In this document: positions 1 to 64,000 of the stretch, one piece after another
Layout: each line of letters starts with the position of its first letter
Numbering within the stretch: position 1 is the stretch's first letter
Assembly: GCF_014268455.2 (NCBI RefSeq)
Contig: NZ_CP077085.1
Coordinates: 5,990,206-6,054,205 of the forward strand
Origin: Pseudomonas shahriarae
GTDB taxonomy: Bacteria > Pseudomonadota > Gammaproteobacteria > Pseudomonadales > Pseudomonadaceae
Direction of reading: 5' to 3'
Length of the DNA: 64,000 nucleotides
Position numbers and translations under genes: made by a program
The notes under the pieces: generated by a model
The model's input: only the letters and a program-made list of their open reading frames with translations
Told to the model about the DNA's origin: nothing
Databases searched by the model: none

Positions 1-446
1 GGCCAGCAGGTCTGCACCGGGAGCATCGCCAGGTCGACATCATCGCCTTCAATGACCACTTCCTGGCAGACCGCGTCCTTGACCACCTTGGGCGCCATGG
101 CAATGATCTTGCGGAAGATCGGCAGCTTCGACCACGCGTCCTTCAGGCCTTTGGGCGGCTCGGGCTCCTTGAGGAAGGCCAGCAGCTTGCCGATCTCGCG
201 CAGTTCGCTGACCGACTCGGCCCCCATGCCGAACGCCACCCGGTCGGGCGTGCCGAACAGGTTGCCCAGCACGGGGATATCAAAGCCTGTGGGGTTTTCG
301 AACAGCAGCGCCGGCCCCTTGTTACGCAGGGTGCGGTCGCAAATCTCAGTCATTTCCAGGACCGGGGAAACCGGCACCTGAATACGTTTCAACTCTCCGC
401 GCTGCTCAAGTTGCTGCACGAAATCCCGAAGATCCTTGAATTTCAT
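1..446 (-). CDS. ubiD: UbiD-type decarboxylase, 5' part only (runs off the window)
   Basis: The first 148 residues of 3-octaprenyl-4-hydroxybenzoate carboxy-lyase, a ubiquinone-synthesis enzyme that uses prenylated FMN supplied by UbiX. The start [19 protein letters not shown] is the typical UbiD N-terminus, and [18 protein letters not shown] follows in the same frame. The rest of the gene lies left of base 1. ATG at 446 is the first family-like start. The gene lies downstream of rho in the same direction, with the rho terminator between them, so it probably has its own promoter in 447-552. The family assignment is secure; whether the whole gene is intact cannot be seen. Confidence 0.9.
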
Positions 447-552
447 TAACCATGCCACCCGTAAAATAGGCGTACATCGTACCTGCTCTGAGGGCGGCTG
501 GCAGCCCTATCGACGGCGCAATTGCCCACCAGCTGTGGTTAAAGATTTCAGG

Positions 553-584
553 CAAAAAAAATGGCGCCCCTGGGGGCGCCATTC
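553..584 (-). terminator. Intrinsic terminator of rho
   Basis: An 11-bp perfect stem (560-570 with 573-583, AATGGCGCCCC) has a two-base gap at its centre. On the minus strand it is followed by a run of eight T. It lies about 20 bases after the rho stop codon. Confidence 0.9.
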
Positions 585-605
585 TTTCGGACCTGAAACG
601 TCGTA

Positions 606-1865
<1,260 letters not shown>

Positions 1866-2060
1866 ATAGGAATGACGTAATCATTTATAGAGGGGGGGAA
1901 TTAAGCTTTTGGCTTAATGAGGCCGCGCCGCAGAGAAGGCGACAGGATCGCGTACTAATCGAAAGGAATGCGTCGGCGACGGCTTGCAGGGGGCAGTGGA
2001 GAAACCAGTGCGGGGCCGAATGTACCACCTGAATTTCAGAGCGTCTAGCCCTGCTTTACG

Positions 2061-2090
2061 AAAAAGCCCCGCAATTTGCGGGGCTTTTTG
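2061..2090 (-). terminator. Intrinsic terminator of trxA
   Basis: The palindrome AAAAAGCCCCGCAA / TTGCGGGGCTTTTT directly follows the trxA stop codon. A-runs and T-runs flank both sides, so it could work in either direction. Confidence 0.9.
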
Positions 2091-2097
2091 ACGACGC

Positions 2098-2427
2098 TTA
2101 GATGTTGGCGTCGAGGAATGCAGCCAGTTGCGACTTGGACAGTGCGCCGACCTTGGTCGCTTCGACGTTGCCGTTCTTGAACAGCATCAGCGTCGGGATA
2201 CCACGCACGCCATGCTTGGCCGGGGTTTCCTGGTTCTCGTCGATGTTCAGCTTGGCAATGGTCAGTTTGCCTTCGTAGGTGGTTGCGATGTCGTCCAGGA
2301 CCGGAGCGATCATTTTGCAAGGACCGCACCACTCAGCCCAGTAGTCAACCAGCACCGGGCCCTGGGCCTGCAGTACTTCGGCCTCAAAGGTCGCGTCGGT
2401 GACGTGCTTGATAAGATCGTTGCTCAT
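2098..2427 (-). CDS. trxA: Thioredoxin 1
   Basis: A 109-residue cytoplasmic dithiol reductase. The active site WCGPC is at residues 33-37, inside [16 protein letters not shown], and the cis-proline region [11 protein letters not shown] follows. ATG 2427 (MSNDLIKHV) is preceded by GGAGA at good spacing. An in-frame ATG at 2469 would add 14 residues foreign to the family. It lies upstream of rho in the same direction, as in other pseudomonads, with a terminator between the two genes. Confidence 0.97.
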
Positions 2428-2547
2428 GGATGTCTCCGGGTTGTAAGCAAAAAAAACGTTGCCCATCATAGCCGCCCTTCCTGCGTTCAGGAAGCCGCTG
2501 CTGATTGACTCTTGCTATGGAGCGTCATCATTTTGGATATGGCGGGT

Positions 2548-3249
2548 TCAAGAGGCCGTCGGAGTCACAAAGGCTATTCCCGTGCGCAACGCAGCGTTAC
2601 GCACGTGTTCCTGCATAGCTTTGTGCGCCGCCGCGCTGCTGCGCCGGGCCAGGGCCCGGAGGATCTTGCGATGCTCCTGCCAGGTTTCCATCGCCCGTTC
2701 CGGTCGGATGAACGGTAGCTTCTGACTTTCCAGAAACACCTCGGCACTGGCGCTGAGGATGCTCATCATCGCCTGATTGCCACTGGCCAACAGGATGCGC
2801 TGGTGGAACGCGAAGTCCAGCCGCGCAGCGGCCTCGAAATCCCCGGCCTTGAGTTCCCGGCGCATGGCCTGGACATTGTCTTCGAGCCCATCCAGTTCCT
2901 CGGTGGTCAGGGTCATGGCCGCCAGCCCCGCCGCAAAGCCCTCCAGCGCATAACGCAATTGGAAGATATCCAGGGGGCTGGCCTGCGCTGTAAAGGGCCA
3001 GGCCACCCCGCTCATGTCGGCCGTCGGTGGCGCTTGCACAAACACGCCTTTGCCCGGCTGCACGCTGACCAGCCCCAGCGCACTGAGCGAAGACAAGGCC
3101 TCGCGCAACGAGGCCCGACTGACCCCCAACTGCAATGCCAGGTCGCGCTGGGAAGGCAGTGCATCACCTGGCCCGAAGCCCCGTTGCTTGATCAGTTTGC
3201 GGATGGCTTGCAAAGCCGCTTCCGGTACGGCTTGGGCGATGGAATTCAT
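2548..3249 (-). CDS. GntR-family regulator, FadR/FCD subfamily
   Basis: A 233-residue transcription factor. The N-terminal winged helix (residues about 10-75) contains the GntR signature GDALPSQRDLALQLGVSRASLREAL. The C-terminal FCD ligand domain contains FQLRYALEGFAAGLAA and a FAFHQRILLASGN helix. ATG 3249 gives MNSIAQAVPEAAL; a longer in-frame start would add unrelated sequence. It is divergent from the amino acid ABC importer at 3505, and a matching palindrome lies between them, so it probably controls that importer. The effector is unknown and may be the transported amino acid or a derivative. Confidence 0.9.
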   Translation of the reverse strand: MNSIAQAVPEAALQAIRKLIKQRGFGPGDALPSQRDLALQLGVSRASLREALSSLSALGLVSVQPGKGVFVQAPPTADMSGVAWPFTAQASPLDIFQLRYALEGFAAGLAAMTLTTEELDGLEDNVQAMRRELKAGDFEAAARLDFAFHQRILLASGNQAMMSILSASAEVFLESQKLPFIRPERAMETWQEHRKILRALARRSSAAAHKAMQEHVRNAALRTGIAFVTPTAS

Positions 3250-3376
3250 AAAAAACTCAAGATTTCGGTCAACAGTGAGGCTAGTTGTAAATCTATTCTC
3301 GCTGGCCGGCAAGCCACGCCCCAAAGGGGCTCGCCGGGTTTTGCGGGCGCTCGAAAAGGGTGCGCAATCGCTTCTG

Positions 3377-3391
3377 ACTGTTCAGACCAGT
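3377..3391. promoter_or_regulatory. Probable operator for the GntR/FCD regulator
   Basis: ACTGTTCAGACCAGT is an imperfect 15-bp palindrome, symmetric at six of seven paired positions. Its core resembles the TGGTNNNACCA pattern bound by FCD-type GntR proteins. It lies in the 255-base divergent region between the regulator and the ABC importer, 114 bases upstream of the importer's start. The rest of 3250-3504 shows no gene. Confidence 0.45.
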
Positions 3392-3504
3392 AAGACCGCT
3401 GTACACCTGTAAAACCCTGCCTTGCAGGCGCTTTGGCGCGGCATGGCATGGGCTGTGCACTGGCAAGACTCAGAAAATCCCTTCGCCCTTTTCGGAGAGT
3501 TGCC

Positions 3505-4290
3505 ATGACCAAGCGTTGCAGCGCCCTGCTCACTGCCTTGTTTGCCAGCCTGATGCTCAGCCAGACGCCAGCCCAGGCCAATGGCCTGGACGATATCGTC
3601 GCCCGTGGCACCCTCAAGGTCGCAGTGCCCCAGGACTTCCCGCCCTTCGGCTCGGTCGGCCCCGATATGAAGCCGCGCGGCCTGGACATCGACACCGCAA
3701 AACTGCTGGCCGAGCAGCTCAAGGTCAAACTGGAACTGACCCCGGTCAACAGCACCAACCGCATCCCGTTCCTGACCACCGGCAAAGTGGACCTGGTGAT
3801 TTCCAGCCTGGGCAAGAACCCGGATCGCGAGAAGGTCATCGACTTCTCCAAGGCCTACGCGCCGTTCTATCTCGCCGTGTTCGGCCCGCCTGACGCGGCG
3901 ATTGCGACCCTGGACGATCTCAAGGGCAAGACCATCAGCGTGACCCGCGGTGCCATCGAAGATATCGAGTTGAGCGCTGTCGCCCCCAAGGAAGCCACGA
4001 TCAAGCGCTTCGAGGATAACAACTCGACCATCGCCGCCTACCTCGCCGGCCAGGTAGACCTGATCGCCAGTGGCAACGTGGTGATGGTGGCGATCAGCGA
4101 GCGCAACCCCAAGCGGGTGCCGGCGTTGAAAGTCAAACTCAAGGATTCGCCGGTGTATATCGGCGTGAACAAAAACGAGCCGGCACTGCTGGAGAAGGTC
4201 AACCAGATCCTGGTCGCCGCCAAGGCTGACGGCAGCCTGCAAAAGAACGCGATGCAGTGGCTCAAAGAACCATTGCCTGCCGATCTCTGA
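3505..4290 (+). CDS. Amino acid ABC transporter, periplasmic binding protein
   Basis: A 261-residue solute-binding protein of family 3 (SBP_bac_3). The signal peptide ends in AQA at residue 25. The mature protein has the family opening GTLKVAVPQDFPPFG, then GLDIDTAKLLAEQLKVKLE and FLTTGKVDLVISSLGKNPDR. ATG 3505 is preceded by GGAGAG; an upstream in-frame ATG lacks a signal-peptide context. It is the first gene of a four-gene importer operon (binding protein, two permeases, ATPase). Substrate is probably a polar amino acid; the exact ligand cannot be told from sequence. Confidence 0.93.
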   Translation: MTKRCSALLTALFASLMLSQTPAQANGLDDIVARGTLKVAVPQDFPPFGSVGPDMKPRGLDIDTAKLLAEQLKVKLELTPVNSTNRIPFLTTGKVDLVISSLGKNPDREKVIDFSKAYAPFYLAVFGPPDAAIATLDDLKGKTISVTRGAIEDIELSAVAPKEATIKRFEDNNSTIAAYLAGQVDLIASGNVVMVAISERNPKRVPALKVKLKDSPVYIGVNKNEPALLEKVNQILVAAKADGSLQKNAMQWLKEPLPADL

Positions 4291-4304
4291 AGCGGAGCTG
4301 ATTG

Positions 4305-4973
4305 ATGGCCTATCAATTCGACTTTGTGCCGGTGCTGGCCAATACCGACCTGTTGTTGCGCGGCGCGCTGTTCACCCTGGAGCTGACAGCCATCGGCGCC
4401 CTCCTCGGCGTGGCCCTGGGCATCGTCGGCGCCGTAGTGCGGGCATGGAAAATCCAGCCGTTCTGCTGGCTCTTCGGGGTGTATGTCGAGTTGATTCGCA
4501 ACACGCCGTTTCTGGTGCAGTTGTTCTTTATCTTCTTCGGCCTGCCTTCACTGGGAGTACAGATTTCCGAATGGCAGGCCGCAGTACTGGCGATGGTGAT
4601 CAACCTGGGGGCCTATTCCACGGAGATCATCCGCGCCGGGATCCAGGCGATCCCTCGTGGGCAGCTGGAGGCCGCGGCAGCGCTGGCGATGACCCGCTTT
4701 GAAGCGTTCCGCCATGTGGTGCTGCTGCCGGCGCTGGGCAAGGTCTGGCCGGCCCTGAGCAGCCAGATCATCATCGTGATGCTTGGCTCGGCGGTGTGCT
4801 CGCAGATCGCCACTGAAGAGTTGAGTTTTGCCGCCAACTTTATTCAATCGCGCAATTTCCGCGCCTTTGAAACCTATGCCCTGACCACGCTGGTGTACCT
4901 GTGCATGGCGTTGATGATCCGCCAGTTGCTCAATTGGATCGGTCACCGCTATGTGATGAGGAACAGCCGATGA
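4305..4973 (+). CDS. Amino acid ABC transporter permease 1 (HisM/GlnP type)
   Basis: A 222-residue inner-membrane permease. The N-terminal segment LLRGALFTLELTAIGALLGVALGIV is typical of polar amino acid permeases. The EAA loop that docks the ATPase reads GQLEAAAALAMTRFEAFRH. ATG 4305, with GGAG nine bases upstream, is preferred over the adjacent TTG. Its stop codon overlaps the next permease start (ATGA), so the two are probably translationally coupled. Confidence 0.92.
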   Translation: MAYQFDFVPVLANTDLLLRGALFTLELTAIGALLGVALGIVGAVVRAWKIQPFCWLFGVYVELIRNTPFLVQLFFIFFGLPSLGVQISEWQAAVLAMVINLGAYSTEIIRAGIQAIPRGQLEAAAALAMTRFEAFRHVVLLPALGKVWPALSSQIIIVMLGSAVCSQIATEELSFAANFIQSRNFRAFETYALTTLVYLCMALMIRQLLNWIGHRYVMRNSR

Positions 4974-5620
4974 GTGATTTTTCGTTCTGGGACATCGTGC
5001 GCAACCTGCTGACCGGCCTGCAATGGACCCTGCTGCTGTCGCTGGTGGCGTTTGTCGGCGGCGGGCTGATTGGCCTGCTGGTGATGACCCTGCGCATCAG
5101 CAAAAAGGCGCTACCGCGCAATATTGCCCGGACCTATATCGAACTGTTCCAGGGCACACCGCTGCTGATGCAACTGTTCCTGGTGTTTTTCGGCATCGCC
5201 TTGCTGGGGATTGATATCTCGCCGTGGCTGGCCGCCGCGATTGCCCTGACCCTGTTTACCAGTGCCTACCTGGCCGATATCTGGCGCGGCTGTGTCGACT
5301 CCATCGCCCACGGGCAGTGGGAAGCCTCCGCCAGCCTGGCCCTCAACCCTTATGAGCAACTGCGCTACGTGATATTGCCCCAGGCCCTGCGAATTGCCGT
5401 GGCGCCGACGGTGGGGTTCTCGGTGCAGGTGGTCAAGGGCACAGCGGTGACCTCGATCATCGGCTTCACCGAACTGACCAAGACCGGCGGCATGCTCGCC
5501 AATGCCACCTTCGAGCCCTTCATGGTCTACGGCCTGGTGGCGCTCGGTTACTTCCTGCTCTGCTACCCCTTGTCCCTCAGTGCCCGCTACCTGGAAAGGA
5601 GACTGCATGCCTCTGCTTAG
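4970..5620 (+). CDS. Amino acid ABC transporter permease 2 (HisM/GlnP type)
   Basis: A 216-residue membrane permease, paralogous to its upstream neighbour, and presumably forming the channel with it. It has the family motif YIELFQGTPLLMQLFLVFFG and the EAA loop GQWEASASLALNPYEQLRY. Start ATG 4970 (MSDFSFWDIV) overlaps the preceding stop by four bases. Its end overlaps the ATPase gene by 14 bases. Confidence 0.92.
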   Translation: MSDFSFWDIVRNLLTGLQWTLLLSLVAFVGGGLIGLLVMTLRISKKALPRNIARTYIELFQGTPLLMQLFLVFFGIALLGIDISPWLAAAIALTLFTSAYLADIWRGCVDSIAHGQWEASASLALNPYEQLRYVILPQALRIAVAPTVGFSVQVVKGTAVTSIIGFTELTKTGGMLANATFEPFMVYGLVALGYFLLCYPLSLSARYLERRLHASA

Positions 5621-6344
5621 AATATCCGCGCTGCATAAGTATTACGGCGATCACCATGTGCTCAAGGGCATCGACTTGAGTATCGAGGAAGGCCAGGTGG
5701 TAGCAATCATCGGCCGCAGCGGCTCGGGAAAATCCACGCTGCTGCGCACCCTCAACGGCCTGGAGTCGATCAACGACGGGGTGATTGAGGTCGACGGCGA
5801 ATACCTCGACGCGGCCCGCGCCGACCTGCGCAGCCTGCGGCAAAAAGTCGGCATGGTGTTCCAGCAATTCAACCTGTTCCCCCATTTGACCGTGGGTGAA
5901 AACGTCATGCTCGCGCCCCAGGTCGTGCAAAAAGTCGCCAAGGCCAAGGCTGCGGAGCTGGCCCGGCAGATGCTGGAGCGGGTCGGCCTGGGGGAAAAGT
6001 TCGATGCATTCCCCGATCGCCTGTCTGGCGGCCAGCAGCAACGGGTGGCGATCGCCCGCGCGCTGGCGATGTCGCCCAAGGTGTTGCTGTGCGATGAAAT
6101 CACCTCGGCGCTGGACCCTGAACTGGTCAATGAAGTCCTCAGCGTGGTGCGCCAACTGGCCAAGGACGGCATGACCCTGATCATGGTCACCCATGAAATG
6201 CGCTTTGCCCGTGAGGTCGGCGACAAGCTGGTGTTCATGCATCAGGGCAAGGTGCATGAAGTCGGCGACCCGAACGTCCTGTTTGCCCAACCGCGCACGC
6301 CCGAATTGGCTAACTTTATAGGCTCGGTGGAACAACCAGGCTGA
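5607..6344 (+). CDS. Amino acid ABC transporter ATP-binding protein (GlnQ/HisP type)
   Basis: A 245-residue cytoplasmic ATPase that drives the importer. Walker A GRSGSGKST is at 36-44, the Q-loop glutamine is in MVFQQFNLFPH, the signature LSGGQQQR is at 139-146, Walker B VLLCDE at 159-164, and the H-loop histidine is in MVTHEM. ATG 5607 has AAAGGAGA upstream and overlaps the permease end. The D-loop region reads DEITSALDPE rather than the commoner DEPTSALDPE, a change that lies outside the catalytic residues. Confidence 0.95.
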   Translation: MPLLRISALHKYYGDHHVLKGIDLSIEEGQVVAIIGRSGSGKSTLLRTLNGLESINDGVIEVDGEYLDAARADLRSLRQKVGMVFQQFNLFPHLTVGENVMLAPQVVQKVAKAKAAELARQMLERVGLGEKFDAFPDRLSGGQQQRVAIARALAMSPKVLLCDEITSALDPELVNEVLSVVRQLAKDGMTLIMVTHEMRFAREVGDKLVFMHQGKVHEVGDPNVLFAQPRTPELANFIGSVEQPG

Positions 6345-6348
6345 GGCT

Positions 6349-6933
6349 TCAGGCGCCGGGTACCCATTCGAAACTGCCCTGCCCCTCGAAGGCCGTTTCG
6401 TCACGCACTGCCAGCCCGACCGCTGGCACAAAGGTCTCGATGTTCACCAGCGCTGTAAATCGGCGCCCGTGTATCGGGGCGCCGCCTGCCCGTGCGACCA
6501 GCGTCTGGCCGGGCAACAACTGTCCGCTTGGCGGCTCTCCCGACACCCGCAACTCCACCGCCTGCCCATCCACCTGAGGATGCTGCAGGCTCAGGGTGAA
6601 ATAGCCTTGGCGGCCGAACCGAAAACCTTTCGACCCGGCAGACACCCCCGTGAAACGCAGGGCCATGGGTGCCGACTCGGCACAGGCGATGTTCAGTTGC
6701 AGCGTGCGTTTCCCCAGGGCCAACTGGTCTCCCGCCCGCTCCGCGCTGCGGATCAAACCGTAGTCGACCCGGGGCTGGCTCAAGGACATACGGCATTCAC
6801 CCGCCAGCGCTTCCTCCGGCATCAGCCCCGCCCACAGCAGCACGCTGCACAGAGCGAGGCCAGGCCCAAAGCGGTTCAGGGATTCACTGCGCACGGCAGA
6901 CTGCCGAACCTGTTTCGTAGAGTTTGTCGTCAT
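6349..6933 (-). CDS. Fimbrial protein, last gene of the chaperone-usher operon (probable minor or tip subunit)
   Basis: A 194-residue exported protein with a long positively charged leader, a hydrophobic stretch LALCSVLLWAGLM and probable cleavage near ALA-GE. The mature part has an early cysteine (GECRMSLSQPRVDYG) and a second in LNIACAES. This two-cysteine, beta-strand-rich pattern resembles the larger subunit at 10239-10895 (compare VIDYGQI and LPLSVNCG). The gene overlaps the usher end by 50 bases. The start is uncertain: ATG 6933 is preferred, and ATG 6966 is possible. A role as minor subunit or adhesin is inferred from operon position only. Confidence 0.6.
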   Translation of the reverse strand: MTTNSTKQVRQSAVRSESLNRFGPGLALCSVLLWAGLMPEEALAGECRMSLSQPRVDYGLIRSAERAGDQLALGKRTLQLNIACAESAPMALRFTGVSAGSKGFRFGRQGYFTLSLQHPQVDGQAVELRVSGEPPSGQLLPGQTLVARAGGAPIHGRRFTALVNIETFVPAVGLAVRDETAFEGQGSFEWVPGA

Positions 6934-9403
6934 CGGTTTCTGGCTCAGGGTTGAGTTGCAATACACAGGAGGTTGAATCCGGCAGGGAGACGCTCAGGGT
7001 TTGCGACTCGTCCAGATTGTTCAGGAACACCATGCCCTCACCCACCACGCTGGTCAGGAAGGCATTGCCCGGGCCGAATACCGAGGCCCCTTGAGGCAAG
7101 GGGCGCCCTTGCTCGTCACGCACTTCCAGCAGCAGGCGGCGCACTTTCACCACCTCGAAATCAACGGTATTGAAGGATCCACGACCCGCCGTGAGTGCCT
7201 TGGTGCCGTTTTTCAGGTCGACACGCTTGGGCAGGGAGCGGGTCTGCACCTCAACGTTACTGTTGAGGTAGGCCGGCAAACCGGCGATCACCGCCTGCCC
7301 GCGATAATCGGTCCAGACCGGGCCCTGGGGGGTCGCGACCTTGACCGCGCCAACATCGCCCACCGAGACGATGCCAAAGGTGTCCTGGACGGCGTAGGGC
7401 GAGAACGTCACACCGCGTTCATGGGCCACCACGCCGCCCTGCAATTGCCCGGTGTAGCTGGTACTGAAAGAGTCGCGACGCATGCCCAAGCCAACCTGGG
7501 TGTAACGCGGTATGGCATTTACCCGGCCTTGAACCGACTGATCACCACTCGTCTGCTCCCGGGCAACACCCACCTCATAATTCACATAGTCGTTCACCCG
7601 ATCACTGAACGCGCTGCCGAACTCCACCTCGCCCCCGCGCCGGCTGGCATAGGAAGTGACACGACGTTCGCCGCCAAATGGCATGGTGACTTGCAATCGC
7701 AGCGACAGCCCTGTCTCGAGAGCATCATTGCGCTCGTGGCGGCGGATATTCCGCTCCTTGCGCGGTCGAGCCCCACCCACCCGGGAGTCGGCGATCAACG
7801 ACACCTGGGTGCCACTGAAGTCTCGGTTCCAGGAGGCAAAGACATGTTCAGCCGATTGCCCGTCAAATTGCGCACTGTGCGAGTAGCTGATGGAGAAGCC
7901 ACCCAGCAGCGGGTCAGCCCAGCTCAGGCCCAGGGTGTATTGGTTCTTGAAGCGCGCGTCCAGGTCGTCGCGGGCGCTCGACAGCCCGGCCTCCGTGACT
8001 TCGCGATACCCCCGCGTCTGGCGTGTAGCGCTGAGGTTGGCCTCAAGGCTGGCAGACAGCGGGCTACTCAATGAAATGGAGCTGCGAGCGCCGTTGACAT
8101 TGCCTGAACCATCGCGAGACAGGTTGTGACGCCCGCCCACTGCCAGCCGCTGGAAAAAAACGCTGCTCCATGTTCCGCCCGCGGCCTGGTACTCGTCAGT
8201 GCTCAATAGGCCAAAACCCAGCGAAGAACTGCGCCCAAGGCCCCAGGTACCACTGGCCATCGCCACCACCGGGGGCTCCCGCTCGTCCAGCGTTGCGCCC
8301 CGCACCTTGCCCATGGAAAAGAAGTAGCCCGGCACCACCGGCACACTCGCGCCAAAGGACGCCGCAGGTACCCTGAAGCTGTGCCCACCGCCACGGGTGC
8401 CAATCACGTTCACCTCCAGGTCGCTGGTGCCATTGAGCAACGGCAGGTCAGTCAGGGAGAAAGGGCCTTCCGGTACCAGGGTGGTATGGATCAACACCCC
8501 TGACTGGCGCACCTCCACCCTGGACGGGCTGCGAGCCAGCCCTTCGACCACCACCGCGCTGCCGCCGGCCGCGCGCGACTGCCCATCGGGGAACAGTTGC
8601 AGGCCGGAGAGCTGCAGCCCGCCGAACACCGGGTTGTTGCTGGAGATCTGCCCCACCTGAAAGGTCGAGCGCAGGCCCGCGAAATCGCGCTGGGCGTAGG
8701 CGTTCACATGCTCGCTGCTGGCCTTGCCATTATCGGAGATATAAAACTGGCGACTGCGCACAATCCAGTTGCCCAGGTTGAACCCCGCCTCGGTATAGGC
8801 GGAGACGGAGCGGGAAGAGCCACTGTTGAAACGATCCTCAAAACCCTGCACGTCGTAGTTGAACAAGGCCGCCATGCCACCCTGGGAAGCATTGCCCCCG
8901 CCCCATTCAAACTCGCGCATCGACTGGGTGGGCACCACCAGGGAGACTTCATCGCTGCCAGGGCTCAGCCGCACAAGGGTCGCCGGGTACTCACCGACAA
9001 AATCATGGCACGCCTGATCGCGCGCGATGCCCTGGCGAGTGACCATCGCCGGGACGCGCAGCCCGGCCTTTTCCAGCAGGCCGGGGGTGAAACACAGCTG
9101 CCCTTCATAGTCGAAACGCGCTTCCACCAAGCCCAGTGGGTTGCCGTTGACCCGCAACCCGACCACATGGACGCCCTCGCGAAAGCGCGCCGCACTGCGA
9201 AAATAATGGGCAACCTTCGGGTCAATACCGTTCGCAGAGAGTACGGCAAGATCAAACCCCTCTCCCAGCTCCAAGGCATGGGCAGGCCCGCTGCACAGTG
9301 AGGCCAGCCCGATGACAATGCCCGAGCCATACGCCAGGGAGCCCGGGGCCCGGAAGAACGATGCGGACTGATTGAAACAACCGGCTTTGTCGACAGTTCT
9401 CAT
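6884..9403 (-). CDS. Outer-membrane fimbrial usher (PapC/FimD family)
   Basis: An 839-residue usher that forms the outer-membrane pore and assembles subunits delivered by the chaperone. After the signal peptide (ending near AHA), the N-terminal chaperone-binding domain is followed by the beta-barrel, with the family stretches GLQLFPDGQSRAAGGSAVVV and SRVEVRQSGVLIHTTLVPEG. The C-terminal plug/CTD part includes GPVWTDYRGQAVIAGLPAY. ATG 9403 starts seven bases after the chaperone stop. Two cysteines near the C-terminus (SCVLQLN, AVCRAQ) match the conserved usher disulfide. The gene looks intact. Confidence 0.93.
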   Translation of the reverse strand: MRTVDKAGCFNQSASFFRAPGSLAYGSGIVIGLASLCSGPAHALELGEGFDLAVLSANGIDPKVAHYFRSAARFREGVHVVGLRVNGNPLGLVEARFDYEGQLCFTPGLLEKAGLRVPAMVTRQGIARDQACHDFVGEYPATLVRLSPGSDEVSLVVPTQSMREFEWGGGNASQGGMAALFNYDVQGFEDRFNSGSSRSVSAYTEAGFNLGNWIVRSRQFYISDNGKASSEHVNAYAQRDFAGLRSTFQVGQISSNNPVFGGLQLSGLQLFPDGQSRAAGGSAVVVEGLARSPSRVEVRQSGVLIHTTLVPEGPFSLTDLPLLNGTSDLEVNVIGTRGGGHSFRVPAASFGASVPVVPGYFFSMGKVRGATLDEREPPVVAMASGTWGLGRSSSLGFGLLSTDEYQAAGGTWSSVFFQRLAVGGRHNLSRDGSGNVNGARSSISLSSPLSASLEANLSATRQTRGYREVTEAGLSSARDDLDARFKNQYTLGLSWADPLLGGFSISYSHSAQFDGQSAEHVFASWNRDFSGTQVSLIADSRVGGARPRKERNIRRHERNDALETGLSLRLQVTMPFGGERRVTSYASRRGGEVEFGSAFSDRVNDYVNYEVGVAREQTSGDQSVQGRVNAIPRYTQVGLGMRRDSFSTSYTGQLQGGVVAHERGVTFSPYAVQDTFGIVSVGDVGAVKVATPQGPVWTDYRGQAVIAGLPAYLNSNVEVQTRSLPKRVDLKNGTKALTAGRGSFNTVDFEVVKVRRLLLEVRDEQGRPLPQGASVFGPGNAFLTSVVGEGMVFLNNLDESQTLSVSLPDSTSCVLQLNPEPETDDDKLYETGSAVCRAQ

Positions 9404-9410
9404 AGCTCGA

Positions 9411-10127
9411 TCAACCCGCCTCGACAACAACGGGAGCCTGGTAGACGGAGGTCGAATAGCCGTAGACCGTCGCCGGTTGAATCTCGACGGCATTGACCCC
9501 TGCGACATTGCCCTCGACCGTGGTCCAAAGCGTTTCGCCAGGCAGCACATAGGTGCGCGACAATATTGCCGGGCGCTTGGCCGGCAGCAGCTGCACCTGT
9601 AAGCCCAAGCGGACAACGTAGGCACTGTCGTTCTGCACGGCCAGGCGATTGCCTTGCAGGGTCCACTTGAGCAACTTCCAGGGCTCTTCAAGCCGCGGCA
9701 AACCCTGGGGGTGCAGGATCAGCGGCAGGTCCTGGCGAATGGTGATACCAATGGTCGCACGCCCTTCGGCCCTGGCCTGGGGAATCCCTTCAAAAGTGAC
9801 CCGCTTCAAGCGTTGAGTCTTGAGTGGTTCCTTGAGTGTTGCGATAAAGCGCACTAGTTGTGTTTCGCCAGGTTCCACGCGCGCAATCGGCGGCGTAACA
9901 ATCAATAATGGTTCCGGGTCTTCAGCAAGATTTTGAATGACCGAATGTAATAAAGCCGGACCGGCATCGGTATTCTTGACATTAATAGTCGCCTCGCCAT
10001 TTTCTTCATAAAGAATTACAACAGATGTTTCAGGCTCCATACCGTCAGCCAGTACGTTGCCATGTAGTAGCAGAGAAAGACTTACGCCCCCTAGCAGGGC
10101 AGCAACTGTATTGAAAAGAAAACTCAT
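9411..10127 (-). CDS. Periplasmic fimbrial chaperone (PapD family)
   Basis: A 238-residue protein with signal peptide ending near VLA-DG and two immunoglobulin-like domains. The family pattern is seen in TSVVILYEENGEATINVKN, then PPIARVEPGETQLVRFI in the subunit-binding G1/F1 area, and the C-terminal domain ends NAVEIQPATVYGYSTS. It caps subunits in the periplasm and hands them to the usher encoded next. ATG 10127 is taken as start; a TTG one codon upstream is possible, and no strong ribosome binding site is visible for either. Confidence 0.88.
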   Translation of the reverse strand: MSFLFNTVAALLGGVSLSLLLHGNVLADGMEPETSVVILYEENGEATINVKNTDAGPALLHSVIQNLAEDPEPLLIVTPPIARVEPGETQLVRFIATLKEPLKTQRLKRVTFEGIPQARAEGRATIGITIRQDLPLILHPQGLPRLEEPWKLLKWTLQGNRLAVQNDSAYVVRLGLQVQLLPAKRPAILSRTYVLPGETLWTTVEGNVAGVNAVEIQPATVYGYSTSVYQAPVVVEAG

Positions 10128-10185
10128 CAAGTTCTACCCACACACAATTTAAGAGACCGTCAATACACCCAGAACTGTAAGCAGC

Positions 10186-10225
10186 CCGCACGCAGTCGCA
10201 ACAGCTAGTTACGACTGCAGTGCGG
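10186..10225 (-). other. Intercistronic hairpin between fimbrial subunit and chaperone genes
   Basis: The arms CCGCACGCAGTCGCAA and TTACGACTGCAGTGCGG pair imperfectly, with one bulged base, in the 111-base gap after the subunit stop. There is no T-run, so it is not a standard terminator. A hairpin here could let more subunit than chaperone/usher mRNA accumulate; this is inference. Confidence 0.45.
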
Positions 10226-10238
10226 ATTTACTACCTGT

Positions 10239-10895
10239 TTAGATACGAGTAACGACTAAGGTGGCAAGGCCGTTCAAAGGAACATCCTTGCTCAGGTCCA
10301 GGGCGCTGCCCCGGTTGATGACGGCCTTGACGTTGATCGTGCCGCTGACAACGTTGACCAGTGCTGGAACCGGGCTGGTGGTGCGGCTCCAGGAGTGCTG
10401 GTACGGGAACTTGTCGACCCGGCCATCGGCGCTATACATCCAGGCTGCGACGGAACTGGTCCTTTTGAGCGGTAGCAGGCTGGCACCGGCGCTGGACAGG
10501 TTCGAAAGCCTGACCGAATAGCCACCGGTACGCCGGCCATCCACCGCACCCAGGCCAAAGTTCTGGGATTCGGCGAAGCCGGTTCCCAGGATACCCGCAA
10601 CGGTGCTGGCCGCCTGCGTGTCAGATACCGACAGCGCCATCTGCGTAGCCGCGGTGCCGCAGTTCACGGACAGCGGCAGGGTTTTCTCCTGCAAGGGGTT
10701 GAAAGCATTTGGCAAGATAGAAGCTGCACTGATCTGACCATAATCAATGACGCCGCTGCTGATACTGACCGTGCAGGGCGCTGGCTTGATAGTGCCAATG
10801 ACCCTCAAGTTCCCCGAACCACTTGTATCGGCGTGTGCAACCACGCTTGCGGCCAAACAGACAACACCCATTACCAAACCAGATATTTTTTTCAT
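10239..10895 (-). CDS. DUF1120-type fimbrial subunit, first gene of the operon
   Basis: A 218-residue exported protein. The signal peptide MKKISGLVMGVVCLAASVVAHA is followed by TSGSGNLRVIGTIKPAPCTV, the typical DUF1120 opening, and a second cysteine in LPLSVNCG closes the conserved disulfide. The C-terminus LNGLATLVVTRI has the alternating hydrophobic pattern of a terminal beta strand. DUF1120 proteins are subunits of one chaperone-usher clade (beta-fimbriae, from memory). As promoter-proximal gene it is the likely major pilin. It is separated from the chaperone gene by a hairpin-containing gap. Confidence 0.8.
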   Translation of the reverse strand: MKKISGLVMGVVCLAASVVAHADTSGSGNLRVIGTIKPAPCTVSISSGVIDYGQISAASILPNAFNPLQEKTLPLSVNCGTAATQMALSVSDTQAASTVAGILGTGFAESQNFGLGAVDGRRTGGYSVRLSNLSSAGASLLPLKRTSSVAAWMYSADGRVDKFPYQHSWSRTTSPVPALVNVVSGTINVKAVINRGSALDLSKDVPLNGLATLVVTRI

Positions 10896-11375
10896 GCTGA
10901 ACCTGTCACTAGAAGTTATCAGGTGCCTTTATTCCTACCCGGGCAATTGCATTGCCCAACATCCCGCCATCCGTGACAAATGAGCTGTAAATAAATAACA
11001 CCAAGGCAGAATTGCCGAGTGACAGTCTCTCCCGCATGCACCCCACTAAAGAATAAGACAATACCCTGATTACTGTCAGAACAATAAAAAACAATCGTCG
11101 CCTTAACCCAACTCAAGAGTAGTACCAAACAAATAACCAATGGGTATAACTGATCTTAAGATGTAGGTTAAATCAAGAGAAGTTTCCAAATTTTGAAATT
11201 CTACTGTTTCCCATAGATCCTACGGAATAATTACAAGGAACCAATGGAGCCCCCCTACATTCCCTACAAACCTGCGTCCCGAACCTCCGTAGGAGAACTC
11301 CTCTGCGCACTACGCGTTGGCGTCAGCGTTTGATCGTGGCACGATGGCGAGGTTATCGACCGAGATCCCCTACCC
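10896..11375. promoter_or_regulatory. AT-rich control region between the fimbrial operon and ppx
   Basis: These 480 bases hold no convincing gene. Bases about 10900-11260 are clearly richer in A and T than the flanking genes, unlike most intergenic DNA in the window, which suggests acquisition with the fimbrial operon or a nucleoid-protein-silenced promoter. An inverted pair TCCTACGGA (11218-11226) and TCCGTAGGA (11286-11294) lies at the ppx-proximal side. The region must contain the fimbrial promoter (minus strand) and the ppx promoter (plus strand); neither could be placed with confidence. Confidence 0.5.
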
Positions 11376-12878
11376 ATGCCGCAATCCCAAGCCAAGAATC
11401 TGTCCCTGATCGCCGCCATCGACCTGGGCTCCAACAGCTTTCACATGGTCGTGGCCAAGGCCCAGAACGGTGAGATCCGCATCCTTGAGCGGCTCGGCGA
11501 AAAGGTACAACTGGCTGCCGGAATCGACGACGAGCGCAAGCTCAACGAAGAATCCATGCAGCGCGGGCTCGATTGCCTCAAGCGTTTTGCCCAACTGATC
11601 AACGGCATGCCCCAGGGCGCCGTGCGCATCGTTGGCACCAACGCGTTGCGCGAAGCGCGTAACCGCGGCGAATTCATCCGCCGTGCCGAGGAGATCCTCG
11701 GGCACCCGGTAGAAGTGATTTCCGGCCGTGAAGAAGCACGCCTGATCTACCTCGGCGTCTCCCACACCCTGGCCGATACCCCCGGCAAGCGCCTGGTGGC
11801 CGACATTGGCGGCGGCAGCACCGAGTTCATCATCGGCCAGCGCTTCGAGCCGTTGCTGCGCGAAAGCCTGCAAATGGGCTGCGTCAGCTACACCCAGCGC
11901 TATTTCAAGGACGGCAAGATCACCCCGGCCCGCTACGCCCAGGCGTACACGGCGGCGCGGCTGGAGATCATGAGCATCGAACACGCCCTGCACCGCCTGA
12001 CCTGGGATGAAGCCATCGGCTCATCCGGCACTATCCGCGCCATCGGCCTGGCCCTGAAGGCCGGCGGTCATGGCACCGGTGAGGTGAATGCCGAAGGCCT
12101 GGCCTGGCTCAAGCGCAAACTGTTCAAACTTGGGGATGCCGAGAAGATCGACTTCGACGGCATCAAGCCCGACCGCCGGACCATCTTCCCTGCAGGCCTG
12201 GCAATCCTCGAAGCCATCTTCGACGCCCTCGAACTGCAACGCATGGACCATTGCGATGGCGCCCTGCGTGAAGGCGTGCTCTACGACCTGCTGGGTCGCC
12301 ATCACCACGAAGACGTGCGTGAACGCACCCTGGGCTCGCTAATGGAGCGTTACCACGTCGACCTGGAACAGGCGGCGCGGGTCGAGCGCAAAGCGTTGCA
12401 TGCCTTCGACCAGGTCGCTGCAGATTGGGAACTGGAAGACGGGGTCTGGCGTGAACTGCTGGGCTGGGCCGCCAAGGTCCATGAAGTAGGGCTGGATATC
12501 GCCCACTACCATTACCACAAACACGGCGCGTACCTGATCGAACACTCCGACCTGGCAGGGTTTTCCCGCGAGGATCAGCAGATGCTGGCGCTGCTGGTGC
12601 GCGGCCATCGCCGTAACATCCCCAGGGACAAGTTCGCCGAGTTCGGCGCCGAGGGCATCAAGCTGATTCGCCTGTGTGCCCTGCTGCGCTTTGCGATCCT
12701 GTTCCACCACATTCGCGGCACTCAGCAGATGCCGCAAGTCACCCTGCGCGCCAACGGCGACAGCCTGGATGTGGTGTTCCCTAAAGGCTGGCTGGACGAG
12801 AACCAACTGACCCAGGCGGATTTCGCCCAGGAAGCCGAGTGGCTGACGCGAGTGGGCTTCAGCCTGAATGTGCGCTAA
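11376..12878 (+). CDS. ppx: Exopolyphosphatase
   Basis: A 500-residue enzyme that removes terminal phosphate from inorganic polyphosphate. It has the acetate/sugar kinase-Hsc70-actin fold: [15 protein letters not shown] (first phosphate-binding loop), the block [13 protein letters not shown], and [13 protein letters not shown] (second loop). The C-terminal HD-like domain contains [25 protein letters not shown]. Length is normal for the family. It converges on the amidase gene with a three-base gap, so any terminator must lie inside coding sequence. Confidence 0.97.
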
Positions 12879-12881
12879 CCC

Positions 12882-14384
12882 CTAGACGCTCTCGGACGAC
12901 ACCGGCGCCCCCGGCAGGAACGCCGGCTCACGGATAGCCTGCGTGGCCTGTTCATAACCATAGGCGACCGCGAGCAGTGTGGCTTCACTGTTGCCCGTAC
13001 CGTAAAAGTGCAGCGCGGTCGGCATACCCTCATCATCCATGCCCGAGGGCACCGAGATGCCGGGGTAACCGGCGGCGGCGGCAAAGTAGTAACTGTCGGC
13101 GCGAAAGTTCGACACGATGGCATCGAGGCGGTGTTCGCTCAGCGGCTTGTCGAGGGTGCCTTTGAAAATCGGCAGAACGGCCGCCCACAGTTGCTCGCGC
13201 TGCTCATCCGTCACGTCCAGGCTGTTGATGTGCTCCAGCAACGCCTGGTCCGGTTCCCCGGCTTGCTTGTCGCGCTCGTTGAAGGCAATCAGTTCAGCCA
13301 GCGACTTCACTGGCAGGCCTTCCCGGCCGGCCAGGTAGCTGTTCAGGTTTTGCTTGATCCCGGCCAGCAGCGCGTCACTGTATTGATCGTAAGCCTCACG
13401 TGAGACACCCGCGTCCAGCCTGCCTATCGGCACCATGACTGCCCCCTTGGCCCCGAGCATCGCGATCGCGTCTTCGAAGTGCTTCCGGTCCGCACGCAGG
13501 GCCGGGTCCCTGGCGTCTTCAGGCGACAGCACCGGCAGCGGCGTGTAGCCAATGCGCTTGCCCTGCAAGGCATCCGGTGTGAGCCCGGCGGTGTAGGCCG
13601 TTGTTTCGGTCATGGCATTGAGCGCTTCGCCAGCATCGCGCACGTTGCGCGTAAAGGTGCCCACCGCGTCCAGTTTTGAACTGGTCATCACCCCTTCGGT
13701 ACTCACCAGCCCGGCCGTGGTTTTCAAACCGACCACGCCGTTGTAGGCCGCCGGGGCAACCACCGAGCCATTGGTCTCGATGCCCAATGCCAGCGGCACA
13801 AGCCCCTGGGCGACCGCCACCGCCGATCCCGAACTGGACCCTGCCACCTGCCCTCCCAGCCGATGGGGGTTAAGCGTTTGCCCACCACGGGAGCTCCAGC
13901 CATCCACCGGCACGCTGGAGCGGAAGTTGGACAGTTCGCTCATATTGGTCTTGCCCACGATCACGGCCCCGGCCTTGAGCAAGTTATCCACAACCTTGGC
14001 GTTTTTGCTCGTCGGTGAGCCGACCAGCGCACGGGAACCGGCACTGGTGTGCATTTTCCCACTGGTTTCGAAGACATCTTTCAGGGCAATCGGCACGCCG
14101 TGCAAAAAACCGCGCACGGTACCGCTGGCTCGCTCCTGGTCACGCGCCCGAGCCTGTTCACGCGCATCGGGGTTAACCTGCACAAAGGCATTGCCGCCCT
14201 GCAGACCCTGATCGATGTTGGCAATACTTTTTAATGAGTCCCGCACCAGGGACTCTGAAGTGACTACCGCCCCAGCCATATCGGACGCCATGGCCTGTGC
14301 ACTGCGGTAGCCCTTCGGCGGCAAGGCCAGCGCCTCGAATAGCCCCGCAGTTCCGAACCCGATACCTATGCCTGATCCCACCAT
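12882..14384 (-). CDS. Amidase signature-family hydrolase
   Basis: A 500-residue serine hydrolase of the amidase signature family. The Ser-cisSer-Lys triad regions are visible: lysine in GVPIALKDVFET, the Gly/Ser-rich AGSSSGSAVAVAQGL, and the nucleophile region GIETNGSVVAPAAYNG. ATG 14384 has AAGGAG upstream. No signal peptide is obvious, although the N-terminus is glycine-rich. It sits between ppx and ppk, which are adjacent in P. aeruginosa (from memory), so it looks like an insertion. The substrate is unknown; the family includes GatA-like, aryl and short-chain amidases. Confidence 0.88.
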   Translation of the reverse strand: MVGSGIGIGFGTAGLFEALALPPKGYRSAQAMASDMAGAVVTSESLVRDSLKSIANIDQGLQGGNAFVQVNPDAREQARARDQERASGTVRGFLHGVPIALKDVFETSGKMHTSAGSRALVGSPTSKNAKVVDNLLKAGAVIVGKTNMSELSNFRSSVPVDGWSSRGGQTLNPHRLGGQVAGSSSGSAVAVAQGLVPLALGIETNGSVVAPAAYNGVVGLKTTAGLVSTEGVMTSSKLDAVGTFTRNVRDAGEALNAMTETTAYTAGLTPDALQGKRIGYTPLPVLSPEDARDPALRADRKHFEDAIAMLGAKGAVMVPIGRLDAGVSREAYDQYSDALLAGIKQNLNSYLAGREGLPVKSLAELIAFNERDKQAGEPDQALLEHINSLDVTDEQREQLWAAVLPIFKGTLDKPLSEHRLDAIVSNFRADSYYFAAAAGYPGISVPSGMDDEGMPTALHFYGTGNSEATLLAVAYGYEQATQAIREPAFLPGAPVSSESV

Positions 14385-14524
14385 CGAAAACTCCTTAACT
14401 GCCCTGTACAGGCTATCGTCTGATAGCCCAAGGTCAGTCTAGGAACGGGAGCATGGGATCCCCAACCTGGGAAATCTGACGGTCCTGTCCGATTTCCCAG
14501 TGAGGGATGTAGGTCTAGTCGATA

Positions 14525-16747
14525 TCAGCGAACCGCCAGCAACGGGCTGCCCAACCGCTCCAGCAACGTGGCCTGGGCACTGCGCGGGTTCTGGTTGCCC
14601 GTCGGGGTGTTGCGCACGTAGCGCCCATCGGACTGCAGGCTCCAGCTGTGGGTGTTATCGGTCAGATAACTCTCCAACTCTTTCTTGACCCGCATGATCA
14701 GCTTCTTGCCTTCCACCGGGAAGCAGGTCTCCACACGCTTGTCGAGGTTGCGCTCCATCCAGTCGGCGCTGGAGAGGAACATCTGCTCTTCACCGCCATT
14801 GAGGAAGTAGAACACCCGCGTGTGCTCCAGGAAGCGGCCGATGATCGAACGCACGTGGATATTGTGGGACACCCCGGCAATGCCCGGGCGCAGGCAGCAC
14901 ATGCCACGCACCACCAGGTCGATACGCACGCCGGACTGGCTGGCCTTGTACAGCGCGCGGATGATCTTCGGATCGGTCAGCGAGTTGAACTTGGCGATGA
15001 TGTGCGCCGGCTTGCCGTCGATGGCGAACTGGGTCTCGCGGGCAATCATGTCGAGCATGCCCTTCTTCAGGGTGAACGGCGCATGCAGCAGCTTTTTCAT
15101 GCGCAGCGTCTTGCCCATGCCGATCAACTGGCTGAACAGTTTGCCGACGTCTTCGCACAGCGCGTCGTCGGAAGTCAGCAAGCTGTAGTCGGTGTAGAGC
15201 TTGGCGTTGCCGGCGTGATAGTTACCGGTGCCCAGGTGCGCGTAACGCACGATCTCACCGGCCTCGCGGCGCAGGATCAGCATCATCTTGGCGTGGGTCT
15301 TGAAGCCCACCACGCCATAGATCACTACCGCACCGGCCGCTTGCAGGCGGCTGGCCAGTTGCAGGTTGGACTCTTCGTCGAACCGCGCACGCAGCTCGAT
15401 CACCACCGTGACTTCCTTGCCGTTACGCGCGGCGTCCACCAGCGCATCGACGATTTCCGAGTTGGCACCGCTGCGGTAGAGGGTCTGGCGCACGGCCAGG
15501 ACATGGGGGTCCTTGGCGGCCTGGCGCAACAGATCGACCACCGGGGTGAACGACTCGAACGGGTGCAGCAGCAGAATGTCTTGCTTGCTGACCACGCTGA
15601 AGATGTTTTCGCTGTTTTGCAGCAGTTTCGGAATCTGCGGGGTGAACGGCGTGTATTGCAGCTCCGGATGGCTGTCCAGGCTGGTGATGCTGAACAGGCG
15701 CGTCAGGTTCACCGGGCCGTTGACCTGGTACAGCTCGGTCTCGGCCAGGTTGAATTGCTTGAGCAGGTAGTCCGACAAATGTTTGGGGCAGGTATCCGCC
15801 ACTTCCAGGCGCACCGCGTCACCGTAGCGCCGCGAGAACAGCTCGCCACGCAGGGCGCGGGCCAGGTCTTCGACGTCTTCGGTGTCTACCGCCAGGTCGG
15901 CGTTTCGGGTCAGGCGGAACTGGTAGCAACCCTTGACCTTCATGCCCTGGAACAGGTCATCGGCGTGGGCGTGGATCATCGACGAAAGGAATACATAGTT
16001 ATCGCCAGCCCCCCCGACCTCTTCCGGTACCTTGATGATGCGTGGCAACAGGCGCGGTGCGGGGATGATCGCCAGGCCCGAATCACGGCCGAAGGCATCG
16101 ATCCCTTCGAGCTCGACGATAAAGTTCAGGCTCTTGTTCACCAGCAGCGGGAACGGGTGCGTCGGGTCCAGGCCAATCGGGGTGATGATCGGCGCGATCT
16201 CGTCACGGAAATAGCGACGGACCCAGGTCTTGAGCTTGACGGTCCAGTTGCGGCGACGGATGAAGCGCACTTGGTGCTTTTCCAGCTCCGGCAGCAGGAT
16301 GTCGTTGAGGATGGCGTATTGGCGATCCACATGGCCATGCACCAGCTCGCTGATGCGCGCCAGGGCCTGGTGCGGCTGCAAGCCGTCGGCGCCGGCCTGC
16401 TCACGGGCAAAGGTGATCTGTTTCTTGAGGCCGGCGACACGAATCTCGAAGAACTCGTCCAGGTTGCTGGAGAAGATCAGCAGGAACTTCAAACGCTCCA
16501 GCAACGGATAGGACTCATCCAGCGCCTGTTCCAACACGCGGATATTGAATTGCAGTTGCGACAGCTCGCGATGGATGTACAGGCTGCTGTCATCCAGGTT
16601 CGGAATCACGATAGGCGGTGCCGCCACCACCGGCTCCGCGACCACGGCAGGCTGCTCAGGCGCAAGCTCCGGCGGGGTTTCGGCGACCTGTTCAACTACC
16701 GGGTGCGCATCTTTTACGGCAACTTCTGTGAGTCCTTCGGTATTCAT
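14525..16747 (-). CDS. ppk: Polyphosphate kinase 1
   Basis: A 740-residue enzyme that makes polyphosphate from ATP. The N-terminal 50 residues are a Pro/Ala-rich extension, followed by the conserved start [14 protein letters not shown] and [16 protein letters not shown]. The autophosphorylated histidine is H485 in [13 protein letters not shown]. The second phospholipase D-like half contains [15 protein letters not shown] and the C-terminal block [20 protein letters not shown]. It lies 18 bases after hemB in the same direction, so the two may be cotranscribed. Confidence 0.97.
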
Positions 16748-16765
16748 CGAGTGTTCCTGTGAGGG

Positions 16766-18622
<1,857 letters not shown>

Positions 18623-18642
<20 letters not shown>

Positions 18643-19858
18643 GCCGGCCCCTGCAACAGTAGAGGCCGATGACACTGAGCAGGCTATAGCTGGCAAGCCC
18701 CGGCCAGCCCAACGCACTGGCCGGCCACAACCCGACCAGCGGCGCCAGCCACACCAGCGGCACATTCAGCCCCAACCGCAGCAACTCGGCCTTCAAGGCC
18801 CACGGGCGATTTTCCAGGGCCACGCCCAGGGTAAACAGTCCCAGTGCCATCACACTCCAACCCAGCACCAGCGCAGCCGTCGGCATGCCTTCGCCAACAT
18901 TCATCAAATAGCTGCCCAACCCCACATACGCGGCAAATTGCAGGGCGATGTAAATCTGCTGGCGCGCGTCCAGGGGCACCTCGAATTTACGGAACTGGCT
19001 CAAGTCCGGCTTGGCCAGTGGGTACTTGGCCTTGACGTCCGCCGGGCGCCAGCCGGTGCGCATGAACCAGATGCGCAGTTTGTCCCACCCACTTTCGGTA
19101 CGCCGGGCATCACTCCACAGCTGGGCATAGAACTGCAGGTTGGCCCACAGCGGATTCCAACTGGCCAGAGGCGTGGTCACGCCAAAGATCACCGGCTCGT
19201 TTTCGTCTTCTTCCTGGAACGAGCCAAACAAACGGTCCCAAATAATGAACACCCCGCCGTAGTTGCGATCCATGTAGAGAGCGTTCTGTGCATGGTGGGC
19301 CCGATGATTGGACGGGGTGACGAAAAACCACTCGAACCAACCGAGCTTGGGCACATGGCGGGTATGCACCCAGAATTGATACAACAGGTTGAGCGACGCC
19401 ACGCTGATAAACACCAGCAGCGGCACGCCGACGACAGCCAGTGGCAGATAGAAGATCCAGCTCAGCAAAAAGCCCGTGCTGGTCTGGCGCAAGGCGGTGG
19501 TGAGGTTATAGTCCTCGCTCTGGTGATGCACCGAGTGCGCCGCCCACAGAATATTGCGCTCGTGGCCGCAGCGATGCAGCCAGTAGTAGCAGAAGTCGTA
19601 GAGGACAAAGGCGAACACCCAGGTCCAGGCGCTCTGGGTTGGCAGCTCGAACAGTGCCAAATGCTTGAGGGCGAAGGCGTAGGTCAGCAGGCCCACGCCT
19701 TTGGTCAGCAGCCCAGTGGTGGTGGACAATACACCGGTGCTCAAGCTGTTGATGGCGTCAGCCACCCGGTAGTTGCGCTCGCCGCGCCAACGGTCAGCCA
19801 ACAGTTCGACCACAATCAAGGCAATGAAAAACGGTACCGCGTAAGGGACGAAGTCCAT
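18623..19858 (-). CDS. Sterol desaturase / fatty acid hydroxylase superfamily membrane protein
   Basis: A 411-residue membrane di-iron oxygenase-like protein. The histidine boxes are HRCGH at 95-99, HSVHH at 108-112 and HRAHH at 185-189. Four or more hydrophobic segments flank them, and a further membrane region fills the C-terminal 110 residues, beyond the core hydroxylase domain. The true substrate is unknown; bacterial relatives act on lipids. It overlaps the 3' end of the DedA gene on the opposite strand. Confidence 0.85.
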
Positions 19859-19972
19859 GGGCCAGTCCGGTCAATTATTGTTACATCAAGGTTAGGCCAG
19901 TGACCGGATATCCCAATGGCAATGCGAGACAAATAAGTAGACATTTAACGCCATAAATCAGGAGAAATGCCC

Positions 19973-20638
19973 ATGAGCAAAAAGATTGCAGTGATCCTTT
20001 CCGGCTGTGGCGTGTACGACGGCGCTGAAATCCATGAAAGTGTTATCACGCTGCTGCGCCTGGATCAGCGCGGCGCTCAGGTTCAGTGCTTTGCCCCGGA
20101 CATCGCGCAGCTGCATGTGATCAATCACCTCACGGGCGAAGAAATGCCCGAGTCGCGCAATGTATTGGTGGAGTCGGCGCGCATCGCCCGAGGCGAGGTG
20201 AAAGACATTCGCGAGGCCCGCGTGGAAGAGTTCGATGCGCTGGTCGTGCCCGGCGGTTTTGGCGCGGCGAAGAACCTGTCGAACTTTGCCATCGAAGGCG
20301 CCGGTTGCAGCGTCAACCCGGACGTACTGGCACTGGCCGAAGCCTTTGCCGAAGCAGGCAAGCCCGTGGGGCTGATCTGCATCTCGCCGGCCCTGGCGGC
20401 AAAAATCTACGGCCCTGGCGTGACCTGCACCATCGGCAACGACGCCGACACCGCGGCCGCCCTGGACAAGATGGGTGCCACCCACCAGGAATGCGCGGTA
20501 GACGAAATCGTCGAAGACAAGGCGCGCAAGCTGGTGAGCACGCCGGCCTATATGCTGGGCAAAAACATCAGCGAAGTGGCATCGGGGATCAACAAGCTGG
20601 TGGACCGGGTGCTGGAGCTGACCCACGAGAGCGACTGA
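19973..20638 (+). CDS. elbB: ElbB/ElbA-type DJ-1 superfamily protein (glyoxalase III-like)
   Basis: A 221-residue cytoplasmic protein close to E. coli ElbB: KKIAVILSGCGVYDGAEIHE, VINHLTGEEMPESRNVL, VVPGGFGAAKNLSNF and STPAYMLGKNISEVASGI. The nucleophile cysteine of the DJ-1/PfpI fold is in GLICISPAL. The family is linked to methylglyoxal detoxification and, by name, isoprenoid synthesis. ATG 19973 is preferred because GGAG at 19961 is eight bases upstream; ATG 19967 would leave only two. Confidence 0.93.
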   Translation: MSKKIAVILSGCGVYDGAEIHESVITLLRLDQRGAQVQCFAPDIAQLHVINHLTGEEMPESRNVLVESARIARGEVKDIREARVEEFDALVVPGGFGAAKNLSNFAIEGAGCSVNPDVLALAEAFAEAGKPVGLICISPALAAKIYGPGVTCTIGNDADTAAALDKMGATHQECAVDEIVEDKARKLVSTPAYMLGKNISEVASGINKLVDRVLELTHESD

Positions 20639-20660
20639 ATGGGCGACACCGATTAAAAAT

Positions 20661-20710
20661 GTGGGAGCTGGCTTGTGTGGGAGCCAGCGTCCACACAAGC
20701 CAGCTCCCAC
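20661..20710. repeat. Palindromic REP pair
   Basis: Two copies of the Pseudomonas REP core GTGGGAGCTGGCTTGTGTGG face each other, forming a perfect 20-bp inverted repeat with a ten-base loop between elbB and the convergent FTR1 gene. It can also act as a bidirectional stop or mRNA stabiliser. Confidence 0.85.
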
Positions 20711-20729
20711 AACTTGACCGCCAGTACCT

Positions 20730-22628
20730 TCAGGAAGCCGCCACCCGGCGCTTATCGGCCAACCGGCTGCGGCTGTACAGCACCACAATCGCAATGATCG
20801 CCACGGCCTGGGCACTCAACGAATACGCATCGGCATGGATGCCCAGCCAGTCGAAGTCAAAGAACGCCACCGGCCGGGTGCCGAAGATGCCCGCTTCCTG
20901 CAACGCCTTCACGCCATGCCCGGCAAATACCACCGACAGCGCGCACAGCAACGCCGCGTTAATCCCGAAGAACAGCGCCAACGGCAGCTTCGCCGAGCCG
21001 CGCAGGATGATCCACGCCAAGCCCATCAACAGCACCAGCGCCGTGGCGCCACCGGCCAGTACCGCGTTATGCCCGGCAGGACCGGCTTGCAGCCACAGGG
21101 TTTCGTAGAACAGGATCACTTCGAACAGTTCGCGGTACACCGAGAAGAACGCCAGGACCGCAAACCCAAAACGCCCACCACCGCCGACCAGGCTGCTCTT
21201 GATGTAGTCCTGCCAGGCGGCCGCGTGGCGTCGGTCGTGCATCCACACCCCGAGCCACAGCACCATCACGCTGGCAAACAGCGCCGTACAGCCTTCGAGC
21301 AGTTCACGCTGGGCGCCGCTGACGTCAATCACATACGCCGCCAGGGCCCAGGTCGCCGCACCGGCGACCAACGCCAGGGCCCAACCGACGTTGACACTGC
21401 GCACCGCCGATTGCTGGCCGGTGTTACGCAAAAAGGCCAGGATTGCCGCCAGCACCAGAATCGCTTCCAACCCTTCACGCAGCAGAATCAGCAAGCCCGA
21501 GATGTAGCTCAACGACCAGCTCAGGCCGTCGCCGCCCAACAGGCCGGCCGCTTCAGTGAGTTTGCCCTTGGCCACGTCCAGGCGCTGCTGGACCTGCTCG
21601 ATCGGCAAACCATCCTGCAACGACTGCCGATACGCCATCAGGGCTTTCTCGGTGTCCTTGCGCACGTTGGCATCGACGTTGTCCAGGGAGCTTTCCACCA
21701 GCTCGAAGCCTTCCAGGTACGCCGCTACCGACAGGTCGTAGGCCTGTTCGTGCTCACCGCTGCGGAACGCTGCCAGGCTCTTGTCCAGGGTGGCAGCGGT
21801 GTACTCCAGCAACTGCGCCGGGCCACGCTGGACCTGGGGCGGCTGGGCGCGCTGGGCGCGGAACACCCGGACCGCGTCCGGCCCCTCGGCGGCCAGCACT
21901 TCTTCCGGGGTCTGGCGTGCCAGGTCGGCCAGGTTGAAGGATTTTTCGCTTTTCGCGGCGGCCGGGTCGGCAGTAAAGCCGGCGATATAGGTGGCCAGGT
22001 CCCAGCGCTGCCGGTCATCCAACTGGTCGGCGAACGACGGCATGTCGGTGCCTTCGACGCCCAGGCCCAGGGTGTTGTAGATACCGTAGAGGCTCAGACG
22101 GTCCAGACGCTGGGCATCGCGCAGGTTGGCCGGCGGTGGGGCCATACCGACACCGGCCGGGCCATCGCCCGCACCGGCGTCACCGTGGCACACCGAACAG
22201 TGCTGGGCGTACAGCGGCGCACCGCGCGTAGGGTCCGGGGTAATGGCCGGCGCCTGGCTGACCTCATAGGCGGCCGCCAGTTGCGCACCCAGTTGACGCG
22301 CCTGGCGCGCTACCGCGTTGCCATCCTGGCGGTTAGTGACAGCGGCCAGCAGCTCATCGACGCCTTTGACCAGGCTCGCACGCTCGGGCTTGTCGGGCAG
22401 CTCTACCACCAGCCCCTGCAACACGCCGAGAAACTCCACCTGTTCGCGGTATTCGGAGTCGTCGACCACCTTGCCCGCCTCCACCGTCGGCGGATAGTCA
22501 GCGCCAATGTAGTCCAGTAAATGCAGGGCCTGGGGCGCACCCTCTGCGGTAGCAGCCAGCAGATTGAAGCTGCACGACACCAACGCCGGCAGCAACAGCC
22601 AGGCGAGAAAACGGGAGGGGGCAGTCAT
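20730..22628 (-). CDS. Cytochrome c domain-FTR1 iron permease fusion
   Basis: A 632-residue exported/membrane protein. After a signal peptide ending near LLAATA, a class I cytochrome c domain carries the heme site CSVCH at 144-148 with distal methionine candidate in EGTDMPSF. A helical linker (about 240-365) precedes the FTR1 permease, with seven predicted membrane segments and the iron-binding motifs REGLE at 384-388 and RELFE further on. The fusion suggests heme-linked oxidation of Fe2+ coupled to Fe3+ uptake, in place of separate EfeO/EfeB partners. ATG 22628 begins MTAPSRFLAW. No clear Fur box was found upstream. Confidence 0.9.
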   Translation of the reverse strand: MTAPSRFLAWLLLPALVSCSFNLLAATAEGAPQALHLLDYIGADYPPTVEAGKVVDDSEYREQVEFLGVLQGLVVELPDKPERASLVKGVDELLAAVTNRQDGNAVARQARQLGAQLAAAYEVSQAPAITPDPTRGAPLYAQHCSVCHGDAGAGDGPAGVGMAPPPANLRDAQRLDRLSLYGIYNTLGLGVEGTDMPSFADQLDDRQRWDLATYIAGFTADPAAAKSEKSFNLADLARQTPEEVLAAEGPDAVRVFRAQRAQPPQVQRGPAQLLEYTAATLDKSLAAFRSGEHEQAYDLSVAAYLEGFELVESSLDNVDANVRKDTEKALMAYRQSLQDGLPIEQVQQRLDVAKGKLTEAAGLLGGDGLSWSLSYISGLLILLREGLEAILVLAAILAFLRNTGQQSAVRSVNVGWALALVAGAATWALAAYVIDVSGAQRELLEGCTALFASVMVLWLGVWMHDRRHAAAWQDYIKSSLVGGGGRFGFAVLAFFSVYRELFEVILFYETLWLQAGPAGHNAVLAGGATALVLLMGLAWIILRGSAKLPLALFFGINAALLCALSVVFAGHGVKALQEAGIFGTRPVAFFDFDWLGIHADAYSLSAQAVAIIAIVVLYSRSRLADKRRVAAS

Positions 22629-22765
22629 GAATGAATCCCAAATGGAAACAAGAAGTAACACATTGTCGAATGTTAATCGGTTTGACTCAAGACGTTAGTG
22701 CTTTGGCCGCTGAAATGACTCGCTCAGGTAGGGGCCAACCCTCAAATAAAGCAGCGGAAAAGCCA

Positions 22766-22793
22766 TTGTTTTGCCAGTAACGAGGCCTATAAT
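22766..22793 (+). promoter_or_regulatory. Sigma-70-type promoter for the lipoprotein operon
   Basis: A perfect TATAAT at 22788-22793 has TTGTTT 16 bases upstream, in the 303-base region between the divergent FTR1 gene and the COG3014 gene. The start codon is about 140 bases downstream. No other feature was seen in this gap. Confidence 0.5.
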
Positions 22794-22931
22794 GCGCCGC
22801 CTTCGTTATCGCGAAACGGCATTTAGGCTCCTCTTTTTATGAGGGATGTGTGGGAAAAGGTTTTTCCTGCACTTGGTTATTTGGCCCGACCAGCCCCTTC
22901 GGCCGATTACGCTCAGGGAAGCAGCACCTCA

Positions 22932-24329
22932 ATGGCATCTCGCGTCTTTACCTCCCTTGCCCTCGCGGCACTCACGCTGCTGTCGGGCTGTTCGATGTTC
23001 CGCAGCTACGACACTGAACTGCAAGCCACCAACCAGCAGTTGGCCAGCGGCAATGTCGATGGCGCGCTGACCCTGCTGGAGAAGAACAACAGCAGCGAAG
23101 ACAAAGACCTTCTCTACTACTTCGAAAAAGGCGAGTTGCTGCGGGCCAAGGGCGATCTGACCGGCAGCCAGGCGGCTTGGCACCGGGCAGACCTGGTGGT
23201 GTACAAGTGGGAAGAGTCGGTCAGGTTCGACACCGAGCGCTATCTCGCGCAATTCGGTAGCTTCCTGGTCAACGACAAGGTGCGGCGCTACGAAGGGTAT
23301 GACTATGAAAAAGTCATGCTCACCACCCAGATGGCGTTGAACCTGCTGGCCGTCAATGACTTCGACGGCGCGCGCACCGAAATCAAGAAAACCCACGAAC
23401 GCGAAGCGGTGATCGCCGAACTGCGGGACAAGGAATACCTCAAGCGCGAAAACGAAGCCGAGCGCCAGGGCGTGGCCACGCAGTTCAAGGATCTGCGCGG
23501 CTATCCGGTGGAAAGTCTCGATGCGCCGGACGTGGTGGGCCTGAAGAACAGCTACCAGAGCGCGTTCAGTCATTACCTGGCCGGTTTCATCTACGAAGCC
23601 CTGGGCGAAAAGGACCTGGCCGCGCCGGGCTACCGCAAAGCCGCCGAACTGCGCCCCAATACACCGTTGCTGGAACAGGCCCTGCTCGACCTGGATGCCT
23701 CCCGCGTGGCAGCTGACGAAAGCGACGTGCTGATCGTAGTGCAGAGCGGCCTGGCGCCGGCCCGCGACTCGATCCGCCTGCCGTTGCCGATCCCTATCGA
23801 CGGGCATTGGGTGATCACACCGCTGTCGTTCCCGGTGATCAAGCCAGACACTTCGACGGCCACCTTTGCGCAGATCGGCGTCGATGGTCGGCAGCAGAAC
23901 CTCACGCCCCTCAACAGCACCACTGCAATGTCGCGCCGCGCCCTGCGCGACGACATGCCGGGGATCATCCTGCGTACCACCGTGCGCGCCATCAGCCGCG
24001 GCGTGACGCAAAAAAACCTCAACCAGACCAACCCGATGGCCGGCCTGGTGCTGGGCATCGCGTCCGCCGTCACCGAAGGCGCCGATACCCGCACCTGGCG
24101 CACCCTGCCGGACCTGACCCAGGTCACGCGCCTGCGCCTCAAGCACGGTGAGCACCAGGTGAGCCTGCCCAATGCCTTGGGCGGCACCCTGGTGACGGTC
24201 AAGGCCGAACAACGCCATCAGGTGATCACTTTGCGAGTGGTCGGCAACCAGGTCTTCACCAGCGGCGTGGCCGCCCATGTGGTCGCGAGCAACCCGGCCC
24301 AGGCCGTCGCCAGCCTCAAACAACCTTAA
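22932..24329 (+). CDS. COG3014-type lipoprotein with TPR-like repeats
   Basis: A 465-residue predicted outer-membrane lipoprotein. The lipobox LLSGC has its cysteine at residue 20. The N-terminal half is helical and repeat-like (NVDGALTLLEKNNSSEDKD, FYEA-type helices, KAAELRPNTPLLEQALLDLD), and the C-terminal half is beta-rich. It belongs to an uncharacterised conserved family. It is the first of four genes with tiny gaps, followed by YcfL and LpoB homologues, which points to a role at the cell wall or outer membrane. ATG 22932 is chosen because only it places a signal peptide at the N-terminus. Confidence 0.8.
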   Translation: MASRVFTSLALAALTLLSGCSMFRSYDTELQATNQQLASGNVDGALTLLEKNNSSEDKDLLYYFEKGELLRAKGDLTGSQAAWHRADLVVYKWEESVRFDTERYLAQFGSFLVNDKVRRYEGYDYEKVMLTTQMALNLLAVNDFDGARTEIKKTHEREAVIAELRDKEYLKRENEAERQGVATQFKDLRGYPVESLDAPDVVGLKNSYQSAFSHYLAGFIYEALGEKDLAAPGYRKAAELRPNTPLLEQALLDLDASRVAADESDVLIVVQSGLAPARDSIRLPLPIPIDGHWVITPLSFPVIKPDTSTATFAQIGVDGRQQNLTPLNSTTAMSRRALRDDMPGIILRTTVRAISRGVTQKNLNQTNPMAGLVLGIASAVTEGADTRTWRTLPDLTQVTRLRLKHGEHQVSLPNALGGTLVTVKAEQRHQVITLRVVGNQVFTSGVAAHVVASNPAQAVASLKQP

Positions 24330-24339
24330 GGAGCACGCT

Positions 24340-24708
24340 ATGCGTCATTTCATCCTCGGCGCCCTGGCGCTGATCTTCCTCGCCGGTTGCGCCACCCCGC
24401 CGCCGGAACCAGGCAGCGCCGCGAGCAAAGTCGTGGTGATGGGCAAGTTCAAGGGCATCGCCGTCGGCGCCATTCGGGTAGCCCGCGAGAACGGCTTCCT
24501 GACGGCCAAGGTGCAACTGAGCAACATCACCAGCAGCAACCAGATGATGTATTACCGCTTCGCCTGGCTGGGCGCCGATGGCTTCCCGGTGGGTGACGAA
24601 GAAACCTGGAAAGTGCTGAACCTCTACGCCAACCAGGCCACCTTCCTGCCGGCCATCGCCAACCTGCCCCAGGCCGCCGACTTCCGCCTTGAAGTCAAGA
24701 CGCCTTGA
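24340..24708 (+). CDS. ycfL: YcfL-family lipoprotein (DUF1425)
   Basis: A 122-residue lipoprotein with lipobox LAGC (Cys17). The conserved YcfL core is visible in LTAKVQLSNITSSNQMMYYRFAWLGADG and the region before EETWKVLNLYANQ. AAGGAG precedes ATG 24340. In E. coli ycfL sits directly before lpoB, as here. The function is unknown; a beta-sandwich, transthyretin-like fold is expected for the family. Confidence 0.82.
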   Translation: MRHFILGALALIFLAGCATPPPEPGSAASKVVVMGKFKGIAVGAIRVARENGFLTAKVQLSNITSSNQMMYYRFAWLGADGFPVGDEETWKVLNLYANQATFLPAIANLPQAADFRLEVKTP

Positions 24709-24743
24709 GCCAGCCCCCTATTCAGTTTTCGAGAGACATTCCC

Positions 24744-25331
24744 ATGTTTGTACGCTTTTCGTTCCTCGCCGTAGTCGCCGTCCTGGCCAGCGGCTGCGCC
24801 AACACCTCGCCGGTCATCGGCGGTAAAAATATCAGCTACGGCGACACCAAGGCCGTGGAACTGGTGACCAACGAGTTCGGTTCCACCGACCTGCAGATGA
24901 TCGCCGAAAGCATGACCCGCTCCCTGGCGCAGTCCGGCATCCTCCAGGGCCGCCCGGTGGTGCAGGTGTATGACGTGAAGAACAAGACCAGCGAGTACAT
25001 CGACACCCGCGAGATCACCACCTCGATCAAGACCCAACTGATGAAGACCGGCACCGCCCGCTTCGCCAGCGACAACACCGATATGCAAAGCCAGGTCGAC
25101 CAGCTCAAGCTGCAAAACCAGAGCGGCCTGTACAAGAAATCCACGGTCAGCAAGACCGGCAACATGGTTGCCGCCAAGTACCGCCTGGAAGGCTCCATCA
25201 GCTCCATCGTTAAGCGCAGCGCCGACTACAAGGACGTGTTCTACAAGTTCAGCCTGCAGTTGATCGACGTCGAAAGCGGCCTGGCGGAATGGATGGACGA
25301 AAAAGAAATCCGCAAGACCACGGAGCGCTAA
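24744..25331 (+). CDS. lpoB: LpoB-type outer-membrane lipoprotein (PBP activator family)
   Basis: A 195-residue lipoprotein with lipobox LASGC (Cys18). The family features are DLQMIAESMTRSLAQSGIL, VVQVYDVKNKTSEYIDTREITTSIKTQL and KYRLEGSISSIVKRS, followed by FYKFSLQLIDVESGLAEWMDEKEIRK. In E. coli LpoB activates the peptidoglycan synthase PBP1b. In P. aeruginosa that role belongs to an unrelated protein, LpoP (recalled), so the function of this LpoB relative is open. ATG 24744 follows the ycfL stop by 35 bases. Confidence 0.85.
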   Translation: MFVRFSFLAVVAVLASGCANTSPVIGGKNISYGDTKAVELVTNEFGSTDLQMIAESMTRSLAQSGILQGRPVVQVYDVKNKTSEYIDTREITTSIKTQLMKTGTARFASDNTDMQSQVDQLKLQNQSGLYKKSTVSKTGNMVAAKYRLEGSISSIVKRSADYKDVFYKFSLQLIDVESGLAEWMDEKEIRKTTER

Positions 25332-25334
25332 GCC

Positions 25335-26075
25335 ATGCGTCCATGGATCGGCATCATCGCCCTGCTGTGCAGCGTTGGCGCCTGGGCGGCGCCGAAAATC
25401 GCGGTGACGGACCTGGCCTACGAGGCGCGGGTGGAGGAATACATCCACGCCGTCGCGGCGACCAATAACTTCCAGGCCAGCCCGTACAACGCCAGCGGTG
25501 CGTCCAGCTACACCGAGTTCGAGAGCCGCAACAGCTACATCGAACAGAGTGAGCTGCGTAAATTCAGCGGCGATATCAAGGGGGAGATTCTCAAGTCGCG
25601 CCAGTTCCAGTTGGTCCAGGGCACGCCCTACACCAGCGAGGCCAAGGGCGATGTGTACGACGTGATCAAGCGGATCAAGGCCGGCCACTTCAAGGGCGCC
25701 GACTATGTGCTGTTTGGTACTTTGTCGGATATCGACTTCACCCAGGACATCAACGCCCTGGATCGCACCAACAGCTATTCAGCGGTGCTGGGACTGGCGG
25801 TCGTGGCGGACTTCAGCCTGATCAACACCCGCACCTATGAAATCACCTCGGCGTTTACCGCCATGGGTGAGGGCCAGGACACCAAGCTGGTGAACAGTCG
25901 CGACGTGCGCGTCAGCCTGAGCCGGCCACGGGTGGTGAAGGAAGTGTCGAAAACCTTGGGTGAAGATGTGGCGCGCCAGCTGCAGGAGCAACTGGGCGGT
26001 GGCTACCAGGAGCCTGGGCAGCCGGCATTGCGCAACAACCTGCCAAGGGATGAGGCGCCGAAAATCCTGCACTGA
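25335..26075 (+). CDS. CsgG/LpoB-like exported protein
   Basis: A 246-residue protein with a signal peptide ending in AWA-AP and no lipobox. The mature start PKIAVTDLAYEARVEEYI and later GADYVLFGTLSDIDFTQDIN and FSLINTRTYEITSAFTAMGEG resemble the CsgG/LpoB/TolB-N type of fold. It starts three bases after the lpoB stop and ends the operon. Since it is not lipidated, it may be a soluble periplasmic partner of the three lipoproteins. A CsgG-type secretion pore is less likely: no membrane-spanning segment is evident. Confidence 0.7.
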   Translation: MRPWIGIIALLCSVGAWAAPKIAVTDLAYEARVEEYIHAVAATNNFQASPYNASGASSYTEFESRNSYIEQSELRKFSGDIKGEILKSRQFQLVQGTPYTSEAKGDVYDVIKRIKAGHFKGADYVLFGTLSDIDFTQDINALDRTNSYSAVLGLAVVADFSLINTRTYEITSAFTAMGEGQDTKLVNSRDVRVSLSRPRVVKEVSKTLGEDVARQLQEQLGGGYQEPGQPALRNNLPRDEAPKILH

Positions 26076-26105
26076 AGCTCAATGGCTCGGCTAGCACACA
26101 TCAAT

Positions 26106-26190
26106 GTGGGAGCTGGCTTGCCTGCGATGCAAGCGCCGCGGTGTCACTGATACACCGCGGCGCTTGCATCGCAGGCAAGCCAGCTCCCAC
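26106..26190. repeat. Long palindromic REP pair
   Basis: A perfect 39-bp inverted repeat (26106-26144 with 26152-26190) has a seven-base loop. Its outer part is the REP core GTGGGAGCTGGCTTGCCTGC, and the arms extend inward through a GC-rich segment. It lies between two convergent genes. Confidence 0.9.
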
Positions 26191-26212
26191 AGTTTTGATT
26201 GGACTTGTTCAG

Positions 26213-26845
26213 TCAGGCCGTGGCGCGATGCAGGCTGGCGAGGAAACCCGCAGCGCCCACGAACAACCCGGCAAACGTGCGGTTCACGCGTTTCTGCTGC
26301 TTGGGCGTGCGCAACAGGCGCAGCACCTTCGACGCCAGCCCGGTGTAGCCCGCCATCACGATCATATCCACGCCAATCATGGTCGCACCGAGGATCAGGT
26401 ACTGAATCAGCAGCGGCGCCTGTGGGTTCACGAACTGCGGCAGCACCGCCAGCATGAACACCAGAGCCTTGGGGTTGCTGGCATTGACCAGGAAACCACG
26501 GAACATCATCGCCAGCGGCTTGCCGATCGGGCGGACTGGCCCGTCATCGCTCATGTCCATGGGCAGGGCGCGCCATTGCTTGACGGCCAGGTACACCAGG
26601 TACGCCACGCCAAACCATTTGATCGCATAGAACGCGGTTGAGGACGTCGCCAGAACGGCGCCCAGGCCGCCCGCCACCACGGCAATCTGCATCGCCAGGC
26701 CCAATTGCAGGCCAATGGCGTTCCAGTAACCGCGCAGGAAACCATATTGCAGGCCGCTGGACATGGAGGCGATGGCGCCCGCGCCGGGGGAGAGACTGAT
26801 GATCCAACTGGCCAGGAAGAAGGCCAGCCATGTGTCGAGCGCCAT
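26213..26845 (-). CDS. LysE/RhtB-family amino acid exporter
   Basis: A 210-residue inner-membrane exporter with about six membrane segments. The family opening WIISLSPGAGAIASMSSGLQYG is clear, as are GVAYLVYLAVKQWR and FRGFLVNASNPKALVFMLAVLPQF. Family members export lysine, homoserine, threonine or related compounds; the substrate here cannot be assigned. ATG 26845 (MALDTWLAFFLASW) is the expected start. Confidence 0.92.
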   Translation of the reverse strand: MALDTWLAFFLASWIISLSPGAGAIASMSSGLQYGFLRGYWNAIGLQLGLAMQIAVVAGGLGAVLATSSTAFYAIKWFGVAYLVYLAVKQWRALPMDMSDDGPVRPIGKPLAMMFRGFLVNASNPKALVFMLAVLPQFVNPQAPLLIQYLILGATMIGVDMIVMAGYTGLASKVLRLLRTPKQQKRVNRTFAGLFVGAAGFLASLHRATA

Positions 26846-26916
26846 TACACACCTCGTAGCAAATTCGTTGTCAGCACTAAGCTAACGCCAAGGACCGAGG
26901 GCTGGCTAGAGAATTT

Positions 26917-27486
26917 TTAAGGTAAAGGGCTGATATCGCTACCGCGCCAGCGGCGTACCGAGCGCTGGAAGAACAGGCTGTTGGGTACTTGCACCACGGC
27001 GCTGTCGGTGCCCGCTTCGGCCACTTCGATCAGCGTGGTGTACAGCAGGTTGATCGCGATCACCCGGCCTTTGACGCCGGGCTTGTCGACGGTGTCCACC
27101 AGCTCGACCACATCACCCAGGCGAAACGGCCCGACGGTGAAGATCAGGATCGCGCACAGCAGGTTGGACAGCACCGACCACATGGCAAAGAACGCTACCG
27201 CCGCGACGGCCACAAAACCCGAGAGCGCGGTCCACAGCACGGTGGCCGAGACCCCCAGGCGTTCGAGGACGAAGATCAGCGCACTGCCCATGATCAGCCA
27301 ACGCAGGCCACCACGCAGGGGCATCAGCAGTTGCGGCGGAAACGGATAGCGCTCACCCAGGCGCGTCAGGCCCTTGGCGACGAAGCGCTGGGCCAGGTAA
27401 CCGGCCAGCAGGATCAGCAGGATTTGCACACCGACCCACATCGGTTCGATCCATTGCGCCGGCAGTGGCAGCTGCAAGGCTTCCAT
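26917..27486 (-). CDS. Short MscS-type mechanosensitive channel
   Basis: A 189-residue protein with about four hydrophobic segments, then the MscS pore and beta domain: FAMWSVLSNLLCAILIFTVGPFRLGDVVEL and VKGRVIAINLLYTTLIEV. It ends soon after VQVPNSLFFQRSVRRW, so the large alpha/beta C-terminal cage of classical MscS is missing, as in other short family members. Its ATG overlaps the yheS stop (TGATG), suggesting translational coupling. Confidence 0.88.
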   Translation of the reverse strand: MEALQLPLPAQWIEPMWVGVQILLILLAGYLAQRFVAKGLTRLGERYPFPPQLLMPLRGGLRWLIMGSALIFVLERLGVSATVLWTALSGFVAVAAVAFFAMWSVLSNLLCAILIFTVGPFRLGDVVELVDTVDKPGVKGRVIAINLLYTTLIEVAEAGTDSAVVQVPNSLFFQRSVRRWRGSDISPLP

Positions 27487-29396
27487 CAGGACAGCGCCTC
27501 CAACTCCGCTTGCAGGCCTTCCAGCAGTTCGAGGGCTTCCATCCAGGTCTCCTCCAGTTGCCCTTCGCGCACCTTGAGCTTGGCCTGTTCGGCCAGCAGG
27601 TCGCGCAGCTCATCCTTGCGGGCCGCTTCGTACACCGCGCTGTCGCCGAGGCTGGTTTCGATCTTGGCCAGGCGTTCGTGGACCTTGCCCAATTCGGCTT
27701 CAAGCTTGTCGGCTTCGCGTTTGTGCGGTGCCAACTGCTGGCGCAGGGCCGCAGCAGCCTGGCGCTGGGCTTTTTTGTCGGTCTTGTCCGGGTTGACCGG
27801 GGTGTTGCTGACCGGCGCGTTGCGCAGACGGTAGTCGGTCAACCAACGGGCGTAGTCGTCCAGGTCGCCATCAAACTCTTCGACCTTGCCATCGGCCACC
27901 AGCAGGAAGTTGTCGGTGGTGCTCTTGAGCAAGTGGCGGTCGTGAGACACCACCAGCACAGCGCCACTGAATTCCTGCAGGGCCATGGTCAGCGCCAGGC
28001 GCATTTCCAGGTCCAGGTGGTTGGTCGGTTCGTCGAGCAGCAGCAGGTTGGGACGGTCCCAGGCGATCAGGGCCAGGGCCAGGCGGGCTTTTTCGCCGCC
28101 GGAGAAATTCAGCACCGGCTCGTCGATGCGCGCACCACGGAAGTCGAAACCGCCAAGGAAGTCGCGCAGGGTCTGTTCGCGCTCGGTCGGCGCCAGGCGT
28201 TGCAGGTGCAACAGCGGGCTGGCCTTGGCGTCGAGGGAGTCCAATTGATGCTGGGCGAAGTAGCCCACCACCAGGTTCTCGCCACGGGTCAGGCGTCCGG
28301 CCAGGGGTTGCAGCTCGCCCGACAGGTTCTTGATCAGCGTCGACTTGCCCGCGCCGTTGGGGCCGAGCAAGCCGATGCGCGCGCCCGGGGTGAGCTGCAG
28401 CTTGACCTTCTCCAGGATGGTCTTGTCGCCATAACCCAGGCGGGCATCCGAGAGGTCGAGCAAGGGGCTAGAGATTTTCACTGACTCGCGGAACACAAAG
28501 TCGAACGGCGAATCGACGTGGGCCGCCGACAGCTCTTCCATGCGCTCCAGGGCCTTGATCCGGCTCTGGGCCTGACGGGCCTTGGTGGCCTGGGCCTTGA
28601 ACCGGGCGATGTAGCTTTCCATATGCGCACGTTGCGCCTGCTGCTTCTCGAAGGCCTGCTGTTGCTGGGCCAGGCGTTCGGCACGGGCCCGCTCGAACGC
28701 GGTGTAGCCGCCGCGATAGAGGGTGATTTTCTTCTGTTCGACATGGGCGATGTTATCGACCACGGCGTCGAGGAAATCCCGGTCGTGGGAGATCAGCAGC
28801 AACGTGCCTGGGTAACTCTTGAGGAAATCCTCCAGCCACAGGATTGCATCCAGATCCAGGTGGTTGGTCGGTTCGTCGAGCAGCAACAGGTCCGAGGGGC
28901 ACATCAGCGCCTGGGCCAGGTTCAGGCGCATGCGCCAGCCACCGGAGAAGTCGGCAACCGGGCGGTCCATCTGTTCGTTGGTGAACCCGAGGCCGGCGAG
29001 CATTTTGCGCGCGCGGGCGTCGGCGGTGTAGCCGTCGGCACTGTCGAGTTCCGAGTGCAGGCGGGCCTGGGCGGCACCGTCCTGGGCTTTCTCGGCCTCG
29101 GCCAGGTCGTGTTGCACCTGACGCAGACGCAGGTCGCCATCGAGCACGTAGTCGATCGCGATGCGGTCCAGGGTGTCGATCTCCTGGCGCATGTGGGCGA
29201 TACGCCAGTCGGCTGGCAGCAGGCAGTCCCCGGAATCAGGGGTCAGCTCACCGAGCAACAGGGCGAACAACGTGGATTTGCCGGCGCCATTGGCACCGAT
29301 CAGGCCGGCTTTGTGACCGGCGTGCAGGGTCAGCTCGGCGTCTTCGAGAAGACGTTGCGGGCCACGCTGTAATGTTAGGCTTTGAAGTCGGATCAT
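27486..29396 (-). CDS. yheS: ABC-F ATPase, YheS type
   Basis: A 636-residue ribosome-associated ABC-F protein, almost the same length as E. coli YheS. Two ATPase domains are present: Walker A GANGAGKST and GPNGAGKST, signatures FSGGWRMRLNLAQAL and FSGGEKARLALALI, and Walker B LLLLDEPTNHLDLD/E twice. The interdomain linker is rich in Gln/Arg and contains KATKARQAQSRIKALERM. A charged coiled coil ends the protein. The ABC-F family modulates translation by binding the ribosomal E site. ATG 29396 gives MIRLQSLTLQRG; longer in-frame starts add unrelated Pro/Arg-rich sequence. Confidence 0.94.
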   Translation of the reverse strand: MIRLQSLTLQRGPQRLLEDAELTLHAGHKAGLIGANGAGKSTLFALLLGELTPDSGDCLLPADWRIAHMRQEIDTLDRIAIDYVLDGDLRLRQVQHDLAEAEKAQDGAAQARLHSELDSADGYTADARARKMLAGLGFTNEQMDRPVADFSGGWRMRLNLAQALMCPSDLLLLDEPTNHLDLDAILWLEDFLKSYPGTLLLISHDRDFLDAVVDNIAHVEQKKITLYRGGYTAFERARAERLAQQQQAFEKQQAQRAHMESYIARFKAQATKARQAQSRIKALERMEELSAAHVDSPFDFVFRESVKISSPLLDLSDARLGYGDKTILEKVKLQLTPGARIGLLGPNGAGKSTLIKNLSGELQPLAGRLTRGENLVVGYFAQHQLDSLDAKASPLLHLQRLAPTEREQTLRDFLGGFDFRGARIDEPVLNFSGGEKARLALALIAWDRPNLLLLDEPTNHLDLEMRLALTMALQEFSGAVLVVSHDRHLLKSTTDNFLLVADGKVEEFDGDLDDYARWLTDYRLRNAPVSNTPVNPDKTDKKAQRQAAAALRQQLAPHKREADKLEAELGKVHERLAKIETSLGDSAVYEAARKDELRDLLAEQAKLKVREGQLEETWMEALELLEGLQAELEALS

Positions 29397-29446
29397 AATG
29401 GCGGCGGAGTCTACCAGCTTCGTTGGCCGCTGGCTTGGGTGTGAAC

Positions 29447-29911
29447 ATGTGCGCTGACCTGTGGAGCTTTGCCCTCTCGACCTACGCCCGTACGGGCGCT
29501 GAAGATGCCTGCCTGCGCTTGCAGGAGCAAGGGGCGGATGTGTGTCTGTTGTTGTGCGGGCTGTGGCTGGAACAGCGCGGGGTGGCCCTTGAACCTGGAC
29601 GCGTGCAGGCGCTGCGAGCAATCGCCGGTCCCTGGCAGGCAGACGTTGTGGAGCCCTTGCGCAGGGTGCGCAAGCAATGGCGCGCCATAGCGCAGCAGGA
29701 TGTGGGGCTGGGAACGTTGCGCGAGCGGGTCAAGGCCCTGGAACTGGAAGCCGAACAGCAGTTGCTGTTACGTCTGGAAGCGCTGGCACAGGCTTGGCCA
29801 ACGGGAGAACGCGCCACGCATCAGACATGGCTTGAAGGACTGGCGACCGAAGCCGCCAACCTTGACCACGACGCGCTGCTTCAGCTGCGCGCCGCGGCCA
29901 CCGGCACTTAG
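29447..29911 (+). CDS. TIGR02444 / DUF2390 family protein
   Basis: A 154-residue uncharacterised protein. The start MCADLWSFALSTYARTGAEDACLRLQEQGADV matches the family, which is common beside the algP gene in pseudomonads. It is mostly helical, with no signal peptide or membrane segment. It is divergent from yheS and converges on algP, overlapping its stop by four bases. No catalytic motif was seen. Confidence 0.82.
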   Translation: MCADLWSFALSTYARTGAEDACLRLQEQGADVCLLLCGLWLEQRGVALEPGRVQALRAIAGPWQADVVEPLRRVRKQWRAIAQQDVGLGTLRERVKALELEAEQQLLLRLEALAQAWPTGERATHQTWLEGLATEAANLDHDALLQLRAAATGT

Positions 29912-30921
29912 GAAGCGCTGGTTGGGGTGGTGCCTGGTGCTACCGGGGCAGGCGTGCTGCTGGCCGGTGCAGTGGTAGCGGCTGGCGCTGCCGGTGCGGC
30001 AGGAGTCGCTGGCTTGGCAGCTGCTGGAGCTGGCGCGGGTTTGGCAGCCGCAGGTTTGGCAACCGGCTTGGCTGCTGGTTTCGCAGCAGCAGGTTTGGCA
30101 GCTGGCTTGGCCGCTGGTTTTGCAGCAGCAGGTTTGGCAGCTGGCTTGGCCGCTGGTTTTGCAGCAGCAGGTTTGGCAGCTGGCTTGGCCGCTGGCTTTG
30201 CAGCAGCAGTTTTAGCAACTGGCTTGGCGGCTGGTTTCGCAGCAGCAGTTTTAGCAGCTGGCTTGGCGGCTGGTTTCGCAGCAGCAGTTTTAGCAGCTGG
30301 CTTGGCGGCTGGTTTCGCAGCAGCAGTTTTAGCAGCTGGCTTGGCGGCTGGTTTTGCAGCAGCAGTTTTAGCAACTGGCTTGGCGGCTGGTTTCGCAGCA
30401 GCAGTTTTAGCAACTGGCTTGGCGGCTGGTTTCGCAGCAGCAGCTTTAGCAGGCGCTTTTTTAGCAGCAGGCTTGGCCGCAACTTTGGCCGGCGCCTTGG
30501 CCGCAACTGCCTTGGCTGGTGTACGAGTGCTCAACACTTTGGCCACAGCTTCTTTCACACGACCCACGCCCTGCGCCAGTTTCAGGCTCTCTTGGGCATC
30601 GCGCTTGAGTTGAAGGATGTAGGTGCGGGTTTCGGATTGACGATCCTTGAGGGCATCGAGCAAGTCCTCAAGTTCTTTGACGGCGCCCTTGGCTTTGGTT
30701 TGCGCCTTGGCTTTGCCGGCGGTCGCGGCGTCTTGCAGTTTAGTGCGGGATTTGTGCAGTTTTTCTTGAGCCTTGCCGCGTTGTTTTTCCAGCTTGGCGA
30801 GCAATTTCTCTGCATCAGCCAAGGCTTGGGAGCAAGCACTTTCCAAATGTTCGAGCAGGCTGCCCGAGAGTTGTTGGAGCAAGTGCAACGGGGTATTAAC
30901 AGGCTTCTGTTTGGCCGACAT
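29908..30921 (-). CDS. algP: AlgP (AlgR3), histone H1-like regulator with KPAA repeats
   Basis: A 337-residue DNA-binding protein, first known as a positive regulator of alginate genes in P. aeruginosa. The N-terminal 130 residues are a charged coiled-coil region (MSAKQKPVNTPLHLLQQLSG, then KLEKQRGKAQEKLHKSRTKL). Residues 161-290 are ten 13-residue repeats of the form AAAKPAAKP(A/V)AK(T/P), resembling the tail of histone H1. The last 45 residues are Ala/Pro/Thr-rich. The repeat number is likely to vary among strains because the DNA repeats are near-identical. Start ATG 30921 has AGGAGG upstream. Confidence 0.93.
   Translation of the reverse strand: MSAKQKPVNTPLHLLQQLSGSLLEHLESACSQALADAEKLLAKLEKQRGKAQEKLHKSRTKLQDAATAGKAKAQTKAKGAVKELEDLLDALKDRQSETRTYILQLKRDAQESLKLAQGVGRVKEAVAKVLSTRTPAKAVAAKAPAKVAAKPAAKKAPAKAAAAKPAAKPVAKTAAAKPAAKPVAKTAAAKPAAKPAAKTAAAKPAAKPAAKTAAAKPAAKPAAKTAAAKPAAKPVAKTAAAKPAAKPAAKPAAAKPAAKPAAKPAAAKPAAKPAAKPAAAKPAAKPVAKPAAAKPAPAPAAAKPATPAAPAAPAATTAPASSTPAPVAPGTTPTSAS
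30052..30441. repeat. 39-bp tandem repeats inside algP
   Basis: Ten consecutive 39-bp units encode AAAKPAAKP(A/V)AK(T/P). Neighbouring units differ by only a few bases, which favours slippage or recombination, always in steps that keep the reading frame. Six units end in KT and the four distal ones in KP, suggesting two rounds of expansion. Confidence 0.95.
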
Positions 30922-31113
30922 GGTTTACCTCCTGGCTGACGTGGGTGCGGCTCATACTAGCCCTCTGCTCTTACCGCCGCTAGGGCATGTTGACAGTATC
31001 GAATGCGTTGCGTTGCACCGCACAAAAATTCTTATTGATATAACGAAAAACCGCTCCGGTTTTTGCCCATCCACACTGGCATAATCCACCGCACTTTCGG
31101 CTGGAGAACACCC

Positions 31114-31779
31114 ATGTCGCGTTACCTTTTTTTCATCCTGGGTTTGTCGCTTTCAGTGGCCAACGCAATTGAGCCGACGGCGTCCAAAGACAGCCACGAT
31201 CTGGCCTACAGCCTGGGCGCCAGCCTAGGCGAACGCCTGCGCCAGGAAGTCCCCGACTTGCAGATCCAGGCCTTGCTCGAAGGTCTCAAACAGGCCTATC
31301 AAGGCAAGCCCCTGGCCCTGGATGACGCACGTATCACACAAATTCTTGCCCAGCACGAAGCGCAGGCCAGCGCCGAGGCCCAAGTGCCGCAAAGCGAAAA
31401 GGCCCTCACCGCCGAGCAACAATTCATGGCCACGGAAAAAGCCCGGGCCGGCGTGCGCGAATTGGCCGACGGCATCTTGCTCACAGAGTTGGCCGCCGGC
31501 AGCGGGAAAAAGCCGGGCGCCCGTGACAGGGTCCAAGTGAAGTACGTGGGGCGATTGCCCGATGGGACGATTTTCGACCAGAGTGCCCAGCCCCAATGGT
31601 TTCGCCTGGACAGCGTGATCAGCGGCTGGCAAAGCGCATTGCAACAGATGCCGGTTGGCGCGAAGTGGCGCCTGGTCATTCCATCGGCCCAAGCTTATGG
31701 CGCAGACGGTGCGGGTGAGCTGATCGCGCCTTACACGCCACTGGTTTTCGAGATTGAGCTGCTCGCAATCGGTAGCTGA
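31114..31779 (+). CDS. FKBP-type peptidyl-prolyl isomerase, exported
   Basis: A 221-residue periplasmic isomerase. The signal peptide is MSRYLFFILGLSLSVANA. The N-terminal FKBP dimerisation domain contains DLAYSLGASLGERLRQEVPDL and ITQILAQHEAQAS. The catalytic FKBP domain follows: RVQVKYVGRLPDGTIFDQS, the tryptophan in VISGWQSALQQMPVGAKWRLVIPSAQAYG. ATG 31114 has GGAGA upstream. Its place between algP and algQ matches P. aeruginosa. The PPIase fold looks complete. Confidence 0.93.
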   Translation: MSRYLFFILGLSLSVANAIEPTASKDSHDLAYSLGASLGERLRQEVPDLQIQALLEGLKQAYQGKPLALDDARITQILAQHEAQASAEAQVPQSEKALTAEQQFMATEKARAGVRELADGILLTELAAGSGKKPGARDRVQVKYVGRLPDGTIFDQSAQPQWFRLDSVISGWQSALQQMPVGAKWRLVIPSAQAYGADGAGELIAPYTPLVFEIELLAIGS

Positions 31780-31787
31780 ACCCAACG

Positions 31788-31819
31788 AAAAACGGTGCGC
31801 CATGCGCACCGTTTTTTTG
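31788..31819. terminator. Bidirectional terminator between FKBP gene and algQ
   Basis: The stem CGGTGCGC/GCGCACCG lies between an A-run on the left and a seven-T run on the right, so it can stop both convergent genes. It follows the FKBP stop by 9 bases and the algQ stop by about 15. Confidence 0.9.
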
Positions 31820-31834
31820 TCTTGCCGCTGAGGC

Positions 31835-32293
31835 TCAAGCCTGGGTTGCAGGCTCTTCCTTGTGGGCGTTGTGCAGCACTTCGATCAGGCAGTCCTCCAG
31901 TTCGAAGCGCTCATGGAGCAGGCCGCCCAGCTCTTTGAATTTTTCGGCAACGCACTTGCCTTTGTCGCAAAGGTCGTTAAAGGCCAGGAGTTTTTCGGTG
32001 ATGACATCAATGCGCGGGTAGATAGTCTCGGCCAAGTCCAGGCCACGCTGGTCGTCGAAGGCCTCGGCCTCCTTGGTCAATTGCTCATAGACCCCGAAGT
32101 GACCTGCCGAGACGTAATCCACCAAGACACCACAGAAGTCCTGCAGAGATCCACGGTTCTCAGCCAGCGCTTCGGGCTTCTCACCGAGAGCATCAAAGGC
32201 TCGAACCAATTCGTGACGTGCCTTCAACCAGCTGTCGATCAGCTTATGCACACCACCCCAGCGTTCCTGAGCATTCTGACAACTTTCCAACAT
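31835..32293 (-). CDS. algQ: AlgQ/Rsd anti-sigma-70 factor
   Basis: A 152-residue cytoplasmic protein that binds region 4 of RpoD. The family pattern is [30 protein letters not shown] and [30 protein letters not shown]. It shifts polymerase toward alternative sigma factors and affects alginate and siderophore genes in P. aeruginosa. ATG 32293 is chosen over a longer frame because it matches the Rsd N-terminus. Confidence 0.95.
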
Positions 32294-32497
32294 GATGATC
32301 TCTTCCCTTATGGGCGGTGCCGCTTTTGCCCGCGCAACACTTCGAGGATAAAGCGGCACCGGACAACGCCGCATCGAACAAACTGTTTCAATAACGCGTG
32401 CGGGCCAGATTATGCCCGCATGACTATGGCTTCAAGGTACGCAGACCAGAAAGTTCATACAAGTGTTTAATCCCATCCTACGAGCCAACAACCCCAA

Positions 32498-33019
32498 TCA
32501 GTGCTTCACAAACCGCAAACCCTGACCGGACAACAGGCGTGAAAACTGCGTCCCTCCCAGGATGAGCATGGCAATGAAGAACAGCAGGCTCCATTCCGGG
32601 ATGCTCAAGTCGAACAACGTCCAGTTGATTTCCACACAGTCGACGGTGCCCTTGAATGCCAGTTGCAGGGCTTGCCCCAGCGTCAGGTTTTCGATCATGT
32701 ATTCCAGGCTTGGCCAGCAGTTGGGCATCTGGTCAGGCGGGATATTCTGCAACAGCACCTGGCGCACCGCTGTCACTGCGCCGAGCAATGCACAGCCCAT
32801 GCTCGCCGCCCAATACAGGTAAATGCCCACACGCCTGGGGCCATGGAGCGTCGCTATCAGGTTGATCAGGGTGAACACCGCCAGCAGGCTGCGCTGGATC
32901 AGGCACAGGAAACAAGGTCGCAGCAATGCCCCATATTCCAGATAAAAAGACGCGCCCAACGTCAGCACACCGGCCATGAACGCCAGGAAGAACAAGGAGC
33001 GTGAGGGGGCCAAAGACAT
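32498..33019 (-). CDS. dsbB: DsbB-type disulfide-bond oxidoreductase
   Basis: A 173-residue four-helix inner-membrane protein that reoxidises DsbA and passes electrons to quinone. The first redox pair is C36-F-L-C39, the second C101 and C128 in the second periplasmic loop (MPNCWPS; TVDCVEINW). The P. aeruginosa gene at this position is called dsbH, one of two DsbB paralogues. ATG 33019 starts MSLAPSRSLFFLAF. Confidence 0.92.
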   Translation of the reverse strand: MSLAPSRSLFFLAFMAGVLTLGASFYLEYGALLRPCFLCLIQRSLLAVFTLINLIATLHGPRRVGIYLYWAASMGCALLGAVTAVRQVLLQNIPPDQMPNCWPSLEYMIENLTLGQALQLAFKGTVDCVEINWTLFDLSIPEWSLLFFIAMLILGGTQFSRLLSGQGLRFVKH

Positions 33020-33204
33020 TGTTTATCCGCAACGCAAGAGATAGGTAGTTACGGTAGAGGAAAGACCTTACCCCTTTCAATACGCGCTGGAGCAGACGCT
33101 TCCGTGAGATTGCAGGGATATACCGTCAGAAGGTAGGTAACTTTGCGTGGCTCAGTGTGGGAAACCACCTCAGCCCCTGAAACGCCCCTAACCAAGGGGA
33201 TTTG

Positions 33205-33245
33205 AAGGGCTGGCTGCCAGATGTTTCCCAGCCAACCCTTCAAAA
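33205..33245. other. Hairpin of unknown role downstream of hemY
   Basis: TGAAGGGCTGGCTG and CAGCCAACCCTTCA pair with one mismatch. On the minus strand, the direction of dsbB transcription into hemY's 3' side, the T-run comes before rather than after the stem, so it is not a normal terminator. The surrounding gap 33020-33254 shows no gene. Confidence 0.4.
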
Positions 33246-33254
33246 AATCCTACG

Positions 33255-34496
33255 TCAAACCCGTGCAGGCACCGGCAGCGGTGAAGCCAGCAGACGGCTA
33301 TCCAGCAGCCCAAGGCCTTCCTGGAACAGCTGATTACTGCGCTCGGTATCACCCAACTGCGCCAGCAAGCGCGCCAACTCGGCGCAGGCCTCGGGGTTGC
33401 GCTGCACTTGCAGGCTGCTTTCCAGATAGTCCCGCGCCTTGCCCCACAAACTGTTTTGCAGGCAAAGCCGACCCAAGGTCAGCAACAGGCTGGCATCCCC
33501 CGGGTGATCCTTGAGCCAACCTTCGGCGAATTTCAGCTGGCGTGCCGGATCGCTACCGCGCAACAGGCCATACAACCGGATCAGGTGGCTGTCATAACCG
33601 CGCTTGAGCGCCACACGCAACGCCTCTTCGGCCTTGGCATCGGCGCCCAGCTGACGCAACTGCTCGGCATAGGCCAGCACCAGTTGGGGCTCCTGGCGCT
33701 GGGCCGAGGTCAACTGCTGCCAGGCCCGCTCAAGGGATTGCAGACCGGCTTCACCGTGCTCTTCACGCTGGACCGCCAGGCTCAGGTTTTCACCCCAGGC
33801 CCGGCGCTCCAGATCTGCCAGTTCGGCGGCAGGCAGCACTTTGTCCTTGCGCAGTTCCGGCAACAGGCGGATCACCGAAGACCAGTCACCGCGCTGCTGG
33901 TGCAAGCGCTGGAGTTGACGCAATACCTGGGCGTTGTGCGGATGGCGTTCATGCATGGCCTGCAGAGTCACCAGGGCGGCGTCGGTGTCGCCACGGTCCA
34001 TCTGCAACTGCGCGTGGCTCAAGGCGATGGCCAATTCGGCCTGGGGCTGACGCTCCAGGGCGCGCTCAAGCAGGCCGTCGGACTCTTCATAACGCCCCTG
34101 CTCGTTGGCGGCCCGGGCCGCGCCAAGGTAATACAGCAGCGGCTGACGCTCGGCTTCTGCAGCACGGTGCAGGTGTCGCTCGGCGCTGGCCCAGCGGCCT
34201 TCCGCCAGGTCCATCTGCCCTTGCTCGATGGCGACCTGCACGCGTCGGCTGCGATTGCGGCGCGACCAGGGATTGACCACGCCACCAGAGGTTGTCACCA
34301 GCCCCAGCAGCACCCGCAGCAGATAGATCGCCAGGCCGACGACAAACACCGCCACCAGGGTCGACCACAGGCCAGACTCGTAATGCAGCACATGGGGATA
34401 GGTGATCAGCACATAGCCGGTGTGTTTCGAGATGCCTACCGCCAGCGCCAGGGCGAGGGCAATCGCCAGCATCAGGATCACATAGAAACGCTTCAT
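33255..34496 (-). CDS. hemY: HemY, heme-biosynthesis-associated membrane protein
   Basis: A 413-residue inner-membrane protein with two N-terminal membrane segments (VILMLAIALALALAVGISKHTG and STLVAVFVVGLAIYLLRVLLGL), then a periplasm- or cytoplasm-exposed TPR domain with repeats such as WASAERHLHRAAEAERQPLLYYLGAARAANEQGRYEESD. This is the proteobacterial HemY, not protoporphyrinogen oxidase of the same name. It follows hemX with a five-base gap. Its molecular role in heme formation is not settled. Confidence 0.93.
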   Translation of the reverse strand: MKRFYVILMLAIALALALAVGISKHTGYVLITYPHVLHYESGLWSTLVAVFVVGLAIYLLRVLLGLVTTSGGVVNPWSRRNRSRRVQVAIEQGQMDLAEGRWASAERHLHRAAEAERQPLLYYLGAARAANEQGRYEESDGLLERALERQPQAELAIALSHAQLQMDRGDTDAALVTLQAMHERHPHNAQVLRQLQRLHQQRGDWSSVIRLLPELRKDKVLPAAELADLERRAWGENLSLAVQREEHGEAGLQSLERAWQQLTSAQRQEPQLVLAYAEQLRQLGADAKAEEALRVALKRGYDSHLIRLYGLLRGSDPARQLKFAEGWLKDHPGDASLLLTLGRLCLQNSLWGKARDYLESSLQVQRNPEACAELARLLAQLGDTERSNQLFQEGLGLLDSRLLASPLPVPARV

Positions 34497-34501
34497 CGGC
34501 T

Positions 34502-35614
34502 TTACTCCTGGGTCGCCGGCTTACCGGCGGAAGCCTTGGCTTCATCGGCAGACAGATGGCGGCGTTCAAGGTAAGCCTGCACCGCAGACAAGCTCGCGGC
34601 GAGGTCCGGGGTCACCACCGAGACGGCCTTGGGCTCAAGCTCGGTGATACGCGCCAGCATGGCCTGGCTTTGCGGGTTGTCCTGGTTGAAGTTGTCTTGC
34701 AAGACGCTGCGCGCCTCGCCCAACGCACGGGCGTACACCGCCGGTTCGCCATTGAGCGCCGCCCATTGCGCCTGCTCCAGCGCCAGGCTCAGGGCCAGTC
34801 GCACCTGGTTCAAGCCTTGGCCTGCCAGCAGCGGGCGGATGTTATCGTCAGGGTTGAAGTCGATCCGGAAGTAGCGGGAGATCTGTTCCCACCACTGGCT
34901 CCAGCGACTGTCCGTGTCGGTGCTCGGACGGCCCTGTGGGCTCTCTTGCAGCTGATATTCCGGGGACACGGCGGCCAGTTGCACCACCTGGTCCCGCAGC
35001 GCCGCCAGTTGCAGGTACAGCCCGGTACGGTCTGGCTGCTCGACGCTGCGCAAGGCCGCCAAACTCTTGGCCAACTGCTCACGGGCGGCGTAGGAACCGG
35101 GATCGCTCTGCTCGCGCAGGATCTCATCGGCGCCCTGCACCAGCGCCTGGGCACTGTTGATATCCTGCAAGGCCGACAGGCGCAGGCTGGCCAGACGCAG
35201 CAGATGCTCGGCCTCGGCCAGGCGCCAATCCTTGCGGCTAGCGCCCAGGACGGTTTCCAGACGCTGATTCAAGCGTTGCTGGTCGCCCTGCAATTGCGCC
35301 ACCAATCGACGGCGTTCTTCCAGCTCATCAGCACCCGGCAATTGCGCCAGGCGCGCGGCCAACTGCTGTTGTGCCTGCTCAATACCCTGGGATTGTTCAT
35401 CCAGGGTACGCACCTGCCCCAACTGTTGCTGACTGCTCGCTTGCAGGGCCCGGACCTGCCAGAGCCCCCAGCCGCCGGCCGCAACACCGGCGGCACCGAG
35501 CAGCAAGGCGAAGACCGCCAGGCCGTTGCCACGGCGCGGCGCAGTGACCGGGGTCTCAACAGGCGCATCAAGCGCGGGCTGAGCTTCATCTTTAGGCAAG
35601 GCTGTTTCGCTCAC
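34502..35614 (-). CDS. hemX: HemX, uroporphyrinogen-III C-methyltransferase-like membrane protein
   Basis: A 370-residue protein with a Pro/Ala N-terminal tail, one membrane segment (NGLAVFALLLGAAGVAAGGWGLW), a coiled coil (residues about 60-125) and the HemX domain with EAEHLLRLASLRLSALQDINSAQALVQGADEIL. It starts with GTG at 35614 after AGGAT. Despite the common database name, no methyltransferase motif is visible. It is third in the hemC-hemD-hemX-hemY operon. Confidence 0.92.
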   Translation of the reverse strand: MSETALPKDEAQPALDAPVETPVTAPRRGNGLAVFALLLGAAGVAAGGWGLWQVRALQASSQQQLGQVRTLDEQSQGIEQAQQQLAARLAQLPGADELEERRRLVAQLQGDQQRLNQRLETVLGASRKDWRLAEAEHLLRLASLRLSALQDINSAQALVQGADEILREQSDPGSYAAREQLAKSLAALRSVEQPDRTGLYLQLAALRDQVVQLAAVSPEYQLQESPQGRPSTDTDSRWSQWWEQISRYFRIDFNPDDNIRPLLAGQGLNQVRLALSLALEQAQWAALNGEPAVYARALGEARSVLQDNFNQDNPQSQAMLARITELEPKAVSVVTPDLAASLSAVQAYLERRHLSADEAKASAGKPATQE

Positions 35615-35633
35615 GTGTCCATCCTTTGCGTTA

Positions 35634-36401
35634 TTAGAGAGTGGGAACGGGCTGGCTCCGTAACGCCACTAGCAAAGCCGCGGCACTGGCACCGCGGCAA
35701 TCCACAACTTTTTCCGCGCCCGCCGCCCGCGCCATTTCGGCGACGCGTGGGCTGGGCACGAACAACGGCAACTGTGCCACGCGTGGCCAATGGGCGCCGG
35801 CAAGGCTTTGCAAATGCAAAAAACCCTGCCCACTGCTGACCACCAGGCCGTTCAAGCGTTCCACAGCAATGCGCTGGGCGAGCACATCCGGGTCGTAGGC
35901 TGGCAGAAACCGACGATACAACTCCAGATAATCGACACTAGCACCTTGGCCGCGTAAACGCTCAGCCAGCAACTCTCGCCCACCCTGCCCGCGCAGGATC
36001 AATACCCGGGCATCGGCAATGGCGACAGCCTCGCGCAACCGGGGCACTTCAAGCAAGGCTTCGCTGTCATCCCCAACCTCGGGGTAGCTCACATCCAGGC
36101 CTTGGTCAGCCAGAACCTGGGCCGTTGCTGCGCCGACGCTGAACCACGGCAACGCCGGCACCGCTGGCGCGTACTGATCGAGCAATTGCAGCGCCACGCG
36201 CGCGGCCGGCTTGCTTACCACGATCACCGCGCAGTAGCGATCCAGGCCCTGGAAAACCGCCTGATGCTCAGGAGTGATGGGCAAGGGTTCGGTTTCCAGC
36301 AACGGCAAGCAGCTGCTGAAGATACCGGCTTCGGACAACGAGGCCGCCAGGGCTGCCGATTCCTCGGCAGGCCGCGTCAGCAGCACACGCCAACCGGTCA
36401 C
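35634..36401 (-). CDS. hemD: Uroporphyrinogen-III synthase
   Basis: A 255-residue enzyme that cyclises hydroxymethylbilane with inversion of ring D. The two-domain fold is suggested by [56 protein letters not shown] and [16 protein letters not shown]. The start is GTG at 36401, overlapping the hemC stop (GTGA), so translation is probably coupled to hemC. Confidence 0.93.
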
Positions 36402-37339
36402 TGCGGACCGGCCTCGCCATAGACTTTTTGCAGAATGGCGCCGGCGCCTTTGGCCAGCAATTCTTCGGCAACCTTCACACCCAGGCTGGCGGCCTCGGCT
36501 TGTGGCCCGCGAATTTCAGCGGTGAGCAGTAAACCACCGTCGGGATCGCCCACCAGGCCACGCAGCCAGAGGTTGTCACCCTCAAGGACCGCGTAACAGG
36601 CGATCGGTACCTGGCAGCCACCGTTGAGGTGCTTGTTCAGGGCGCGTTCGGCGGTGACGCGAATTTCGGTTTGCTGATGATCGAGAGGCTTGAGCAGCGC
36701 CTGGATTTCACGGTCTGCGGTACGGCATTCGATACCGACGGCCCCCTGCCCACCGGCCGGCAAGCTGTCTTCGACACTGATGGCCGAAGTGATGCGGTCT
36801 TCAAAGCCCAGGCGAATCAGGCCCGCCGCCGCCAGGATGATCGCGTCGTACTCGCCGGCATCCAGCTTGGCCAGGCGGGTATTGACGTTGCCCCGCAGGA
36901 AGCGGATCTGCAGGTCCGGGCGACGGGTCAGCAACTGGGCCTGGCGACGCAGGCTGGAAGTCCCGACGATGCTACCCAGGGGGAGCTCATCAAGGGAGGC
37001 GTAGGTGTTGGACACGAAGGCATCGCGCGGGTCTTCACGCTCGCAGATGCAATACAGGCCCAGGCCTTCGGGAAAGTCCATCGGTACGTCTTTCATTGAG
37101 TGCACGGCGATGTCGGCTTCATTCTCCAAGAGCGCGGTTTCCAGCTCCTTGACGAACAGCCCCTTGCCGCCGATTTTCGACAGTGGCGAGTCGAGCAGCT
37201 TGTCGCCGCGACTGACCATGGGCACCAGGGACACCGTAAGGCCCGGATGGGCTTGCTCAAGGCGGGCTTTGACGTATTCGGCCTGCCACAAGGCCAGGGC
37301 ACTTTTACGGGTGGCGATGCGGATTTCGCGAGAGGACAT
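36398..37339 (-). CDS. hemC: Porphobilinogen deaminase (hydroxymethylbilane synthase)
   Basis: A 313-residue enzyme that joins four porphobilinogens. [19 protein letters not shown] is the typical start, followed by [14 protein letters not shown] and [12 protein letters not shown] with [22 protein letters not shown]. The dipyrromethane cofactor cysteine is in [13 protein letters not shown]. It opens the hemCDXY operon, 138 bases from algR; that gap holds its promoter but no other gene. Confidence 0.97.
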
Positions 37340-37477
37340 GGATCAATCCGTACTGAATAGATACGGCAGATAATAACAGCTCAGGCAGAACCGCCTTGAT
37401 TTGAATCAGCAAGTGCGGGGCCTCCCTGGCCGCGTCACTCCGGGATTCGGGGCATGCAGGTCGCTCAAGCCCTCGGG

Positions 37478-38224
37478 CTAAAGCTGCTGCATCATTTTGC
37501 GCACGCCTGCGACATGGCGTCGGCTGACGATCAACGCATCGCCGTTGAGCCCTTTGAGGAACAACTGGAAATGCCCCAGGGGCGTGCGTTGCAGGCGCTC
37601 GATACGCTCGCGGGCCACCAGCGCATTGCGATGGATGCGCACAAAGCGCTCGCCAAATTCGTCTTCCAGGGCCTTGAGCGGCTCATCGAGCAGCACTTCG
37701 CCGACCTCGTGGCGCAAGGTCACGTACTTGTGGTCGGCGATAAAATAAATCACCTGGTCCACGGGAATCAGCTCGATGCCCTTGCGGGTCCGCGCGCTGA
37801 TATGGCTACGCGGGCCGTTGCCACTTTGCGCTGCGGGCTGGGTCAAGGCGCCGAGTTGGGCGCGATTGGGTCGCTCAGCCTTCTTCAAGGCCTTGAGTAC
37901 CGCATCGGCAGCCACTGGCTTGACCAGGAAGCTGACACCGCTGGCCTCCAGGGCCTGCGAGGGAAACTCCTCTTCACTGGCACAAAGCACCAATGCCGGC
38001 GGCGACTCGCGCTCGCTCAAGCGGGCAGCTACCTGCAGGCCATCAAGGCCCGGCATGGCGATATCGAGCAGCACCACATCCGGCTTCAGGCTTTCGATCA
38101 AGGCCAATGCCTCGTCGCCACTGCAAGCGCTGGGTTCAAGGACACTGTATCCCTCAAGCTCACTGACCATACGGCTCAGTCGCTCGCGGGCTTGGGGTTC
38201 GTCATCAACGATCAGGACATTCAT
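37478..38224 (-). CDS. algR: AlgR, LytTR-type response regulator
   Basis: A 248-residue regulator. The receiver domain has the acidic pair in DDEP, phosphoacceptor D54 in VVLLDIAMPG and K102 in FLVKPV. The C-terminal LytTR DNA-binding domain has YFIADHKYVTLRH and FVRIHRNALVARERIERLQ. It controls alginate, type IV pili and other traits in pseudomonads. ATG 38224 overlaps the stop of the upstream frame (ATGA), the remnant of its partner kinase gene algZ. All phosphorelay residues are kept although the adjacent kinase is broken. Confidence 0.95.
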   Translation of the reverse strand: MNVLIVDDEPQARERLSRMVSELEGYSVLEPSACSGDEALALIESLKPDVVLLDIAMPGLDGLQVAARLSERESPPALVLCASEEEFPSQALEASGVSFLVKPVAADAVLKALKKAERPNRAQLGALTQPAAQSGNGPRSHISARTRKGIELIPVDQVIYFIADHKYVTLRHEVGEVLLDEPLKALEDEFGERFVRIHRNALVARERIERLQRTPLGHFQLFLKGLNGDALIVSRRHVAGVRKMMQQL

Positions 38225-38606
38225 ATTGCGCTGGATTCCTGCGTGAGTCTCGCACAAGGATAGCGTAGACAGGTGCGGTGACTTCCGTCACGGCGATCCA
38301 CGCTAAGACTAGCGCGAGCGGCAAAAAGTGCCCCGAGAGCGACACCAATATTTACCCGGACCTGTTCAATACCGCCCATAACCCGATACCGCAGGGCATC
38401 GTCATAGGGTTTGCTGATACACAATATGAACACCCCCTCTACTTTAAGGTTAGCCTGGAGTTCGACCTCATTGCCTGGCATTGGTGCAGTGCACCCCTGT
38501 CAGTGCAACTGTAGACGCTCATGAAGACGACATTGCTCAATCGTCAAATATCGTTTCAATAAACATCCTTTGTTTACCTCAGGAACCGGCCGGGTTAAAC
38601 CCCCGC
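38221..38606 (-). pseudogene. algZ: Remnant of the sensor kinase gene algZ (fimS)
   Basis: One minus-strand frame from 38606 to 38221 reads like the C-terminal part of a LytS-type histidine kinase with pieces missing. 38606-38503 encodes TRPVPEV then KRYLTIEQCRLHERLQL, the conserved region after the phosphorylated histidine. An in-frame TGA at 38502-38500 interrupts it. 38499-38221 encodes TAPMPGNEVELQANL (N-box side), ISKPYDD, NIGVALGALF and SLSVDRRDGSHRTCLRYPC, typical of the ATPase end. About 30 residues expected between the two parts are absent, and a second in-frame stop lies at 38610-38608. The last codons overlap the algR start as ATGA. In P. aeruginosa the intact gene lies at exactly this place. 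Confidence 0.75.
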
Positions 38607-38774
38607 GTCACTCCCACCTCCAGTCTCATCCCGGACGCGGCAGACGGCAAGGCACTTTGCCATCCAGCAAACAAATAAAAATGCCGACGCGGCGTATCAA
38701 CGCCTCCATCAGCAACCCTGTTATTATCGGCGGCACACTTTCATGCCTCTTTTAAGCAGATCACGAGCGAATCC
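38607..38774. other. Gap holding the argH promoter and the decayed 5' part of algZ
   Basis: These 168 bases contain no convincing coding stretch in either strand. The rest of algZ, including histidine box and membrane segments, is gone or unrecognisable. The argH promoter must lie here. Confidence 0.4.
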
Positions 38775-40169
38775 ATGAGCACCGACAAGACCAACCAGTC
38801 CTGGGGCGGCCGCTTCAGTGAGCCCGTCGACGCCTTCGTCGCGCGCTTCACCGCCTCCGTCAATTTCGACCAGCGCCTCTATCGCCACGACATCATGGGC
38901 TCCATCGCCCACGCCACCATGCTGGCCAAGGTCGGCGTGCTGACCGATGCCGAGCGCGACAGCATCATTGACGGCCTGACCACGATCCGTGGCGAAATCG
39001 AGGCCGGTACCTTCGACTGGCGCGTGGACCTTGAAGACGTGCACATGAATATCGAGGCTCGCCTGACCGACCGCATCGGCGTGACCGGCAAAAAACTGCA
39101 CACCGGGCGTAGCCGCAACGACCAGGTAGCCACCGATATCCGCCTGTGGCTGCGCGATGAAATCGACTTGATCCTGGCCGAAATCACCCGCCTGCAAACA
39201 GGTCTGCTGGAGCAGGCAGAGCGTGAATCGGACACCATCATGCCCGGCTTCACCCACCTGCAAACCGCGCAGCCTGTGACCTTTGGCCACCATCTGCTGG
39301 CCTGGTTCGAAATGCTCAGCCGCGACTACGAGCGCCTGGTCGATTGCCGCAAACGCGCCAACCGCATGCCCCTGGGCAGCGCCGCGCTGGCCGGCACCAC
39401 CTACCCGATCGACCGCGAATACACCGCGCAACTGCTGGGTTTCGACGCCGTGGGCGGCAACTCCCTGGACGGCGTATCGGATCGCGACTTCGCCATCGAG
39501 TTCTGCGCCGCCGCCAGCATCGCGATGATGCACTTGTCGCGATTCTCCGAAGAGCTGGTGTTGTGGACCAGCGCGCAGTTCCAGTTCATCGACTTGCCGG
39601 ATCGTTTCTGCACCGGCAGTTCGATCATGCCGCAAAAGAAAAACCCCGACGTGCCAGAGCTGGTGCGGGGCAAGAGCGGCCGTGTATTCGGCGCGCTGAT
39701 GGGCCTGCTGACCCTGATGAAAGGCCAGCCTCTGGCCTACAACAAGGACAACCAGGAAGACAAGGAACCGCTGTTCGACGCCGCCGATACCCTGCGCGAC
39801 TCGCTGCGCGCGTTTGCCGACATGATCCCGGCGATCAAGCCCAAGCACGCCATCATGCGCGAGGCGGCCCTGCGCGGTTTCTCTACCGCCACAGACCTGG
39901 CGGACTACCTGGTGCGCCGTGGCCTGCCATTCCGTGACTGCCATGAAATCGTTGGCCATGCGGTGAAATACGGCGTGGATACTGGCAAGGATCTGGCGGA
40001 AATGAGCCTGGAAGAGCTGCGCCAGTTCAGCGACCAGATCGAGCAAGACGTGTTTGCGGTACTGACCCTGGAAGGCTCGGTCAATGCTCGCAACCATATC
40101 GGCGGCACGGCTCCGGCCCAGGTCAAGGCAGCCGTAGTGCGCGGCCAGGCCCTGCTCGCCAGCCGCTAA
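38775..40169 (+). CDS. argH: Argininosuccinate lyase
   Basis: A 464-residue enzyme that splits argininosuccinate into arginine and fumarate. The fumarase/aspartase superfamily signature is [19 protein letters not shown] with the catalytic serine, and [17 protein letters not shown] and [16 protein letters not shown] are also present. Length and ends are normal. It is transcribed away from algR. Confidence 0.98.
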
Positions 40170-40171
40170 AA

Positions 40172-40333
40172 GCATCGCAGGCAAGCCAGCTCCCACCTTT
40201 GACCGGGGCCTTCAATCTACCTCGGTCAACTGTGGGAGCCCGCTTGTGTGGGAGCTGGCTTGCCTGCGATAGCATCACCTTAGTGTCACTGACACACCGA
40301 GGTGCCTGCATCGCGGGCAAGCCCAGCTCCCAC
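40172..40333. repeat. Cluster of four REP elements
   Basis: Copies of the REP core occur at 40172-40196 (inverted), 40232-40246, 40248-40270 and 40310-40333 (inverted) between the convergent argH and GST genes. The second is a variant, GTGGGAGCCCGCTTG. Neighbouring copies can form hairpins. Confidence 0.88.
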
Positions 40334-40338
40334 ATTTA

Positions 40339-40998
40339 TTACTTCTTCGCCGCGATCATCGCCATAAAGGCCGGCATCGCCGCGTCCTTGTCCGCCGCCA
40401 CTCGCTGGGCGTTGGGCAGGTCTTGCAGCGTCTTCAGCAAAGCCTTGGCCTTCGGCAACTCAGCCAGCAGATCCAGGCCGAACAGCTTCCCACCAACCGC
40501 GCACGCCAAGTCCACGCTGTACATGAAGTACACATCAGCAAGCGTAAAACGCTCCCCTGCCACATACGGCGCAAACTTGCCGTGCCGCCCCAGCGAAGCA
40601 ACCCCTAACAGCAACTCGGCCTTGGCCTTGTCCTTGATCGCCTGCGGTACCGGCATGCCAAAGAACGCCTCGCCATAGCAAGCCCGGGCCGGCAGTTCGA
40701 TGTACAACTCGATTTCCCTGCACAACGCCAATACCTGGGCACGCTGGAACGCATCGCCTGGCAGCAGGGCCGGGCCCGATTGCGTCTGTTCGAGGTACTC
40801 GAGAATCACGCTGGTTTCGTTGATAAAGCCGTTTTCCACCTTCAGCACCGGCACCTTGCCGCGCGGGCTCACCGCCAGGGCTTCAGGGGTTTGCCCGGCA
40901 TAAAACGCCACTTCCTCGAAGGGCAGGCCCTTTTCCAGGAGCGCCAGCTTGACCATGTTGTAGTAGTTACTGACCGAAAATCCGTAGAGCTTGAGCAT
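40339..40998 (-). CDS. Glutathione S-transferase family protein
   Basis: A 219-residue cytosolic GST-like protein. The thioredoxin-like N-terminal domain contains LYGFSVSNYYNMVKLALLEKGLPFEEV and the cis-proline/ES region GKVPVLKVENGFINETSVILEYLEQ. The helical C-terminal domain contains FTLADVYFMYSVDLACAVGG. ATG 40998 is preferred over GTG 41001 because GGAGG is seven bases upstream. The substrate is not known. Confidence 0.9.
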   Translation of the reverse strand: MLKLYGFSVSNYYNMVKLALLEKGLPFEEVAFYAGQTPEALAVSPRGKVPVLKVENGFINETSVILEYLEQTQSGPALLPGDAFQRAQVLALCREIELYIELPARACYGEAFFGMPVPQAIKDKAKAELLLGVASLGRHGKFAPYVAGERFTLADVYFMYSVDLACAVGGKLFGLDLLAELPKAKALLKTLQDLPNAQRVAADKDAAMPAFMAMIAAKK

Positions 40999-41123
40999 CA
41001 CAAAGCCTCCAGGCCGTGCAGGGGTTGGCTGGGTAGGTTATAGAACGTGACGCGCCACCTGACCAGCAGCATCACCGGGCTGAATGGAGGTAGACTGGCG
41101 CCCTTTCCTGACAGGAGGCAGCC

Positions 41124-41408
41124 ATGAGCGAGCCAACCGATATCGACAACGACGACGAAGAGTTCGCCGAATCCACCTTGACCCAAGCGATCGAAAACCA
41201 GATCGAAAGCGATAACCCGCCGGCGGCCAAGGCCACATTCAACAAGCTGACCCTGGTGGGCTACGAGCGCGAAGACATCCTGAACCTGATGGCTCATGTG
41301 CTGGCCGTGGAAATCGACGCGATGCTGGAAGAAGACCGGCCGTTCAACACCGACTGGTATGAAACCGCCCTGCGCGCCCTGCCAGAGCTGCCGCCGGAAA
41401 ACCAGTAA
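41124..41408 (+). CDS. Small acidic conserved protein of unknown function
   Basis: A 94-residue protein preceded by ACAGGAGG, so it is almost certainly translated. The first 30 residues are very acidic (DIDNDDEEFAEST). The rest looks like a small helical domain: FNKLTLVGYEREDILNLMAHVLAVEIDAML, ending in LPELPPENQ. There is no signal peptide or membrane segment. I do not recognise a named family; similar helical tails with AYNRLxxxGxxxHEA-like patterns occur in bacterial proteins of unknown function. Confidence 0.72.
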   Translation: MSEPTDIDNDDEEFAESTLTQAIENQIESDNPPAAKATFNKLTLVGYEREDILNLMAHVLAVEIDAMLEEDRPFNTDWYETALRALPELPPENQ

Positions 41409-41416
41409 CCCTGCCC

Positions 41417-41503
41417 TTGCTCGCGAAAAACCTGAGCGCGCCGCGTTTCTCCAGCTGCCCCGGGTCAACGTTAACGCTTTTCGCGAGCAAGCTCGCTCCT
41501 CCA
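41417..41503. repeat. REP-like palindrome of the TTCGCGAGCAAGCTCGCTCC type
   Basis: TTGCTCGCGAAAA (41417-41429) and TTTTCGCGAGCAA (41478-41490) form a 13-bp inverted repeat, with GCTCGCTCCTCC after the right arm. This is a second REP class known in P. fluorescens-group genomes and differs from the GTGGGAGC elements elsewhere in the window. Confidence 0.7.
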
Positions 41504-41580
41504 CACTGGACAGTTCGCCCAAGTACGTTCACCTTAGGGGCTGCTAGCGTCTGACAATTCCTAGAACGTCTGGAGTCCTT

Positions 41581-41835
41581 ATGTCGTATACCCCTGAGTT
41601 GGTTGCCGAACTGGAAATCCTTGCACTTTTCAACCTGGGCAGTTCCCAGGAAGGTCTGAAAGTCCATCAGACCGCTGCTCCCACTGCCATTGCTGCGGCC
41701 AAACGCCTGTTCGAGAAAAAACTGATCGACCAGCCAGATGGCGGCTACCTGACCAGTCTGGGCCGCGACGCAGCAGAACAAGCGCAAACACTGCTGACGA
41801 TCCTGACCACCGCTACCACCAAAGAAGCCGCCTGA
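41581..41835 (+). CDS. TIGR02647 family small protein
   Basis: An 84-residue conserved protein matching the TIGR02647 pattern: TPELVAELEILALFNLGSSQEGLKVH, then IAAAKRLFEKKLIDQPDGGYLTSLG. It looks like a small winged-helix-like or helical domain. ATG 41581 is close after GGAGT. The function is unknown. Confidence 0.8.
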   Translation: MSYTPELVAELEILALFNLGSSQEGLKVHQTAAPTAIAAAKRLFEKKLIDQPDGGYLTSLGRDAAEQAQTLLTILTTATTKEAA

Positions 41836-42002
41836 CCTACCGTATCGCCCACGGAATCCTCTGTTCACGGATTCCGCGGGCACTTCTGCGCCGACGATAA
41901 AATTCTGGCGCCAAAAACAAATTCCCCTTAAACCTCCTACGATTCTGTCTGTAAACTCCTACACGGCCGCCCACGCCGGGCCTGCGAGCCGTTGAGTTCG
42001 AC

Positions 42003-44828
42003 ATGACCAGTACCCATGAAATCCGCCCTGACTTGGATGAAGGCATTGACCGCAAGGTACTGGCCCAACTGCGCTCGCGTTTCCTCACCCTCAATGCCGG
42101 CCGCATGGCCCGGGCTGTCGAAGGCCTGACGCCGCGCCAGCAAAGCGTGCTGGCACTGCTGCCGCTGTTTTTCCATGTCAATCACCCCTTGTTGCCTGGT
42201 TATGTCTCGGGCAGCACGCCGGCCGGTTTGTCGAATTTTGAACCGGATGCCCAGGTCCTGGCCGAAGCCCAGCGCCTGACCCGCTCGTTTTCCTACAAGC
42301 CACGCCACGGCAACCCGCCCACCCCGATCCACGGCCTGTTCCTGATGGGCAGCCTTGGCACACTGGCCCAGGCCGACCAGAGTGATATGGACGTGTGGGT
42401 CTGCCACGCCGCAGAGGTAAACGAGGCCGAGCTGGTCGAATTGCGCAAAAAGTGCCAGTTGCTGGAGGCCTGGGCCCTGAGCATGGGCGCCGAGGCGCAT
42501 TTTTTCCTGATCGAACCCAGCCGTTTTGCTCAGGGCGGTCGCGATACCCAGCTCAGCTCAGATGACTGCGGCACCAGCCAGCACTATCTGTTGCTCGATG
42601 AGTTCTACCGCACCGCCATCTGGCTGGCCGGGCGCACGCCAATCTGGTGGCTGGTGCCAGTCTACGAAGAAGCGCGCTACGCCGAATTTACCCACGCGCT
42701 GATTTCCAAACGTTTTATCCGCGCCGACGAAACCCTCGACCTCGGGCACCTGGCCCATATCCCGCCGGGAGAATTTATCGGCGCCGGCCTGTGGCAGTTG
42801 TTCAAGGGTATCGAGTCACCCTACAAGTCGGTGCTCAAGCTGTTGCTCACCGAGGTGTATGCCAGCGAGCACCCCAAGGTGCAGTGCCTGAGCCTGCGTT
42901 TCAAACGCGCGGTGTTCGCCAACCAACTGGACCTGGATGAGCTGGACCCGTATATCGTGGTCTACCGTCGCATCGAGGAATACCTGCGCGGACGCAACGA
43001 ACCCGAGCGCCTGGAACTGGTGCGGCGCAGCCTGTACCTGAAGGTCAACCGCAAGCGCACCACCAGCTGGCAACGCGCGCTGCTGGAGCGCCTGGCCCAC
43101 GAATGGGGCTGGGACCAGCGGCAACTGGCCCTGCTCGACAGCCGCAGCCAGTGGAAAGTGCGACAGGTCGCGTCCGAACGCCGCGCCCTGGTCAATGAGC
43201 TCAATTACAGCTATCGCTTCCTGACCCAATTCGCCCGCACCGAACAGACCGTGAGCCTGATCAACAAGCGCGACCTCAATGTGCTGGGCCGGCGCCTGTA
43301 CGCCGCCTTTGAACGCAAGGCCGGCAAGGTCGAGTTCATCAACCCGGGGATTGCCCCGGACCTGGCCGAAGACACCCTCACCCTGGTCCACTCGCCCAAT
43401 CGCAAGGAGCCGGGCCAGTACCATTGGGGCCTGTACAACGGCAGCCTGACCGCCCTGGAATGGGAGCACTTTGCGCCGATCAAACGCAGCCGCGACCTGC
43501 TGGAGATGCTCACCTGGTGCCATCGCAACGGCGTGATCGACAGCAGCACGCGCCTGGCCCTGCATCCGGGCACCAGCGATTTGAGCGAATTCGAGCTGTT
43601 CAATCTGCTGGGCAGCCTGCAACAGACCGTCGCCCTGCCCCTGGCCACGGTGGATGAGGAACGCCTGCTGCGTACGGCGATACCCGAGGAGGTGCTGTTG
43701 CTGGTCAACGTCGGCGTCGACCCGCTCAAGCACCACCGTGACTTGAATATCCTGATGACCACCGAGCGCACCGACTCCCTGAGTTACGCCGGCGTCAGGG
43801 AAAACCTGGTGTTGACCCTGGACCAGGTGACACTCAACAGCTGGAACGAGGTAATGGTCAGCCGTTACGAGGGCCCTCACGCCCTGCTCGATTGCCTGCG
43901 CGATTACCTGAATCAGTTACCACACGACCAACTGCCACGGCTGCGGGTGCGCTGTTTCTGCCATAACCGTGCGCAGTTCATTGCCCAGCGTGTGGAAGAG
44001 ATTTTCGATACCGCGCAAAACCTGATGCTCAGCCAGCTCAACCACCGCTATCTGATCCAGGTGCAGCAGCACTATCACGTCATGGAACTGGCGCCGGGGC
44101 AGGCCAATCATGTGTCCCTGGCCAGCGAGCAGGCGCTGGTGGAATACCTCAGCGAAGAACTGGCCAGCTACAGCCCGTTGCACCTGGATGCCATGGCCCT
44201 GGAAGACCACGATCTGGCGGCGCTGCTACCGATGGGCCAGGCGGATTGTGTGCAGGTGTTCTACCGCATCAATGACGGTTTTGCCGAGCTGTACGTGCTC
44301 GACGAATTCAACGCCCTCTGGCAACAGCGCCTGCCGTTTCATGATGAGCAAAGCTTGCTCGCCCCTTTGCAGCGCTTCCTGCAGTCGGTCATCTATCGTC
44401 GGGACGCGCTGTCACCGCTGGACCCGCAGCAGCCACTGGGGGCCGTGCAAACGCTGTATTACCAGCTGTTGCCATCGGCAAGCGGTCGGGCCCGTCGGGT
44501 CGAGCCACGACCGGCACCCCAGGTCCAGGCCAACAAACCGTTCTACGACGTGCAGGCGATTATCGGCAAGGGCGCGCCAGGCCAGGTGGGGATTACCCTG
44601 TACTGCAATCAGCGGGAGTTTTGTGAACTGGAATTTGGCGACCAGCTGTTTGCAGTGGTCGCCCAGGAGATCGTCGGGCAGCGTCGGGAAACCGAGCGCT
44701 ATCGTTGCTACATCACCGACCTGGACCTGTCCGGGCTACTCGGTGATGTTCAAAGCCCAAGCAATCTCTACCTGCGCTACAAGGCCGAGTTGGAGCAGGC
44801 GCTCAACCAGGCCTTGAATCAGGTCTAG
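42003..44828 (+). CDS. cyaA: Class I adenylate cyclase
   Basis: A 941-residue enzyme making cAMP. The N-terminal nucleotidyltransferase-like catalytic domain has GLFLMGSLGTLAQADQSDMDVWVC, with the GS and DxD elements, and later WLAGRTPIWWLVPVYEE. The long C-terminal half is the regulatory region typical of enterobacterial-type CyaA. Length is slightly above the usual 850-930. Stop overlaps the convergent rnk stop by four bases. Confidence 0.95.
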   Translation: MTSTHEIRPDLDEGIDRKVLAQLRSRFLTLNAGRMARAVEGLTPRQQSVLALLPLFFHVNHPLLPGYVSGSTPAGLSNFEPDAQVLAEAQRLTRSFSYKPRHGNPPTPIHGLFLMGSLGTLAQADQSDMDVWVCHAAEVNEAELVELRKKCQLLEAWALSMGAEAHFFLIEPSRFAQGGRDTQLSSDDCGTSQHYLLLDEFYRTAIWLAGRTPIWWLVPVYEEARYAEFTHALISKRFIRADETLDLGHLAHIPPGEFIGAGLWQLFKGIESPYKSVLKLLLTEVYASEHPKVQCLSLRFKRAVFANQLDLDELDPYIVVYRRIEEYLRGRNEPERLELVRRSLYLKVNRKRTTSWQRALLERLAHEWGWDQRQLALLDSRSQWKVRQVASERRALVNELNYSYRFLTQFARTEQTVSLINKRDLNVLGRRLYAAFERKAGKVEFINPGIAPDLAEDTLTLVHSPNRKEPGQYHWGLYNGSLTALEWEHFAPIKRSRDLLEMLTWCHRNGVIDSSTRLALHPGTSDLSEFELFNLLGSLQQTVALPLATVDEERLLRTAIPEEVLLLVNVGVDPLKHHRDLNILMTTERTDSLSYAGVRENLVLTLDQVTLNSWNEVMVSRYEGPHALLDCLRDYLNQLPHDQLPRLRVRCFCHNRAQFIAQRVEEIFDTAQNLMLSQLNHRYLIQVQQHYHVMELAPGQANHVSLASEQALVEYLSEELASYSPLHLDAMALEDHDLAALLPMGQADCVQVFYRINDGFAELYVLDEFNALWQQRLPFHDEQSLLAPLQRFLQSVIYRRDALSPLDPQQPLGAVQTLYYQLLPSASGRARRVEPRPAPQVQANKPFYDVQAIIGKGAPGQVGITLYCNQREFCELEFGDQLFAVVAQEIVGQRRETERYRCYITDLDLSGLLGDVQSPSNLYLRYKAELEQALNQALNQV

Positions 44829-45235
44829 AGCGTGAATGCGCCGCCGTCTTTAGGCTGGCCTTCGACACTCAGCAGCTCAAGCTTGAGGGTCTTGCCACCT
44901 GGAGCGGGCCAGTCGATGTGCTGGCCAACCTGCAGGCCCAGCAGCGCACTGCCCACAGGGGCGAGGATCGAGATCTTGCCTTCGTCGGCATTCGCGTCCT
45001 TGGGGTAGACCAGGGTCAGGTGATAGTCCTTGCCGCTGCTTTGCTCGCGGCAATGCACGCTGGAGTTCATGGTCACGACACCGGCAGGCACTTCATCGTG
45101 ACCAACCACGTCTTCAGCGCGGTCAAGTTCGGCTTGCAGGGCGATGACGCCTGGCAGTTTATCGTCCATACGGTCGATCAGTTGCTCAAGACGTTGCACA
45201 TCGAGACGGGTGAGGATGATGGAAGGTGCAGTCAT
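44825..45235 (-). CDS. rnk: Rnk, nucleoside diphosphate kinase regulator (GreA-like)
   Basis: A 136-residue protein. The short N-terminal coiled coil (TRLDVQRLEQLIDRM) is followed by the GreA/GreB-like C-terminal domain: VVTMNSSVHCREQSSGKDYHLTLVYPKDAN and ISILAPVGSALLGLQVGQHIDWPAPGG. Rnk binds RNA polymerase through the secondary channel and affects nucleoside diphosphate kinase levels. ATG 45235 gives MTAPSIILTRLD; an in-frame longer start adds a non-family extension through a terminator. Confidence 0.93.
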   Translation of the reverse strand: MTAPSIILTRLDVQRLEQLIDRMDDKLPGVIALQAELDRAEDVVGHDEVPAGVVTMNSSVHCREQSSGKDYHLTLVYPKDANADEGKISILAPVGSALLGLQVGQHIDWPAPGGKTLKLELLSVEGQPKDGGAFTL

Positions 45236-45261
45236 GATTGCGGCAGACTCCTTTTTTTCTG

Positions 45262-45300
45262 CACAAAAAAGCAAAACCCCGCCAATAAACGGCGGGGTTC
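45262..45300 (-). terminator. Terminator of the cyaY-DUF1289 unit, upstream of rnk
   Basis: A nine-base stem AACCCCGCC/GGCGGGGTT (45275-45283 with 45291-45299) is followed on the minus strand by a T-rich tract. It separates the DUF1289 gene from rnk, which therefore needs its own promoter or some read-through. Confidence 0.82.
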
Positions 45301-45378
45301 TCACGGACCTCGATGAGTTGAGGTGTACCCGGACACTACCACAGCACACCAAATAAACAAGATGGGCTGGTCTGAAGG

Positions 45379-45597
45379 TCAGGCACCGGCCTTGCGTTGC
45401 TCGGCCTGTGCGACGATCACGCGGCGCCGCTGATCGTCGGCGGAACGCCATTCCCGGATGTCTTCCACGTGTCGGAAGCAGCCAAGGCAGACTTTCTGCT
45501 CATCCAGCCGACACAAACTGATACAAGGTGACGGCACTGCCGGGCTGACATTGCTGAACAGCGGCTTGGGCGGACGGGCGGGTGTGGGCTGGGTCAC
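45379..45597 (-). CDS. DUF1289 small cysteine protein
   Basis: A 72-residue protein with the DUF1289 pattern SPCISLCRLDEQKVCLGCFRHVEDIREW: four cysteines arranged CxxxC and CxxC, probably a metal site. GTG 45597 is used because the frame has no ATG; a TTG at 45603 overlapping the cyaY stop is an alternative. It follows cyaY immediately, so it is probably coexpressed with it. Confidence 0.75.
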   Translation of the reverse strand: MTQPTPARPPKPLFSNVSPAVPSPCISLCRLDEQKVCLGCFRHVEDIREWRSADDQRRRVIVAQAEQRKAGA

Positions 45598-45599
45598 GA

Positions 45600-45932
45600 T
45601 CAAATCTCGTCGAAATCCAGCTCGACGCCGGCCTGTTCCTGAGTGATGCGTGCAAGCATTTCGCTCAGCAGCTCATCGCTGGTGTCGTGGGACCAGCGTT
45701 TTTCTTCTTCGTCATAGTCGAAGTGAAAACCTCCGGAACGTGCCGCCAGCCACAACTGACGCAGCGGCTCCTGGCGGCTGAAGATCAATTGGCTGCCGTT
45801 CTCGAACTTGACGGTCAGCACGCCGGCAGAATTTTCCAGATCCACATCCAGGCCACTCTCGTCGAAAATATCCTCCAGCGCTTGCTGGGTCGCATCGACC
45901 AGGTCGTGAAAGCGGGCTTCGGTCAAACTCAT
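45600..45932 (-). CDS. cyaY: CyaY, bacterial frataxin
   Basis: A 110-residue iron-binding protein that modulates iron-sulfur cluster assembly. The acidic first helix is MSLTEARFHDLVDATQQALEDIFDESG, then LDVDLENSAGVLTVKFENGSQLIFSRQEPLRQLWLAARSGGFHF. All of the fold is present. ATG 45932 is preceded by a GAGG-like sequence. It diverges from lptM. Confidence 0.95.
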   Translation of the reverse strand: MSLTEARFHDLVDATQQALEDIFDESGLDVDLENSAGVLTVKFENGSQLIFSRQEPLRQLWLAARSGGFHFDYDEEEKRWSHDTSDELLSEMLARITQEQAGVELDFDEI

Positions 45933-46171
45933 GGTGGGAACCTCAAAAAGTGTCTACTCACGCTCAAGCGCCGCACGATACGGAGGCGCCATCATGATTG
46001 CAAAGAATACCGATTTCGTTCCCATCAGCCGCGAGAAATATCCCAAATTAATGTAGGCCACTTCACGACATACTCGGCAAAGCCCCGCCGGACGGGTGTC
46101 CCGGCACATAGGCAAGCTGGCGGGTGGTCGGTATACTCGGGCGCAATTAATGCATATTCAAGGATTTAGCC

Positions 46172-46333
46172 ATGAAGCGCCTGATCTCTTCCCTTGCTGC
46201 GCTCGTCGCGGTCGCTTGCCTCGTCAGTGCCTGTGGTCAAAAAGGCCCGTTGTACCTGCCCGATGACAGCAAAGACCCGAATGAACAGGCGCAAACGTCG
46301 CAATCCAAAGCGCACAAGCACGACACCTACTAA
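46172..46333 (+). CDS. lptM: Small lipoprotein LptM (LppL/YifL family)
   Basis: A 53-residue lipoprotein. The signal [21 protein letters not shown] has the lipobox LVSAC, and the family motif [10 protein letters not shown] follows. In E. coli LptM helps LptD mature in the outer membrane. It lies ten bases upstream of lysA, the same order as in P. aeruginosa (lppL-lysA), and is likely the first gene of the lysA-dapF-yigA-xerC-yigB operon. Confidence 0.93.
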
Positions 46334-46342
46334 GGGAATTTC

Positions 46343-47590
46343 ATGGACGCTTTTAACTACCGGAACGGCGAGCTGTTCGCGGAAGGCGTGGCGCTGTCCG
46401 CGATTGCCGAACGCTTCGGCACCCCGACCTATGTGTACTCGCGAGCGCATATCGAAGCGCAATACCGCACCTTTGCCGATGCACTGGAGGGCACGCCAAG
46501 CCTGGTGTGCTATGCAGTAAAAGCCAACTCCAACCTGGGTGTACTCAATGTCCTGGCGCGCCTGGGCGCTGGTTTTGACATCGTGTCCCGTGGCGAGCTG
46601 GAGCGTGTACTGGCCGCAGGCGGCAAGGCTGACAAAATCGTGTTCTCCGGGGTCGGCAAGACCCGCGAAGACATGCGCCGCGCCCTGGAAATCGGCGTGC
46701 ATTGCTTCAACGTCGAGTCCACCGACGAGCTGGAGCGCCTGCAAGTGGTGGCCGCCGAGATGGGCGTGCGTGCGCCGATCTCCCTGCGCGTCAACCCGGA
46801 TGTCGATGCCGGTACCCACCCGTACATTTCCACCGGTCTCAAAGAGAACAAGTTCGGCATCGCGATTGCCGACGCCGAAGACGTGTATATCCGCGCCGCC
46901 CAACTGCCAAACCTGGAAGTACTGGGTGTGGACTGCCATATCGGTTCGCAACTGACCAGTCTGCCCCCCTTCCTCGATGCCCTCGACCGCCTACTGGCGC
47001 TGATCGACCGCCTCGGCGAGTGCGGCATCTACCTGCACCACATTGATCTGGGCGGTGGCGTGGGCGTGCGTTATCGCGACGAAGAGCCGCCGCTGGTGGC
47101 CGACTACGTCAAGGCCGTACGCGAGCGCACCGAAGGCCGCGACCTGAAGCTGATATTCGAGCCGGGCCGCTACATCGTTGCCAATGCAGGCGTACTGCTG
47201 ACCCAGGTCGAGTACCTCAAGCACACCGAACACAAGGATTTCGCCATCGTCGATGCGGCGATGAACGACCTGATCCGCCCGGCGCTGTACCAGGCCTGGA
47301 TGGATGTCAGCGCCGTGCGCCCGCGCGACAGCGCCCCGCGCACCTATGACATCGTCGGCCCGATTTGTGAAACCAGCGACTTCCTGGCCAAGGACCGTGA
47401 ACTGGCCCTGGCAGAAGGCGATCTGCTGGCCGTGCATTCGGCCGGTGCCTACGGGTTTGTCATGAGCTCCAACTACAACACCCGCGGGCGTACCGCCGAA
47501 GTGTTGGTGGACGGTGATCAAGCGTTTGAAGTGCGTCGCCGCGAGACGGTAGCCGAGTTGTTTGCTGGCGAAAGCCTGCTGCCGGAGTAA
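46343..47590 (+). CDS. lysA: Diaminopimelate decarboxylase
   Basis: A 415-residue PLP enzyme making lysine from meso-diaminopimelate. The PLP lysine is K60 in VCYAVKANSNLGVL. Further motifs are HIGSQLTSLPPF, GGGVGVRY, EPGRYIVANAG and the catalytic-site GPICETSDFLAKDREL. Length and both ends are typical. Confidence 0.97.
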   Translation: MDAFNYRNGELFAEGVALSAIAERFGTPTYVYSRAHIEAQYRTFADALEGTPSLVCYAVKANSNLGVLNVLARLGAGFDIVSRGELERVLAAGGKADKIVFSGVGKTREDMRRALEIGVHCFNVESTDELERLQVVAAEMGVRAPISLRVNPDVDAGTHPYISTGLKENKFGIAIADAEDVYIRAAQLPNLEVLGVDCHIGSQLTSLPPFLDALDRLLALIDRLGECGIYLHHIDLGGGVGVRYRDEEPPLVADYVKAVRERTEGRDLKLIFEPGRYIVANAGVLLTQVEYLKHTEHKDFAIVDAAMNDLIRPALYQAWMDVSAVRPRDSAPRTYDIVGPICETSDFLAKDRELALAEGDLLAVHSAGAYGFVMSSNYNTRGRTAEVLVDGDQAFEVRRRETVAELFAGESLLPE

Positions 47591-47593
47591 GCC

Positions 47594-48424
47594 ATGCTGC
47601 TGCGTTTTACCAAGATGCACGGCCTGGGCAATGACTTTATGGTCCTTGACCTGGTCAGCCAGCACGCGCATATCCTGCCCAAGCACGCCAAGCTGTGGGG
47701 CGACCGCCATACCGGCATCGGCTTCGATCAGTTGCTGATCGTCGAGGCGCCAAGCAATCCGGAGGTGGATTTCCGTTACCGGATCTTCAACTCCGACGGT
47801 TCCGAAGTGGAACAGTGCGGCAACGGTGCGCGCTGCTTCGCCCGGTTCGTGCTGGACAAGCGCCTGACCGCCAAACGGCAGATTCGCGTCGAGACCAAAA
47901 GCGGCATTATCGAGCTGGATATCCGCAGCGACGGCCAGATCAGCGTCGACATGGGCGCCCCGCGCCTGGTGCCGGCCGATATTCCGTTCCAGGCTGAGGC
48001 CCAGGCCTTGAGTTATCCACTGGATGTCGACGGCACTGTGGTCGAGGTGGCCGCTGTGTCCATGGGCAACCCCCATGCGGTGCTGCGGGTCAACGACATC
48101 AACAATGCGCCGGTGCATGAACTGGGACCGAAGATCGAACATCACCCGCGCTTTCCGGCGCGGGTCAACGTCGGCTTCCTGCAGGTCATCGACCGCTCCC
48201 GTGCGCAATTGCGCGTGTGGGAACGCGGCGCCGGGGAAACCCAGGCTTGTGGCACCGGCGCTTGCGCCGCCGCCGTGGCTGCGATCAGCCAGGGCTGGAT
48301 GGATTCGCCCCTGTTGATCGACCTGCCCGGCGGACGCCTGTCCATCGAATGGGCAGGCCCAGGCCAACCGGTGAAGATGACCGGCCCGGCATCCCGTGTA
48401 TACGAAGGACAGGTCCGTCTATGA
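47594..48424 (+). CDS. dapF: Diaminopimelate epimerase
   Basis: A 276-residue cofactor-free epimerase converting LL- to meso-diaminopimelate. The two catalytic cysteines are C75 (EQCGNGARC) and C219 ([11 protein letters not shown]). The start [19 protein letters not shown] is standard. It begins three bases after lysA and so supplies the substrate of its neighbour. Confidence 0.97.
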
Positions 48425-48437
48425 GAGCGACTCGCCA

Positions 48438-49163
48438 ATGACCGATAAGCCCCAGGCACCCGCCAAGCAGCCCGAAGGATCCCCTTGCGAAAGCCTGGAG
48501 GCAGCGGCCGTCGCCGCTTACCTGGAGGCTAACCCGGACTTCTTCGTCGAACACGACGAACTGCTGCCGGCCCTGCGCATCCCTCACCAGCGCGGCGATA
48601 CCGTGTCGCTGGTGGAGCGGCAGATGAAGATCCTGCGCGAGCGCAATATCGAAATGCGCCATCGGCTCTCACAGTTGATGGACGTGGCCCGCGACAACGA
48701 CCGCCTGTTCGACAAGACCCGCCGCCTGATCCTGGCACTGCTGGATGCCGCCAGCCTGGAAGACCTGACCATTGCCGTCGAAGACAGCCTGCGCCAGGAC
48801 TTCCAGGTGCCGTTTGTCAGCCTGATCCTGTTCAGTGACAACCCGATGCCGGTCGGGCGCTGGGTCAAGGGCAGCGAAGCGCAGACCGCCATTGGCGGCC
48901 TGTTGTCGGAAGGCAAGACCATCAGCGGCACCCTGCGCGAGCATGAACTGGACTTCCTGTTTGGCGAGGACCAGCGCGTGCAGATCGGCTCGACTGCCGT
49001 GGTCGCCCTCAACCATCAAGGCCTGCATGGCGTCCTGGCCATTGCCAGCCGTGATCCGCAGCACTACAAGAGCACGGTAGGCACGCTGTTTTTGACCTAC
49101 ATTGCTGAAGTGTTGAGCCGCAGCCTGCCGCGCTTTACCACTGCCCTGCGCGCGGTGCGCTAG
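48438..49163 (+). CDS. yigA: DUF484 family protein (YigA)
   Basis: A 241-residue cytoplasmic protein. The family start [29 protein letters not shown] leads to a helical linker ([30 protein letters not shown]) and a GAF-like domain. Its position between dapF and xerC is conserved from E. coli to Pseudomonas. The function is unknown. ATG 48438 is preferred to an upstream frame that overlaps dapF. Confidence 0.9.
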
Positions 49164-49165
49164 CC

Positions 49166-50065
49166 ATGGAACGGCAACTGGACGCCTACTGCGCTCACCT
49201 GCGCAGCGAGCGCCAGGTGTCTCCCCATACGCTGGAAGCCTACCGACGGGACTTGAACAAGGTCCTGGCGTTCTGCCAGAAACACCAGATCAGCAGCTGG
49301 AAGGCCCTTGATATCCAGGGCCTGCGCAGCCTGATTGCACGCCTGCACCAGCAGGGCCAATCCTCCCGCAGCCTGGCGCGCCTGCTGTCGGCGGTACGTG
49401 GTCTGTATCACTACCTCAACCGCGAAGGCCTGTGCGATCACGACCCGGCCAACGGCCTGGCGCCGCCCAAGGGTGAGCGCCGCCTGCCCAAGACCCTGGA
49501 TGCCGACCGCACCCTGCAATTGCTCGATGGCGCGGTCGAAGATGACTTCCTGGCGCACCGCGACCAGGCGATCCTGGAGCTGTTCTATTCCTCGGGCCTG
49601 CGCCTGTCGGAGCTGACCAGCCTCAACCTCGAGCAACTGGACCTGGCCGACGGCCTGGTGCAAGTGCATGGCAAAGGCAGCAAGACCCGCGTGCTGCCCA
49701 TCGGCAAAAAGGCCCGCGACGCCCTGCTGGTGTGGCTGCCCCTGCGAGCCCTGAGCAATCCGCCGGACGACGCGGTGTTTGTCAGCCAGCAAGGCCGACG
49801 CCTCGGGCCACGGGCCATTCAGTTGCGGGTCAAGGCCGCCGGCGAGCGGGAGCTGGGGCAGAACCTGCATCCGCACATGCTCCGGCACTCCTTTGCCAGC
49901 CACCTGCTGGAATCGTCACAAGACTTGCGCGCCGTGCAGGAACTGCTCGGCCACTCGGATATCAAGACCACCCAGATCTACACCCACCTGGACTTCCAGC
50001 ACCTGGCAACGGTGTACGACAGCGCCCATCCCAGGGCCAAACGTGTTAAAGGCGGCGACTCATGA
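49166..50065 (+). CDS. xerC: XerC tyrosine recombinase
   Basis: A 299-residue site-specific recombinase that, with XerD, resolves chromosome dimers at dif. The SAM-like core-binding domain is followed by the catalytic domain with R146 (SGLRLSEL), K170 (HGKGSKTR), H237 and R240 (HPHMLRHSF), H263 (LGHSD) and nucleophile Y272 (IYTHL). Its end overlaps yigB by four bases. Confidence 0.96.
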
Positions 50066-50757
50066 GCATCAAGCTAATCACCTTCGACCTGGACGACACC
50101 CTGTGGGACAACGTCCCCGTCATCATCAGCGCCGAAGCGTCGATGCGCGAATGGCTGGCGACCCATGCGTCCAAGGTCGGCGACCTGCCCCTGGAGCATT
50201 TCGCCAGCCTGCGCCAGCAGGTGCTGCAACGTCATCCCGAGCTCAAACACCGGATCAGTGTGCTGCGCCAGCGGGTGCTGATGCACGCCTTTGAAGAGGC
50301 CGGTTATCCACAGCCGCAAGCCACGGAGATGGCCGATGTGTGTTTTGAAGCGTTCATTCATGCGCGGCACCAGCTCACCGTCTTCCCCGAAGCCGAGCCG
50401 ATGCTGCAAGCCCTGCGCCAGCACTTTCTGCTGGGGGTGATCACCAATGGCAATGCCGATGTGCAGCGCGTAGGCCTGGCGGATTACTTCCACTTTGCCC
50501 TGAGGGCCGAGGATATCGGCATCGCCAAGCCGGATGCGCGCTTGTTTCAAGAGGCGTTGCAGCGGGGCGGGGTGGATGCCAGTGCGGCGGTGCATATTGG
50601 CGATCACCCTGGCGATGACATCGCCGGGGCACAGCAGGCGGGGTTGCGAGCCGTGTGGTTCAACCCGACCGGCAAGGTTTGGGAAGGTGAGGCATTGCCG
50701 GATGCGCAGATTCGCAGCCTGACCGAGCTACCGGAGCTGCTCCACAGCTGGAAATAA
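50062..50757 (+). CDS. yigB: HAD-family phosphatase, YigB type
   Basis: A 231-residue phosphatase. HAD motif I is [10 protein letters not shown], motif [12 protein letters not shown], motif III lysine in IAKPDARLF and motif [14 protein letters not shown]. coli YigB, next to xerC there as well, dephosphorylates a riboflavin intermediate (5-amino-6-(5-phosphoribitylamino)uracil). The start ATGA overlaps the xerC stop. Confidence 0.9.
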
Positions 50758-50817
50758 CGCGGCTGCGATACCACTGGAAATCCAAGGTGGGAGCCTGCTG
50801 GAGTTTATTCCAGGCAT

Positions 50818-50849
50818 GAAAAAACCCGCAGCGACGGCGGGCTTTTTCA
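50818..50849. terminator. Terminator between yigB and sutA
   Basis: CCCGC (50825-50829) pairs with GCGGG (50837-50841), with A-run before and T-run after, so it can serve both convergent genes. It lies about 60 bases after yigB and 20 after sutA. Confidence 0.82.
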
Positions 50850-50867
50850 GCAAGCAAGTAACCGGCC

Positions 50868-51194
50868 TCAGATAGGCCGACTGCCGTACTTGTTATCCGG
50901 CTTCTTCGGTGGATCTGCCACCACGTTGGCCTCGACTTCCTGCACTTTACCGCCTTTGGCGAGGAACTCTTCCATCGCACGGGCCAGCGCATCGCGCTCT
51001 TTGTTCTTGGCCTCGACGCTCGGCAGTTCGTCTACCGAAACAGCAGCCTTGGCCTTGCCTTTGGCGGCCGGAACAGGTGCATCATCGCCACCGTCATCGT
51101 CAGCAACGTCTTCCGCTACCGCTTCAAGGCCTTCTTCGGTGTCGTCTTCGTCACCTACTTCCAGTTCGTCGTTTTCCAGATCATCGTCGCTCAT
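50868..51194 (-). CDS. sutA: SutA, RNA polymerase-binding slow-growth regulator
   Basis: A 108-residue small regulator. The long acidic N-terminal tail (residues about 1-55) is followed by the conserved helix ELPSVEAKNKERDALARAMEEF and the C-terminal KVQEVEANVVADPPKKPDNKYGSRP. In P. aeruginosa SutA binds RNA polymerase and alters transcription in slow-growing cells. The C-terminal half matches the PAO1 protein as I recall it; the acidic tail varies. Confidence 0.92.
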   Translation of the reverse strand: MSDDDLENDELEVGDEDDTEEGLEAVAEDVADDDGGDDAPVPAAKGKAKAAVSVDELPSVEAKNKERDALARAMEEFLAKGGKVQEVEANVVADPPKKPDNKYGSRPI

Positions 51195-51297
51195 GTTCTA
51201 CCTCATGACTTGCGAAAAGCAGATTAGTTATAGCCCAGCTTCACCATCTGTCGAAGGCTGCCGGAAAAAAATCAACGTCCACCGGATAACCAGTGGC

Positions 51298-51530
51298 TTA
51301 TGCCCCATCACCGTGCAGGTGGCGAGGACTTTACGAGCACCGCCATGATCAGGGTGCTCGTCCAGATAAACGCGTTGCCATGTGCCCATTGCCAAGTGGC
51401 CGGCCTTGACCGGCAAACTCAGTTGGCGACCCGATAGGCTGCCCTTGAAATGACCCGGGGCTTGGCCCGCTGGGTAATCAGGGTCTGTCGCCATATACAG
51501 TTCTGCGCCCATCGGCGCGCATTCTAGCGC
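51298..51530 (-). pseudogene. yjbQ: C-terminal remnant of a YjbQ-family gene, with a frameshift
   Basis: The minus strand encodes GHFKGSLSGRQLSLPV and GTWQRVYLDEHPDHGGARK, the C-terminal half of YjbQ (UPF0047). The expected N-terminal 80 or so residues with the catalytic part are not found upstream. In the current frame the end reads past the normal position for 24 foreign residues. Adding one C in the CC run at about 51319 restores the usual ending LHGDGA and the stop TAA at 51300-51298. The gene next to amtB in P. aeruginosa belongs to this family (recalled), so this is a decayed resident copy rather than an import. Confidence 0.65.
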
Positions 51531-51660
51531 GCTCTGGGAAAAAACAAAGTGCCGAATACGCCTACATGCCTGTAAGACATTCGCACACTGAAAAGTACCG
51601 TGTGGATCCAATCACAAACTCGGCACAAAAATGCTCACGCGCCTTCACCACAGGCAAATA
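51531..51660. other. Gap with no recognisable gene
   Basis: An open frame continues from the yjbQ remnant into this stretch, but it encodes nothing family-like, and no ribosome binding site is seen. It is probably what remains after the 5' half of yjbQ was deleted. Confidence 0.4.
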
Positions 51661-51664
51661 CCAG

Positions 51665-51701
51665 ACAAAAAAATGCCCGGCAAGCCGGGCATGTTTTTTT
51701 T
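51665..51701. terminator. Terminator of amtB
   Basis: ATGCCCGGC/GCCGGGCAT forms a nine-base stem with a two-base spacer, flanked by an A-run of seven on the left and a T-run of eight on the right. It lies ten bases after the amtB stop and could act in both directions. Confidence 0.9.
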
Positions 51702-51710
51702 CATACGTTC

Positions 51711-53048
51711 TTACAAGTTGTAGCCACGTTCGTTGTGCTCCGCCAGGTCCAGGCCAACGGCCTCTTCCTCTTCGGTCACACGCAGGCCGATGGTCAAGTC
51801 CAGCACCTTGAGAATCACGTAGGTCACGATACCGGTGTAGATCACGGTAAAGCCTACGCCCTTGGCCTGGATCCAGACCTGTGCGGCAATGTCGGTCACG
51901 GTGCCGAAGCCACCCAGGATCGGCGCCGCGAATACGCCGGTGAGAATCGCCCCGACAATCCCGCCCACACCGTGCACACCGAAGGCATCCAGGGAGTCAT
52001 CGTAGCCCAGCTTGCGCTTGAGGCTGGTGGCGCAGAAGAAGCAGATCACGCCAGACGCCAGGCCGATCACCAGGGCGCCCATCGGGCCCACGGTACCGGC
52101 GGCCGGGGTAACGGCCACCAGGCCGGCTACCACACCCGAGGCAATGCCCAGGGCGCTTGGCTTGCCGTGGGTGATCCACTCGGCGAACATCCAGCCCAGT
52201 GCCGCAGCAGCAGTGGCGATCTGAGTCACCAGCATCGCCATGCCGGCCGTGCCGTTGGCCGCAGCAGCGGAGCCGGCGTTGAAGCCGAACCAGCCGATCC
52301 ACAGCATCGCCGCGCCGATCAGGGTGTAGCCCAGGTTGTGCGGGGCCATTGGGGTGGTCGGGTAGCCTTTACGCTTGCCGAGCACGATGCACGCCACCAG
52401 GCCAGCCACACCGGCGTTGATGTGCACCACGGTGCCGCCAGCGAAGTCCAGCACGCCCCAGTCCCACATCAGGCCGCCGTTGCCGCTCCAGACCATGTGC
52501 GCGATCGGCGCATAGACCAGGGTGAACCAGATGGCCATGAACAGCAGCATGGCGGAGAACTTCATGCGCTCGGCGAACGCACCGACAATCAGCGCCGGGG
52601 TGATGATCGCGAAGGTCATCTGGAAGGTGATGAACACCGCTTCCGGGAACAGCGCCGCAGGCCCAGTGATGCTGGACGGTGTGACACCCGCCAGGAACGC
52701 CTTGCCCATGCCGCCGAAGAACGAGTTGAAGTTAACGACGCCCTGTTCCATGCCCGTGGTGTCGAACGCGATGCTGTAGCCGTAGACGACCCACAGGATG
52801 CTGATCAGACCAGTAATGGCGAAGCACTGCATCATCACAGAAAGAATGTTTTTGGAGCGGACCATGCCGCCGTAGAACAGCGCCAGGCCAGGGATGGTCA
52901 TGAACAGCACCAGTGCGGTGGCTGTCAGCATCCAGGCAGTGTCGCCGGAATTGAGGACTGGAGCCGCCACTTCGTCTGCCGCCATGGCCAGGCTGGGCAT
53001 TACGATGGACAACAGGGCTCCTAGCCCTGCGAATTTACGCAGAGTCAT
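51711..53048 (-). CDS. amtB: Ammonium transporter AmtB
   Basis: A 445-residue inner-membrane trimeric channel. The signal peptide ends near AMAADEV. About 11 membrane segments follow, with FYGGMVRSKN, the ammonium signature region DFAGGTVVHINAGVAGLV and the twin-histidine partner DAFGVHGVGGIVGAILTGVF. ATG 53048 gives MTLRKFAGLG. It follows glnK by 34 bases, and GlnK blocks the channel when nitrogen is ample. Confidence 0.96.
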   Translation of the reverse strand: MTLRKFAGLGALLSIVMPSLAMAADEVAAPVLNSGDTAWMLTATALVLFMTIPGLALFYGGMVRSKNILSVMMQCFAITGLISILWVVYGYSIAFDTTGMEQGVVNFNSFFGGMGKAFLAGVTPSSITGPAALFPEAVFITFQMTFAIITPALIVGAFAERMKFSAMLLFMAIWFTLVYAPIAHMVWSGNGGLMWDWGVLDFAGGTVVHINAGVAGLVACIVLGKRKGYPTTPMAPHNLGYTLIGAAMLWIGWFGFNAGSAAAANGTAGMAMLVTQIATAAAALGWMFAEWITHGKPSALGIASGVVAGLVAVTPAAGTVGPMGALVIGLASGVICFFCATSLKRKLGYDDSLDAFGVHGVGGIVGAILTGVFAAPILGGFGTVTDIAAQVWIQAKGVGFTVIYTGIVTYVILKVLDLTIGLRVTEEEEAVGLDLAEHNERGYNL

Positions 53049-53082
53049 ATTGTTTTCTCCTGGGGCGTTGGGGTTTGGCGGC

Positions 53083-53841
<759 letters not shown>

Positions 53842-54102
53842 ATGCTCGCGCCCAAAGACCTCCTCGACGCCCTGAGCGGCCACGCCTCTCGCCTGTTCAG
53901 CGGCGAAACCCCGCTGCCCCGCAATGAAATCGAAAGCCAGTTCAAGGCGCTGCTGCAAAGCGGGTTCAGCAAGCTGGACCTGGTCAGCCGTGAGGAGTTC
54001 GACAGCCAGATGGTAGTCCTGGCCCGCACCCGTGCGCGGCTGGAGAGCCTGGAGGCGAAGGTGGCGGAGTTGGAAGCGCGGCTGAATCCACCTCAGGAAT
54101 AA
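53842..54102 (+). CDS. ubiK: UbiK, ubiquinone accessory factor (BMFP domain)
   Basis: An 86-residue protein of the YqiC/BMFP family. It has LVSREEFDSQMVVLARTRARLESLEAKVAELEARL, the conserved C-terminal coiled coil, after an amphipathic helix region. UbiK helps ubiquinone synthesis under oxygen together with UbiJ. ATG 53842 is preferred to 53833 because GGA is about nine bases before it rather than touching the start codon. Confidence 0.9.
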   Translation: MLAPKDLLDALSGHASRLFSGETPLPRNEIESQFKALLQSGFSKLDLVSREEFDSQMVVLARTRARLESLEAKVAELEARLNPPQE

Positions 54103-54119
54103 CCACCGCGTCCCCTCTT

Positions 54120-54139
54120 GGAGCCGGCTTGCCGGCTCC
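54120..54139. repeat. Short REP-like palindrome
   Basis: GGAGCCGGCTTGCCGGCTCC is a perfect eight-base inverted repeat with a CTTG loop after ubiK. It lacks a T-run; it resembles the core of a REP element. Confidence 0.6.
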
Positions 54140-54250
54140 TGCAATGACAGCGCCTGGATACGTTCTGTAAAACCTGCACACAGCGCCTCACCCTCCCTCG
54201 TCTACCCTTGAAAAACCGCAGCACGCGGCCCTCCCTTTCAAGGAACGAGC

Positions 54251-55747
54251 ATGTCCCTCGCCATCGTCCACAGCCGCGCCCAGATCGGCGTCGAAGCCCC
54301 CGCCGTCACTGTCGAAGTGCATATGGCCAATGGCTTGCCGTCCCTGACCCTGGTGGGCCTGCCGGAGACCGCGGTCAAGGAGAGCAAGGACCGGGTGCGC
54401 AGCGCCATTCTCAACAGCGCGCTGCAATACCCCGCACGCCGTATCACCCTCAACCTGGCGCCCGCCGACCTGCCCAAGGACGGCGGGCGTTTTGATCTGG
54501 CGATTGCCCTGGGGATTCTCGCGGCCAGCGTGCAGGTACCGGCGCTGGAGTTGGATGACGTTGAATGCCTTGGCGAACTGGCCCTGTCTGGCGAAGTGCG
54601 TGCCGTCAAAGGGGTGTTGCCAGCCGCGCTGGCGGCACGCAAGGCCGGGCGCAGCGTGATCGTGCCCAGGGCCAATGCCGAGGAGGCGTGCCTGGCCTCC
54701 GGATTGAAGGTGATTGCAGTGGATCATCTGCTGCAAGTGGTGGCGCACCTGAATGGACGGGTGCCGATCGAGCCATACAAGTCCGACGGGCTGCTGTACC
54801 TGAACAAGCCTTACCCGGACCTGAGCGAGGTGCAGGGCCAACTTGCCGCCAAGCGCGCATTGCTGATTGCCGCAGCGGGTGCCCACAACCTGCTGTTCAG
54901 CGGGCCACCCGGCACCGGCAAGACCTTGCTCGCCAGCCGCCTGCCCGGCCTGCTGCCGCCCTTGAGCGAACAGGAAGCCCTGGAAGTGGCGGCCATTCAG
55001 TCGGTGGTCAGCCTCGCACCGTTGAGCCACTGGCCCCACCGGCCATTCCGTCAGCCGCACCATTCGGCGTCCGGGCCGGCGCTGGTGGGCGGCGGCTCGA
55101 AGCCACAACCTGGGGAAATCACCCTGGCCCATCACGGCGTGTTGTTTCTCGATGAACTGCCGGAATTTGATCGCAAGGTGCTGGAGGTGCTGCGCGAGCC
55201 ATTGGAGTCCGGGCATATCGTGATTTCCCGGGCGCGCGACCGCGTGAGCTTCCCCGCACGTTTTCAACTGGTGGCAGCCATGAACCCTTGCCCCTGCGGC
55301 TATATGGGCGAACCCAGCGGGCGCTGTCGGTGTACGCCGGAACAGATCCAGCGCTACCGCAACAAGCTCTCGGGGCCGTTGCTGGATCGAATCGACCTGC
55401 ACCTGACCGTTGCCCGGGAAAGCACCGCGCTGAACCCAGCCAAACAAACCGGCAATGACACTGCCAGCGCTTCAACCCTCGTCGCCAGCGCCAGGGATCG
55501 CCAACAACAACGCCAGGGCTGTGCAAATGCATTCCTCGACCTGACGGGTTTGCGGCGCCACTGCGAGCTATCGAAAGCCGATGAGGGTTGGCTGGAAAGC
55601 GCCTGTGAGCGCCTGACCCTGTCGTTGCGCGCAGCTCATCGGCTACTCAAGGTCGCGCGCACCCTGGCCGACCTGGAACAGGCAGACGCCATCGCTCGCC
55701 ATCATCTGGCCGAAGCGTTGCAGTACCGGCCAACCGCCGTGACTTAG
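54251..55747 (+). CDS. comM: ComM/YifB, AAA+ Mg-chelatase-like helicase
   Basis: A 498-residue protein. N-terminal Lon-protease-like domain (MSLAIVHSRAQIGVEAPAVTVEVHMANGLPSL, GLPETAVKESKDRVRSAI), then the AAA+ domain with Walker A FSGPPGTGKTLLASRLPGLLPP and Walker B GVLFLDELPEFDRKVLEVLREPLE, then a small zinc-like loop NPCPCGYMGEPSGRCRC. ComM helps branch migration during natural transformation in other bacteria. The stop overlaps the convergent TetR gene by four bases. Confidence 0.95.
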   Translation: MSLAIVHSRAQIGVEAPAVTVEVHMANGLPSLTLVGLPETAVKESKDRVRSAILNSALQYPARRITLNLAPADLPKDGGRFDLAIALGILAASVQVPALELDDVECLGELALSGEVRAVKGVLPAALAARKAGRSVIVPRANAEEACLASGLKVIAVDHLLQVVAHLNGRVPIEPYKSDGLLYLNKPYPDLSEVQGQLAAKRALLIAAAGAHNLLFSGPPGTGKTLLASRLPGLLPPLSEQEALEVAAIQSVVSLAPLSHWPHRPFRQPHHSASGPALVGGGSKPQPGEITLAHHGVLFLDELPEFDRKVLEVLREPLESGHIVISRARDRVSFPARFQLVAAMNPCPCGYMGEPSGRCRCTPEQIQRYRNKLSGPLLDRIDLHLTVARESTALNPAKQTGNDTASASTLVASARDRQQQRQGCANAFLDLTGLRRHCELSKADEGWLESACERLTLSLRAAHRLLKVARTLADLEQADAIARHHLAEALQYRPTAVT

Positions 55748-56328
55748 CGATCCCTGGGCAAATCCAGCAGCAGCCCCGCCACTTCCATCACCTCACCCAG
55801 TACCACTTGCGCCGACTCGACGGAGGGCTTGAGCAACAGGTCATCGGTATAACCCATCGTCACCGCAAAGATCTGGCGGGCCGCACGGCTGGATGAGCCA
55901 CAGCGGAATACCCCGGCAGCGATCCCCTGCTCGATCACATCGGCAAGCATGGCTTGCCACTGGGCATTGACCAGCAGATACGCCTGAGCCAGTTCCGCGT
56001 CATGCATCGCCTCATCCCAGGCATCCAGCCAGAGCGCCCAGCCGGCGTCGGCGGTACAGGGCAGGCAACCCTTGAGGAAACCCACCAAGGCCTCAAGCGG
56101 CGGCGCATCTGCCAATGGCCCGCGCACTTCGTCCAACTGCTCATTGGCGAAGCGAACAAAGGCTTCGCGGCGCAGTTCTTTCCAGTCGCTGAAGTAGTGA
56201 TACACGTGGCTGCGGGACAAGCCCGCATGCTCCGCCAGATCGCGGGTGGAGACATCGGCAAAGCCCTTGCTGCGAAACAGCTCCAGGGCAGCGGCGATGA
56301 TCTGGTCTTTACGGTCGATACGCGACAT
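55744..56328 (-). CDS. TetR-family regulator
   Basis: A 194-residue regulator. The helix-turn-helix DNA-binding domain is RIDRKDQIIAAALELFRSKGFADVSTRDLAEHAGLSRSHVYHYFSDWKEL. The C-terminal ligand domain contains the stretch PCTADAGWALWLDAWDEAMHD. ATG 56328 is preceded by AAGGAA. It is divergent from the membrane protein at 56442, and the 38-base dyad between them is its likely operator. Confidence 0.92.
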   Translation of the reverse strand: MSRIDRKDQIIAAALELFRSKGFADVSTRDLAEHAGLSRSHVYHYFSDWKELRREAFVRFANEQLDEVRGPLADAPPLEALVGFLKGCLPCTADAGWALWLDAWDEAMHDAELAQAYLLVNAQWQAMLADVIEQGIAAGVFRCGSSSRAARQIFAVTMGYTDDLLLKPSVESAQVVLGEVMEVAGLLLDLPRDR

Positions 56329-56372
56329 GGGCAATTCCTTACGGGCGCCGTCAGATAAGCGGCGCTTGCTTT

Positions 56373-56410
56373 TTGAGCGACTGCTCAAGGATACTTGAGC
56401 AGTCGCTCAA
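56373..56410. promoter_or_regulatory. Tandem palindromic operator for the TetR regulator
   Basis: TTGAGCGACTGCTCAAG (56373-56389) and CTTGAGCAGTCGCTCAA (56394-56410) are exact reverse complements, four bases apart. Each arm is itself a palindrome, TTGAGC-N4-GCTCAA. This is typical of TetR proteins binding as two dimers. It lies between regulator and target starts, 32 bases upstream of the target. Confidence 0.8.
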
Positions 56411-56441
56411 TAGTAGCGCCTATTACTCCTTTGGTGCACCC

Positions 56442-57353
56442 ATGCCATCCACAACGCCACAGATCCTGATCGAAGAAAGCAAGAAAATCGGCCAGCAATC
56501 GGCCAGCCAAACCCTCAAGGCAATCGCCAAGGCTTATCCCGGCAAGCTGTTCTGCACGCTGTCGTTGGTTGCGCTGGAGAACGCGTTGCTGCTGGCCTAT
56601 CCCCTGTTTGCCGGTTTCGCCGTGGACTCGATCCTGCGCGGCGATGCCAGCAGTGCGCTGTTCTATGCGGCCGTGGTGATGGCGTTCTGGGTGGTCGGCG
56701 CCGCACGCCGGGCGTTGGATACCCGTACCTTCACGCGGATCTACGCCGATCTTGCCGTGCCTGTGATTCTCAACCAGCGTCTACAGAATCACAGCACGTC
56801 CAAGGCCGCCGCACGGGTGGTGCTGGCGCGGGACTTTGTCGACTTCTTCGAAAAGCATGTGCCGGTGATCGCAACAGCCTTGGTCTCCATCGTTGGCGCG
56901 GCCGCGATGTTATTGGTGATTGAACCTTGGGTGGGCCTGGCCTGCTTTGCGGCACTGCTGCTTTGCATCATCCTGCTACCGCGCTTTGCCCGCCGTAACG
57001 AGCAGTTGCACGAACGGTTGAATAACCGCCTGGAGAAAGAGATTGGCCTGGTGGAAAAGGTTGGCGCCCAGACGTTGCGACGCCATTACCAACTGCTGTC
57101 ACGCCTGCGTATCTGGCTGTCGGACCGCGAAGCCGTCGCCTACCTGTTTCTCGGCGCGCTGGCAGCGCTACTGTTCATCGTAGCGATCAGCCAACTGGCC
57201 TTGTCGCCAGCGGTCAAGGCCGGCCATGTCTATGCGGTGATGACGTACCTGTGGACCTTCGCCAGCAGCCTCGACGAAGCGCCAGGGATGGTTGATCAAC
57301 TGGCGCGGCTCAAGGACATCGGCAAACGGGTGGATCCGGGACTCGGGAATTGA
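56442..57353 (+). CDS. ABC transporter-type six-transmembrane protein without ATPase
   Basis: A 303-residue inner-membrane protein of the ABC_membrane_3 type. Membrane helices include LFCTLSLVALENALLLAYPLFAGFAV, ALFYAAVVMAFWVVGAA, IATALVSIVGAAAMLLVIEPWVGLACFAALLLCII and YLFLGALAALLFIVAISQLALSP. No Walker motifs follow; the gene stops after a charged tail, and the next gene is a chemoreceptor on the other strand. Its partner, if any, is unknown. Probably controlled by the divergent TetR gene, a common setting for efflux or stress proteins. Confidence 0.78.
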   Translation: MPSTTPQILIEESKKIGQQSASQTLKAIAKAYPGKLFCTLSLVALENALLLAYPLFAGFAVDSILRGDASSALFYAAVVMAFWVVGAARRALDTRTFTRIYADLAVPVILNQRLQNHSTSKAAARVVLARDFVDFFEKHVPVIATALVSIVGAAAMLLVIEPWVGLACFAALLLCIILLPRFARRNEQLHERLNNRLEKEIGLVEKVGAQTLRRHYQLLSRLRIWLSDREAVAYLFLGALAALLFIVAISQLALSPAVKAGHVYAVMTYLWTFASSLDEAPGMVDQLARLKDIGKRVDPGLGN

Positions 57354-57359
57354 TCAGCC

Positions 57360-59336
57360 TTACCGAAACCGATCCACCTCTTGCCGCAGCCCTGCCGCCA
57401 ACGTCTCCAGCTCCCTGGCGGTAATCGCCAGGTTCGAGACCACTTCCCGCTGCTCACTGTTGGCCAGGGCAATGCTCTGCAGGTTGCTGCTGAGCAAGGT
57501 CGCGGTGCTGCTTTGCTCCTGGGTCGCTGTGGTAATCGCGGCAAACTGCTGCCCCGCCGAGCGGCTTTGCTCGTCGATGCGCGCCAGGGCCGAGGCCACG
57601 TCGGCGTTGCGCGACAAGCCTTCCTGCATCAGCACATTGCCCTGTTCCATGGTGCTGATGGCATTGCCGGTTTCCTGCTGGATGCTCTGGATCATCCCGG
57701 AAATCTCATCGGTGGCCTGGCGGGTACGCGAGGCCAGGTTGCGCACCTCATCGGCGACCACGGCAAATCCACGCCCCTGCTCCCCGGCCCGCGCCGCCTC
57801 GATGGCGGCGTTGAGTGCCAGCAGGTTGGTCTGTTCGGCGATCGAGGTAATCACGCCGACGATGCCGCCGATTTCCTGGGAACGTTGGCCCAGGGTATTG
57901 ATCACCTTGGCCGTGCTGTTCAGTGCCGTGGCGATATGCTCCAGGGACGACGACGCCTCCTGCATCGAGTTGCGGCCAATGCGGGTCTGCTGGGCATTTT
58001 CCTGGGCCATGCGTTCGGTATTGCCCATGTTGTCGGCAATGTTCAGCGAAGTGGCGCTGAACTCTTCCACCGCGCCGGCCATGCTGGTGATCTCGCCGGA
58101 TTGCTGCTCCATGCCCTCATAAGCGCCTCCCGACAAACCTGACAGCGCCTGGGCGCGGCTGTTGACCTCTTCGGCCGCCTTGCGGATATGGGAGACCATG
58201 GTCGACAAGGCCTCGCCCATCTGGTTGAAGCTGCGTGCCAGCTGTCCGATTTCATCGTGGCTGGACACATTCAGCCGCGCACTCAAATCACCGGCCCCCA
58301 GGGCTTCGGCCTGGCGCACCAGGTCGCCCAGGGGCTGCAATTTGCTGCGTAGCAACCAGACCGCCGCGCCTACCGCCAACAGCATCGCCAGCACGCTGCC
58401 GATCACCAGGCGGATACCCACGGCCCAGGTCACCGCGCGGATCTCGGCCTTGGGCATGCTCGCCACCACCGACCACGGGCCGCCGTCAAATGGCACTGCA
58501 ACGCTGTAGAAGTCTTCGCCCTTGTCACTCCAGAAACGCCCCTGGCCAGGCTTTTGCGCCAGCTCCAGGATCACCGGAACGGCCTGCTCCAACGCCTGCA
58601 CGCCGGCAGGCGGCACCAGCCAGTGTTTTTGCTCGTCCAGCAGCGCCAGCGAGCCGGTCTGGCCAATGCGGAACCGCTTGAGGTTGGCGAATTGGGCGTT
58701 CTGCGCATCGGTGTAGTCGAAACCGATGAACAACACCGCAATCACCTGGCCGCTGGCATCACGTACCGGGCTGTACTGGGTCATGTAGGAACGTTCGAAC
58801 AGCACCGCGCGACCGATGTAGCTCTGCCCGGCGAGCAGGCGCTGGTAGGCCGGCCCCTGGCGATCCAGCACGGTGCCGATGGCGCGGTTGCCGTCCTGTT
58901 TGGTCAGGGAGGTGCTGATACGGACAAAGTCTTCGCCGCTGCGCACGAACACCGTGGCCACGCCGCCGGACATCTGCTTGAACTCATCGACCTCGTCGAA
59001 GTTGTTGTTCAGTACTTCAGTGCCCAGGTAAAGGCCCGGGGTCTGCACCCCGGCCACACTCACCATCTGCTCGGGACGTACGCTCAACCCGGCGCCGAAG
59101 CGCTTTTCAAACAACCCACTCAAACGCTGGGTGCTCTCACGCAGGGTGCTGTGGAAGGTATTGAGTTGGTCGGCGAGCAAACGCGCTTCGCTGGCCAGGT
59201 GTTCTTCACGGGTCAGCAGGTTGGCCGAGTCCAGGGAGCGCAGGGCAAATACCGTGCTGCCGCTGATCACGACAGCCAATATGACCGCCAAGGCAATGCC
59301 CAGCTGCGAAGCGATGCGGGCGCGGGGTTGAGACAT
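57360..59336 (-). CDS. Methyl-accepting chemotaxis protein with Cache sensor
   Basis: A 658-residue chemoreceptor. First membrane segment (residues about 10-35, [19 protein letters not shown]), a periplasmic domain of Cache_3-Cache_2 type to about 335 ([38 protein letters not shown]), second membrane segment, HAMP ([21 protein letters not shown]) and the signalling domain with hairpin tip [21 protein letters not shown]. No CheB/R-binding pentapeptide is at the C-terminus, which ends QEVDRFR. ATG 59336 has AGGAG upstream. The ligand is unknown. Confidence 0.93.
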
Positions 59337-59525
59337 GACAGCTCCTGGCCGAGGCCCGGATCGTCCTGATCTCATAGCGCTAATCGGCAAATTTCTTGGA
59401 TTGGGGGCACGCTGAGCCGCAACTAATGGCGACTCCGACACACCTACTTCGGCGGCCCCAATCAATACTTGAGCAAATTACAGGGGCATCACTCAAAGGC
59501 ACCGTGTGTAGGACGCTGCATCGTT

Positions 59526-60446
59526 TCACTCGAGCTGTTCCACCGCCGGCAAGGCCATGGCCCGGACTTCACTTTGCAGGAAGTCCGACAGCCTGCGCAG
59601 GCGCTCACCACCGGGGCGGGTCTTGGGCCAGACCAGGTAATAGCTTTCGCCGCTGGCCACCGCAGTCGGCCATGGCAAACTCAAGCGCCCCTGGGCCACA
59701 TCCTCGGCGACCATCAGCAGATCGCCCATGGACACGCCATAGCCCCGGGCAGCGGCAATCATCCCCAGCTCCAGCGTATCGAACACCTGCCCGCCCTTGA
59801 TGGCGACGCGGGACGCCAGCCCCGTACGCTGCAACCAGCGGCGCCAATCACGCCGATCCGGCGTGGGGTGCAGCAGTTCAGCGCTGGCCAGGCGCTCCAC
59901 ATCCCAGGGGCCGTCATTGAGCAGGTTCGGCGCGCCCACCGGGATCAACAGTTCGGGAAACAGGTAGCTGGCTTCCCAGTCCGCCGGAAAGTGCCCGTCA
60001 CTCAGCAAGACCGCGCAGTCGAACGGTTCCTGATTGAAATCCACTTCGTCGATGCTCATCCAGGCGCTGGTCAACTGCACCTCGTTGCCCGGCTGCAAGT
60101 GCCGGAACCGGCTCAGGCGCGCCAGCAACCAGCGCATGGTCAGGGTCGACGGGGCCTTCATGCGCAGGATGTCATCTTCGGCATTCAAGGTATGGCAGGC
60201 GCGCTCCAGGGCGGCGAAGCCCTCGCGCACCCCAGGCAGCAGCAGGCGCGCCGACTCGGTCAACTGCAAGGTGCGCCCGCTGCGCTGGAACAGGCGGCAG
60301 GCGAAATGCTCCTCCAGGGTGCGGATATGCCGGCTGACTGCACTTTGGGTGATGGACAGTTCTTCGGCCGCACGGGTGAAGGAGTTATGCCGTGAGGCGG
60401 CTTCAAATGCACGCAAGGCATAAAGCGGAGGCAGGCGACGAGACAT
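59526..60446 (-). CDS. LysR-family regulator (GcvA-like)
   Basis: A 306-residue regulator. The start MSRRLPPLYALRAFEAASRHNSFTRAAEEL-type helix-turn-helix with SITQSAVSRHIRTLEE is characteristic of the GcvA/AmpR side of the LysR family. The C-terminal substrate-binding domain includes FDCAVLLSDGHFPADW and RGYGVSMGDLLMVAEDVA. It is divergent from the MATE pump gene; LysR proteins often control divergent neighbours. ATG 60446 is preceded by GGAG. Confidence 0.92.
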   Translation of the reverse strand: MSRRLPPLYALRAFEAASRHNSFTRAAEELSITQSAVSRHIRTLEEHFACRLFQRSGRTLQLTESARLLLPGVREGFAALERACHTLNAEDDILRMKAPSTLTMRWLLARLSRFRHLQPGNEVQLTSAWMSIDEVDFNQEPFDCAVLLSDGHFPADWEASYLFPELLIPVGAPNLLNDGPWDVERLASAELLHPTPDRRDWRRWLQRTGLASRVAIKGGQVFDTLELGMIAAARGYGVSMGDLLMVAEDVAQGRLSLPWPTAVASGESYYLVWPKTRPGGERLRRLSDFLQSEVRAMALPAVEQLE

Positions 60447-60604
60447 GAGGAAAACTCCGACGGCACGATTCCGAAACCCTACCAGATTCATCCTGGCATG
60501 AGTTTTAATCATGCGAATGATCGCATTTATCCCTTTGTGCAAAGCGCTGAGAGCGCCGAGAATCAACCCTTCTACCCCTTGTGCAATTATTGAGCGTGAT
60601 GATC

Positions 60605-61993
60605 ATGCAGCATCCGGCGCGTACCGAACTCTGGGCCATTCTGCGGCTGTCAGGGCCGTTGATTGCCTCGCAGTTGGCGCACATGTTGATGGTGCTGACC
60701 GACACCCTGATGATGGCCCGCCTCAGCCCCGAAGCCCTGGCCGGCGGCGGGCTGGGTGCGGCAAGCTATTCGTTTGTGTCGATCTTTTGCATCGGCGTGA
60801 TTGCCGCCGTGGGCACCCTGGTCGCCATTCGCCAGGGCGCCGGCGACATCGAGGGCGCCACCCGCCTGACCCAGGCCGGCCTGTGGCTGGCCTGGCTGAT
60901 GGCCCTGGTGGCCGGCCTGCTGCTGTGGAACCTCAAGCCGGTGCTGCTGATGTTCGGCCAGACCGAAACCAACGTGCAGTCGGCCGGGCAATTCCTGATG
61001 ATCCTGCCGTTCGCCCTGCCCGGCTACCTGACGTTCATGGCCCTGCGCGGCTTCACCAGCGCCATCGGCAAAGCCACGCCGGTGATGGTGATCAGCCTGT
61101 GCGGCACGGTGCTCAACTACCTGCTCAACCATGCGTTGATCGAAGGCATGTTCGGCCTGCCCAAGCTGGGCCTGATGGGCATTGGCCTGGTCACGGCGAT
61201 TGTCGCCAACTGCATGGCCCTGGCACTGTTGTGGTACATCAAATACAACCGCGCCTACGCGGCCTACCCCCTGGGCAAGGGCCTGCTGCGGCCCAACCTG
61301 CATTACTTGCGCGAGCTGTGGCGCCTGGGCCTGCCGATTGGCGGTACCTATGCGGTGGAAGTCGGCTTGTTCGCCTTTGCGGCGCTGTGCATGGGCACCA
61401 TGGGCAGTACGCAGTTGGCGGCCCACCAGATTGCCCTGCAAATCGTCTCGGTGGCGTTCATGGTGCCGGCGGGCATGTCCTATGCCGTCACCATGCGCAT
61501 CGGCTTGCACTATGGCGGCGGGCAACTGCTCGATGCACGGCTGGCCGGACGCGTGGGTATCGCCTTCGGCGCGAGCGTGATGCTGGGGTTTGCCATGGTG
61601 TTCTGGCTGTTTTCAGACCCGCTGATCGGCCTGTTCCTCGACCATGACGACCCGGCCTTCGCCCAAGTGATCAGCCTGGCGGTCAGCCTGTTGGCCGTGG
61701 CGGCGTGGTTCGAGCTGTTCGACGGCGTGCAGACCATCGCCATGGGTTGCATCCGAGGGCTCAAGGATGCCAAGACCACGTTCCTCGTCGGCCTGGGTTG
61801 TTACTGGTTGATTGGCGCACCGGCGGCCTGGTTGATGGCGTTTACCTTGGACTGGGGCCCGACCGGCGTGTGGTGGGGTCTGGCGCTGGGGCTTGCCTGT
61901 GCGGCGATTACCCTGACCTGGGCGTTTGAGGCGAAGATGAAGCGGATGATTGCCCAGGAGCCGCAAGTCGATGCGGTCCCACAGCCTAACTGA
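60605..61993 (+). CDS. MATE-family multidrug efflux pump (NorM/PmpM type)
   Basis: A 462-residue 12-helix transporter, driven by sodium or protons. The family features are LWAILRLSGPLIASQLAHMLM, VLTDTLMMARLSPEALAGGGL, LRGFTSAIGKATPVM and, in the second half, LAAHQIALQIVSVAFMVPAGMSYAV. ATG 60605 (MQHPARTEL) has GAG ten bases upstream; ATG 60599 is close and also possible. Substrate unknown, typically cationic drugs or fluoroquinolones in the family. Confidence 0.92.
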   Translation: MQHPARTELWAILRLSGPLIASQLAHMLMVLTDTLMMARLSPEALAGGGLGAASYSFVSIFCIGVIAAVGTLVAIRQGAGDIEGATRLTQAGLWLAWLMALVAGLLLWNLKPVLLMFGQTETNVQSAGQFLMILPFALPGYLTFMALRGFTSAIGKATPVMVISLCGTVLNYLLNHALIEGMFGLPKLGLMGIGLVTAIVANCMALALLWYIKYNRAYAAYPLGKGLLRPNLHYLRELWRLGLPIGGTYAVEVGLFAFAALCMGTMGSTQLAAHQIALQIVSVAFMVPAGMSYAVTMRIGLHYGGGQLLDARLAGRVGIAFGASVMLGFAMVFWLFSDPLIGLFLDHDDPAFAQVISLAVSLLAVAAWFELFDGVQTIAMGCIRGLKDAKTTFLVGLGCYWLIGAPAAWLMAFTLDWGPTGVWWGLALGLACAAITLTWAFEAKMKRMIAQEPQVDAVPQPN

Positions 61994-62011
61994 AGGATGT
62001 ACTCGGTCAGT

Positions 62012-62037
62012 GTGGGAGCTGGCTTGCCAGCCCCCAC
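62012..62037. repeat. REP element
   Basis: GTGGGAGCTGGCTTGCCAGC followed by CCCCAC. It folds on itself and lies between the convergent MATE and GGDEF-EAL genes. Confidence 0.82.
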
Positions 62038-62058
62038 CTTTTTGATTGGTTTACAGGG

Positions 62059-63732
62059 CTAGATCACATCGCCCAACAACGCCTGCTGGCTGCTGCCAAA
62101 CGTCAGGTATTCCACCAATTCCGCCAGCGGCAACGGCTTGCTGATCAGGTAACCCTGGGCCTGGTCGCAGCCGAACAAGCGCAACAACGCCAGTTGCTCC
62201 GGGGTTTCCACGCCTTCGGCCACCACTTCCAGGTTGAGGTTGTGGGCCAGGTTGATCATGGCGTGCACCAGCTTGCGGTTTTCTTCGCGCTCTTCCATAC
62301 CGCCGACAAAGCTCTTGTCGATCTTGAGCAAGGCAATCGGCAGGCTGTTGAGGTGCACGAAGGACGAGAACCCGGTGCCAAAGTCATCCAGGGAGAAGCG
62401 CACACCCAGGCGGCCCAAGGCATCCATGGTCTGCTTGACCAGGTCGCTGCGGCGCATCACGGCGGTTTCAGTAAGCTCGAATTCGAGCCATTGCGCCTCC
62501 ACCCCACGCTCGGCAATCAAACGGCTCAGGGTCGAGAGCAACTGGCTGTCCTGAAACTGACGGAACGACAGGTTGACCGCCATGTGCAACGGCGGCAGGC
62601 CGCGCTCGCGCAGGTCCTGCATATCGCGCAGGGCCCGGGAAATCACCCAGTAGCCCAACGGCACGATCAGGCCGCTCTGCTCGGCCAGCGGCACGAACTC
62701 GCTCGGCGGCAGCAAGCCACGTTCACCGTGGCGCCAGCGCACCAGGGCTTCGAGGCCGACGATATGCCCATCGTCCAGGTCCAGCCGCGGCTGGTAATGC
62801 AGTTCCAGTTCGTCACGGCGCAGCGCCCGGCGCAGTTCGCTTTCCAGGTCGGCGAGGCTACGGGCATTGCGGTTGATGCGTTCATTGAAGATATGAAAGG
62901 TGCAGCCCTGGGTGCTCTTGGCCTGTTGCATGGCGATATGCGCGTGCCACATCAACGGGTCGGCGCCGGCCTTGGCGCGGGCATGGGCCACACCGAGGCT
63001 GCAACCGATCAGCAGGCTCTCGCCATCGACCCAGTAAGGTTCGGCCATGGCCTCGGTGATGCGCTCGGCCATCCACTCGGCGCGTTGCGGCGCACGGCGG
63101 GTGTCGATCAACAAGGCAAATTCATCACTGCCCAGGCGCGCCAGTTGGTCGCCGACCTCCAGTTGGCTCTTGAGCCGCGAGACCACTTGCAGGATCAGCC
63201 GGTCGCCCGCCTGATGGCCGAGGGCATCGTTGGCATGGCGGAAGTTGTCCAGGTCCAGGTGGCCGAGGGCCAGGCCACGCCCGTCGTTTTCCGCCAGGCG
63301 CGCGGCCAGCAGGGTCTGGAAACCCTGGCGGTTGGCGATGCCGGTCAAGGGGTCTTGTGCGGCCAGGCGTTGCAGGGTGTTTTCCAGCAAGCCGCGTTCG
63401 CGCACATGGCGCAGGCAGCGGCGCAGCGTATCCACATCAAACGCGCCACGGATCAACCAATCGCTGGCGCCCAACGGTGCAACCAGCGGTTCCTGCTCCA
63501 GCAGCATTACGGTGGGCAGGTTACAACGGCCAGGGCCAGGTTGCAGACCCGGGGTGGTGAGCAAGACAGCCGTGCGGTCGTCGTCGAACAGGCTGCTCAC
63601 CGACTCCCAGCTTGGCGCACTGACCAGCACAGCCCCATCGCCCATCGGCGCCAGGCACTCGCGCAACAACGCTGCCCACGCTGGCTCATCGGCCAGTAGC
63701 AGCAAACGCAAGGGTTCGACAGGCGTAGACAA
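62059..63732 (-). CDS. GGDEF-EAL c-di-GMP protein, probable phosphodiesterase
   Basis: A 557-residue cytoplasmic protein. Residues 1-110 resemble a receiver-like or unknown sensor domain. The GGDEF domain has DPLTGIANRQGFQ and DLDNFRHANDALGH, but the signature reads GSDEF. The EAL domain has all of GLEALVRW, NLSFRQF, ELTET, DDFGTGFSS, KIDKSF and EGVET, so hydrolysis of c-di-GMP is likely. The gene at this place in P. aeruginosa (PA5295, called proE) encodes an active phosphodiesterase, as I recall it. Whether GSDEF is a catalytic or GTP-binding domain cannot be judged. Confidence 0.9.
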   Translation of the reverse strand: MSTPVEPLRLLLLADEPAWAALLRECLAPMGDGAVLVSAPSWESVSSLFDDDRTAVLLTTPGLQPGPGRCNLPTVMLLEQEPLVAPLGASDWLIRGAFDVDTLRRCLRHVRERGLLENTLQRLAAQDPLTGIANRQGFQTLLAARLAENDGRGLALGHLDLDNFRHANDALGHQAGDRLILQVVSRLKSQLEVGDQLARLGSDEFALLIDTRRAPQRAEWMAERITEAMAEPYWVDGESLLIGCSLGVAHARAKAGADPLMWHAHIAMQQAKSTQGCTFHIFNERINRNARSLADLESELRRALRRDELELHYQPRLDLDDGHIVGLEALVRWRHGERGLLPPSEFVPLAEQSGLIVPLGYWVISRALRDMQDLRERGLPPLHMAVNLSFRQFQDSQLLSTLSRLIAERGVEAQWLEFELTETAVMRRSDLVKQTMDALGRLGVRFSLDDFGTGFSSFVHLNSLPIALLKIDKSFVGGMEEREENRKLVHAMINLAHNLNLEVVAEGVETPEQLALLRLFGCDQAQGYLISKPLPLAELVEYLTFGSSQQALLGDVI

Positions 63733-64000
63733 GCTAGCTCCCTAGACTTTGCAAAAATTCGTTGGCGGCGGGCATTATGACGCGCAGCCTGATAATGACC
63801 AATGATATTGGTTATCAAATACGCGCAGTGCAGGTCTAGATCGAACAATAGACCCAAAAACACCGCACATCCTGCGGCAAAGTAACAAAACCGGCAAATT
63901 TAGATCGAGTGGTACGTCACACTGTCGTTCAGAGGCGGCAGAATCTTGCCAGCCTGTTAAAATGCCCGCCCTTTTCGCTCAAAGACTCCCAAAACCCTGT
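63733..64000. promoter_or_regulatory. Promoter region upstream of the GGDEF-EAL gene
   Basis: No gene begins before the window ends. In P. aeruginosa rep lies divergently here, so the region probably serves both genes. It contains the Fur-like site described separately. Confidence 0.5.
63803..63817. promoter_or_regulatory. Fur-box-like site
   Basis: TGATATTGGTTATCA agrees at 13 of 15 positions with the 7-1-7 Fur consensus TGATAATGATTATCA. Next to it is a second partial half, TGATAATGACC, and the centre ACCAATGATATTGGT is a perfect dyad. It is 71 bases upstream of the GGDEF-EAL start. Confidence 0.4.

Follow-up and report, generated by a model that had tools for sequence, protein, structure and literature searches.

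Conserved control-like DNA persists within a remnant of the algZ/fimS kinase gene upstream of algR in Pseudomonas shahriarae and its relatives

The DNA stretch analysed here (64,000 nucleotides from Pseudomonas shahriarae; hereafter, the window) contains algR at 37478..38224 on the minus strand, with hemC downstream of it (36398..37339, minus strand). The divergent neighbor argH (38775..40169, plus strand) bounds the locus. The product of algR is a LytTR response regulator of 248 aa, in which both the receiver (PF00072) and the LytTR domain (PF04397) were matched. The phosphoacceptor pocket residues D8, D54 and K102 are present, and residues 82-84 are A-S-E, not T-A-H. The gap between argH and algR is 550 bp in the window, whereas the 63 fetched pseudomonad loci in which algZ has its intact length have gaps of 1157-1449 bp. 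In this gap, a remnant of algZ/fimS lies on the minus strand at 38221..38560 (the upper end is approximate). Its frame reads ...LLKRYLTIEQCRLHERLQLH*QGCTAPMPGNEVELQANLKVEGVFILCISKPYDDALRYRVMGGIEQVRVNIGVALGALFAARASLSVDRRDGSHRTCLRYPCARLTQESSAI on the minus strand: it corresponds to the C-terminal part of the kinase, is interrupted by one in-frame TGA and has lost about 27 codons by an internal deletion. Its closing TGA is shared with the ATG of algR as ATGA. When intact AlgZ (the 417-residue open frame of locus L004) was used as the tblastn query against a few fetched loci, its residues 281-417, namely the last 137, aligned with the remnant at 51% identity (117 bits, E 2.6e-30). The N-terminal part of AlgZ, the membrane helices, the H box and the N box are absent from the 550-bp gap. 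The PF06580 profile (LytS-type His_kinase), which picks up AlgZ in relatives at 83-91 bits, had 0 matches across the one-contig genome of 6,054,205 bases, and the AlgZ query matched only the remnant in that genome. The initial annotation had described a broken algZ beside algR, with its N-terminal part missing, its end overlapping the algR start as ATGA, and an AlgR that keeps D54 and the LytTR domain and has lost its adjoining sensor. All of this agrees with the observations above, and the genome-wide searches gave no second algZ.

The window was compared with loci that were fetched as the best AlgR matches, as PF06580 matches and as matches to a pattern from block 2 (the conserved region described below); this sample is not random. 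Of the 44 kinase-less genomes that lack the block-2 stretch, 30 contributed additional loci and 3 others were already in the set. Loci with an argH-algR gap of more than 1000 bp were called intact. A long open frame is present at the overlap in 62 of these 63 loci; the exception, L019, was left out of the codon conservation and codon-position rate counts for intact algZ. Counts at AlgR sites include duplicates (63 intact and 161 kinase-less loci), except those for T82-A83-H84, D8, D54 and K102, which, like the motif counts, are non-redundant (51 and 144, respectively). L048, L053, L054 and the outgroups L056-L060, together with L019, were dropped from one set of counts. The rate counts by codon position and by site omit L203, L210, L228 and L053, and the count at the algR start (107 loci) also omits L175. 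The tree behind the change counts includes AlgR. An ungapped rate count for the short remnants was distorted by indels and was not used.

T82-A83-H84 is present in 51/51 non-redundant loci with an intact-length algZ, compared with 2/144 kinase-less loci. The two exceptions, L110 and L175, are little-decayed remnants with open frames of 134 and 214 codons and AlgZ identities of 69% and 82%, respectively. L175 (genome G204), in which the 82% identity concerns the C-terminal part of the kinase, is the least decayed of the kinase-less loci. From an alignment of CTAHDEF and by analogy to CheY, we take T82-A83 to be the beta4 switch residues of AlgR. How the beta4 Thr/Ser and the adjacent small residue generally function is described in PMC11045786. 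T82 alone was kept in 45/124 fluorescens-type and 34/35 short-type loci (duplicates included). Because T82 is retained in so many loci, the change at the switch is, as judged from these alignments, a loss of constraint over a region and not one substitution. The region is codons 80-107 of algR (37904..37987, minus strand). We called a position fixed when it was at least 98% identical in the 63 intact loci, and variable when it fell below 70% in the fluorescens-type or the short-type loci. Fixed positions had turned variable at 19/24 sites in residues 80-107, at 6/55 in residues 1-79 and at 0/87 in the LytTR domain; the difference between residues 80-107 and 1-79 gave a Fisher p of 5e-9, the certainty of which is overstated, as in the tests that follow, because sites and changes were assumed to be independent. 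In a structure model (mean pLDDT 82.7), residues 80-107 run from the end of beta4 through alpha4 and beta5 into the start of alpha5. The LytTR domain has undergone some change as well (0.78 amino-acid changes per site). The ratio of receiver to LytTR amino-acid changes was approximately 409:84 in the fluorescens-type loci versus 190:95 in the intact loci (odds ratio 2.4, p 4e-7); in the short group, this acceleration was less marked (odds ratio 1.6, p 0.016).

Three options had been offered for an AlgR that has lost its kinase: phosphorylation by another kinase, phosphorylation by a small phosphodonor, or action without phosphate. The drift at residues 82-84 and throughout 80-107, together with the conserved LytTR domain, favors the third option, and we infer that AlgR is largely uncoupled from phosphorylation. 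The first two options keep some weight through D8, D54 and K102. D54 and D8 are fixed in 144/144 kinase-less loci and K102 in 143/144, which would be unexpected if phosphorylation were irrelevant everywhere. A non-cognate kinase or small phosphodonor might thus still phosphorylate AlgR, and the receiver changes would then be a re-tuning to the new donor. The retention of T82 in nearly all short-type loci speaks for such a re-tuning, as does the concentration of the drift in residues 80-107; in response regulators, this region also makes partner contacts. However, the switch Thr has been lost in 79/124 fluorescens-type loci (duplicates included), residues 83-84 are replaced by many residue types and the genome has no match to a LytS-type kinase. 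Taken together, we consider continued phosphorylation unlikely and prefer an AlgR that works largely without phosphate. In P. aeruginosa, twitching requires phosphorylation of AlgR and alginate does not (PMC4064291), and ribonucleotide reductase genes are among the targets on which nonphosphorylated AlgR acts (PMC10134789). A conserved AlgR-binding site lies upstream of P. fluorescens prrF1 and prrF2, according to PMC13104616 (2026). A loss of the phosphate-dependent branch with retention of the other would fit these P. aeruginosa facts.

A changed control of pili, which had been proposed as one consequence of the kinase loss, is doubtful because the window genome has no match to PilY1 (PF05567). 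In this genome, the kinase and PilY1 are both gone. Among the genomes surveyed, PilY1 was found in 85/89 with PF06580 and in 87/209 without it; its presence in the latter indicates that kinase loss does not require loss of PilY1.

The remnant has not simply decayed, since block 2 and, to a lesser degree, block 1 have been conserved at the DNA level. Block 2 (38225..38332, minus strand) is the conserved region upstream of algR and was formerly the 3′ end of algZ. In 108 fluorescens-type loci, it underwent 1.03 Fitch changes per site versus 15.79 at algR third positions, approximately 15-fold less. When sorted by algZ codon position, the changes per site in block 2 were 1.08/0.86/1.14 in the 108 remnants and 0.69/0.86/3.31 in 50 intact genes. 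By these counts, codon periodicity is lost from block 2 in the remnants. When a 38-base stretch from block 2 was searched for with at most 3 mismatches, 249/298 genomes each had a single occurrence, and the reversed control gave 0. At the same threshold, the stretch is present in 84/89 genomes with PF06580 and in 165/209 without it; the other 44 of these 209 kinase-less genomes lack it. Within intact algZ (50 unique genes), synonymous codons are strongly fixed in the last 36 codons, except at the spacer of the AlgU-type motif described below and at a few other codons. Among the codons fixed inside the conserved stretches of intact algZ are CTA (98-100%) and AGA (100%). Both are rare codons in Pseudomonas.

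Block 2 contains an AlgU-type motif. Its -35 element, GCACTT (38326..38331, minus strand), underwent 0 changes at 6/6 sites, and its -10 element, TCTTA (38304..38308, minus strand; TCTNA in general form), follows after a 17-base spacer, with its last base at -80 from the algR ATG. Changes per site in the remnant loci were 0 in the -35 element, approximately 3.4 in the spacer and 0.2 in the -10 element. GCACTT-N17-TCTNA was found in 109/109 fluorescens-type remnants, in both L210 and L228, in 49/51 intact loci and in 0/33 short remnants, 32 of which have a loose form of it; in total, 111/144 non-redundant kinase-less loci carry the motif. Two algR starts were reportedly located inside algZ by Pritchett in 2015. 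A review of P. aeruginosa (PMC4064291) describes an AlgU promoter with the motif GCACTT-N17-TCTGA, which acts at position -73 relative to the algR ATG, as well as another start at least 160 bp upstream; PMC8787478 places an algR promoter within the 3′ region of algZ. The motif at 38304-38331 agrees with the P. aeruginosa promoter in sequence and distance and fits a start near -73; this match is made by published motif and distance, and the fetched loci include none known as P. aeruginosa. The window genome encodes one RpoE/AlgU-type and one RpoS sigma factor above the family cut-offs. A sigma-factor-like match with one in-frame TAG lies beyond the window (L284, G000:C1:5868513-5869319).

Other elements of block 2 lie between this motif and algR, all on the minus strand. 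The octamer TCTACGCT at 38262..38269, which we take to resemble an RpoS-type extended -10 consensus, is present in 107/109 fluorescens-type, 29/33 short and 48/51 intact loci and in one of L210 and L228. The dyad GTGAC-N4-GTCAC (38278..38291) occurs in 108/109 fluorescens-type, 32/51 intact and 3/33 short loci and in neither L210 nor L228. Written as GTGA-N6-TCAC, it resembles the Vfr core (consensus from PMC8787478), and its center bases are variable. Nearer to algR is CAGGAATCC (38233..38241), which contains a Shine-Dalgarno-like AGGA; CAGGAA is found upstream of algR in 195/195 non-redundant loci. In the short remnants, the frame is shifted at the algR overlap, in many of them by an extra base, and much of the DNA is still kept.

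If block 2 were conserved solely as the translation start region of algR, no promoter would be needed. The fixed CAGGAA points in this direction, as does a conservation that continues into algR: the first 20 bases (38205-38224) show 0 changes in 107 remnant loci, and third positions of codons 1-20 average 2.95 changes per site versus 15.79 overall (108 loci). Furthermore, a scan for sigma-70 promoters found none. However, conservation extends 107 bases upstream, with the -35 and -10 elements fixed and the spacer between them variable, and the folding of the leader is unremarkable (z -0.78). We therefore regard translation start alone as quite an improbable account of block 2. An RNA structure in the algR leader, considered separately, is unsupported, given this z value and the lack of an Rfam match at gathering score. 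We prefer the reading in which block 2 carries an AlgU-type promoter and the leader of algR, and it is predicted to be active as a promoter in the window species.

It is also conceivable that a former piece of the kinase, some 70-90 residues in length, is still made from the remnant as a small protein. In 124/124 fluorescens-type loci, the algZ frame indeed continues without a stop over 67 or more codons and into the ATGA overlap. However, codon periodicity is absent not only from block 2 but also from the middle stretch (6.57/8.08/6.72 changes per site by codon position), at most 35 codons are open in 32/35 short-type loci, and the 86-aa frame has no Pfam match. On the codon periodicity and the frame breaks, a small protein was rejected as very improbable, and we return to the reading of the remnant as retained control DNA.

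Block 1 (38505..38554, minus strand) is a weaker conserved element that once formed algZ codons of approximately -135 to -119. It contains CGTCTACAGTTG (38506-38517, minus strand) and a degenerate inverted repeat (38527-38554, minus strand). Block 1 underwent 3.7 changes per site, compared with 7.0 between the blocks and 8.6 above block 1; by these counts, its conservation exceeds that of the intervening stretch only about twofold. Its sequence CGTCTACAGT was found in 144/144 non-redundant kinase-less loci, where its distance to algR ranges from 150 to 368 bp, and in 36/51 intact loci. In intact algZ, the corresponding codons are fixed in patches (CTA 0.98, CAG 1.00, TTG 1.00, CGT 0.52 and CTT 0.54). 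Both stretches of algZ with conserved synonymous codons recur in the kinase-less loci. Block 1 might serve algR as a second promoter farther upstream. A perfect 8-bp inverted repeat, ACGATATT-N12-AATATCGT, opens block 1 in 19/51 intact and 44/109 fluorescens-type loci and is degenerate in the window. Near argH, there are two short conserved stretches with 0.4 and 0.75 changes per site. The former, ATAACAGGGT (38715-38724, minus strand), is perhaps a part of the argH promoter.

The loss of the kinase had been presented as a change in this strain, and in this respect the initial annotation was wrong. PF06580 was absent from 209 of 298 genomes of the genus and found in 89, and AlgR was found in 296 of them; the two misses are G223, which is 73% complete, and G232, in which the block-2 stretch is present. 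Among the fetched non-redundant loci, 144/195 are kinase-less. With these numbers, a sequencing or assembly error in one genome is refuted as the origin of the break, and its probability is practically nil. Of 80 named loci fetched with the AlgR query, 71 are kinase-less and 9 intact. According to the names in the records, the kinase-less loci include those of P. rhodesiae, P. poae, P. trivialis, P. lactis, P. jessenii, P. thivervalensis, P. protegens and P. chlororaphis, and the intact loci those of P. gingeri G9001, P. fuscovaginae, P. cichorii, P. tremae and P. graminis. The nearest named locus among those fetched is that of Pseudomonas sp. WS 5079 (AlgR 94%), although very near records may be missing. 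Four fluorescens-type remnants (L102, L133, L150 and L151) are labelled P. viridiflava, P. putida or P. syringae, and these labels may be wrong; algZ is intact in other P. viridiflava records (L165 and L168). In the group with the shortest remnants, argH-algR gaps are 295-324 bp. We read this group as probably the P. putida group because P. brassicae (L157) is a member and because algZ is given as 'nd' for P. putida KT2440 in PMC12112638. Judged from these loci, the loss covers the lineage of the window, most of the sampled P. fluorescens complex and the group with shorter remnants.

The kinase gene was probably lost several times over. In an eight-gene tree of 40 chosen genomes (23 kinase-less and 17 intact including the outgroup; the genes are neighbors of algR), the intact genomes G006, G169, G044 and G037 are nested in the fluorescens group, and the kinase-less G146 and G161 stand apart. 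If loss is irreversible, this tree requires five losses; two losses and one regain are also possible. Support was 48 for the exact place of the intact group and 53-75 around G146/G161, and the outgroup branch is very long. In a three-gene tree including AlgR, all remnants except L210 and L228 form one clade of 142 (support 0.90). In a two-gene tree without AlgR, intact loci are mixed among the remnants, with weak support. A history with a single loss is not established, since the two-gene and eight-gene trees intermix intact and kinase-less loci.

Our explanation, to which we give a probability of about 0.74, is that algZ eroded around control DNA that was embedded in it and kept, and that AlgR is likely an orphan regulator set by the amount made and not by a sensor. 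After algZ died, its coding sequence would have worn down around these elements, with block 2 supplying algR with its AlgU-type promoter and leader and block 1 possibly with a second promoter farther upstream. Purifying selection would preserve the DNA of the blocks for their role in driving algR and, probably, the hemC-hemD genes that follow. In P. aeruginosa, algZR is cotranscribed with hemCD (PMC5790918), which would be a further reason to keep the upstream elements. Kinase loss, retention of the blocks, the missing coding signature and the receiver drift can be read off the compared loci; what we infer is that the two blocks have promoter activity in this species and that its AlgR needs no phosphorylation to act. 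Because the DNA-binding domain is kept and constraint is lost at the phosphorylation-switch region of the receiver, AlgR is most likely set by its amount. Its level might be determined by envelope stress via AlgU, and perhaps by stationary phase via RpoS. Control of AlgR thus seems to have passed from the former sensor to the promoters of algR. A more far-reaching version is that every death of algZ led to a gene whittled down to its control elements, an AlgR without its switch, and an alpha4-beta5-alpha5 region rebuilt for a new, phosphate-free input or dimer state. We hold this version tentatively, as possible but short of an even chance. If it is true, a two-component regulator has been repeatedly converted in nature to a promoter-set one, and the intermediates L175 and L110 are still alive.

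The locus is similar to that of the AlgZ/FimS-AlgR system of P. aeruginosa in an AlgR with receiver and LytTR domains, in the adjoining argH and in an AlgU-type motif at equal distance. In contrast, in the window, the kinase gene is a remnant, T-A-H is replaced and the motif lies in non-coding DNA. SsoR of Shewanella likewise has no partner kinase, and a phosphorylation-independent activity is argued for it in PMC11045786. However, SsoR is of the OmpR/PhoB type and keeps its switch residues, whereas the window AlgR is of the LytTR type with a drifted switch region. Furthermore, unlike SsoR, AlgR has kinase-bearing, half-decayed and kinase-less relatives that coexist in one genus. For P. putida KT2440, algZ is entered as 'nd' beside algR (PP_0185) in the 2025 table of PMC12112638; the available portion of that source gives the absence only and describes no remnant, embedded elements or receiver change. 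In the accessible parts of the literature searched, we found no description of an algZ remnant or of retained embedded elements, and those of PMC3390384, PMC5738425 and PMC10146422 yielded nothing on AlgZ loss.

AlgR is usually described as one half of a two-component system, mostly from work on P. aeruginosa. Because the kinase is missing from most of the sampled genomes of the genus (the 209 of 298 above), extending the AlgZR model to P. fluorescens or its relatives is unsafe. Intact, half-decayed, remnant and minimal forms of the locus also make up a graded series in which a response regulator can be studied after kinase loss, and evolution has marked out the control DNA within the algZ coding sequence.

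Two minor observations concern argH. A megablast search against a plasmid collection gave 2 records, with matches of 44-50 bp in argH. Downstream of argH, at 40170-40335, there are repeated AGCTGGCTTGCCTGCGAT-like sequences, which resemble REP elements.
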